From: Cyanobacteriota bacterium
GTDB lineage: Bacteria; Acidobacteriota; Vicinamibacteria; Vicinamibacterales; UBA2999
Direction: 5' to 3'
Length of the DNA: 39,036 nt
Assembly: GCA_019752015.1 (NCBI GenBank)
Contig: JAIEMQ010000055.1
Span: 1-39,036, forward strand
Part shown: one piece after another, positions 1 to 39,036 of the stretch
How the letters are laid out: each line of letters opens with the position of its first letter
Position numbering within the stretch: position 1 is the first letter of the stretch
Made by a program: the position numbers and the translations under genes
Notes under the pieces: generated by a model
Told to the model about the DNA's origin: nothing
What the model saw: the letters and a program-made list of their open reading frames with translations, nothing else
The model's database searches: none

Positions 1-3000
1 GCGCTGAGCAACCGGCCGCCCAGATAGATGTAATCGCGGATGTGGCCGTTGCTCGTGCCCGGATCTTTCCACTCAGTCAGGAGCTCGCCGTTACCGCCAC
101 GAATGTAATAGGTACTAGAGCCTCCGGACACTTTCTTGACGCGCTGCTCGTCGGCGTCATACCCATACGTGACGTTGAATCCCGGGGTCGCAGCAGTCTC
201 CACCTGGTTCTGCGGCGTGTAGGTGAAGGTTGCGGTACCGATCGTCGTCGCGTTGCCATTATTGTCGTAGAGGAACGCCGTGCCGGCGTGGTTCGTCAAT
301 CGCAGCGTCGTCGGGTCGTAGGTACCGTCGTTGCGGTTACCGTGGGCATCGTAGCCGTAATTCGTCGTGCCTTGCGGGCCGTCCACCAGCTTCAGCCTGT
401 CAAGCTCGTCGTAGTCAACTTTCAGATTGAACGTGCTGCCCGTGCTCGCGGTCGACAGAGCGCGCGGATTGCCCTTGTAATCTTGGCTGCTGTATCCGAT
501 CTGCAACGATCCGGCTGTGATGTTCGTGGTCCAGTAGCGGTCGGAATGATATGCAATGGTCGTGTTGACGCCATTGCCCGCGGTGTAGGAAGCGACGCCA
601 CTGGAGGCGTGATAGGTGATTGAACTCGCGTAATTGCGGCTCGCCGCCGCCTCGAACACCCTCGTCGGCTGCCCTTCGGCGTTGAATTCAAATTCAATTC
701 GTCTGCCCGACGGATACTGGATGAGGTTTACATTGTCATTGCCATCGTATTCGTACGTGGTGCTGAATGACTTCCCGTCGATGTAGTCCTGCCGTGCCGC
801 GAGACGCCCCGTTGGCCCGTCGTATCGCCACGTCACGCCGTCCGCGCCGTTGAGCGCAGCCGTTCGGTTGTCGGATCCGGATTCGTAGGTGATCAGCGTG
901 GGGCGACCGTCAGCGGTGATTCGCTTGACACGATCGTTGCTGTCGTACTCATACGATGTGTGCTTGTTCTTGGCATCCGTTTTCCTGGTGAGGTTTCCAG
1001 CCTTCCCTTCCAAATCTTCGTAGAAATATTGCGTGAGCTCGGATTCCGGATGGGTTTCTGTTTTCAGAAGACCCGTTTGCTCGTAATAGGTCCACGCCCG
1101 AAGCGGCGTGCCACCGAGTGAGACCGTTCGCAGCTTACCGAGCGTGTTGTACGTGTAGGTCCATACAGACGCCTTGGCATCGATCACCTGCACGAGCTGC
1201 GCATCATCCGGGCTGCCGAATCCCTTCCACGTCTGCAGCGTCTGATGGTCGTTTTCGTCCGTGATGATGACAAGGCCGTTTGCGCCGTACGCCCGGCGCG
1301 ACAGGGTCGTGTCAGGGTTCTTTCGCGATGTCACGCGGCCGAGCGCGTCGTATTCGATCTCCGTCCATTTGTCGGCCGTGCCAGTAAAAGGATAGCCCTC
1401 CTTGATGACGCGCCCTTCGGCATCGTAGGTCGTGTTCGTGACCACGCCGACGTTGTTCACCACCTGGATCTGACGGCCGAAGCCATCCAGACTGGCGATG
1501 ATCTGCGATGGTCCTCGGGATGTCCGGACTGTTTCGCCGCCCAGGTTGTCGTATTCGATCAGTGTGTCGTTCGCGTTAGTCGGGCTCCCGGGCGGCTGTA
1601 TACGGGTTGCGCGGCCCAGCTTGTCGTACGTGAATTGAGTCGTCCGGCCTGCCTTGGTCTCTGATGCGATGCTGCCGTCGGAATTAATGGACCGCGTGAT
1701 GGAGTACAGCGGAGTCGTAATCAATTTCGGCTGGCCGTATCGATATTGAAACAATGTCGTCTTGTCGTTGCCCTTCTTCAGCCATGCGACGTTACCGTTC
1801 GCATCGGCTCCGAATTTGGTCTCGATCCCGTAGATAGTCTCGGACTCCCTGAAACCGTTGTCGGAGTCGTATGTCCAGGACTTGATGAACTCCTCTGTGC
1901 CAACTTTCACCGTCTCGCTCGTCGGCAGCCCCAGGATGTACTTGTCCGAGGCGAGGCTTGAATCGTATTCAATCGTCGTCGTTCGCCTATCGTTTGCGCC
2001 AGTCGGCGGCGTCTCGACAATCTCTTTTGGGCGGTGATAGTCGCCGAAGTTATTGGAGGAGTACGTCAGTTCCGTGAGGTAGTTCGTGTCAGTGCCGCCA
2101 TCCTTGCGCGTAATCTTGCGACTCAAGAGCTCGAGCGTTCCAAAATTCGCCCAAGAAAGGACCGGAATGTGCTGGTAGGTTCGCTCCTCTTTCTCGAGCA
2201 CCACCCAGTTTGCGCCGTCTGGCCGCTCGACAGTTCGCTCACGGACGGGGCTCACACTGCCATCGAAAACGCTGTCGGGTTGCTGCGACGACCCGTGATT
2301 AGAAGTCGTGCGAGAAGTAGGCGTATCATCCGCGCCGCTTGCTGTGATCGTCGTGACGCCGCTCAACCCTTCCGTGCCAATAAAATAATCGTAATGCCAC
2401 GAACCGAGCTTCGCGGCGCCGCGATCGAACATCGTTCGATCAGTCACCACGAGCGTGTAGGATTGAACCGACGGATCTTGCCCCGTGTAGTTCTTGGTCT
2501 CGTACACGAACTCAATCGAGCCGCCCTGTGGCGTCTCGAGAGAGCTGACCAAGCGGGAATTTACCTGGCTCTGGTAACTGAATCGCCACGGCGGCCCGAC
2601 CGGTGGCGTAACGGTGGACAGGCCAAATTGATCTGAATCGAACGACCAGGTTCGGTCCCCGAACTTGATTTCCCAGGGGAACGACACCGTTGCCGGATCC
2701 AGGGTGACGACGATGAGGCGCGAGTCGGCGCCTACAATATGAGTAACATGAAGTTCTGGCGGGTTGAGGCCAGTCCGCCAGTCGAAGCTGCTTGTCACAT
2801 TGCCGAACACATCGGTACAGCTGCTCACGCGAAGCATGTCGCCTGAATCGGTCTCGTAATCGCAGTAGTCGCCGTTGGGCAGTTTGAGCCTGCGCAACGT
2901 ACCAGTCCGGTCGAATTTCAGAAAATTACTCGAGATCGCGATATTGAAAGAGCTCGGATCCTGGTCGTTCGGTATTGCGTACCAAGCCATCCGCTGCTCG

Positions 3001-3386
3001 GCGCCATCGGCCATGTAAAGTGTGGGCGTTCCCTGCTGGAATTCAGGCGGTATCACTACCGGAGGGGGCGGAGGGTTCAGTATCCGAAGCGGAATTCCTG
3101 CGATCCCAAATGTCCACGCCGTTGTCTTGCTGTTATAGCTGTGCTGAAGACGCAGTTCGCGGCCAGCATCACCCGGCAGGACCAAGTCTGTGAAGGTCAG
3201 AATCAGTGCGCCCGAGAGCGCATCGATATGCTCGAACGGCATCTGGGAGAAGTAGTCGCGTTGCTCACGGAAGCCCGGAGCGTCCAGTGTGGGATTTGGT
3301 GGCGGTTGCTGAGCAACCGTAGAAATGGGGAATGCAGCGAGTGAAACCAAAACCACACACGCAAGCACGAGAAGGCGGCGAGCCAT
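1..3386 (-). CDS. RHS/YD-repeat secreted protein, C-terminus cut by window edge
   Basis: The frame opens at ATG 3386-3384 and I could read it on the minus strand to base 1 without meeting a stop, giving about 1128 residues. The start MARRLLVLACVVLVSLAAF, then an AQQPPP stretch, is a signal peptide. An N-terminal region (DALSGALILTFTDLVLPG, LQHSYNSKT) resembles the entry segment of RHS proteins. The remainder is a long series of YD-type repeats such as TYDAEGRVIKEG, EYDALGRVTSRKN, YEYDSNDRVKRITADGR and TYGYDADEQRVKK. The last visible residues include YIYLGGRLLSA, the usual end of the YD shell just before the variable C-terminal tip, so the tip (toxin or otherwise) lies outside the window. A GAGG ribosome site sits a few bases before the start. 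By family knowledge this is an exported beta-cage shell protein. What it carries cannot be said. Confidence 0.88.
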   Translation of the reverse strand, partial: MARRLLVLACVVLVSLAAFPISTVAQQPPPNPTLDAPGFREQRDYFSQMPFEHIDALSGALILTFTDLVLPGDAGRELRLQHSYNSKTTAWTFGIAGIPLRILNPPPPPVVIPPEFQQGTPTLYMADGAEQRMAWYAIPNDQDPSSFNIAISSNFLKFDRTGTLRRLKLPNGDYCDYETDSGDMLRVSSCTDVFGNVTSSFDWRTGLNPPELHVTHIVGADSRLIVVTLDPATVSFPWEIKFGDRTWSFDSDQFGLSTVTPPVGPPWRFSYQSQVNSRLVSSLETPQGGSIEFVYETKNYTGQDPSVQSYTLVVTDRTMFDRGAAKLGSWHYDYFIGTEGLSGVTTITASGADDTPTSRTTSNHGSSQQPDSVFDGSVSPVRERTVERPDGANWVVLEKEERTYQHIPVLSWANFGTLELLSRKITRKDGGTDTNYLTELTYSSNNFGDYHRPKEIVETPPTGANDRRTTTIEYDSSLASDKYILGLPTSETVKVGTEEFIKSWTYDSDNGFRESETIYGIETKFGADANGNVAWLKKGNDKTTLFQYRYGQPKLITTPLYSITRSINSDGSIASETKAGRTTQFTYDKLGRATRIQPPGSPTNANDTLIEYDNLGGETVRTSRGPSQIIASLDGFGRQIQVVNNVGVVTNTTYDAEGRVIKEGYPFTGTADKWTEIEYDALGRVTSRKNPDTTLSRRAYGANGLVIITDENDHQTLQTWKGFGSPDDAQLVQVIDAKASVWTYTYNTLGKLRTVSLGGTPLRAWTYYEQTGLLKTETHPESELTQYFYEDLEGKAGNLTRKTDAKNKHTSYEYDSNDRVKRITADGRPTLITYESGSDNRTAALNGADGVTWRYDGPTGRLAARQDYIDGKSFSTTYEYDGNDNVNLIQYPSGRRIEFEFNAEGQPTRVFEAAASRNYASSITYHASSGVASYTAGNGVNTTIAYHSDRYWTTNITAGSLQIGYSSQDYKGNPRALSTASTGSTFNLKVDYDELDRLKLVDGPQGTTNYGYDAHGNRNDGTYDPTTLRLTNHAGTAFLYDNNGNATTIGTATFTYTPQNQVETAATPGFNVTYGYDADEQRVKKVSGGSSTYYIRGGNGELLTEWKDPGTSNGHIRDYIYLGGRLLS

Positions 3387-3553
3387 CGTGAACCTCGAAC
3401 AAGCCCTTGGCGAATCGCGGCCGGCGGGAGCGACAGCCTGGCGCGATGAAGGCGAGCGGGGGGCCTCCTACTTGATAGACGGACGTCTGCACGGAAACTC
3501 TCATCGCACGTAAGGCCGCGATCTACAGAAGAGCTGGTCCGAAAGCCGGGTTG

Positions 3554-4744
3554 TCAGACGACGCGTTTCGCTTGCAGTGCTTCGATCCCGGCTCTGTCAT
3601 ATCCAATTTCTGTGAGTACCGCCTCTGTGTGCTGACCGAGCACGGGCGGCGGCGTGCGCACGCTCGCTTCATTCTCCGACAACTTGATCGGCGCGCCGAT
3701 CACTCTCGTGGCGCCGACGGTCGGGTGCATCAGCGTCTTGATCATCTCGCGTGATTCGAGCTGCGGGTCGTTCAGCATCTGGCCGATATTGCGGACTTCG
3801 CCGTTCGCGACGCCGGCCGCGTTGAGGATCGCGATCCAGTCGGCGCTCGTCTTCTTGCGGAACGCCGCGTCGATCGGCGGACGCATTGCTTCGTAATTTT
3901 CCATCCGGTCTTTGTTGGTGGTGAATCGCGGATCGCCGGCGAGCTCGGGCAGGCCAACCGCCGGACAGAACTTCTGCCACGTCGGATCGTTGCCGACGGC
4001 GATGACGATGTCGCCGTCTTTGGTCGTGAAGGTTTCGTATGGCGCGATCGTCGCGTGACGGTTGCCTTGCCGCGGCGGGATCTTGCCGTTCGCAAACCAG
4101 TTCGCGGCTTGATAGGTGAGCAGCGCCGCCGTCGTGTCGAGCATGCCGATGTCGACGCGCTGGCCTTCGCCGAATCGCTCGCGTGCCAGGAGCGCGGCGG
4201 TGATGCCTTGCGCGCAATACAGGCCCGCGACCATGTCGGTGATTGCGACGCCGAGGCGATAGCCGGGACGATCCGGATCGCCGGTCACGCTCATCAAGCC
4301 GCCTTCGGCCTGCATCACCGCGTCGTAGCCGGCTTCATCACTGCGTGGGCCGGTCTGTCCGTATCCGGAAATCGACGCGTAGACGAGACGCGGATGGCGT
4401 TCGTGTACCGCCTCCCATCCGAACCCCGCGCGATCGATCGTGCCGGGACGGAAGTTCTCCACAAACACATCCGCCTTTGCGATGAGCCGCTCGAGAACCT
4501 CGCGGCCCTCGGGCGGCTTGAAGTCCACCGTCACGCTTTCCTTGTTGCGATTGATGCTGAGGAAGTACGCGCTCTCCTTGCCGAGGAAGGGCGGCCCCCA
4601 GTGGCGCGTGTCGTCGCCCTTGCCCGGATGCTCGACCTTGATCACGCGGGCGCCGAGATCGGCGAGCACCATCGTGCAGTACGGCCCCGACAACACCCGC
4701 GTCAGATCGACGACGGTAAATCCCGATAACGGTCCGTGCGCCAT
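3554..4744 (-). CDS. CaiB/BaiF family CoA-transferase (class III)
   Basis: This 396-residue protein is full length for the class III CoA-transferases, which move CoA between carboxylic acids through an aspartyl-CoA adduct in the cytoplasm. The N-terminal block GFTVVDLTRVLSGPYCTMVL and the following DLGARVIKVEHP are the family's Rossmann signature. Asp170 in ITDMVAGLYCAQG aligns with the catalytic aspartate of formyl-CoA transferase, and ENFRPG (96-101) is also typical. Its ATG shares one base with the upstream dehydrogenase stop (TAATG), so the two are probably translationally coupled and form an operon with the aminotransferase. The acyl substrate cannot be read from sequence. Association with amino-acid enzymes suggests an amino-acid-derived acid, but this is inference. 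Confidence 0.9.
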   Translation of the reverse strand: MAHGPLSGFTVVDLTRVLSGPYCTMVLADLGARVIKVEHPGKGDDTRHWGPPFLGKESAYFLSINRNKESVTVDFKPPEGREVLERLIAKADVFVENFRPGTIDRAGFGWEAVHERHPRLVYASISGYGQTGPRSDEAGYDAVMQAEGGLMSVTGDPDRPGYRLGVAITDMVAGLYCAQGITAALLARERFGEGQRVDIGMLDTTAALLTYQAANWFANGKIPPRQGNRHATIAPYETFTTKDGDIVIAVGNDPTWQKFCPAVGLPELAGDPRFTTNKDRMENYEAMRPPIDAAFRKKTSADWIAILNAAGVANGEVRNIGQMLNDPQLESREMIKTLMHPTVGATRVIGAPIKLSENEASVRTPPPVLGQHTEAVLTEIGYDRAGIEALQAKRVV

Positions 4745-5808
4745 TACAGTTCTTTGAGCCTTTGCGAAATACGCGACACGTCGCTGAGCAGCGCGTAGGC
4801 CGTCTGCGTCAGGCTGCCGCCTCGCTGCACGATGCCGACTTCGCCAAGCAGGTCGGTGGTGAGGTACAGCGCGTTGTTGAGATCGACGAGGTTGGCGAGC
4901 GGATCGTGATGATCGAGCAGCTCGGGTTCGACGCGGGCCTTCACCTTGCCGCCCTGGCGCGACGCCGAGGCGACGAGGCGGATGCGCTTGTTGCGGCCAA
5001 GCGCCTCGCGCGCGTCCATGCCGGTGACGTCGCGAATGCCGGTGCGCGTCACGTGATGCGGCGTGATGACGCTGCCCATCAGCACGTTGACGAGCGCCGC
5101 GGTCTTGGCGGCGGCATCCCAGCCGTCGACGTCGAGCGACGGATCCGCTTCGGCAATGCCGCGCGACTGCATGTCGGCGAGCGCGCGCTCGAACTCCGTG
5201 CCGCGCTCGAGCTCGGACAGGATGAAGTTGCAGGTGGTGTTGATGACGCCGCGAAACCCTTCGACGGTGATCGCCGGCATGGTCTCGCGCACGAGATTGA
5301 AGACCGGGACGCCGTCCATCACCGCGCCTTCGAAGAAGAACACGCGATCGACGGATTCGGCGAGCGCTTCGAGCTCGTGATACGCGAACGCCGCGGGTCC
5401 TTTGTTGGCCGTGACGACGTGTGCCTGTCCCTCGAGCGCGGCACGGACGTGCGACACTGACGGTTCACCACGATCGATGTCGAGGACCGTGGTCTCGATG
5501 CAGATCAGCCGGCCCTCCGCGGCCTCGTCGGCCATGGCGTCGGCAACCTGGCGGATGACGTCGATGCCGCTGCGCTCGCGCGGCTCGGGGTCGAGGCGAT
5601 CGAGCGACTGCCGGCCCTCCACGGTCTGGAGCGCGCGGCTGATGTCGATGCCGTCCGGCGCCACGACACTGCCGTGATGCCGCGTCGAAATGCCGACGAT
5701 CTTCCACGTGAAGTCGAGGCGATCCGACGTCTCGCTGAGCAGCTTGACGAATCGCCTCGCAACGTTGCCGAACCCGATCAGGACCAGCGTGAGCTCAGGC
5801 TGATTCAT
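4744..5808 (-). CDS. hom: Homoserine dehydrogenase, short form without ACT domain
   Basis: The 354-residue protein begins with a beta strand and the nucleotide-binding loop GFGNVA (12-17). It retains the homoserine dehydrogenase core: VVTANKGP with Lys136, GVINTTCNFIL around 188-197, and EADPSLDVDGWDAAAKTAAL with Glu220, Asp222 and the putative catalytic Lys235. The family reduces aspartate semialdehyde to homoserine with NAD(P)H, in the threonine and methionine pathway. There is no C-terminal ACT domain, so threonine feedback through that domain is not expected. The start overlaps the end of the aminotransferase gene by 14 bases and the stop overlaps the CoA-transferase start by one base. 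The context with a CoA-transferase is unusual for a threonine operon, so a specialised homoserine-like substrate is possible. Confidence 0.85.
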   Translation of the reverse strand: MNQPELTLVLIGFGNVARRFVKLLSETSDRLDFTWKIVGISTRHHGSVVAPDGIDISRALQTVEGRQSLDRLDPEPRERSGIDVIRQVADAMADEAAEGRLICIETTVLDIDRGEPSVSHVRAALEGQAHVVTANKGPAAFAYHELEALAESVDRVFFFEGAVMDGVPVFNLVRETMPAITVEGFRGVINTTCNFILSELERGTEFERALADMQSRGIAEADPSLDVDGWDAAAKTAALVNVLMGSVITPHHVTRTGIRDVTGMDAREALGRNKRIRLVASASRQGGKVKARVEPELLDHHDPLANLVDLNNALYLTTDLLGEVGIVQRGGSLTQTAYALLSDVSRISQRLKEL

Positions 5809-7000
5809 GCCCGCCTTCGCGGCCGAGGGCCGCTACGGCGCGGTCGCGCCGGAGCTCGCCTGATTCGGCGCGAGCGGAGGCGGACAGCGACGTCAGCAAT
5901 TCTTTCAGGCGCTCGAGGCCGGCGCGGTTGTATTCGGGGGGCTCGCCGAAGCCGAGGCGCAGGTAGCCGTCCATCCCGAAATGATCCCCGGGCACGATCA
6001 ACACGCTCTTCTCCTCACGCAGCCGCGTGACGAGCGTCGTCGAGTTGATCGGGTGATCGTATTTCACATAAACGATCGCGCCCGCTTCCGGCTTGATCCA
6101 TTTGAAGCCGCCCGCCTCCTTCAGCCACGCTTCGATCAGCGGCAGGTTGCGGCGAAGAATGGCCCGCGTGCGCTCGAAGAGCTGCGCGCGGCGCTCGGGC
6201 TGCATCGCGATGCGCGCGAGGCGATCGCTCAGCGCGCCCGGGGCGATCGTGACGTAGTCGTGGTACGACCAGAACGAGGCGATCAGCGACGGCGGTCCGG
6301 CAATCCAGCCGATGCGAAGTCCAGGCAGGCCGTAGGCTTTCGACAATCCGCTCGTGATGATGGCTTTCGGCGAGCGGCCCCACATCGAAGCCGTTTCGAC
6401 GCCGTCGATCTCCGCGCCGCGATAGACCTCGTCCGACAGGATCCACGCACCGTGCTTGTCCGCAATGCGCGCGATCGCGTCGAGGTCCGCTGCAGTCAGC
6501 CGCGCGCCGGTCGGGTTGTTGGGATTGCAGATGACGATCATCTTCGTCCTCGGCGATACCAGCTGCTCGAGCGCCGCGATGTCCACGCGCCAGCGTCCGG
6601 CTTCGTGATCCTCGACGAGCCGCCACTCGCGAATCGTGCCGCCGAACGCGCGCGACAGGCCCCACGTCTGCATGTAATTCGGCACCAGCATCACGACCTC
6701 GTCGCCCTTGTCGATGAGATTGAACGTGGTGATGAAGTTGGCTTCCGAGCCGCCGTTGGTGACCTCGATGTGGTCGATGCCCGCGCCCGGATACATCGAG
6801 GCGATCGCCTGACGAAGCTCGATGGTGCCGTTCGACTGCGAGTAGACGAGCGGCTGATCCAGCAAACCGTCGAGCCCGGCGGCATTGCCTATCAATTCAC
6901 GCGGCGTCAACGGCCTGACGCCGCTTTCCGAAAGGTTGAACTCCACCAGATTCTCGAAGGTGGACTGCATTCGCTCCATGGCGAACTGTTCGAGCTTCAT
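5795..7000 (-). CDS. PLP-dependent aminotransferase, class I/II (fold type I)
   Basis: I place the start at ATG 7000, giving 401 residues beginning MKLEQFAMERMQ. The open frame continues 53 codons upstream but that part is arginine-rich and lacks family similarity. Fold-type-I landmarks are present: NGGSEAN (82-88), NPNNPTG (159-165), Asp190 and Tyr193 in ILSDEVYRGAE, the PLP Schiff-base Lys221 in SGLSKAYGLPGLRIGW, and a substrate-carboxylate arginine in the YLRLGFGEPPE region. The family transfers an amino group between an amino acid and a 2-oxoacid. It is first in a three-gene minus-strand operon and overlaps the dehydrogenase start by 14 bases. The exact amino donor cannot be read. A role in an aspartate- or homoserine-linked pathway is inference from its neighbours. 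Confidence 0.88.
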   Translation of the reverse strand: MKLEQFAMERMQSTFENLVEFNLSESGVRPLTPRELIGNAAGLDGLLDQPLVYSQSNGTIELRQAIASMYPGAGIDHIEVTNGGSEANFITTFNLIDKGDEVVMLVPNYMQTWGLSRAFGGTIREWRLVEDHEAGRWRVDIAALEQLVSPRTKMIVICNPNNPTGARLTAADLDAIARIADKHGAWILSDEVYRGAEIDGVETASMWGRSPKAIITSGLSKAYGLPGLRIGWIAGPPSLIASFWSYHDYVTIAPGALSDRLARIAMQPERRAQLFERTRAILRRNLPLIEAWLKEAGGFKWIKPEAGAIVYVKYDHPINSTTLVTRLREEKSVLIVPGDHFGMDGYLRLGFGEPPEYNRAGLERLKELLTSLSASARAESGELRRDRAVAALGREGGHESA

Positions 7001-7065
7001 GCCGGGCAGTTTATACTTTCTGGCAGGGCCGCAGACGCGCCGAAGGCGCCACACGGCCTGAATGC

Positions 7066-7887
7066 ATGCGCGAAGATCCCATCCCGCGTTTCGTCCGCGT
7101 CCCGGCGCGCGAATTCGCGATGGGCTCAGACGACGGCGCAGACGACGAACGGCCGGCACACCAGGTGCAAGTCGACACGTTCTACGCCTCCGTCCACCCG
7201 ATCACCGTCGAGCAGTACGCCGAGTTCACCCGCGAGAGCGGACACGGCGCGCCCGGCATCCGCGATCTCCCGCTGGTGGTGACGCCCGCCCAGGAATCCG
7301 CGTTTCGCGAGCTGGCGGTGCCATACGTCTGGCGCGGCGGCGATCCGCCGCGCGAGCGCGCGCGCCATCCCGTGACGATGGTCACCCACGGCGATGCAAC
7401 GGCCTATTGCCGGTGGCTCAGCGGACGCATCGGGCGCCTGGTGCGGCTGCCCACCGAAGCGGAATGGGAACGCGCGGCGCGCGGCGATCGCGACGGCGCG
7501 CGCTACCCGTGGGGCGATGACGTCGACGCCTCGCGCGCCAACTTCCTGCCCGATCCGGCGCTCAAGCGACACCGCGGCACGCGGCCGGTCGGCTGCTATC
7601 CGCCAAACGATCTGCAGCTCTACGACATGGTCGGTAACGTGTGGCAGTGGATCGCCGACTGGTATCGCGCCGATGCCTACCGGACGCGGAACGGCGATCA
7701 ACGCAACCCGCGCGGGCCCGGCAGCGGCACGCTGCGGCTCGTACGCGGCGGATCGTGGGTGACGCACGACGTCGATCAGCTGCGTTGCGCGCATCGGCAC
7801 AAGGTCCCGCCCGACACCTACGCCTACAGCATCGGCTTCAGGGTCGTATATTCGGACGACGGCTCGCAGGAGACCGAGAGCGTCTAG
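7066..7887 (+). CDS. Formylglycine-generating-enzyme-fold protein lacking the catalytic cysteine pair
   Basis: The 273-residue product has the FGE/sulfatase-modifying-factor fold from end to end: FAMGSDDGADDERPAHQV near the start, HPVTMVTHGDATAYCRWLSG, VRLPTEAEWERAARG, YPWGDD, GTRPVGCYPPNDLQLYDMVG, GNVWQWIADWY, and the C-terminal RLVRGGSW ending GFRVVYS. In true FGE enzymes the segment after GGS(W/Y) carries two copper-binding cysteines. Here it reads GGSWVTHDVDQLRCAHR, which keeps only the structural RCA cysteine. It is therefore unlikely to make formylglycine and is better seen as one of the many non-FGE members of the fold, used for iron-dependent oxidations or ligand binding. No signal peptide is evident. 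It starts 65 bases from the divergent aminotransferase gene. Confidence 0.85.
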   Translation: MREDPIPRFVRVPAREFAMGSDDGADDERPAHQVQVDTFYASVHPITVEQYAEFTRESGHGAPGIRDLPLVVTPAQESAFRELAVPYVWRGGDPPRERARHPVTMVTHGDATAYCRWLSGRIGRLVRLPTEAEWERAARGDRDGARYPWGDDVDASRANFLPDPALKRHRGTRPVGCYPPNDLQLYDMVGNVWQWIADWYRADAYRTRNGDQRNPRGPGSGTLRLVRGGSWVTHDVDQLRCAHRHKVPPDTYAYSIGFRVVYSDDGSQETESV

Positions 7888-7897
7888 ACTGGTGATC

Positions 7898-8590
7898 ATG
7901 AAGGTCATCCCGATTGTCTTGATGAGCTGGACGCTCGCCGTGTCGGCCGCGGCGCAAACCACCGCCATCGATCCACCACAGGTCGTCGTGACGGGTGAGG
8001 GCGTGATCAAAGCCACGCCGGATCAGGCGTGGGTGACCATCGGCGCCGAGTCGCGCTCGAAAGTCTCGAAGGAAGCGCAGCAGCGCAATGCCGAGGCGAT
8101 GAACGCCGTGATGCAGAAGATCGCGTCGTTCGGAATTCCCAAAGAAGCCATCAAGACGACGGCGATCGATCTGCAGATGGAATTCGATTACGCCAACGGC
8201 AGGCAGACGCCGCGCGGCTATGTGGCGCGCAACTCCGTCGAAGTGCGCGTTGACGATCTGTCGAAGGTCGGCGACGTGCTCGATGCGGCGGTGGCATCAG
8301 GGGCGACGATGATTCACGGCCTGCGCTTCGATGTGAAGCAGCGCGATCAGCTCACGTCGGCGGCGTTGCAGGCGGCGGTGAAGAACGCATCATTCAAGGC
8401 TCAGGGGATCGCATTAGGATCGAGCCGCGCGATCGATCGCATCCTGAAGATCGAAGAGCTGTCCGCCGACGTGCCGAGGCCGATGATGCGGGACTTTGCG
8501 ATGGCGCGCGCCGCCGATGCGCAGACGCCGGTCGCACCCGGCGAGCTTGAAATCCGCGCGCAGGTCCGCCTGACGGCGTCGATGAAATAA
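7898..8590 (+). CDS. SIMPL-domain (DUF541) periplasmic protein
   Basis: From ATG 7898 the protein has 230 residues. A GTG six bases earlier (7892) is an alternative start. The N-terminus MKVIPIVLMSWTLAVSAAAQ is a cleavable signal peptide. The mature part opens with PPQVVVTGEGVIKATPDQAW, the typical SIMPL start, and continues through LQMEFDYANGR, YVARNSVEVRVDDLSKVGDV and GLRFDVKQRDQL to the closing ELEIRAQVRLTASMK. SIMPL proteins are periplasmic or outer-membrane-associated and form oligomeric shells. Several have been linked to oxidative or membrane stress, but the biochemical role is unsettled. The gene follows the FGE-like gene by ten bases and ends directly against a convergent pseudogene. 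Confidence 0.88.
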   Translation: MKVIPIVLMSWTLAVSAAAQTTAIDPPQVVVTGEGVIKATPDQAWVTIGAESRSKVSKEAQQRNAEAMNAVMQKIASFGIPKEAIKTTAIDLQMEFDYANGRQTPRGYVARNSVEVRVDDLSKVGDVLDAAVASGATMIHGLRFDVKQRDQLTSAALQAAVKNASFKAQGIALGSSRAIDRILKIEELSADVPRPMMRDFAMARAADAQTPVAPGELEIRAQVRLTASMK

Positions 8591-8885
8591 TTATTCGTTG
8601 AGGCTCTGCCAGAGATACCAGGCGGCGACCGATCGATACGGACGCCACGCGTCGATCCGGGGTTGGTTTCCGATCGGACGGGAACAGATCCTTGAAGCGG
8701 CCGAAGATCGTTGCGGCTGCCTTGGTTGACAGCTGCTGTGACGCAATCGACATGCAGAGCGTTTCGAACGGATCCTTCGGTGCAAACGCGTGCAAGGCAC
8801 ATGGGCCGACACGCTTGATGATGACGCTGAGCTTGGGGTCCGCCTTCATCAGATGCCGGCGCGCGATGGTGTAGTCAGGTTTCAC
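8591..8885 (-). pseudogene. AlkA-type DNA-3-methyladenine glycosylase remnant with internal deletion
   Basis: From GTG 8885 the minus strand encodes the N-terminal part of a 3-methyladenine DNA glycosylase (ARRHLMKADPKLSVIIKRVG, FETLCMSIASQQLSTKAAAT, then FKDLFPS). After about 63 residues similarity stops. One frame over, the sequence encodes the family's exact C-terminus, WRPYRSVAAWYLWQSL followed by NE and TAA at 8593-8591. Roughly 120-130 residues that should lie between them, including the helix-hairpin-helix and the catalytic aspartate, are missing, and the two ends are out of frame. This is a deletion derivative and cannot be an active glycosylase. The stop touches the last base of the convergent SIMPL gene. 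Confidence 0.8.
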
Positions 8886-8926
8886 ACCTGGAAGAATAAG
8901 TTACAGTAAGACCCTTGTAGTCGGAC

Positions 8927-9880
8927 ATGGCAATTCCCACTTTCACTGCCGGCGTCAGCCCTTCGATCGTGGACCTGGTCGGAGACACACCGCTTATCCG
9001 CCTGCGGCGCATCGAGCGCGATCTCGCCGGCGTCGAGCTCTACGCAAAAGCGGAGTGGCAGAACCCGGGCGGGTCGGTGAAGGATCGACCGGCGCTGCGG
9101 ATGGTCCAGGAAGGCATTGCGTCGGGGCAGCTCGTGAAGGGCAAGGTGATCCTCGACGCCACCTCGGGCAACACCGGCATTGCTTACGCGATGATGGGCG
9201 CGGCAATGGGCTTCAGCGTCACGCTGTGCGTGCCGGAGAACGTGACGCCCGAGCGCAAGCGCATCCTGCGCGCGTACGGCGCGGAGTTGATATTCACCAA
9301 TCCGCTCGAGGGATCCGACGGCGCGATTCGCATGGCGCAGGAAATGAACGCGTCGAATCCCGAGAAGTTCTTCTATGCGGATCAGTACAACAACGACTTC
9401 AACTGGAAATCGCACTACGACACGACCGGGCCGGAGATCATCCGCCAGGTCGGCTCGCGACTGACGCACTTTGTGGCGGGCCTCGGGACGAGCGGCACCT
9501 TCATCGGCGTCGGGCGGCGGCTGCGTGAATACAACCGCAACATCGTGCTCGCGTCGATGCAGCCGGATTCGCCGCTGCATGGCCTCGAAGGCCTGAAGCA
9601 CATGGAGTCGGCGATCGTGCCCGGCATCTATGATGCGAAGCTTGCCGACGAAGACGTGCGTGTCGGCACCGAAGAGGCGTACGACATGACGCGGCGGCTC
9701 GCGCAGGAAGAAGGCCTGCTCGTCGGCATTTCGAGCGGCGCGAACCTGGCGGGCGCGTTGAAAGTCGCGCGCAAGGGCGCCGTGATCGCGGTGGTGTTCT
9801 GCGACGGCGGCGAACGGTATTTGTCGGAGCGGTTCTGGGAGAATCCCCCGGAAGGCGCGTCGATCTGCGGGACGAACTGA
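8927..9880 (+). CDS. cysM: Cysteine synthase of the CysM (sulfur-carrier-dependent) type
   Basis: The 317-residue fold-type-II PLP enzyme carries NPGGSVKDRPALRM with PLP Lys52, the substrate loop TSGNTG (79-84), the phosphate-binding GLGTSGT (185-191) and SSGAN (269-273). Resemblance to mycobacterial CysM is close over NPxGS(I/V)KDRPA(V/L)RM, THFVAGLGT(S/T)GT and the VPxxYD segment. That CysM condenses O-phosphoserine with the thiocarboxylated carrier CysO. From memory, its Arg220 selects the phosphate; the equivalent here appears to be Lys224 (GLKHM), still basic. The gene is first in a run with a Mec-type JAMM peptidase and a CysO-MoeZ fusion, which supports the carrier-dependent route over sulfide and O-acetylserine. 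Only the family and context are firm; the substrate is inference. Confidence 0.88.
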   Translation: MAIPTFTAGVSPSIVDLVGDTPLIRLRRIERDLAGVELYAKAEWQNPGGSVKDRPALRMVQEGIASGQLVKGKVILDATSGNTGIAYAMMGAAMGFSVTLCVPENVTPERKRILRAYGAELIFTNPLEGSDGAIRMAQEMNASNPEKFFYADQYNNDFNWKSHYDTTGPEIIRQVGSRLTHFVAGLGTSGTFIGVGRRLREYNRNIVLASMQPDSPLHGLEGLKHMESAIVPGIYDAKLADEDVRVGTEEAYDMTRRLAQEEGLLVGISSGANLAGALKVARKGAVIAVVFCDGGERYLSERFWENPPEGASICGTN

Positions 9881-9910
9881 CGGACCCAACCACTGCAGGA
9901 GCTTGATTTC

Positions 9911-12730
9911 ATGATTCGTATCCAGCCGATTCGTGTCGCGATCGCCGTCGCGGCGATCTTCACGGCGCTGGCCGTGCCGTCGGCACAGACCGCGCGGCCG
10001 GCCGCCGTGTCGGACGTGCCGAAGCTGCCGTTCGCCACGTTCACGCTGCCGAATGGATTGCAGGTGATCCTGAGCCAGGATCGCCGGCTGCCGCTCGTTG
10101 CCGTCAACCTGTGGTACCACGTCGGTCCCGCGAACGAAGAGCCCGGCCGCACCGGCTTCGCGCACCTGTTCGAGCACCTGATGTTTCAGGGCTCGAAGCA
10201 CACGCCTCCCGATTCGCACTTCCCGATGCTCGAAGCCGCCGGCGCCACCGACATCAACGGCACCACCGACTACGACCGCACGAATTACTTCGAGACGCTG
10301 CCGTCGAACCAGCTCGAGCTGGCGCTGTGGATCGAGTCCGATCGGATGGGGTATCTGCTCGACACGGTCGATCAGGCGGCGCTGTCGAATCAGCAGGACG
10401 TGGTCCGCAACGAGCGCCGCCAGAGCCTCGAGAACGTGCCGTACGGAATCGCTGAAGAAGCGCTCGTGCACCTGCTCTATCCGAAAGGCCATCCGTACTA
10501 CGGCTACGTGATCGGATCGCACGAAGACATCCAGGCGGCGAAGCTCGAAGACGTCAAGGATTTCTTCAAGCGCTATTACGCGCCCAACAACGCGAGCCTG
10601 GCGATCGTCGGCGACTTCGATCCGGCGGCGGCGCGCTCGCTGGTGGAGAAGTACTTCGGCACGCTCAAGCGCGGACCGGCGGTCCCGCCGATCGGCGCCG
10701 CGACGCCGCCGATCACGACGGAACGCCGCGCGACGATCGAGGATCGTATCGAGCTGCCGCGGCTCTACATGGCGTGGCTGACGTCGCCGATCTTCAAGCC
10801 GGGCGATGCCGACGCCGACATCGTGGCGACGCTGCTCGGCGGCGGACGATCGAGCCGGCTCTATAAGAAGCTGGTCTACGAACAGGGACTGGCGCAGGAC
10901 GTCAGCGTGGCGCAGCAGTCGCTGATCCTCGGATCGCAATTCCAGATCACCGTGACCGCCCGGGCGGGAAAGACGCTCGAGGAAATCGAGAAGGCGGTCG
11001 ATGCGGAGCTGCAGATCCTGCGCACCACGCCGCCCGACGCGCGCGAGATCGAGCGCGCCCGCAACACGCTCGAAACGCGCATCATCACCGGCCTCGAAAG
11101 CCTCGGCGGATTCGGCGGCGTCGCCGATCGGCTGAACTCGTACAACCACTATCTGAAGAATCCGGACTACCTGCAGCAGGACATCGCGCGCTACCGCGCC
11201 GTCACACCGGCCAGCGCCCTCGCCTTCGCGAAGGAGCAGCTGACGCCGAACAGTCGCGTGGTCGTGCACGCCGTGAAGGGCACGCCGAATCTGACGTCGC
11301 CGCCGACACCGCCCGCGCAGCAGTCGAAGCCCGGACAGGGCGCCGAATCGGTCAACGTCGACGAGCCGTGGCGCAAGGATCCGCCAGCGCCGCCGGCATC
11401 GCGCACCTACATGCAGGTGCCGGCGCCCGAGTCGATCACGCTCGCGAACGGTTTGACGGTGATGCTGGCGCCGCGTCGCGGGCTGCCGGTGGTGGCGGCG
11501 AACCTCGTGATCAAGACGGGCAGCGACAGCAATCCGGCCGACGCTCCCGGGCTCGCGAACTTCACCGCGGCGATGCTGACGCAGGGGACCAGGACGCGAC
11601 ACGCGTTGCAGATTGCTGATGACACCGCGCAGATCGGCGCCACGCTGACGGCGACCAGCACGATGGACGCATCGACGGTCAGCACGCGATCGCTCAAGAA
11701 GAATTTCTCCACGGCGCTGACGCAGCTTGCCGACGTGGCGCTCAATCCGTCGTTTCCGGCCGACGAGCTCGAGCGCCAGCGCGCCGTCCGTCTCGGACAG
11801 CTCGCGCAGCAGCGCGCGAATCCGCCGGCGCTGGCGGCGACGATTGTCGCCAACGTTCTTTATGGAGAGAGCCATCCGTACGGCTACGCCGAGGCCGGCA
11901 CGGCGGAATCGTTGAAGGCGATGACCTCCGGCAAGATGCGCGCGTTCTGGCAGCAGAACTTCGTGCCGAACAACGCCGCGCTCGTCGTCGCCGGTGACAT
12001 CACGATGGCCGAACTGCGGCCGCTCGTGGACAAGGCGTTCGGCGCGTGGCAGCGCGGGACACCCGCGCGTCCGGCGTTGACGACGCCGCCGTACGCACCT
12101 TCGAAAGTCGTGATCGTCGATCGTCCCGGCGCACCGCAAACGCAGCTGCGCGTGGCGATGATTGGCGCGGCGCGTTCGTCACCCGACTTCCGGCCCGCGC
12201 AGGTGATGAACACCGCGCTCGGCGGACTGTTCTCGAGCCGCATCAACATGAACCTGCGCGAGAAGAACGGCTATAGCTATGGCGCCTCATCGCAGTTCAT
12301 GTTCCGCAAGGCGCCGGGTCCATTCCAGGTCGGCAGCGGCGTGCGCACCGACGTCACCGGCGCGGCGGCGCAGGAAATCATCAACGAGCTGAAGGGCATG
12401 GCCGCCGGCGCCATGCCCGCGGAAGAATTGAAGCGGTCGAAGGACGCGCTCACGTATTCGCTGCCGGGCGCGTTCGAGACGAGCGCCGACACCGCCGCGA
12501 GCCTCGCGAACATCTATACCTACGACCTGGGACTTGATTACTACGCGACATATGCGGAGAGCGTCTACGCGGTGACCGCCGAACAGGCGCTGGGCGTGGC
12601 GAAGAAGTACCTGGTGCCAGACCGTTTTGTCGTCGTGGCGATTGGCGATCGATCGAAGATCGAGGCGGACTTGAAGAAGCTCAATCTGCCGATCGAGGTT
12701 CGCGACGCCGACGGGAAGCTGGTCAAGTAG
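9911..12730 (+). CDS. M16 (insulinase/pitrilysin-like) zinc peptidase, fused two-half form, exported
   Basis: This 939-residue protein starts with a signal peptide (MIRIQPIRVAIAVAAIFTAL then AVPSAQT). The first half contains the inverted zinc motif HLFEH (85-89) in GFAHLFEHLMFQGS and a downstream NERRQSLEN glutamate, so it is catalytically competent. The second half, starting about residue 415, repeats the M16 fold (ITLANGLTVMLAPRRGLPVV, then GLANFTAAMLTQGT) but lacks the zinc motif, as expected for the regulatory half. Late landmarks SSRINMNLREKNGYSYGASS fit the C-terminal M16 domain. A proline-rich linker (about 458-488) separates the halves. An AGGAG ribosome site precedes ATG 9911 and the gene lies 30 bases after cysM and 7 bases before mec, so it is probably cotranscribed. 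It acts outside the cytoplasm and need not be part of the sulfur pathway. Confidence 0.9.
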   Translation: MIRIQPIRVAIAVAAIFTALAVPSAQTARPAAVSDVPKLPFATFTLPNGLQVILSQDRRLPLVAVNLWYHVGPANEEPGRTGFAHLFEHLMFQGSKHTPPDSHFPMLEAAGATDINGTTDYDRTNYFETLPSNQLELALWIESDRMGYLLDTVDQAALSNQQDVVRNERRQSLENVPYGIAEEALVHLLYPKGHPYYGYVIGSHEDIQAAKLEDVKDFFKRYYAPNNASLAIVGDFDPAAARSLVEKYFGTLKRGPAVPPIGAATPPITTERRATIEDRIELPRLYMAWLTSPIFKPGDADADIVATLLGGGRSSRLYKKLVYEQGLAQDVSVAQQSLILGSQFQITVTARAGKTLEEIEKAVDAELQILRTTPPDAREIERARNTLETRIITGLESLGGFGGVADRLNSYNHYLKNPDYLQQDIARYRAVTPASALAFAKEQLTPNSRVVVHAVKGTPNLTSPPTPPAQQSKPGQGAESVNVDEPWRKDPPAPPASRTYMQVPAPESITLANGLTVMLAPRRGLPVVAANLVIKTGSDSNPADAPGLANFTAAMLTQGTRTRHALQIADDTAQIGATLTATSTMDASTVSTRSLKKNFSTALTQLADVALNPSFPADELERQRAVRLGQLAQQRANPPALAATIVANVLYGESHPYGYAEAGTAESLKAMTSGKMRAFWQQNFVPNNAALVVAGDITMAELRPLVDKAFGAWQRGTPARPALTTPPYAPSKVVIVDRPGAPQTQLRVAMIGAARSSPDFRPAQVMNTALGGLFSSRINMNLREKNGYSYGASSQFMFRKAPGPFQVGSGVRTDVTGAAAQEIINELKGMAAGAMPAEELKRSKDALTYSLPGAFETSADTAASLANIYTYDLGLDYYATYAESVYAVTAEQALGVAKKYLVPDRFVVVAIGDRSKIEADLKKLNLPIEVRDADGKLVK

Positions 12731-12737
12731 CGCGTTG

Positions 12738-13151
12738 ATGTCGATTCGGTTGATGCCGGAGGTGGACGCGGCGATCCGTGCCCACGGACGGGAAACGTTT
12801 CCTCACGAGTGCTGCGGCGCCATGCTCGGCAGGGACGGCGTCGTCAGCGAAGCGTTCAAGCTGCCGAATACCACCGGGGAAGGGCCGCGGCGGCGTTTCC
12901 TGGTGCGGCCGGACGACTATCGCGTGGCCGAGAAGCGCGCCGGCGAGGCGGGACTGGATCTGCTGGGGTTCTATCACTCGCATCCGGATCATCCGGCAAG
13001 GCCGTCGCAGTACGATCTCGATCACGCGTGGCCGTTTTTCTCCTACGTGATCGTGTCGGTAATGGCCGGCGAAGATAAATTGCTGACGTCGTGGCGATTG
13101 AAGGACGATCGCTCGGCGTTTGATGAAGAACAAATAACGAAGAACGAATAA
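12738..13151 (+). CDS. mec: JAMM/MPN+ metallopeptidase of the Mec type
   Basis: I take ATG 12738, giving 137 residues; a TTG one codon earlier is possible. The zinc-peptidase signature is complete: Glu24 in FPHECCG, then HSHPDHPARPSQYDLD with His80, His82, Ser90 and Asp93 (pattern HxHP...SxxD). Mycobacterial Mec+ of this family removes cysteine from CysO-cysteine, and archaeal and eukaryotic relatives cut after the Gly-Gly of ubiquitin-fold proteins. Here it lies between the cysM-M16 genes and the CysO-like fusion, the usual mec/cysO/cysM association. The last eight codons and the stop (EEQITKNE) run into a 14-bp tandem repeat, so the C-terminus is repeat-encoded. Predicted job: release cysteine from the carrier and possibly also mature the fused carrier. 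The second role is inference. Confidence 0.88.
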   Translation: MSIRLMPEVDAAIRAHGRETFPHECCGAMLGRDGVVSEAFKLPNTTGEGPRRRFLVRPDDYRVAEKRAGEAGLDLLGFYHSHPDHPARPSQYDLDHAWPFFSYVIVSVMAGEDKLLTSWRLKDDRSAFDEEQITKNE

Positions 13152-13222
13152 CGAAGAACGAATAACGAAGAACGAATAACGAAGAACGAATAACGAAGAA
13201 CGAATAACGAAGAACGAATAAC
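13125..13222 (+). repeat. Tandem repeat, 14-bp unit GAAGAACGAATAAC, 7 copies
   Basis: Seven head-to-tail copies fill the end of mec and the spacer before the CysO-MoeZ fusion. The first copy (13125-13138) has one substitution, and the next six, 13139-13222, are identical. The stop of mec lies in the second copy and the next ATG is four bases after the last copy. Because 14 is not a multiple of 3, the unit cannot be translated indefinitely. The array is A-rich in a GC-rich neighbourhood and has no spacers, so it is a microsatellite-like array rather than CRISPR. Confidence 0.95.
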
Positions 13223-13226
13223 AAAC

Positions 13227-14678
13227 ATGGCGACCAAGATCCTGATCCCGACCCCGCTGCGTCCGTTCACCGACAAGCTCGATGCCGTCGAAGTCGACGG
13301 CGCCAACATCGGCGAGCTGCTGAAGAACCTGACCACGAAATACGGCGGGCTCAGGCAGCATCTCTATTCCGCCGACGGCAAGCTGCGCAGCTTCGTCAAC
13401 ATTTACGTGAATGACGATGACATTCGGTACTTGCAGAAGGATCAGACGCCGCTGAAGGCGGGGGATACCGTCAGCATCATCCCATCGGTCGCCGGCGGCG
13501 CACCGACGGTTGCGGAGGAATTGCCGCAGCTGTCCGGCGAGGAGATCAAGCGCTATAGCCGGCACCTGATCATGCCGGAGGTCGGCGTCGAGGGGCAGCG
13601 CAAGCTGAAAGCGGCGAAGGTGCTCTGCATCGGCGCCGGCGGACTCGGCTCGCCCGCGGCGATGTATCTGGCCGCCGCCGGCATCGGCACGATCGGCATC
13701 GTTGATTTCGACGTCGTGGATTTCTCGAATCTGCAGCGGCAGATCATTCACGGCACTCCGGACGTCGGACGGGCAAAGCTCGCGTCGGCGAAGGATCGCC
13801 TTGGCGCGCTCAATCCGAACGTCCACATCGAGACCTACGACGCAGCACTCAGCTCGGAGAATGCCATTCGCCTGTTCGAGCCGTACGATGTGATTCTCGA
13901 CGGCACCGACAATTTCCCGACCCGATATCTCGTCAACGACGCGTGCGTGTTGACCGGCAAGCCGAACGCATACGGCAGCATCTTCCGCTTCGAAGGACAG
14001 GCGTCGGTGTTCGCGACGAAGGAAGGGCCGTGCTATCGCTGCCTCTACCCCGAGCCGCCGCCGCCGGGCCTCGTGCCGAGCTGCGCTGAAGGCGGCGTGT
14101 TCGGCGTGCTGCCGGGCATCATCGGCGTGATCCAGGCGACGGAAACGATCAAGCTGGTGCTGGGCGCGGGCGAGCCGCTGATCGGCCGCTTCCTGATCTA
14201 CGACGCGCTGCGGATGCGCTTCCGCGAATTGAAGCTGCGCAAGGATGCCGATTGCCCGGTGTGCGGCACGCATCCCACGGTGAAAAAGCTGATCGATTAC
14301 GAGCAGTTCTGCGGCGTCGCGCCGCATCAGGTCGCGGCCGCGGCCGCGCCTCCGACATCCATGGACGCATTGACTTCGAAGGAACTGAAAGCTGAGCTCG
14401 ATCGCGGCGATCAAGTCGTGATCGTCGACGTGCGCGAGCCGCAGGAGTTTCAGATCAACCGCCTGCCCGGCTCGATCCTGATTCCGCTTGGCGATCTGCC
14501 GAAGCGGTACGTCGAGCTCGACCCGGACGCCAACATCGTCACGCAGTGCAAGTCGGGGATGCGCTCGGCGAAGGCGCAGGACTTGCTGCGGTCGAAGGGC
14601 TTTACCAAGGTCCGGAACCTGACCGGCGGCGTTCTTGGCTGGATCGACCAGGTCGATCCCGGCCAGCCGAAGTACTAA
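13227..14678 (+). CDS. CysO-like ubiquitin-fold carrier fused to MoeZ/MoeB E1-like adenylyltransferase and rhodanese
   Basis: The 483-residue protein has three parts. Residues 1-91 are a beta-grasp sulfur carrier; FVNIYVNDDDIRYL and GDTVSIIPSVAGG closely match mycobacterial CysO, which ends in AVAGG, and the Gly-Gly is at 90-91. Residues about 101-365 are an E1-like enzyme: GAGGLGS (136-142), Asp160, Arg171, GTDNFPTRYLVNDAC, zinc cysteines at 269/272 and 343/346, and Cys286 at the position of the MOCS3/Uba4 active cysteine. Residues about 380-480 are a rhodanese with active-site CKSGMRS (Cys441). In Mycobacterium a separate MoeZ (E1 plus rhodanese) adenylates and thiocarboxylates CysO for CysM. 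Here carrier and activator are one chain, so the Gly-Gly is followed by APTVAEELPQLSGEE rather than a free carboxylate. No Met occurs between residues 92 and 115 to restart translation. Confidence 0.92.
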   Translation: MATKILIPTPLRPFTDKLDAVEVDGANIGELLKNLTTKYGGLRQHLYSADGKLRSFVNIYVNDDDIRYLQKDQTPLKAGDTVSIIPSVAGGAPTVAEELPQLSGEEIKRYSRHLIMPEVGVEGQRKLKAAKVLCIGAGGLGSPAAMYLAAAGIGTIGIVDFDVVDFSNLQRQIIHGTPDVGRAKLASAKDRLGALNPNVHIETYDAALSSENAIRLFEPYDVILDGTDNFPTRYLVNDACVLTGKPNAYGSIFRFEGQASVFATKEGPCYRCLYPEPPPPGLVPSCAEGGVFGVLPGIIGVIQATETIKLVLGAGEPLIGRFLIYDALRMRFRELKLRKDADCPVCGTHPTVKKLIDYEQFCGVAPHQVAAAAAPPTSMDALTSKELKAELDRGDQVVIVDVREPQEFQINRLPGSILIPLGDLPKRYVELDPDANIVTQCKSGMRSAKAQDLLRSKGFTKVRNLTGGVLGWIDQVDPGQPKY

Positions 14679-14748
14679 TCCGCCTGAAGGCGGACACTAC
14701 CTGAGATCCTGTCTCAAGATTGAACGGCGACTTGCCCGGTCGCCGTTC
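14679..14748 (+). terminator. Three tandem hairpins after the CysO-MoeZ fusion
   Basis: Immediately after the stop there are three inverted repeats: TCCGCC-TGAA-GGCGGA (14679-14694), TGAGA-TCCTG-TCTCA (14702-14716), and a perfect 10-bp stem GAACGGCGAC / GTCGCCGTTC with a 7-base loop (14722-14748). None is followed by a T-run, so they are not classical intrinsic terminators. They could end or attenuate readthrough, or stabilise the 3' end. The loop of the third overlaps the candidate -35 of the next operon. Confidence 0.4.
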
Positions 14749-14761
14749 CGGGTACTAAAAT
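14732..14761 (+). promoter_or_regulatory. Candidate sigma-70-like promoter of the suf operon
   Basis: TTGCCC (14732-14737) and TAAAAT (14756-14761) are separated by 18 bases, a plausible housekeeping promoter. It lies 35 bases before the ATG of the Rrf2 gene in the only sizeable non-coding gap before the operon. The match is by eye and the -35 is imperfect. Confidence 0.4.
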
Positions 14762-14780
14762 AGGACTACGGTGGTCGTAT
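14760..14780 (+). promoter_or_regulatory. Candidate Rrf2 operator, 21-bp imperfect palindrome
   Basis: Half-sites ATAGGACTAC and GTGGTCGTAT flank a central G at 14770. Eight of the ten base pairs are symmetric, in the pattern ATAnGACnAC / GTnGTCnTAT. It overlaps the end of the candidate -10 and the expected transcription start, a typical repressor position, and lies 16 bases before the Rrf2 start codon. The arrangement recalls IscR-type sites (ATA...GACT...), but equivalence is inferred. Confidence 0.5.
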
Positions 14781-14796
14781 ATCTGAGTCCATCAAA

Positions 14797-15276
14797 ATGC
14801 TGAGACTTTCCAAGAAATCTGACTACGCGCTCATCTCGATGAAGCACCTGGCGACCCGGCCCGACGGTGGCGTGTCGTCCAGCGCTCGCGAGATCTCCGA
14901 GTCCTACGACATCCCGCTGGAGCTGCTCGCGAAGGTGTTGCAGCGCCTGGTGCGCGCGCGATTGCTGGTCTCTGTGCAGGGCACGCGCGGCGGATACCGG
15001 CTCGGTCGAAGCGCGCAATCGATCACGGTCGCGGACGTGATCCAGGCCGTCGACGGCCCCGTCACGGTGACGGCCTGTTCCGACGACGATCACAATTGCG
15101 ATCAATACACGAAGTGCAGCATTCGTGACCCGCTGTGGAAGATCAAGAACCGCATCCTCGATGCGCTGAACACGGTCAGCGTCGCGGAAATGGCGGCCGA
15201 AGCGGATGCGCCGCCTCCGCAGCCGACGCACACGGTGTCGCGGATGGTATTCATTCCTCCCGTCGGGGAGAACTGA
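14797..15276 (+). CDS. Rrf2-family transcriptional regulator (IscR/SufR-like)
   Basis: The 159-residue protein begins MLRLSKKSDYALISMKHLA, the Rrf2 winged-helix start, followed by IPLELLAKVLQRLVRARLL (recognition region) and the wing VQGTRGGYRLGR. Three cysteines, Cys94, Cys101 and Cys107 (C-x6-C-x5-C), sit where IscR binds its [2Fe-2S] cluster (C-x5-C-x5-C there), so cluster sensing is likely. It is the first gene of the Fe-S assembly operon, and a 21-bp palindrome lies just upstream. Autorepression of the operon when clusters are plentiful is the expected logic by analogy with IscR and cyanobacterial SufR. The C-terminal tail (about 134-159) is proline- and alanine-rich and not conserved in IscR. 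The stop codon's last base starts a short octamer repeat. Confidence 0.88.
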   Translation: MLRLSKKSDYALISMKHLATRPDGGVSSSAREISESYDIPLELLAKVLQRLVRARLLVSVQGTRGGYRLGRSAQSITVADVIQAVDGPVTVTACSDDDHNCDQYTKCSIRDPLWKIKNRILDALNTVSVAEMAAEADAPPPQPTHTVSRMVFIPPVGEN

Positions 15277-15291
15277 AGGTCTTGAGGTCTT
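15276..15291 (+). repeat. Octamer repeat, 2 units (AAGGTCTT GAGGTCTT)
   Basis: Two units of the GAGGTCTT family span the gap between the Rrf2 stop and iscS. The GAGG of the second unit (15284-15287) is seven bases before the iscS ATG and is the only Shine-Dalgarno-like sequence there, so the repeat itself may serve as the ribosome site. Confidence 0.8.
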
Positions 15292-15294
15292 GAA

Positions 15295-16500
15295 ATGATT
15301 TATCTCGATCACCACGCGACGACGCCGGTCGACGCGCGTGTGCTCGAGGCCATGCTGCCGTTCTTCACCGAGAAGTTTGGCAACGCGGCGAGCAGGCAGC
15401 ATCGGTTTGGCTGGGACGCGAACGACGCCGTTGAACGAGCGCGCAAGCAGGTTGCGGCGCTGATCGGCGCGAGTAGCAAGGAGATTGTTTTCACCAGCGG
15501 CGCCACCGAGGCGAACAACCTTGGGATCAAGGGAGTTGCCAGGGCCGCAGAGACTGCCAGGGCCACAGATGGCACAGAAAGCTCAGACGTACGGCGCGAT
15601 CACATTGTCACGATTGCCACTGAGCACAAGGCGGTTCTGGACCCGATCGGTCGGCTGAAGCAAGACGGTTGGCGCGTCACCGTGTTGCCGGTGAAGCACG
15701 ACGGGCTCGTTGACGTGAATGTGGTTGCGGATGCGGTCACGGACCGCACGCTGGTCGTGAGCGTGATGGCGGCGAACAACGAGATCGGCGTCCTGCAGCC
15801 GATCAAGGACCTGGCGGCCGTGGCCCATGCGAAGGGCGCGTTGTTTCACACGGACGCGGTGCAGGCCGCTGGCAAAGTGCCGTTCGATGTCGAAGCGCTC
15901 GGCGTCGATTTGGCGTCGCTGACGGCGCACAAGATCTACGGCCCGAAGGGCGTGGGCGCATTGTATGTGCGCAAAAGGACCGCGATCGCCGCGCAGATAG
16001 AGGGCGGCGGTCACGAGCGTGGGATGCGATCCGGCACGCTGAACGTGCCGGGCATTGTTGGGTTCGGACGCGCGGCGGAAATCGCGCGAGCGGAGATGGC
16101 GAGCGAATCGGCACGCGTGGCGGCGGTGCGCGATCGCCTGCTCAGCCGGTTGAAAGAGCTGACCGGCGGCATGACGGTGAACGGCACGATGACCTCGCGC
16201 CTTCCCGGCAATCTCAACGTCAGCTTCGACGGCGTTGACGGCGAGGCGTTGCTCGTGGGCCTCGACGACATTGCGGTGTCATCCGGCGCAGCGTGCACGC
16301 AGGCCGAACCGTCACATGTGTTGATGGCGCTGGGACACCCGAAGGATCGCGCGCTCGCGTCGCTGCGATTCGGAATCGGCCGCGGCACGACGATGGACGA
16401 GATCGACCGCGCGGCATCTAAGGTGCAGGACGTAGTGGCAAGGTTACGCAAGCAGGACGTTCGGAGAGCGACGGCTTTAGGCGTCGCTGAAGGTAAATGA
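15295..16500 (+). CDS. iscS: Cysteine desulfurase, IscS/NifS class
   Basis: The 401-residue enzyme opens with MIYLDHHATTPVDARVLEAM and has TSGATEANNL, catalytic His111 (TEHKAVLDP), Asp187 and Gln190 in HTDAVQAAGK, PLP Lys213 in TAHKIYGPKG, and the persulfide-forming Cys334 in SSGAACTQAEPSH. The class I cysteine loop distinguishes it from the SufS later in the same operon. It takes sulfur from cysteine and passes it to scaffolds or carriers. Between residues about 82 and 101 an extra segment (ARAAETARATDGTESSDVRR) replaces the short loop usual before the HIVT strand; it is encoded by a duplicated 18-bp DNA repeat. The stop overlaps the next gene's ATG (ATGA), indicating coupled translation. 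Confidence 0.93.
   Translation: MIYLDHHATTPVDARVLEAMLPFFTEKFGNAASRQHRFGWDANDAVERARKQVAALIGASSKEIVFTSGATEANNLGIKGVARAAETARATDGTESSDVRRDHIVTIATEHKAVLDPIGRLKQDGWRVTVLPVKHDGLVDVNVVADAVTDRTLVVSVMAANNEIGVLQPIKDLAAVAHAKGALFHTDAVQAAGKVPFDVEALGVDLASLTAHKIYGPKGVGALYVRKRTAIAAQIEGGGHERGMRSGTLNVPGIVGFGRAAEIARAEMASESARVAAVRDRLLSRLKELTGGMTVNGTMTSRLPGNLNVSFDGVDGEALLVGLDDIAVSSGAACTQAEPSHVLMALGHPKDRALASLRFGIGRGTTMDEIDRAASKVQDVVARLRKQDVRRATALGVAEGK
15537..15572 (+). repeat. Near-perfect 18-bp duplication inside iscS
   Basis: TGCCAGGGCCGCAGAGAC (15537-15554) is followed directly by TGCCAGGGCCACAGATGG (15555-15572). Each copy encodes six residues in frame (ARAAET, ARATDG). The further GGCACAG downstream looks like a partial third unit. 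The element lengthens a surface loop before the HIVT strand. Confidence 0.75.
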
Positions 16501-16826
16501 TCGAAATCACCGAGAGAGCATCGCGCGTGATCAACAGGCAGCTGCTGAAGCAGGCCAAGCCCGGCGGCGGACTCCGCATTGCCGTCAAGGCCGGCGGCTG
16601 CTCAGGGTTCAGCTATACGTTCGCGTGGGACCACGCGGCGAAGGACACCGACCAGGTGTTCGAAGGCGCCGGCGGCGCGAAGGTGTTCGTCGATCCGCGC
16701 AGCCTCAAGCTGCTCGACGGCACCGTGCTCGATTTCGACGAGAACAACCTGCTGGCGACGAGTTTTACGTTGAAGAATCCGCACGCCAAATCGACGTGCG
16801 GTTGTGGAGAGAGCTTTTCGGCGTAA
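16497..16826 (+). CDS. A-type Fe-S carrier (HesB/IscA/SufA family)
   Basis: The 109-residue product is the usual size for A-type carriers. The three cluster-binding cysteines are present: Cys35 in KAGGCSGFSYTF, and Cys101 and Cys103 in the C-terminal STCGCGESFSA. The DENNLLATSFTLKNPHAKSTC block is the classic family end. These proteins receive [2Fe-2S] or [4Fe-4S] clusters from SufBCD or IscU-type scaffolds and deliver them to apoproteins. The ATG overlaps the iscS stop by four bases. Whether it is functionally SufA, IscA or ErpA cannot be decided from the sequence; the operon suggests SufA. Confidence 0.92.
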   Translation: MIEITERASRVINRQLLKQAKPGGGLRIAVKAGGCSGFSYTFAWDHAAKDTDQVFEGAGGAKVFVDPRSLKLLDGTVLDFDENNLLATSFTLKNPHAKSTCGCGESFSA

Positions 16827-16853
16827 TTAAAAATTAAAAGTTAAAAATTAAAA
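16827..16853 (+). repeat. A/T-only 14-bp doublet forming the sufB leader
   Basis: The whole spacer between the carrier gene's stop and the sufB ATG is TTAAAAATTAAAAG followed by TTAAAAATTAAAA, two copies of a 14-bp unit, the second completed by the first base of the start codon. It contains one G and no C, stands out in GC-rich DNA, and has no Shine-Dalgarno sequence. Confidence 0.85.
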
Positions 16854-18299
<1,446 letters not shown>

Positions 18300-18302
18300 G
18301 AC

Positions 18303-19078
<776 letters not shown>

Positions 19079-19079
<1 letters not shown>

Positions 19080-20350
19080 TGGAAACGCTCGTGCAGGCTC
19101 CGGCCTGGGTGAGGGAACGGCGCGAGGCGGCGGCGAAGCGATTCGCGGACGTCGGGTTCCCGAACACCCGGCAGGAAGACTGGCGCTTCACCAACGTGGC
19201 TCCGATTGCGGATGCGAAATTTCCGCTCGCGTCGGGATCGTTCGCGCAGGCATCGTCGCTGATCTTCAGCGTCGCGGTGCCGGGCTCGCTGCGGCTGGCG
19301 ATCGTCAACGGCCAGTTCGCCGCCGGGTTGTCGGATCTCAGCGCGATGCCGAAGGGCGTGCGCATCGCCGGCATTCGCGATGGCGCCCGCGACGGCAGCG
19401 ACGGGCTCGAACAGCATCTCGCGAAGGTCTTCAACATCGAGACGCACCCGTTTGCGGCGCTCAATGCGTCGCATCTCGATGACGGCGTGGCGATCGTCAT
19501 TGCGAGCGGCGCGGTCGTCGAGACGCCGATTCACATCGTGATCGTCACCGGCGGCGACGGCAAGCCGGTGGCCGCGCATCCGCGCGTCTTGGTTGTGGCC
19601 GGCGCGAACAGCCAGGTCAGGATCGCGCAGACGTTCGTCGGCGTGAAGGACGACGTCTATTTCAACAATGCGGTTGCCGAAGTGGTGGTTGGCGAAGGCG
19701 CGATCGTCGACTACTACACCGATCAGCGTGAATCGGAGCAGGCGTTCCACATTGCCAACATCCAGGCGCACGTTGCGGCCAAGGGAGTGTTTGCCTCGCA
19801 CGCGTTCTCGACCGGCGCGAAGATTCAGCGCCACGACATCGGCATTGCGCTCAATGGCGAGGGCGCCGACTGCACGATGAACGGCGTGTATCTCGCCGAC
19901 GGCGAGCGGCTGATGGATACGCACACGTCGCTCGATCACGCGATGCCGCACTGCACCAGCCACGAAATCTACAAGGGCATCCTCGCCGGCAAGGCCAAGG
20001 CGGTGTTCAACGGCCGGATCATCGTCCGCATCGACGCGCAAAAGACCGACGCGAAGCAGACGAACCGCGCGCTGCTGCTGTCGGACGATGCGACCATCAA
20101 TTCCAATCCGCAGCTGGAGATCTTCGCGGACGACGTGAAGTGCACGCACGGCGCCGCCGTCGGCCAGCTCGATGAAGAAGCGATGTTCTACCTGCAGGCG
20201 CGGGGCCTGACCCGCATCGAAGCGCGCGACATGCTGCTGCATGCGTTCGCCGGTGAAGTGCTCGACGGGCTGAAGATTCCCGAGCTGCGCGAGCAGATCG
20301 AGAAGAACTTTTTCACCGCGCTCGCGCGCGATATCGCGGTTACCGCATGA
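19079..20350 (+). CDS. sufD: Fe-S cluster assembly protein SufD
   Basis: From ATG 19079 the protein has 423 residues; an adjoining GTG at 19076 is an equally overlapping alternative. SufD is the SufB-like partner in SufBC2D and helps iron entry. The N-terminus has the typical RFADVGFPNTRQEDWRFTNV. The beta-helix region carries GEGAIVDYYTDQRE, HAFSTGAKIQRHDIGIALNG, THTSLDHAMPHCTSHEIYKG and NGRIIVRIDAQKTDAKQTNR. The C-terminal DDVKCTHGAAVGQLDEEAMF retains the conserved histidine, and DMLLHAFAGEVLDGLKIPEL closes the protein. It overlaps sufC upstream and sufS downstream by one to four bases, so translation is probably coupled. No defects are seen. Confidence 0.95.
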
Positions 20351-21609
20351 CGCCCACGGCCCACGTCCCACGCCCCAGGTCCCACGCCCCGGCGTTCGAC
20401 GTCGCGAAGGTCCGCGCGGATTTCCCGATCCTGTCCGAACTGGTGCACGGCAAGCCGTTGGTGTATCTCGACAGCGCCAATACCAGCCAGAAGCCGCTGT
20501 CGGTGATCAGGGCGACTGACGACTATTACCGTCACGCCAACGCCAACATTCATCGCGCCACGCACCTGTTGAGCGAACGGGCCACGGGCCTGTACGAAGG
20601 ATCGCGGAAGAAGGCGGCGAAGTTTCTCAACGCCGCCGATCCGCACACCATCGTCCTGACGAAGGGCACCACCGACGGTATCAACCTCGTCGCGCAGAGC
20701 TATGGGCGATCGGTGCTGAAGCCGGGTGACGAGATCCTGTTGTCGTGGCTCGAGCATCACTCGAACATCGTGCCGTGGCAGCTGGTGGCCGAGCAGACCG
20801 GCGCGGCGATCAAAGTGGTGCCGATCAACGACCTCGGTGAGATCGATCCGGAGGAGTACGTCCGGCTGCTGTCGCCGCGCACGAAGATCGTCGCCGTTGG
20901 TCATGTCTCGAATGCGCTCGGCACGATCAATCCGATCAAGGCGATGATCGCGCAGGCGCACGCGCACGGCGCCGTGGTGCTGGTCGACGGCGCGCAGGCC
21001 GCGCCGCACCTGGTCATCGACGTCCAGGATCTCGATTGCGACTTCTACGTGCTGTCGAGCCACAAGATGTTCGGCCCGACCGGCACCGGCGTTCTGTATG
21101 GGCGCAAGCAGCTGCTCGAGGCGATGCCGCCATACCAGGGCGGCGGCGACATGATTTCGAACGTCACGTTCGAGAAGACGCTCTACAACCAGATTCCCTA
21201 CAAGTTCGAAGCGGGCACCCCGAACATTGCCGGCGTCGCCGGATTTGGCGCGGCGATCGATTACCTGATGTCGCTCGATCGTGAAGCCGCACTGGCTCAC
21301 GAGGACGCGGTCCTCGAGTACGCGACGGCACGCGTCCGCGAGATTCCCGGTGTGCGCATCATCGGCGAGGCGCGTCACAAGACCGGCGTGCTGTCGTTCC
21401 TGCTCGAGGGCGCGCATCCGCATGACGCGGGCACGGTCCTCGATCAGCAGGGGATTGCGGTCCGCACCGGCCAGCACTGCGCGCAGCCGGTGATGGACAA
21501 GTTCTGCATCCCCGCCACGATCCGCGCGTCGCTCGCGATCTACAACACGCGCGAAGACATCGATGCGCTGGTGCGCGGATTACATAAGGTGAGAGAGGTG
21601 TTCGCGTGA
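20347..21609 (+). CDS. sufS: Cysteine desulfurase SufS (class II)
   Basis: The 420-residue enzyme has VRADFPILSELVHGKPLVYL near the start, NTSQKPLSVI, TKGTTDGINLVAQSYG, LEHHSNIVPWQ with the PLP-stacking His, DGAQAAPHLVIDVQDLDCDF, PLP Lys240 in SSHKMFGPTG and the persulfide Cys378 in VRTGQHCAQPVMDKF, which defines class II. It provides sulfur to SufU encoded next to it. The first 16 residues (MTPTAHVPRPRSHAPA) are unlike SufS and are encoded by a 7-bp CCCACGN repeat, so the native start may once have been near FDVAKVRADFP. The ATG overlaps the sufD stop (ATGA) and the gene ends in a GTGA overlap with sufU. Confidence 0.95.
   Translation: MTPTAHVPRPRSHAPAFDVAKVRADFPILSELVHGKPLVYLDSANTSQKPLSVIRATDDYYRHANANIHRATHLLSERATGLYEGSRKKAAKFLNAADPHTIVLTKGTTDGINLVAQSYGRSVLKPGDEILLSWLEHHSNIVPWQLVAEQTGAAIKVVPINDLGEIDPEEYVRLLSPRTKIVAVGHVSNALGTINPIKAMIAQAHAHGAVVLVDGAQAAPHLVIDVQDLDCDFYVLSSHKMFGPTGTGVLYGRKQLLEAMPPYQGGGDMISNVTFEKTLYNQIPYKFEAGTPNIAGVAGFGAAIDYLMSLDREAALAHEDAVLEYATARVREIPGVRIIGEARHKTGVLSFLLEGAHPHDAGTVLDQQGIAVRTGQHCAQPVMDKFCIPATIRASLAIYNTREDIDALVRGLHKVREVFA
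20353..20387 (+). repeat. Five 7-bp CCCACGN units at the start of sufS
   Basis: CCCACGG, CCCACGT, CCCACGC, CCCAGGT and CCCACGC follow one another directly after the sufS start codon region and encode the odd N-terminal extension. Only the fourth unit departs from CCCACGN. Confidence 0.75.
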
Positions 21610-22079
21610 CCGAGCTGAACGACCTTTACCAGGAGGTCATCCTCGATCACAATCGCCGGCCGCATAACTTCCGCGTCATCGACGCGGCGTCGGCGAAGCA
21701 GGAGGGCTACAACCCGCTCTGCGGCGATCGGCTGACGCTCTATCTCACGCTCGATGGCAACGTGATCAAGGACGCGGCGTTCCAGGGATCGGGCTGCGCG
21801 ATCTCGAAGGCATCGGCGTCGCTGATGACCGACGCGGTCAAGGGCAAGAGCGTGACCGAGGCGCGCCAGCTGTTCGAGCAGTTCCACGCGATGATCACGT
21901 CAGAGCCGGGCACGCCGAGCGACGACCTCGGCAAGCTGTCGGTATTCGCGGGCGTGCGCGAGTTTCCAACCCGCATCAAGTGCGCGAGCCTGGCGTGGCA
22001 CACCATGAAGGCGGCCGTCGCTCACCCTTCGACTGCGCTCAGGGCAAGCGAGACCGACGCGCCGGTGTCGACCGAATGA
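21606..22079 (+). CDS. sufU: SufU-type zinc sulfurtransferase/scaffold (IscU fold)
   Basis: The 157-residue protein starts at GTG 21606, overlapping the sufS stop. NDLYQEVILDHNRRPHNF is the SufU start. The zinc or sulfur ligands are Cys39 and Asp41 (NPLCGDR), Cys64 (GSGCAISKAS) and Cys126 (RIKCASLAW). The roughly 20-residue insertion SEPGTPSDDLGKLSVFAGVR before the third cysteine distinguishes SufU from IscU. SufU accepts persulfide from SufS and passes it to SufBCD. Residues from about 139 (AHPSTALRASETDAP) exceed the normal C-terminus and are encoded by the same palindromic repeat found at the end of sufC, in another reading frame. Confidence 0.94.
   Translation: MTELNDLYQEVILDHNRRPHNFRVIDAASAKQEGYNPLCGDRLTLYLTLDGNVIKDAAFQGSGCAISKASASLMTDAVKGKSVTEARQLFEQFHAMITSEPGTPSDDLGKLSVFAGVREFPTRIKCASLAWHTMKAAVAHPSTALRASETDAPVSTE
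22025..22044 (+). repeat. REP-like palindrome at the 3' end of sufU
   Basis: CCCTTCGACTGCGCTCAGGG differs from the sufC copy at the three central bases only, and both are followed by GCAAGCG. It adds residues HPSTALRAS to SufU. Confidence 0.8.
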
Positions 22080-22483
22080 CATACCTCCCGACCATGACGA
22101 CCGGCGGGCTGCCGGAAGACAGCCCGGCGCACGAGGTCAGCCAGTCGACCGCGGACCTCACGCCCGATCCGGCGAAGATGGACGAGCTCGCGCCGAAGAT
22201 CATCGAGGCGCTGAAGACGGTCTACGACCCTGAGATCGCCGTCAACATTTTCGAGATGGGCCTCATCTACGACGTCATCGTCGATCAGCACGGGCAGGTC
22301 GGCGTGAAAATGACCCTCACCGCTCCGGCCTGTCCGGCCGCGCAGTCGCTGCCGGTCGAGGTGCGTGACAAAGCGCGCAGCGTCGAAGGCGTGACCGACG
22401 CGAAGGTCGAAGTCGTGTGGGATCCGCCCTGGACGAAAGACCGGATGTCCGATGCGGCGAAATTGCAACTCGGCATGCTCTGA
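22076..22483 (+). CDS. sufT: SufT / MIP18-family (DUF59) Fe-S assembly factor
   Basis: I set the start at ATG 22076, which overlaps the sufU stop (ATGA) and gives 135 residues; ATG 22094 is an alternative. The DUF59 core is clear: PKIIEALKTVYDPEIAVNIF and EMGLIYDVIVDQHGQVGV, then KMTLTAPACPAAQSLPVEV with the conserved cysteine, and VVWDPPWTKDRMSDAAKLQL. SufT proteins help mature Fe-S proteins, especially under high demand, and are relatives of eukaryotic CIA2. The first 35-40 residues are poorly conserved. It is the last gene of the suf operon. No terminator hairpin was recognised after it. Confidence 0.93.
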   Translation: MTYLPTMTTGGLPEDSPAHEVSQSTADLTPDPAKMDELAPKIIEALKTVYDPEIAVNIFEMGLIYDVIVDQHGQVGVKMTLTAPACPAAQSLPVEVRDKARSVEGVTDAKVEVVWDPPWTKDRMSDAAKLQLGML

Positions 22484-23058
22484 GCTGTTTGGCGCTATTT
22501 ACCCATTCGAATTGGCCCATTGATGTCGGAATGAGCACTTCTGAACGGGCGCGTTTGAGCCCCTTCCGCACGCGAATTTCGAAATAGTCGGTGCCTCTCG
22601 CGCGTAAGTCGTTCCACAGGTTCCGCCATTCCTGTCGAACCAGGACGCGGCGCGGAGCGCTGCCGACCGGCGGCGCAAAGTAGACCGCGAATTTCTGATA
22701 CGTCGGCTCATCGACCATCGGGAACGAGATCACCGACGTGTCCGGACCGTCTGAATCACAGGTGCAACCTCGCCGCCGATTGGCACCGACGAACCATCCT
22801 CGACGTAGAAAACTCGGCCCGGCTTATCGTCCGGGAAGGCCAGCTCCCAGTCGGTCTCAATCCGATCCTTACCGTCCGGCGAGACCAGGTAGCGCGCGTC
22901 ATAGCCAATCTGCTGGGTGCCTCGTAGGCGAGCAGCTGCTCTGACAGACGCCGGCCGGTGTCCTGCAGGATCTGCGCACGCGCGTGAGCTTCCGTGAGGC
23001 GCGCAGTCGACGCCGCGACCACAATATCGAGGCCAATTTCCCTCAATCCTTTAGGCAT
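22484..23058 (-). pseudogene. Unrecognised minus-strand gene broken by two single-base frameshifts
   Basis: Reading the minus strand from ATG 23058, coding-like sequence runs in three consecutive frames. Frame 1 gives MPKGLREIGLDIVVAAS to EQLLAYE. Near 22920 a missing base moves it to GTQQIGYDARYLVSPDGKDR, WELAFPDDKPGRVFYVEDG and GGEVAPVIQTV. Near 22737 a second missing base moves it to PDTSVISFPMVDEPTYQKF, AVYFAPPVG, RQEWRNLWNDLRARG, ending around QFEWVNSAK. Each switch occurs inside a G/C run and would be repaired by adding one base, so either the gene is decaying or the assembly has two indels. No stop is found before the convergent sufT, so the end is uncertain. I do not recognise the family. 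Apart from this remnant the stretch holds nothing I can name. Confidence 0.4.
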
Positions 23059-23146
23059 CCGCAGATACTAGTGGCCTTGAGTACGGTGTAAACGCTCGAG
23101 CCGACGCAAGGCCGATTCCTCGTGAACGGCGTCATAATCGCTATAT

Positions 23147-23620
23147 ATGCGCGGCGTCGGTGTGCTGATTGTCCTTGTCGGTCTGACCGGGCCCGCGTTT
23201 GCTCAGAATCCGGCCGCTGGGGATCCCGCGATTGACGCGACCAAGCTCGGCGTCGATCTGTCGCGCATCCAGCGCGGTTTGCGGCTCGCCGAGACGCGCG
23301 AGAAAGCGTCCGTCGACGGCCTGCGCCTGGATGTCTCGATCCAGGTCTACGGCCAGGCGCCGCGCATCGAAGTGCTGAAGGGCATCGATCTCTTCAACGG
23401 CGGCGTGCCCGGCACCGCGCCGTCGCACCGGCAGATGATCGAGTTCTGGACGCCGCCGATCTACCGCTCGCCCGGCCTGCCGATTTCGGCGCTCGCGTTC
23501 TGGGCGGCGAACCAGGTCTGGCAGAAGAGCAAGAAGACGCAATGCGAAGAGGAGATCGCGAACTACCGCGCGCTCGTCATGCAGGGCGTCAACGTCTCCG
23601 CCCCGCGCTGCACGCAGTAG
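23147..23620 (+). CDS. Exported protein of unknown function
   Basis: The 157-residue product begins MRGVGVLIVLVGLTGPAFAQ, a signal peptide with an AFA-Q cleavage site, so it is periplasmic or secreted. The mature part has a charged helical stretch (DLSRIQRGLRLAETREKAS), beta-like LDVSIQVYGQAPRIEVLKGI, a hydrophobic GLPISALAFWAANQVWQK segment, and two cysteines near the C-terminus (TQCEEEIANY, APRCTQ) that could form a disulfide. I recognise no family. There is no Shine-Dalgarno before ATG 23147, and a CATAAT sequence (23133-23138) only eight bases upstream makes a leaderless transcript possible. It stands alone between convergent genes. Confidence 0.75.
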   Translation: MRGVGVLIVLVGLTGPAFAQNPAAGDPAIDATKLGVDLSRIQRGLRLAETREKASVDGLRLDVSIQVYGQAPRIEVLKGIDLFNGGVPGTAPSHRQMIEFWTPPIYRSPGLPISALAFWAANQVWQKSKKTQCEEEIANYRALVMQGVNVSAPRCTQ

Positions 23621-23638
23621 TTCGCGCTCGCCGCCGGG

Positions 23639-24421
23639 CTAGCTGGTGCCCGGAATGCGGCTCAAGTCCGGGCGATGCTGTACCACCCAGACGGTCCGTG
23701 CGCGGGTCGCGTTCCGATTGATCTCGTTTAACTGTGCGGTTTCGACATCACCGTAAGCGGCCGTCAATGGCTCGCCGGGATTGGCCCATTTCGCCCGCTC
23801 GGCCCACGTCGCGAAGGGCTGCGCGAACAAATACACGAAGGCCGGGCCGAACAGGTTGGTATGCCGCAACGCGGTCGGCGCTGCTGAGAATTTGTCACCC
23901 GCCGATTTGACGCGCCGCAGATACTCCGTGTATTGCGGGCCCATCTGCGGATCGATCTCGATCCGCACGAGCTGAAAGAACGGCGACGCCACCGGCAACC
24001 GCGGTTTGGTGCTGATGTCGGCTTGGTACTGCAGCGTCGAATACTCAACGGACTCGATCGCCGCGCGGCCGCCGCGCATCAGCTTCGCCGCTTCCGCGTC
24101 ACCGAGCGCCTTCGTCAGAATCGCCGGGACCGCGGGCACCGCGCCGAGCTCTTCCAGCGTCTGGAAGCCCTGCACGACGTCATATTGAAACGGCGATCCG
24201 CCCTGCACGGTCTGATAGGTGTCGGCTCTGACCTTCAGGCCAATCTTCAGCCCGGCGACGTTGAGTTTTTTCAGGTAGTCCTCGAAGTCGGCGACGGCCG
24301 CGGGCTTGACTTTGATGGTGGCCACCGCCACGAAGTTGGCGGGTGGGGTTGTTTGCGCCACGATCGGCGCAAACAGAGAGAGAACGCACGCGACACCGAC
24401 GACGAACGTCAGACGCTTCAT
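23639..24421 (-). CDS. Exported protein with two alpha/beta (NIPSNAP- or ABM-like) repeats
   Basis: From ATG 24421 (GGAGGAG four bases upstream) the product is 260 residues; a second in-frame start lies five codons earlier. MKRLTFVVGVACVLSLFAPI then VAQ is a signal peptide. Two halves look alike: FVAVATIKVKPAAVADFEDY with LKKLN, and FFQLVRIEIDPQMGPQYTEY with LRRVKS, each followed by a strand and a ...GFQTLEEL or ...PFATWAER helix. This strand-helix pattern resembles dimeric alpha/beta-barrel proteins (NIPSNAP, antibiotic-monooxygenase fold) duplicated in one chain. No catalytic residues are evident and function is unknown. It is likely periplasmic. It precedes the Asp-box protein gene with about 90 bases between, on the same strand. 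Confidence 0.75.
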   Translation of the reverse strand: MKRLTFVVGVACVLSLFAPIVAQTTPPANFVAVATIKVKPAAVADFEDYLKKLNVAGLKIGLKVRADTYQTVQGGSPFQYDVVQGFQTLEELGAVPAVPAILTKALGDAEAAKLMRGGRAAIESVEYSTLQYQADISTKPRLPVASPFFQLVRIEIDPQMGPQYTEYLRRVKSAGDKFSAAPTALRHTNLFGPAFVYLFAQPFATWAERAKWANPGEPLTAAYGDVETAQLNEINRNATRARTVWVVQHRPDLSRIPGTS

Positions 24422-24514
24422 GGTGCTCCTCCGCATGGTTTCCGATGACCAAGGGCGCAGACTACCACGACGAGCGACGAACGTTGCCGCCTGAGGGTTT
24501 ACCCCGACCGCCGG

Positions 24515-27500
24515 CTACTGACTGCTGCCGGGCGCCCGGATGACGATGTTCGGCACGCCGCGGCCACGCATCAATTCATTCAACGCCTTGAGTTCCCTGC
24601 CGACGATGGCCGCTAACGCGGTCTGGTGCTTGCGGACTTCGTCGCGCAGGATTTTCTGTACTTCCAGTTGTTGATTGGTCGGGCGGAAATCGGCGCTCGC
24701 CAGCCCGTTGGCGAGATAGCCGATCTTGCTCAACAGCCGCGCACCGAACCGGACGCCATCCTGGCCGCGCCCGGTGGTGCGCAGCTCGACGAGGTTCTGT
24801 TGCAGATCGACGAGCTTCATCTCGAGCTCGCGCGCCGGCTTCATGATCTCGGAGTCGTTCATGACCTTGTCGAGGTTGAGAATCTGCGCGCGCACGATCT
24901 CGATCTGGTTCGCCAGATCCGTCGCCACCTCCAGCTCGCGTCTCAGTTCCGTCAGCATTTTGAACTGTTCGCGGATCTCGGCGTCGGTGCCGGCTGAATT
25001 CGGGTCCTTCCGGACTTCGAGCCGTTGCGTCAGCGTCTTGCCGCCGGCGTTCAAGCGAACGGTGTAGGCGCCCGGCGGCATCAGGATCGAGAGCCGCGGG
25101 CCGCCGCCGGGCCGTGTGCCGTCGGGACCGACGGTGATGTCCGGCGCGTACAACGGGCTGGTGCGCAGGCGCATTTCCGGGGACGGCTCATCGCGCAGAT
25201 CCCAATGGATGCGATTCAGCCCGGCCTGCTTCGGCGCCGGCAGCGATCGAATGACACGATTCTGATCGTCGAGAATCGAGACCGTGACATCACCTGCCGG
25301 CGGCGTGCGCAGGTAGTAGTTGATCGCCGCGCCGTATTGCGGGTTCTGTCCGACAGTCGGATCCTGGAACGACGCGGCTTCGCCGGTGATCTCGCGGAAA
25401 CGATACGCGGCGCGCGGCGGAAAGAGGTGCGCGTCGGCGCTCGTCACTTGCGGGGTGAGCTGCTGCAACGGCGACAGGTCATCGAGAATCCAGAAGCCGC
25501 GCCCGTAGGTGGCGATCACGAGATCGTTGAAATGCTCCTGCACCGCAATCCAATAGACCGGCGCGTGCGGCATGTTGGTCTGCAGCGGCTGCCAGTTCTC
25601 GCCATCGTCGAACGACACGTAGATGGCGTTCTCGGTGCCAAGGTAGAGCAGCCCTCGACGGACCGGGTCTTCCTTGATGCAGTGCGCATAGCTCAGCATG
25701 CTGCGCGGAATGCCGTTGGTGATCGTCCGCCACGTCCGGCCGTAATCCGTCGTCTTGTAGACGAATGGATCGCGGTTGTTGACCTGGTGCAGATCGACGG
25801 TGAGGTAGGCAGTGGCGGCATCGTATTTCGAGGGCTCGATGTTGCCCACCGTGCCCCATGGCGGCAGGCTCGGAATGTTCTTCGTCAGGTTGGTCCAGGT
25901 CTTGCCGTTGTCGCGCGTCACCTGCACCTGGCCGTCGTTGGTGCCGGCCCAGATCACGCCGCGCTCGAGGCGCGATTCCGCGATCGCCATCACCGTGAAC
26001 GCGTATTCGACGCCGATGTTGTCGCCGGTCAGCCCGCCGGAGAACTGCTGACGCGCCTTGTCGTTCGTCGAAAGGTCCGGGCTGATTACTTCCCAGCTCT
26101 GACCGCGATTGGTAGTGCGGTGCACATGCTGGCTGCCGACGTAAACCGTATTGCGGTCGTGCGGCGACATGGTGAGCGGCATGGTCCAGTTGAAGCGATA
26201 GCGGAGATCCGCTGGAACCCCGTTGGCCTGCTCCGGCCACACTTCGACGTTGCGCGCCTGGCGGCGGTTTTCTTCGTAGATGGCCACGATGCCGCCGACG
26301 CTGCCGGAGCCCGACGCGCTCGACCAGATCAGATTCGGATCGACGGGATCCGGCGTCGCCCAGCCGCTTTCACCGCCGGCGACGGTGTGCCACAGGCTGC
26401 GCGGGATCTGGCCGCCGCCGCCGAAGCCGCCGAGGCGGCTGTTGCTCGGGCCGCGATACGACGGACCATCCTGCTTGTTGCCGTAGACGTAATACGGAAT
26501 CTGGTTGTCGACAGTGACGTGATACATCTGCGCGTTTGGCAATCGGTTGCGGTACCAGGAGCGGCCGCGATTGTTGGAGATCGAGAAGCCCTGGTCGTGG
26601 CCGACGATCATGCGGTTGCCGTCGTCGGGATCGATCCACATGTCGTGATGATCGCCGCCGGGAGTGCGGACGTTGTTCTGCGGGGCCAGCGTTTGCCCGC
26701 CATCGAGCGAGATGCTGTAGCCCGCGGTCAGGAAGTAGGTTTCATTCTCGTTGTCGGGCGAGACAAAAATGTGAGAGTAGTAGTGCGCGCGGCCCATCGC
26801 GTTACGGTCGTAGCTCACGACGCGCCAGGTGCGCCCGCCGTCTTCCGATCGCCACACCTGTCCGCGATCGGTCTCCTTGCCGTTCCACGGAATGCCGTCG
26901 CCGGTTTCGATCATCGCGTAGACGCGATCGGCGTTCGACGGGGCAATCGCGACCTTCACCTTGCCGACCTCGCGCGACGGCAGTCCATTGCCGCGGAGAC
27001 GCGTCCATGTCGCCCCGCCGTCGTTCGAGGTGAACAACCCGCTGCCCGGACCGCCGCTCTCGCGTGCCCACGTCTTGATGTCGATCTGCCACATGCCTGC
27101 AAACAGTTTGCGCGGGTTGGCCGGATCGATGTCGAGCTCGGAACATCCGGTGTTCTCGTCGACGAACAACACGCGCTCCCAGTTGCGGCCGCCGTCGCTG
27201 GTGCGAAACACGCCGCGCTCCGGCTGCGGACCATAGGCATGGCCGAGCGCGCACGCGTAGACGACATCCGGATTCTTCGGGTGGACGATGACCTTGCCGA
27301 TGCGTCCGGTCTGTTCGAGACCCATCCGCGTCCACGAGCGGCCGGCGTCGGTGGATTTGAAGATGCCTTCGCCGACCGAGATGTGACTGCGGATGCAGGC
27401 TTCACCGGTGCCGGCCCAGACCGTGCTGGGATCCGAGGGCGCCACGGCAATGTCGCCGATCGAATGGACGCTCTGAGAGTCAAAAATCGCGTCCCACGTG

Positions 27501-27751
27501 ATGCCGCCATCAACCGTCTTGTGAATCCCCCCCGATGCGGAGCCTGCGTAATAGACGAGCGGCTGTCCCGGCACACCGGAGACGGCGCTGATGCGATTGC
27601 CTTCCGGCCCGATATGCCGCCACTGCAGCCCGCCGTAGATGCCGGGGGCGATGCGCGAGGCCTGCTGGGCCGCCAGGCGCAGTGGCGCGGGCGCCAACAG
27701 TACTGCGAGAACGCCGAAGCCAAGCAGGAATCGAGTCGTGGTCGTCGTCAT
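24515..27751 (-). CDS. Sortilin-like Asp-box (BNR) beta-propeller secreted protein
   Basis: I choose ATG 27751, 15 bases after the TonB-receptor stop, giving 1078 residues. The open frame extends 143 codons further but that part is antisense-like and arginine-rich. MTTTTTRFLLGFGVLAVLLA and the following stretch to LAAQQ form a signal peptide. At least eight Asp-box motifs are visible (KTVDGGITW, KSTDAGRSW, RTSDGGRNW, TSNDGGATW, RSEDGGRTW, TRDNGKTW, TTDYGRTW, SFDDGENW), consistent with two propellers of the VPS10/sortilin type. The C-terminal 180 residues include a FlgD-like beta domain (VSILDDQNRVIRSLPAPKQ, WDLRDE) and a long helical region. Such proteins are common beside TonB receptors in Acidobacteriota and Bacteroidota. 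Ligand and enzymatic activity are unknown. Confidence 0.88.
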   Translation of the reverse strand: MTTTTTRFLLGFGVLAVLLAPAPLRLAAQQASRIAPGIYGGLQWRHIGPEGNRISAVSGVPGQPLVYYAGSASGGIHKTVDGGITWDAIFDSQSVHSIGDIAVAPSDPSTVWAGTGEACIRSHISVGEGIFKSTDAGRSWTRMGLEQTGRIGKVIVHPKNPDVVYACALGHAYGPQPERGVFRTSDGGRNWERVLFVDENTGCSELDIDPANPRKLFAGMWQIDIKTWARESGGPGSGLFTSNDGGATWTRLRGNGLPSREVGKVKVAIAPSNADRVYAMIETGDGIPWNGKETDRGQVWRSEDGGRTWRVVSYDRNAMGRAHYYSHIFVSPDNENETYFLTAGYSISLDGGQTLAPQNNVRTPGGDHHDMWIDPDDGNRMIVGHDQGFSISNNRGRSWYRNRLPNAQMYHVTVDNQIPYYVYGNKQDGPSYRGPSNSRLGGFGGGGQIPRSLWHTVAGGESGWATPDPVDPNLIWSSASGSGSVGGIVAIYEENRRQARNVEVWPEQANGVPADLRYRFNWTMPLTMSPHDRNTVYVGSQHVHRTTNRGQSWEVISPDLSTNDKARQQFSGGLTGDNIGVEYAFTVMAIAESRLERGVIWAGTNDGQVQVTRDNGKTWTNLTKNIPSLPPWGTVGNIEPSKYDAATAYLTVDLHQVNNRDPFVYKTTDYGRTWRTITNGIPRSMLSYAHCIKEDPVRRGLLYLGTENAIYVSFDDGENWQPLQTNMPHAPVYWIAVQEHFNDLVIATYGRGFWILDDLSPLQQLTPQVTSADAHLFPPRAAYRFREITGEAASFQDPTVGQNPQYGAAINYYLRTPPAGDVTVSILDDQNRVIRSLPAPKQAGLNRIHWDLRDEPSPEMRLRTSPLYAPDITVGPDGTRPGGGPRLSILMPPGAYTVRLNAGGKTLTQRLEVRKDPNSAGTDAEIREQFKMLTELRRELEVATDLANQIEIVRAQILNLDKVMNDSEIMKPARELEMKLVDLQQNLVELRTTGRGQDGVRFGARLLSKIGYLANGLASADFRPTNQQLEVQKILRDEVRKHQTALAAIVGRELKALNELMRGRGVPNIVIRAPGSSQ

Positions 27752-27765
27752 TGGCGCCCCCACCG

Positions 27766-30681
27766 TCAGAACTTGTAGCCGAGCGTCACTTGGAAGGCGC
27801 GCGGGGGATGCCGGTTGAACCGCGACAGGTACAGTGGCGTGTTCAGACGGTTCGCGCCGGTGTTCCACTGGGTCTGCGCACCGGTATTGAAGACGTTGAA
27901 GATGCCGAGTCCGAGATCGAGCGACCGCGTGCCGAATTTGATCGAGCGGCTCAGATTGAGCTGCAGGTAGCGCGCCGTCTCGTTGAGGAGCTGGCCGTCG
28001 CTCCGCGTCGCGTTCGCGAAACGCCAGGAGGTCGCCAGCGGATTGGCTTGCGTGGTGCCGTTGGCGAGCGTCACGCGCGCGGGCCCGAAGATCGGATCGC
28101 CGGTCGCGTTCTGAATGACGACTGGCCCGAGGTAGCCGCCGGCCTGGATGATGTAGCTGGCCGCCACTCTCACCTGCCACGGCGCAAAGTACTGGCCGGC
28201 AATGCGTACCGAGTACGGGCGATAGGCGACGCCGGACTCCTGTCCACCGCCGTCAAGACTGTTATCGTCGCCGTTGCCGAACAGCTGGCGCGAGAGATCG
28301 CGGTTGTTGGGGAATGCGTCCGGCTGGATGAAGCGCGCCGGGTCGGTCGGGTTCCAGGTGCCGTCGAGGTGCTGCCATTGGCGTGTCGCGGTCGCCATCA
28401 CCTGGAAGTTATGCGACAGGTTCTTGGCGACGATGGCCTCGAGGTTGGTGACCACCACCTGGCTCCACGTCGCGTTGGTCTGCTGCATGATCATGCCCTG
28501 GTTCGGATCGACGCGCCCGAAGCCGCGGAACGGCTGGTTTGGGCCGTCCGGATAGAAGCCGTTGATGTCGACTTCCGCGTAGCCGTCTTTGAAGTAACGG
28601 CGGTTGAAGGAAAAATCAAGGCTGAGCTGCCCCGGGAGCTGCTTGGCGTAGCCAATGGCGTATTCATCGACGCGCGGCTGGCGCAGGTTCGGATCGAAGG
28701 CGAGGGCATTGATCGCCGCGGTGGCGGCGGGCGTGATCTGCTCGATCTCGAAGATGCCGTCGCCGTTGGCGTCGAACACGTCGCGCTGGAACCGTCGCGA
28801 CGTCGGTCCAAAGGTGGTGATTGGATCGCGGCCGTTGACCTGCTCGTGGACGCGTCCGAAAAATGCCCGGATCACGTTGCGGGCGTCTTCGGTCAACAGG
28901 AACGCGCCGCCGACGCGCGGCCCGATGTTGCGGCTGTTCATGCGCTCGATGCCGAAGATCTCATCAAAGCGCCGCACCCAATCGACGCGCACGCCGAAGT
29001 TCAGCGTGACGCGCTCGAGCGGTTTCCACGTGTCCTGCACGTAGACCGCCCAATCGCGATCGTTCGCTTTGGTGGTGAGAATCTCAACCGGCGACACGGT
29101 GCGGCGCATGAATGGCCGCGTGCCCGCCGCCGGGTTGGCCGGATCGATCTGCACCACGCGCTCCAGATTGAAGCCGTCGTTGGTGGCGCGGCTCAATACT
29201 TCGCGCCGCAGCGTCGGCGCCCCCCAGAGACCGGTCTTCACCTCGTGCGATCCGATCCAGCCGCTCTTGTAGTAGGTGAGGTCGCCGCGGACCATCGACA
29301 TCGACGAGGGGGTGATGCTCAGCTCCTCGGCGTTGTTCATCGTCACCAGGATGCCGCTGCCGGTGGGGACGCCGCCGGACATCGACGTGCTCTGGTGAAC
29401 GTTGATCGACGGCCCGAAGCCGGGGAAGTTTTTGTAAGTGTCTTCGGCATTGCCGCCCTTGTTGTTGTAGGAGGCAGAGATTGACGTCTGGACATTGCTG
29501 CCCCACACCGAGTTCAGCTTGGCCAGATACATCGATCCGCCGGCGCCGCGTGGATTGATTTGATTGGTGTTGCGTTCGCGATTGCTGCTGAATTTGTTGC
29601 GGTCGTACTGCCACAACCCCGAGAGTTCGTGCTTGCCGGCCTGCGTCGTGACCTTCACATACGGCTGTTTGCTGATCGAAAAATTGTCGAAGGGCTGGAA
29701 GTCGGGACGGAACGCGCGCAGGTAGGCGAGATCCTGCTCGGTACGGCTGATGCCATTCTTCAAATCCGCGTAGCGATAGGTGCCGAAGAACCAGACGCGG
29801 TCCTTGATGATCTTGCCGCCGAGCGACATGTCCCACTGGTTGACTTCCTGGAACGTCGGCAGACCGCCGGGCGCCGCGCCGCCCTGGCTGTTGTCGCCAT
29901 TCCAGGCGAGGGGCTGATAGGACACGCTGGCCGATCCCTTGAGCTGATTCTGGCCGCGCGGGGTGACCACGTTCATCACCACGCCGGTGCTGAGCGGGGT
30001 CGACGCGTCGGCGCCGCCCAGCTTGATCTCCACATCCTGCATCGTGTCGCCGCCCATGCCCATGGAATGCGCCGCGGAATCGACGTAGGCCGACGCCGGC
30101 GCGCCTTCGAGCTGGAACGCGTGCGCGTAAATGTGCGAGCCGCGGAAATAGTACGCGCGGCGGCCGACGCCATCGTCGACGTTGCGCGATCCGACGCCCG
30201 GCGCGAGGTCGAGGGCGTCGGTGAACAGCCGGCGTGACGTGATCGGCGCCGCCCGGACCAGCTCGCCGTCGATGTTGAGCACGCTGGTCGGCCGGCCGGT
30301 CTCGATCATCGGTGAGTCGCCGGTGACGGTGATGGTCTCGGCAAGCGTTCCGATCCTCAGGTCGATATCGACGCTGAAGGTAATGCCGGCGCGCATGACA
30401 ATGCCCTCGCGCCTCCACTGTGAGAACCCGGACAGTTCCGCGGTCACCGCATACGTGCCGGGCGGCAGGTTCAGCAGCCGGTAATAGCCCCCGGTATCGG
30501 TGACGGAGATGACCGGTGACAGCAGCGCCGGGCTGTGTGCCGTCACAGTAACTCCTGGCAGCACGGCGCCCTGTTCATCTTTCACATACCCGCGGATGCT
30601 GCCGTCGCCGGTTTGTGCGAAAGCCTGTAGGGGAAGGGCCAGGGTGGAAATCACGAACAACGCGGACAGGAAACGGGACAT
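27766..30681 (-). CDS. TonB-dependent outer-membrane receptor with carboxypeptidase-regulatory-like N-domain (Oar-like)
   Basis: ATG 30681, with GGAGG eight bases before it, gives 971 residues. [20 protein letters not shown] then FAQ is the signal peptide. Residues about 28-105 form a carboxypeptidase-regulatory-like domain ([40 protein letters not shown]). A TonB-plug region follows ([54 protein letters not shown]). The rest is a beta-barrel with many aromatic turns that ends in FQVTLGYKF, a C-terminal aromatic as expected for Bam-inserted barrels. It should import a large or scarce substrate through the outer membrane; which one is not shown. It forms an operon with the Asp-box protein downstream and is divergent from the molybdoenzyme genes. 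Confidence 0.9.
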
Positions 30682-30718
30682 TGAGACCTCCGAGGGACGA
30701 GGACCGAGGCGAATGGCC

Positions 30719-30734
30719 CGGAGCTTACGCTCCG
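30719..30734. promoter_or_regulatory. Short inverted repeat in the TonB-receptor/coxS divergent gap
   Basis: CGGAGC-TTAC-GCTCCG is a perfect 6-bp stem with a 4-base loop, lying in the 118-base gap between the two divergent genes. It could be a regulator site or an mRNA hairpin in the receptor leader. No clear promoter was seen. Confidence 0.3.
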
Positions 30735-30799
30735 CCTCCAGGCAAGTCAATCTGCACACTTGGCGCCGGAGTGTGTTGGGACGTAGGATAAGCGCCCCT

Positions 30800-31279
<480 letters not shown>

Positions 31280-31281
31280 CG

Positions 31282-33654
31282 ATGACGACATCAGCTCCGG
31301 TTCTCCCCAAGCTGATCGGCGAGCGCGTCAAGCGCCGCGAAGACCCGCGGTTGGTCCGGGGCCTCGGCACCTATGTCGACGACCTCAAGGTCACCGGCAT
31401 GCGTCATGTCGCGTTCAAGCGGAGCGACATCGCGCACGGCACGATCAGGAAGATCGATACGAGCGCCGCGGAAAAGATGGACGGCGTCGAAGCGGTGTTC
31501 ACTGGCGCCGACATCGCGAAGATCCTCGCGCCGATGCCGATAGGCACGCCGTTCCCGTCGCCGCCGCATTACGCGGTTGCGGCCGATACGGTGCGCTACG
31601 CCGGTGAGCCGGTGGCACTGGTCGTCGCGGCGGATCGTTACGTCGCGAAGGACGCGGCCGATGCGATCGTCGTGACCTACGATCCACTGCCGGTCGTCGT
31701 CGATCCCGAAGCGGCGATGGAAGGGAAGCCCGGCGTCATCCACAAGGACTTTCCGAACAACCTCGCCGTGGCGCTGGTGCCGAGCGGCACCGGCGTGGCG
31801 CCGGATTTTTCGAAGATCGACAACACCGCGGTCGACAAGGCGTTTGCCGAAGCGGAAGTGAAGATCAGCCAGCGCATGGTGAACCATCGCCTCGTGCCGA
31901 ACGCGATGGAGCCGCGCGGCGTGCTCGCGCACTGGGAGCCCGGCAAGGAGACGATGACGATCTGGTCGTCGACGCAGAACCCGCACATCCTCAAGACGAT
32001 GATCGCGGCGATGAACGGCCTCGGCCAGCACCAGGTCCGCGCCATCGCGCCGGAAGTGGGCGGCGGCTTCGGCGCGAAGATCAACATCTACGCCGAGGAA
32101 TACGTGTGCTCGGTGGTGTCGAAAAAGCTCGGCATCCCGGTCAAGTGGATCGAGGATCGCACCGAAGCATTCGTGGCGACGACGCACGGGCGCGACATCA
32201 TCGGCTACGTCGACATCGCCGCGCGCAAGGATGGCAAGGTGCTCGGCTTGAAGATGCGGCTGATCGCCGACATCGGCGCGTACAACATGCTGCTGACCGC
32301 GGCGGTTCCGACGTTGACGATGTTGATGGCGAACGGGACCTACGACATTCCCGCGATCCGCACGACGCTGACGGAAGTCTTCACCAACAAGACGCCGACC
32401 GACGCGTATCGCGGCGCCGGGCGTCCGGAAGCGACCTACTTCGTCGAGCGCGCCATGGACATGCTGGCGCGCGAGCTCAACATGGATCCGGCGGAGCTGC
32501 GCCGGAAGAACTTCATCAAGCCGAACCAGTTCCCGTATCAAACGCAGATGGGAGCGGTCTACGACTCCGGTGATTACGAGAAGACGCTCGACGTCGCGCT
32601 GAAGGCTGCGAACTGGAAGGGCCTGATCGCCGAGCGCGACAAGGCACGCAAGGAAGGACGGCTGGTCGGCCTCGGCCTCGCGTTTTATGTCGAAGTCTGC
32701 GGCCTCGGCCCATCGTCTTCGTTGCCGACCGGCGGCTGGGAGCACGGGCAGGTGACGATCGAGCGCGACGGGCGCATCACCGCGACGACCGGCGCGTCAC
32801 CGCACGGCCAGGGCAACGAAACGACGTTCGCGCAAATGCTCGCCGATCAATTCAGCGTGCCGTTCGAGCACGTCACGATTCTGCACGGCGACACCGGCAT
32901 CGTGAAGCAGGGCATCGGCACGTTCGGCAGCCGCTCCCAGGCGGTCGCGGGTACGGCGCTGCATCTCGCCGGCGCCAAGGTGAAGAAGAAGATGGCGCAG
33001 TTTGCCGCGGCGATGCTCGAAGCGAGCGAGGACGACATTGTCTTCGAGAACGGCACCATCGGCGTGAAGGGCGCGCCCGCGAAGGCGAAGCCGTTCGCCG
33101 CGATCGCCGGCTACGCCTATGTGCCGGTGCCGCTGCCGCAGGGCATGGAGCCGGGGCTGAGCGACGAAGCGTTCTTCGAGCCCGCCAACAACACGTATCC
33201 GTTCGGCTGCCACATCTCGATGCTCGAGATCGATCGCGAGACGGGCGAGCCGACGCTGGTGAAGCTGATCGCCGTCGATGACGCCGGCAATCTGATCAAC
33301 CCGCTGATCGTCGAAGGGCAGATTCACGGCGGCCTCGCCCAGGGCATCGGCCAGGCGATGATCGAAGAAGCCGTCTACAACGACGAGGGCCAGCTGATGA
33401 CCGGCTCGTTCATGGACTACGCGATGCCGCGGGCAACGGATTTTCCGCGCTTCGAAATGGCCAGCACCGTGACGCCGACGCCGGTCAATCCGTTCGGCGC
33501 GAAGGGCGTTGGCGAAGCGGGCACGCTCGGGTCGACGCCGTGCATCGTCTCGGCGGCGGTCGACGCGCTGAGTCCGTTCGGCGTCAAGCACATCGACATG
33601 ATGCTGCGGCCCGAAAAGCTGTGGAAGATCATCAACGGTGGAGGACGCTCATGA
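31282..33654 (+). CDS. Molybdopterin-binding large subunit, xanthine dehydrogenase / CoxL form II type
   Basis: The 790-residue subunit has the full family architecture: IGERVKRREDPRLVRGLGTY at the start, EVGGGFGAKI (258-267), the active-site loop AYRGAGR (375-381), SPHGQGNETTFAQMLAD, GTFGSRSQAV, and GVGEAGTLGS with the base-catalyst Glu745. Genuine CO dehydrogenases (form I) carry AYxCSFR with a copper-ligating cysteine. AYRGAGR marks form II, whose members oxidise various aldehydes, purines or N-heterocycles, and whose CO activity is doubtful. Accessory CoxG, CoxE and CoxD-like genes follow, as in cox clusters. The substrate is unknown. The stop overlaps the FAD-subunit start (ATGA). Confidence 0.93.
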   Translation: MTTSAPVLPKLIGERVKRREDPRLVRGLGTYVDDLKVTGMRHVAFKRSDIAHGTIRKIDTSAAEKMDGVEAVFTGADIAKILAPMPIGTPFPSPPHYAVAADTVRYAGEPVALVVAADRYVAKDAADAIVVTYDPLPVVVDPEAAMEGKPGVIHKDFPNNLAVALVPSGTGVAPDFSKIDNTAVDKAFAEAEVKISQRMVNHRLVPNAMEPRGVLAHWEPGKETMTIWSSTQNPHILKTMIAAMNGLGQHQVRAIAPEVGGGFGAKINIYAEEYVCSVVSKKLGIPVKWIEDRTEAFVATTHGRDIIGYVDIAARKDGKVLGLKMRLIADIGAYNMLLTAAVPTLTMLMANGTYDIPAIRTTLTEVFTNKTPTDAYRGAGRPEATYFVERAMDMLARELNMDPAELRRKNFIKPNQFPYQTQMGAVYDSGDYEKTLDVALKAANWKGLIAERDKARKEGRLVGLGLAFYVEVCGLGPSSSLPTGGWEHGQVTIERDGRITATTGASPHGQGNETTFAQMLADQFSVPFEHVTILHGDTGIVKQGIGTFGSRSQAVAGTALHLAGAKVKKKMAQFAAAMLEASEDDIVFENGTIGVKGAPAKAKPFAAIAGYAYVPVPLPQGMEPGLSDEAFFEPANNTYPFGCHISMLEIDRETGEPTLVKLIAVDDAGNLINPLIVEGQIHGGLAQGIGQAMIEEAVYNDEGQLMTGSFMDYAMPRATDFPRFEMASTVTPTPVNPFGAKGVGEAGTLGSTPCIVSAAVDALSPFGVKHIDMMLRPEKLWKIINGGGRS

Positions 33655-34493
33655 TTCCGGTTGCGTTCGATTACCAGCGGGCGACATCCGTCGACGATGC
33701 GATTGCGAAGCTCACCGCGTCCGGCGGCAAGGCGATCGCCGGCGGCCATAGTCTCGTGCCGTTGATGAAGCTGCGGCTTTCCGAGCCCGGCACGCTCGTC
33801 GACATCTCGAAGATTCCCGGACTCTCTGGCGTCAAGGAAGCCGGTGGGAAGATCGAGATCGGCGCAACGACAACGCACGCGGAGATCGCCGGATCAAAGT
33901 TGCTGCGCGACAAGTGCCCGATCCTCGCTGAAGCCGCGGCGGAGATCGGCGATCCTCAAGTCAGGAATCGCGGCACGATCGGCGGCAGCCTGGCGCACGC
34001 CGATCCGGCATCGGATCTGCCGGCCGTCGCGATCGCGCTCGATGCCGACATCCAGATCAAAGGCAGGAGCGGCGCTCGCACGGTGAAGGCGGCCGCGTTC
34101 TTCCGCGGCTTCTACGACGTCGATCTTGCTGCCGGTGAGCTGATCGTCGCCGTACATGTCACACCGGTGCGATCGGCGGCATACGCGAAGCTGCACCAGC
34201 GCGCGTCGCATTACGCGATCGTGGGTGCGGCGGTCGCGCTCGACGTCAAGGGCGGCGTGATTCAATCGGCGCGGGTCGGGCTCACCGGCGCGACAACCCA
34301 TGCGATTCGGCTGGCGGGAGTCGAGAAGGCGCTCGCGGGGAAGAAGGCGGACGGCGTTGCCGCCGCAGTCGCCTCAGCGGCCGGCGAAGCCGGCGATCTG
34401 AACGCCGATCTCCACGCGAGTGCCGATTATCGGAAAGCCATGATCCCGGTGTTCGTGAAGCGCGCCGTCGAGAGGGCGTTAGCCAGAGGTTAA
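33651..34493 (+). CDS. FAD-binding medium subunit of the molybdoenzyme (CoxM-like)
   Basis: From ATG 33651 the product is 280 residues, normal for CoxM. FAD-contact motifs are AGGHSLVPLMKLRL (30-43) and TIGGSLAHADPASDLP (109-124). The AELIVAVHVTP-like strand (GELIVAVHVTPVRSAAYAKL) and the final LNADLHASADYRKAMIPVF are typical of the C-terminal CO_deh_flav_C domain. It accepts electrons from the Fe-S subunit. The start overlaps the large-subunit stop by four bases and its 3' end overlaps the convergent coxG end by 15 bases. Confidence 0.93.
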   Translation: MIPVAFDYQRATSVDDAIAKLTASGGKAIAGGHSLVPLMKLRLSEPGTLVDISKIPGLSGVKEAGGKIEIGATTTHAEIAGSKLLRDKCPILAEAAAEIGDPQVRNRGTIGGSLAHADPASDLPAVAIALDADIQIKGRSGARTVKAAAFFRGFYDVDLAAGELIVAVHVTPVRSAAYAKLHQRASHYAIVGAAVALDVKGGVIQSARVGLTGATTHAIRLAGVEKALAGKKADGVAAAVASAAGEAGDLNADLHASADYRKAMIPVFVKRAVERALARG

Positions 34494-34919
34494 CTTCGAC
34501 TGCATGCAGGCGAAGAAGCGATCCTGCATCATCTTCGCCGCGCTGCCGATCAGCCGCTGACCGAGGCGCGCGATCGTGCCGCCCGTCTGCGCCGTGCCGG
34601 TGACGTCGACGATCGTGTTGGCGCCGTCGGCGCGGAGCGAGATTTTTGCTTCGCCCTTGACGAAGCCCGGCCGGCCTTGTCCCTCCACTGACAACGTGTA
34701 AGACGATGGCTCGACTTTGTCGGCGATGACGACGGTGCCTTCGTACTTACCGGTGATGGCGGCCATGCCGATGGTGATCGCGGCGCGGTAGCGGTCGGCG
34801 CCCTCGGGTTCGAGCTTGTCACACCCCGGGATGCACGAGGCGATCGCCGCCGGATCCATCATCAGCGCCCAGACCTTGTCGGGTGGCGCGGTGAACGTGT
34901 AAGTGCCGGTGATGTCCAT
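34479..34919 (-). CDS. coxG: CoxG-like SRPBCC-fold accessory protein
   Basis: The 146-residue protein starts MDITGTYTFTAPPDKVWALM and contains DPAAIASCIPGCDKLEPEGA, ITGKYEGTVVIADKVEPSSY, and TAQTGGTIARLGQRLIGSAA, the standard CoxG (SRPBCC/START-like) sequence. CoxG anchors or matures molybdenum hydroxylases at the membrane. Many CoxG proteins have an additional C-terminal hydrophobic tail; this one ends at MQSKLTSG without it, so membrane attachment through a tail is not expected. It lies on the strand opposite the structural genes, converging with coxM (15-base overlap), and its start lies inside the end of the coxE frame. Confidence 0.92.
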   Translation of the reverse strand: MDITGTYTFTAPPDKVWALMMDPAAIASCIPGCDKLEPEGADRYRAAITIGMAAITGKYEGTVVIADKVEPSSYTLSVEGQGRPGFVKGEAKISLRADGANTIVDVTGTAQTGGTIARLGQRLIGSAAKMMQDRFFACMQSKLTSG

Positions 34920-35964
34920 GTCGGTTGAGCGCGCCCAAGTGTAGCGCGAGATCGCGGATGTCCCTCAGCGTCCGCACGGGAAGGAAGTCGTCGACAAACG
35001 GCAGCGCCGCCTCGAGCCCGCGCGTCAGCGGCGCGTAATCGATCGTGCCGATCAGCGGATTCAGCCAGATCAGGCGGTGGCAGCTGCGGTGCAGCCGCGC
35101 GATCTCGTCGCGGAGCACCCGCGGATCGCCGCGATCCCACCCGTCGGAGATCAGGATGACGATCGAGCTGCTGTGCAAGGTGCGGCGGCGCCAGTGTTGA
35201 TGGAAGACGCGCAGCGCCTCGCCAATGCGCGTGCCGCCGGCCCAGTCCTTGACGGCGCGCGACACCGCATTCATCGCCGCATCGGGCTTGCCGGCGCGCA
35301 GCTCGTTGGTGATGCGCGTCAGCCTGGTGGCAAACAGAAACGCTTCGACGTCACGCCGCCGGCGCGAGAGCGCGTGTGCGAACAGCAGCAGCGTGCGCGT
35401 ATAGAGCTCCATCGATCCGCTGACGTCGCAGAGCAGCACGATCGGCCGCGGGCGGGTGCGGCGTTGCCGGCGCGGCAGCGTCGTGATCTCGCCGCCGGTG
35501 CGCAGGCTCCTCGCCATCGCGCGGCGCAGATCGATGCGGCGGCCGCGTCCGCTGGTCCATCTCCGCGTGCGGTGCTCGTCGATGTCCCAGGCCAGCCGCT
35601 CGAGTGCCGACCGGACCATCGTCCGCTCATCGGCGGTCAGCTCGGCGAAATCCTTGGTTGAAATCCGTTCGAGGTCGCTCCACGTGCGGAGCAGCAGCGT
35701 CTCGCTCGAAATCTCGATCTCGTCCGACTCGCGGCCTTGCGGCTGACTGAACCGGAAATCCTCGAACACCTGCTCGAACACGGCAACGTCCTCGTGGCGC
35801 TGGATCAGCACGGCGCGGCATGCCGCTTTCACGTCCTCTTTCGAGGCGATGTCGATGAAGCGCAGTGCCTCGGTCAGCGTGAGGATGCGATCGGTGCCGA
35901 CTGGCAACCCCGCCTGGCGCAGCGAGCGCGCGAGCACGATCAGATTGGGGACGAAGTGGGACAT
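34819..35964 (-). CDS. coxE: CoxE-like von Willebrand factor A domain protein
   Basis: ATG 35964 gives 381 residues; the frame could extend 27 codons upstream, but these are octamer-repeat codons. The N-terminal half (VPNLIVLARSLRQAGLPVGT, RFIDIASKEDVKAACRAVL) is the CoxE helical region. The VWA domain begins RPIVLLCDVSGSMELYTRTL with the metal-binding DVSGS (180-184) and continues FLFATRLTRITNEL, WAGGTRIGEALRVFHQHW and VILISDGWDRGDP. CoxE works with the AAA+ ATPase CoxD to mature the molybdenum centre. The last 33 codons overlap coxG by 101 bases and look unlike CoxE (HGHHRHLHVHRATRQGLG), suggesting the natural end was near LALHLGALN and the stop was lost. Confidence 0.9.
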   Translation of the reverse strand: MSHFVPNLIVLARSLRQAGLPVGTDRILTLTEALRFIDIASKEDVKAACRAVLIQRHEDVAVFEQVFEDFRFSQPQGRESDEIEISSETLLLRTWSDLERISTKDFAELTADERTMVRSALERLAWDIDEHRTRRWTSGRGRRIDLRRAMARSLRTGGEITTLPRRQRRTRPRPIVLLCDVSGSMELYTRTLLLFAHALSRRRRDVEAFLFATRLTRITNELRAGKPDAAMNAVSRAVKDWAGGTRIGEALRVFHQHWRRRTLHSSSIVILISDGWDRGDPRVLRDEIARLHRSCHRLIWLNPLIGTIDYAPLTRGLEAALPFVDDFLPVRTLRDIRDLALHLGALNRHGHHRHLHVHRATRQGLGADDGSGGDRLVHPGV

Positions 35965-35965
35965 G

Positions 35966-36029
35966 GAGGTCTTGAGGTCTTGAGGTCTTGAGGTCTTAAG
36001 GTCTCGAGGTCTTGAGGTCCTGAGGTCTT
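35966..36029 (-). repeat. Octamer array, 8 units of GAGGTCTT
   Basis: On the plus strand the units read GAGGTCTT (35966, 35974, 35982, 35990), AAGGTCTC (35998), GAGGTCTT (36006), GAGGTCCT (36014) and GAGGTCTT (36022). The array sits one base before the coxE start and runs into the 3' end of mqnB, whose stop (35996-35998) is inside it. Confidence 0.9.
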
Positions 36030-36718
36030 GTGTTAGGCCTGGCACTTGCTAACCAATCAAGAATGGCTCGCTGTGCCGCGTCCGCAGCATCCTGAAGTCG
36101 CCACGACTTCTTATCGCGATTCGTGACGATGTTGCTGATGCCCCGCACCTCGCCAACCTGAATATTGTGGAGATGCGCGACATGAGCAATCGCGGCGCCT
36201 TCCATGTTCTCGACCGCGCCACGCGTTCGACCTTCGATTTCCCGAGCCGAAACTTCCGTTCCGGTGCAGGTCGACACCGTCACGAAACGTGACCGGCGCG
36301 AAACCGGAAACACGTGCATGGGAATCTCATTGAAAATCGGCACGTCACCGTGAATTACCGGAAATCCCAAGGACCGCATGTCGAGAAACCCCGACGGACT
36401 CTGTGCGCCGAGGTCGCCGTAGATTTCTGTATTCGCACAGGCGACGTCGCCGATCTCAAGACCCGCTGACGGATACGCCCCGCCAATTCCACACGCGACG
36501 ATGATGTCTGGCCGATGTTCTGCGATCGCCATGGTGAGACCATGAGCCGCGTTCACGGGGCCGACGCCCGTAACAATGATTCGGATATCGCTCCGATCGC
36601 CAAGATGTGTGCGCAGGAGTGTGGCTTCGAACTCAGTTGCGCTGCAGAGCAGCAACGAGGTCTTGAGGTCCTGAGGTCTTGAGGCCTTATTCACCGGTAA
36701 TGTCGCAGATTCTGCCAC
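35996..36718 (-). CDS. mqnB: Futalosine hydrolase-like nucleosidase (MqnB)
   Basis: From GTG 36718 the product is 240 residues. The phosphorylase/nucleosidase core is clear: [73 protein letters not shown] and [15 protein letters not shown] with the catalytic acid near Asp202. The ISNxVxxRD ending separates futalosine hydrolase from MTA/SAH nucleosidase. It cleaves futalosine to release dehypoxanthine-futalosine in the alternative menaquinone pathway; mqnD lies 2 kb away. Residues about 11-21 ([11 protein letters not shown]) and 231-240 ([10 protein letters not shown]) are both encoded by the octamer repeat, so both ends are repeat-derived. The native start may be a TTG at the following [10 protein letters not shown]. 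Confidence 0.85.
36657..36688 (-). repeat. Octamer array, 4 units of GAGGTCTT
   Basis: Units on the plus strand are GAGGTCTT (36657), GAGGTCCT (36665), GAGGTCTT (36673) and GAGGCCTT (36681). The array lies in the 5' part of mqnB and contributes the [10 protein letters not shown] segment if GTG 36718 is used as start. Confidence 0.85.
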
Positions 36719-36843
36719 TCATCGAAAGAACTCATGTAGCAAAAAATGCGCGCGCAGCAAGAAACAGTCCCCCCGAAATGTCGAAATTCTCGCAGCCATC
36801 TCAAAAATGGCGCCACGGCACAAGCTGTGAATCTATCTGGGGT

Positions 36844-37011
36844 ATGGCTACAGATCATCGCAAGCTTTCAGCCTTCACGTTGGCGGATGACTTCGTCGTT
36901 GGCGTGTATGAAGTCACTCGCGCGATGCCCACGTCCGAGCGCTACGGACTACAGTCGCAGATCCGGCGCGCGGCGGCCGCGCTGGCGGCCCTGCGGAAAT
37001 CGATTCATTAG
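36844..37011 (+). pseudogene. Truncated S23/four-helix-bundle (23S rRNA intervening-sequence) protein
   Basis: From ATG 36844, 55 residues ([40 protein letters not shown], then [15 protein letters not shown]) match the first two helices of four-helix-bundle S23 proteins, which are normally about 120 residues. The match breaks inside RRAA(V)SV..NIVEG, where the next region should be, and a stop follows at 37011. The rest of the family, including the NIVEG motif, is absent. Octamer repeats begin four bases after the stop. It is probably a decayed remnant. Whether the fragment is expressed is unknown. Confidence 0.7.
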
Positions 37012-37014
37012 CTC

Positions 37015-37046
37015 GAGGTCTTGAGGTCTTAAGGTCTTGAGGTCGC
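37015..37046 (+). repeat. Octamer array, 3-4 units of GAGGTCTT
   Basis: GAGGTCTT (37015), GAGGTCTT (37023), AAGGTCTT (37031) and a degenerate GAGGTCGC (37039) lie between the S23 remnant and the CoxD-like gene. This array supplies GAGG sequences about 20 bases before the GTG start. Confidence 0.85.
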
Positions 37047-37065
37047 CTTGAGATAAACTCCTGCC

Positions 37066-37953
37066 GTGTTGCCGTTCGAGAGCGTGTCCGCATTGCAGGA
37101 AGCGCTGGCGCGTCAGCAGTACATCGCCGACCGCCCGCTCGCAGTGTCGTTGTTCCTGGCGTTGAAGCTGGGGAGACCGCTATTTCTCGAAGGCGAGGCC
37201 GGCGTCGGCAAGACGTCGCTGTGTGCCGCGATCGCCGCCGCGCTCGACACGGAGCTGCTCCGCCTTCAGTGCTACGAAGGCCTCGATATCAACCACGCAG
37301 TCTATGAATGGGACTATGCGCGGCAGATTCTCGAGCTGCGCATTCTCGACGCAGCCGGCGGCATCGATCGCGCCAAAGTACGGCAGGAACTGTACAGCGA
37401 TCAGTTCCTGATCAAGCGTCCGCTGCTGCGAGCAATCGACCCAGCCCGATCGCGGGCGGCGGTGCTGCTGATCGATGAGATCGATCGCGCCGATGAAGAG
37501 TTCGAAGGGTATTTGCTCGAACTGCTGGCCGAGTTTCAAATCACGATTCCAGAGTTGGGCACTATTCGTGCGAGTCATTCTCCGCTCGTGATTCTCACTT
37601 CGAATCGAACGCGAGACGTCCACGATGCGCTCAAGAGGCGCTGTCTTTATCAGTGGATTGACTACCCGTCTTTCGAGAAGGAGCTCGCCATCGTCAGAAC
37701 CCGCGTACCCCAAGCGGCCAGTAGCCTTGCCGCACAAGTGACGAGCGTTGTTCAAGAGTTGCGAAAGCGAGAGCTCTATAAAGCCCCGGGAGTCTCCGAG
37801 ACGATCGATTGGGCCGCAGCGCTCGCCACGCTCGACCGCGAGTCACTTGACACCGAGACGGCTTCCGAGACGATAGGTGTCTTGCTGAAGGCCCGAGAAG
37901 ATATCGACAGCGTGCGAGCGGGTGTACTCGCGGAGCTGATTTCGCGCGTCTGA
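37066..37953 (+). CDS. coxD: MoxR-type AAA+ ATPase (CoxD-like)
   Basis: The 295-residue ATPase starts at GTG 37066. It contains FLEGEAGVGKTSLCAAIAAA (Walker A GEAGVGKT, 43-50), Walker B AVLLIDEIDRAD (about 132-143), sensor-1 Asn180 in LVILTSNRTRDVHDALKRRC, and the arginine finger pair near 191-192. The LGRPLFLEGEAG and YEWDYARQILELR blocks are typical of the MoxR branch seen in cox clusters. With CoxE it is expected to remodel the apo-molybdoenzyme so that the active site can be completed. Its orientation is opposite to coxE and coxG, and mqnB and the S23 remnant lie between it and coxE, so this cluster is split. Confidence 0.9.
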   Translation: MLPFESVSALQEALARQQYIADRPLAVSLFLALKLGRPLFLEGEAGVGKTSLCAAIAAALDTELLRLQCYEGLDINHAVYEWDYARQILELRILDAAGGIDRAKVRQELYSDQFLIKRPLLRAIDPARSRAAVLLIDEIDRADEEFEGYLLELLAEFQITIPELGTIRASHSPLVILTSNRTRDVHDALKRRCLYQWIDYPSFEKELAIVRTRVPQAASSLAAQVTSVVQELRKRELYKAPGVSETIDWAAALATLDRESLDTETASETIGVLLKAREDIDSVRAGVLAELISRV

Positions 37954-37958
37954 ACTTC

Positions 37959-38030
37959 CTCAAGACCTCAAGACCTCAAGACCTCAAGACCTCAAGACCT
38001 CAAGACCTCAAGACCTCAAGACCTGTAGAC
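37959..38030 (+). repeat. Octamer array, 8 perfect units of CTCAAGAC plus one degenerate
   Basis: Eight identical CTCAAGAC units run from 37959 to 38022 and a ninth, CTGTAGAC, follows. This is the same octamer as GAGGTCTT in the opposite orientation. The array fills the gap between the coxD-like gene's stop and the mqnD start, ending nine bases before the GTG. Confidence 0.95.
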
Positions 38031-38039
38031 TACCAAGTA

Positions 38040-38840
38040 GTGCCTCTGAATTTCGCCTTCTCACCCTGCCCCAATGACACCTTCGCGTTTCACGCGGCGG
38101 TGCATCGACTCGTGCCCGGGCCCGATTTCACGCCGCATCTCGACGACATCGAAGCGCTCAATATCCGCGCGGCGACCGCGGCCGCTGAAGTCACCAAGGT
38201 GTCAATCGCGGCATACGGCCACGGCCTGAGCGATCGGCTGATCCTCCTGAGGGCCGGTGGCGCCGCGGGCTTCGGCGTTGGCCCGATCGTCGTAGCGAAA
38301 CAGCCGCGTCCGATCGGCGGCCGCGTGGCCATACCCGGCGAGCGCACGACCGCGGCGTTGCTGCTGCGACAGCTGGGCCGATTCAACACGGTCGTGATGC
38401 GTTTCGATCAGATCGAGGACGCCGTGCTTCGCGGCGATGTCGATTGCGGTGTCCTCATCCACGAGGGCCGCTTCACGTATGAGGCGCGAGGGCTGACGCT
38501 GATCGAAGACCTCGGCAGCGTGTGGGAAGAGCGGATGCGCGCGCCGCTGCCACTGGCGGCGATCGCGATTCGCCGCGACCTGGCGCACCTCGCGCCGCAG
38601 GTCGACGCCGCCTTGAAGGCGAGCGTCGAATATGCGTTTGCCAATCCGAGCGAGAGCGCCGACTATGTCGCCGCGCACGCACAGGAAATGGGTCCCGGCG
38701 TGACGAGGCGGCACATCGAGCTGTACGTGAACGACTACACGGTCGCGCTGGACGCGACCGCCGTGATGGGAATGCTCGAGTGGGGCGAGCGGGAAGGCTT
38801 CTTCCCGCCCGTCGACAAATCGCTGCCGATCTTCGCCTGA
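38040..38840 (+). CDS. mqnD: 1,4-dihydroxy-6-naphthoate synthase (MqnD)
   Basis: From GTG 38040 the protein has 266 residues, as usual for MqnD. The signature FSPCPNDTFAFHA (7-19) is present, as are DDIEALN, VTKVSIAAYG, GGRVAIPGERTTAALLLRQL, EDAVLRGDVDCGVLIHEGRF, SVWEERMRAPLPLAAIAIRR and, near the end, RHIELYVNDYTVALD. The periplasmic-binding-protein-like fold converts cyclic dehypoxanthine-futalosine to dihydroxynaphthoate, a late step of the futalosine menaquinone pathway. It is preceded by an octamer array that leaves no ribosome site I can identify. With mqnB nearby this shows that the organism makes menaquinone by this route, although mqnA and mqnC are not in the window. Confidence 0.93.
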   Translation: MPLNFAFSPCPNDTFAFHAAVHRLVPGPDFTPHLDDIEALNIRAATAAAEVTKVSIAAYGHGLSDRLILLRAGGAAGFGVGPIVVAKQPRPIGGRVAIPGERTTAALLLRQLGRFNTVVMRFDQIEDAVLRGDVDCGVLIHEGRFTYEARGLTLIEDLGSVWEERMRAPLPLAAIAIRRDLAHLAPQVDAALKASVEYAFANPSESADYVAAHAQEMGPGVTRRHIELYVNDYTVALDATAVMGMLEWGEREGFFPPVDKSLPIFA

Positions 38841-39036
38841 TTACTGTTTCTTGGCGGGCGCGGCCGGCGCGGCCGGAGCGGCCGGTGCCGCGGCCGGCGC
38901 CGCTTCCCTCGATACGCACGGCGCTGCCGTCCCGGAAGCGGTCAACGGCAGCGGCCAGCAGCCGGCGCCCGACTTCAGCCTCGACGCGCTGGCGCGCAGC
39001 CTGCAACGCAACAGCGGCTTGCCGCCCGCCGCGCAA
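38841..39036 (-). CDS. Possible C-terminal end of an unidentified minus-strand gene
   Basis: The minus strand ends a frame with AAPAAPAAPAKKQ and TAA at 38843-38841, a plausible alanine/proline/lysine tail. Further upstream a different frame reads more like protein (ALQAARQRVEAEVGRRLLAA, then AVDRFRDGSAVRIEGS), and it continues into the antisense of mqnD. The two would join if one base were gained or lost in the GC-rich tail. Which is right cannot be settled at the window edge. Confidence 0.3.
   Translation of the reverse strand, partial: CAAGGKPLLRCRLRASASRLKSGAGCWPLPLTASGTAAPCVSREAAPAAAPAAPAAPAAPAKKQ

What the first reader, a model, noticed from the sequence alone, without database searches (positions are those of the whole stretch)
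12738..14678. CysO-like carrier fused in front of its own E1/rhodanese activator, next to a JAMM peptidase and cysM
In Mycobacterium CysO, MoeZ, Mec and CysM are separate proteins, and CysO ends in a free Gly-Gly. Here the Gly-Gly is residues 90-91 of a 483-residue chain and is followed by a linker and the E1. The carrier cannot be thiocarboxylated until cut, unless the internal form acts differently. The adjacent JAMM peptidase belongs to a family that cuts after Gly-Gly, so it may mature a polyprotein carrier, echoing eukaryotic ubiquitin precursors. Fusions of ThiS/MoaD, E1 and JAMM domains have been described before in surveys of prokaryotic ubiquitin-like systems, but I do not know of this exact CysO-E1-rhodanese order with cysM and mec beside it.
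Basis: partly seen in the sequence, partly recalled or inferred. Interest (0 to 1): 0.75.

Follow-up and report, generated by a model that had tools for sequence, protein, structure and literature searches.

The report
Sulfur carrier fused to its own activator
In this bacterium (probably an acidobacterium) and many relatives the small protein that carries sulfur for making cysteine is built as the front end of the enzyme that loads it, so a neighbouring metal-dependent protease very probably has to cut it free; the idea is known from related systems, but I found no description of this arrangement.

Summary
Window 13227-14678 (+) encodes one 483-aa chain: CysO-like carrier (5-91, Gly90-Gly91), linker, ThiF-type E1 (110-345), rhodanese (384-474), just behind a JAMM peptidase (12738-13151); cysM lies 2.9 kb upstream. 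The genome's other ThiS-family carriers are a MoaD and a ThiS ending in GG; no free CysO was found. Of 181 distinct relatives read (not a random sample), 85 are fused, 86 are separate with a 1-27-residue 'cap' after GG, 8 end exactly at GG, 2 are cut off. GG is kept in 180 of 181. JAMM lies beside 155 of 170 assessable fused/capped loci and none of 8 exact ones; in 14 genomes with no detected JAMM, 21 of 22 ThiS-family carriers end at GG. The E1 tree needs 13 fused/split changes (8 forced). Best reading: JAMM cuts after Gly91, freeing carrier and activator. The cut itself is not shown. JAMM maturation of capped or fused carriers is known and was predicted in 2006, so this is a new variant of a known kind. 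Against: one fusion genome without a JAMM found; six exact carriers in genomes that do have JAMM elsewhere; with relatedness controlled the JAMM link rests on 3-5 shifts.

The parts
13227..13499 (+). CysO/ThiS-like beta-grasp sulfur-carrier domain (residues 1-91)
   Evidence: Pfam ThiS PF02597 E 1.1e-14; PDB 3dwg_C (CysO of M. tuberculosis) E 1.4e-15 over 4-91
13494..13499 (+). internal Gly90-Gly91, inferred cleavage site after Gly91
   Evidence: invariant in both alignments of 34 fusions; 180 of 181 distinct loci; AF2 pLDDT under 50 for residues 88-96
13500..13538 (+). variable linker between carrier and E1
   Evidence: length and sequence differ from locus to locus
13554..14261 (+). ThiF/MoeB-type E1 adenylation domain
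   Evidence: Pfam ThiF E 1.1e-84; nearest folds Uba4, MoeB, ThiF; one of two ThiF-family hits in the genome
14376..14648 (+). C-terminal rhodanese domain, Cys441 invariant
   Evidence: Pfam Rhodanese E 1.1e-20; C441 invariant
12738..13151 (+). JAMM (Prok-JAB) metallopeptidase, inferred maturation enzyme (Glu24, His80, His82, Ser90, Asp93 counted from the ATG)
   Evidence: Pfam Prok-JAB E 6e-24; motif intact in 152 of 152 full-length distinct homologues, 9 partial ones not judged; AF2 model pLDDT 90.9, matches Rpn11 and P. furiosus JAMM1-SAMP2
8927..9880 (+). cysM-like cysteine synthase
   Evidence: PALP E 1.8e-66; PDB CysM matches; alignment
9911..12730 (+). M16 peptidase-like gene between cysM and JAMM in this genome; not part of the conserved unit
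   Evidence: Pfam M16
13125..13222 (+). seven copies of a 14-bp tandem repeat spanning the JAMM stop codon and the gap to the fusion
   Evidence: TRF 98% match
14797..15276 (+). Rrf2-type regulator, frequent downstream neighbour, followed by a class-V aminotransferase (cysteine-desulfurase-like) 15295-16500
   Evidence: Pfam Rrf2 and Aminotran_5; Rrf2 behind the fusion in many relatives

Best explanation
The chain is a precursor of a CysO-type cysteine pathway. The neighbouring JAMM peptidase cuts after Gly91, which exposes the carrier's GG carboxyl end and frees the E1-rhodanese. The free E1 adenylates CysO; the rhodanese cysteine supplies sulfur and gives CysO-COSH; CysM joins it to a serine derivative (probably O-phosphoserine); and the same JAMM splits the CysO-cysteine bond, as Mec+ does in Mycobacterium. 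Because JAMM cuts after GG in every turn of that cycle, anything genetically attached behind GG - a few residues or the whole E1 - is removed too. So the encoded C-terminus is free to drift, whereas carriers in genomes without JAMM must be encoded ending at GG. Shown here: domain order, GG conservation, JAMM linkage and intact motif, fused/capped/exact pattern, repeated interconversion. Inferred: the cut, thiocarboxylation, cysteine formation, substrate of CysM.
For: GG kept in 180 of 181 distinct loci while linker and cap vary freely. Fused/capped loci: JAMM on the same strand within 1.7 kb in 155, absent from an adequate fetched stretch in 15, 1 not assessable; exact-GG loci: 0 and 8 (Fisher 2e-8, rows related). 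The nine fused loci without adjacent JAMM (one with too short a stretch) all lie in genomes with a JAMM elsewhere: G031, G126, G186, G138, G124, G127, G187, G189, G136; G186 and G189 are single contigs (fusion 877548, JAMM 2558476; 1001300 and 2028432). In 14 genomes where no JAMM was detected, 21 of 22 ThiS-family carriers, MoaD-like ones included, end exactly at GG. Phylum sample of 396: carrier (E<=1e-18) and JAMM (E<=1e-6) co-occur in 159, carrier only 13, JAMM only 19, neither 205. An E1 tree of 163 rows needs 13 fused/split changes, 8 forced by well-supported branches, one inside the window's genus (G008: SVAGGARP-stop). MoaD and ThiS of the same genome end exactly at GG. The only other ThiF-family protein found is in a CBASS-like locus, so this E1 presumably also serves MoaD and ThiS, as MoeZR serves MoaD and CysO (PMC3227635, passages). 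GG and linker start are predicted flexible. Precedents for the cut: DRJAMM on MoaD-MoaE (PMC8832034, passages); capped PtmS2/PtmS3 and the protease QbsD (PMC6006322, passages).
Against: No cleavage was observed. G321 carries a fusion (L282) with no JAMM found and a different upstream gene; it is a 650-contig, 91%-complete assembly and one search scored at most 10 candidates per genome. JAMM does not force a cap: 6 of the 8 exact-GG loci (L251-L254, L263, L265) lie in genomes that have a JAMM elsewhere, and two Actinomycetota records have JAMM adjacent and an exact GG (L267, L268). Seven capped loci (L220, L234, L245, L257-L260) have no JAMM in the fetched stretch; the genomes of six of them (not L220) have one elsewhere. 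One locus (L091, G053) has JAMM, cysM and E1 but no carrier in the operon. On a carrier tree only 3-5 independent shifts to exact ends exist; of 3, JAMM absence went the same way in 1.7 on average, never the other way, and did not differ in 1.3: not significant. MoaX of M. tuberculosis is cut after GG by an unidentified protease (PMC4326299, passages).
Confidence: 0.8

Rival explanations
1. The fusion is cut after Gly91, but by another protease; the JAMM only recycles the CysO-cysteine adduct (the Mec+ role).
For: MoaX is cleaved at Gly82-Ser83 by an unidentified protease in M. smegmatis (PMC4326299, passages). 8 of 84 assessable fused loci are not next to JAMM; G321 has a fusion and no JAMM found.
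Against: In genomes with no detected JAMM 21 of 22 carriers end at GG; two single-contig chromosomes with unlinked fusions keep a JAMM gene.
Confidence: 0.1
2. The fusion stays intact: the tethered carrier is a docking or regulatory domain, or acts in cis in some unknown way.
For: A Ub-like domain fused to Campylobacter-type ThiF was argued to have a role of its own because a solo ThiS is present (PMC1779556, passages).
Against: No free CysO found in the genome to replace it. GG invariant in 34 aligned fusions, twice. Fused and split forms interconvert repeatedly. A blocked carboxyl end cannot be adenylated (established E1 chemistry).
Confidence: 0.06
3. Free E1 arises by internal translation start, so cutting is not needed for the activator.
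For: 56 of 85 fusions have an in-frame ATG, GTG or TTG in the linker region. In split orthologues E1 can start at an overlapping ATGA or GTG.
Against: 29 of 85 have no start codon there and only 9 of 85 have one with an SD-like 4-mer; this route cannot yield a carrier with a free GG.
Confidence: 0.04

Closest known systems
M. tuberculosis CysO-MoeZR-Mec+-CysM cysteine pathway
   Same: Same four activities; carrier matches CysO 3dwg_C; MoeZR loads CysO and MoaD (PMC3227635, passages); a Mycobacteriales operon of this kind (Tsukamurella) was read
   Different: In that operon and in Nonomuraea the carrier is separate and ends exactly at GG (L267, L268); here it is the N-terminal part of its E1
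Capped sulfur carriers with JAMM partners: PtmS2 and PtmS3 with PtmS1; QbsD (its carrier QbsE is recalled)
   Same: Residues after GG, JAMM gene clustered with the carrier, protease thought to expose GG (PMC6006322, passages)
   Different: Caps MV and C there, in natural-product pathways; here the 'cap' is the E1-rhodanese itself, in a cysteine-synthase neighbourhood
MoaD-MoaE and SAMP1 linear fusions cut by DRJAMM and HvJAMM1; MoaX
   Same: Ub-like carrier fused through its GG to a partner enzyme and released by cleavage (PMC8832034, PMC4326299, passages)
   Different: The partner there is the MPT-synthase subunit (acceptor side); here it is the activating enzyme
Gene neighbourhood type 4c of Iyer et al. 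2006 (ThiS/MoaD, E1-rhodanese, JAB, cysteine synthase), listed for an acidobacterium (Susi)
   Same: Same gene set; the paper also suggests that JAB could free ThiS or MoaD fused to other proteins (PMC1779556, passages)
   Different: The passages seen describe E1 fused to rhodanese only in type 4c; a carrier-E1-rhodanese fusion is not mentioned in them (whole text not read, figures not held)
Campylobacter-type Ubl-ThiF fusion (same paper)
   Same: Ub-like domain N-terminal to an E1
   Different: Described as distinct from ThiS, typically in operons with a solo ThiS; ours has rhodanese, JAMM and cysM and no second CysO found

Membership tests
CysO-dependent cysteine biosynthesis pathway | CysO-like ThiS-family carrier with GG | tested here: met
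CysO-dependent cysteine biosynthesis pathway | carrier encoded with a free GG C-terminus | tested here: not met
   GG followed by linker and E1; no other CysO found in the genome
CysO-dependent cysteine biosynthesis pathway | MoeZ-type E1 plus rhodanese with conserved cysteines | tested here: met
   C269, C272, C286, C343, C346, C441 invariant in 34 fusions
CysO-dependent cysteine biosynthesis pathway | Mec+-type JAMM peptidase with intact motif | tested here: met
CysO-dependent cysteine biosynthesis pathway | CysM that uses O-phosphoserine | tested here: inconclusive
   Lys where a Mycobacteriales CysM has Arg (GLKHM against GLRNL; that this is the OPS-binding Arg is recalled). No cysE over the curated cut-off in the genome (best 40.6 of 210.65 bits)
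CysO-dependent cysteine biosynthesis pathway | thiocarboxylated carrier gives cysteine | not testable with these tools
   needs biochemistry
JAMM-matured capped or fused sulfur carriers | residues after GG and a JAMM gene in the genome, usually adjacent | tested here: met
   for this window; for relatives:
JAMM-matured capped or fused sulfur carriers | JAMM cleaves after the second Gly | not testable with these tools
   needs a cleavage assay
Ub-like conjugation systems with E1, E2 and JAB (Bil/CBASS-like) | E2-like protein in the operon | tested here: not met
   none among the six neighbours scanned; the genome's CBASS-like E1 with an E2-like neighbour is elsewhere (E2 by inspection)
Campylobacter-type Ubl-ThiF | solo ThiS in the same operon, no rhodanese | tested here: not met
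   rhodanese present; the ThiS gene is on contig C1, the fusion on C46

The most novel reading that the evidence does not exclude
In many lineages of a bacterial phylum the cysteine sulfur carrier is encoded only as an inactive precursor (fused to its E1 or capped), because the JAMM protease of the catalytic cycle doubles as maturase and removes all constraint on what follows GG. That freedom has been put to use: in many split operons the cap is cysteine-rich (72 of 483 cap residues against 0 of 945 fused-linker residues), often with 70-430 nt between GG and the E1 match, so that the 3' end of the carrier gene may act as a cysteine-sensing leader for its own activator.
Probability: 0.25. Interest if true: 0.75.

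Novelty: new variant of a known kind. Interest (0 to 1): 0.55.

Why it matters
Eukaryotic ubiquitin and its relatives are made as precursors that must be trimmed to a Gly-Gly end. Here a bacterial sulfur-carrier relative is, in many lineages, encoded only as a precursor, often fused to its own E1, with a JAMM enzyme (the Rpn11 fold) as the likely trimmer. Natural fused, capped and exact forms, fused and split even within one genus, give ready-made substrates to test how a JAMM's recycling role and maturation role relate. It also warns annotators: an E1-rhodanese of about 480 aa in these genomes contains the seemingly missing CysO.

Tried and rejected
Chance ORF or assembly fusion: rejected. 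Separate cysO elsewhere in the genome: none found. Linked E2 or conjugation system: none among six neighbours. Internal initiation as general source of E1: not general. Known RNA family behind the Cys-rich caps: no Rfam match in 10 loci. The conserved stretch behind six 'RCIC/RCVC' caps as a phylum-wide leader: exact pattern in 0 of 396 genomes (the six loci come from the other collection). Intrinsic terminators in the gaps: a rough scan flagged 2 of the 42 gaps printed (L207, L248), so an attenuator is unproven. Phylogenetic control of the exact-end/JAMM link: too few independent shifts. Prior description: searches (open-licence PMC only) showed no paper on this fusion in the rows listed; only listings and the passages cited were seen; PMC7315648 (passages) names a cysO in Granulicella but says nothing on the point; a 2009 survey of the E1 superfamily (recalled) was not looked up.

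Sampling and rows dropped: the loci are not a random sample. I chose which to fetch: 60 from the class search, 40 from the phylum search, picked mostly because their open frame was short, besides the loci the tools returned; other apparent fusions (long open frames) were not read. For one search L001-L007 and L047 were left out, 20 loci had no carrier hit and one (L044) was cut by Ns; loci with identical carrier and tail were counted once; ten plasmid controls (L267-L276) were kept apart. In one search carriers weaker than E 1e-18 were counted as absent. In one search carriers under 60 bits were left out. One search scored at most 10 candidates per genome, so divergent JAMMs may be missed; one search scored all for its 16 genomes. 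The first JAMM motif test used a wrong expression and found 0; corrected.

Full report
WHAT IS THERE. The window is contig C46 of a 5.9-Mb genome (82 contigs, 100% complete by the tool's estimate). ORF 13227-14678 (+) is 483 aa: carrier domain 5-91, E1 domain 110-345, rhodanese 384-474. The carrier part matches M. tuberculosis CysO (3dwg_C, E 1.4e-15) and the E1 part Uba4, MoeB and ThiF. Directly upstream is a JAMM peptidase gene (12738-13151), its stop inside a 7-copy 14-bp tandem repeat that reaches almost to the fusion's ATG. cysM is at 8927-9880, separated from JAMM by an M16-peptidase gene; in most family relatives read cysM directly precedes JAMM. An Rrf2 regulator follows, in many relatives too.

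THE GENOME AROUND IT. Three ThiS-family carriers were found: a MoaD next to a MoaE-like gene (VSGG-stop), a ThiS beside a thiG-like gene (FVGGG-stop), and the fusion (gene names beyond the family hits by inspection). Two ThiF-family proteins were found: the fusion and an E1 in a CBASS-like locus. So this E1 is the only candidate found to load MoaD and ThiS too, and a carrier welded to it would be awkward unless released (inference). Two JAB-family hits exist: the neighbour and, below the cut-off, a RadC-like protein. No serine acetyltransferase reaches the curated cut-off, which fits a CysM using O-phosphoserine but does not prove it.

HOW COMMON. In the family search 41 of 43 genomes match, in the class search 186 of 193; many of these match only by the E1 or rhodanese part. 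From those, a phylum sample of 396 genomes and 80 loci of a second collection I read carrier ends with local profile HMMs. Of 181 distinct loci, 85 are fused, 86 have a separate carrier with 1-27 residues after GG, 8 end exactly at GG and 2 are cut off by contig ends. I chose part of the loci, so these are not frequencies. GG is present in 180 of 181; the other (L186) runs off its contig. Some records are titled Bacteroidetes, Ignavibacteriae, Gemmatimonadetes or others; such titles can be wrong.

THE NATURAL EXPERIMENT. (a) JAMM adjacency (same strand, within 1.7 kb): fused 76 yes, 8 no, 1 not assessable; capped 79 yes, 7 no; exact 0 yes, 8 no (Fisher 2e-8 for 155/15 against 0/8, rows not independent). 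(b) All nine fused loci without an adjacent JAMM lie in genomes that have one elsewhere, two of them single contigs; so do six of the seven capped ones, the seventh (L220) not tested. (c) In 14 genomes where no JAMM was found, 21 of 22 ThiS-family carriers (MoaD-like ones included) end exactly at GG; the exception is G321. (d) Of the 8 exact-GG loci, six lie in genomes that do have a JAMM elsewhere, two in genomes without: JAMM permits caps, it does not demand them. (e) Genome-level co-occurrence in 396 genomes: 159 both, 13 carrier only, 19 JAMM only, 205 neither. (f) JAMM catalytic motif intact in 152 of 152 distinct full-length homologues. (g) An E1 tree of 163 rows needs 13 changes between fused and split, 8 forced by starred branches (FastTree, approximate). 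One lies within the window's genus: G008 has SVAGGARP-stop with an ATGA overlap. (h) With relatedness controlled, the exact-end/JAMM link has only 3-5 independent shifts and is not significant. (i) Controls outside: two Actinomycetota loci have JAMM adjacent and an exact GG (L267, L268); an Aliarcobacter carrier (cap I; JAMM 2 kb upstream behind a transposase) and a Burkholderia carrier (cap RS; JAMM adjacent) are capped; six carriers with no JAMM in the fetched stretch end at GG.

MECHANISM. Best reading (0.8): JAMM cuts after Gly91 and frees both parts; the cycle then runs as in Mycobacterium, where MoeZR loads CysO, CysM makes CysO-cysteine and Mec+ releases cysteine (PMC3227635, passages). 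Since the recycling cut and the maturation cut are the same reaction at the same GG, a lineage that has the pathway can attach anything behind GG at little cost. That explains caps, fusions, free drift of linker sequence and easy switching, and why carriers in JAMM-less genomes end at GG. The predicted structure fits: 386 of 483 residues have pLDDT 70 or more, residues 88-96 under 50 (domain placement not interpretable, pTM 0.57). The JAMM model (pLDDT 90.9) matches Rpn11 and the JAMM1-SAMP2 complex. The cut, the thiocarboxylate and the cysteine are inferred.

NOVELTY. JAMM release of fused or capped carriers is known: DRJAMM cuts the MoaD-MoaE fusion (PMC8832034), PtmS2 and PtmS3 have caps MV and C and QbsD is given as the uncapping protease (PMC6006322), MoaX needs cleavage at Gly82 by an unidentified protease (PMC4326299); the 2006 survey suggested that JAB could free ThiS or MoaD fused to other proteins and lists this gene set in an acidobacterium (PMC1779556; passages only in all cases). 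Not seen in my searches (open-licence PMC only, listings): the carrier-E1-rhodanese fusion and its spread. Hence a new variant of a known kind.

SIDE LEAD. Caps of split carriers are rich in cysteine (72 of 483 residues; fused linkers 0 of 945), for example CCCCCCL, SACCSCCPLL, LRCICS. Of 43 capped loci with at least 70 nt between GG and the E1 match, 26 have Cys in the cap; of 38 with less, 5 do. Six loci share a conserved DNA stretch running from the cap's Cys codons through the stop into a CCTGG...CCGGG or CCTGGG pair. A cysteine-sensing leader is conceivable (polycysteine attenuators in mycobacteria are recalled; one search gave only listings), but no Rfam match and few terminator-like sites were found. 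Three caps are a single Cys, so the encoded precursor equals the pathway's own CysO-cysteine adduct (L237, L247, L258).

Noticed in passing
L237-L243, L245, L246-L249, L266, L182, L197, L202, L207-L210 (just behind the carrier's GG): Cysteine-containing, often Cys-rich C-terminal caps on separate CysO genes, often with a long gap before the E1 gene: possible cysteine-sensing leader inside the 3' end of the carrier gene.
   Followed up: partly
L182:4268-4483, L197:4268-4480, L202:4268-4490, L208:1715-1936, L209:4268-4470, L210:4268-4469: Conserved DNA stretch from the cap's Cys codons through the stop into an inverted GC-rich pair, shared by six loci; no Rfam match.
   Followed up: partly
L240:1746-1931: Cap reads SPSIAGGCCCNL: the carrier's own SIAGG end appears duplicated, giving two GG sites in tandem.
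   Followed up: no
window 13125-13222, 35966-36030, 36657-36688, 37015-37044, 37958-38024: Short-period (8-14 bp) tandem repeats, several of them GAGGTCTT-like; one array spans the JAMM stop codon and so supplies the protein's last residues.
   Followed up: no
window 9911-12730: M16-peptidase gene between cysM and JAMM here; in most family relatives read cysM directly precedes JAMM, and in L040 an M16-like gene lies upstream of cysM.
   Followed up: no
L005 (G000:C31): Second E1 of the genome: 490-aa E1, an E2-like 154-aa protein and a nucleotidyltransferase-like 325-aa protein, resembling a CBASS-type locus (by inspection).
   Followed up: no
L282 (G321): Fusion with no JAMM found and an unrelated gene upstream; fragmented assembly.
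   Followed up: partly
L091 (G053): cysM, JAMM and E1-rhodanese in a row but no carrier found between JAMM and E1; the same genus's G052 (L117) is fused.
   Followed up: no
L251-L255, L263-L265: CysO-like carriers with exact GG and no adjacent JAMM; six of the eight lie in genomes with a JAMM elsewhere, and two genomes (G453, G404) also hold another CysO copy in a long open frame.
   Followed up: partly
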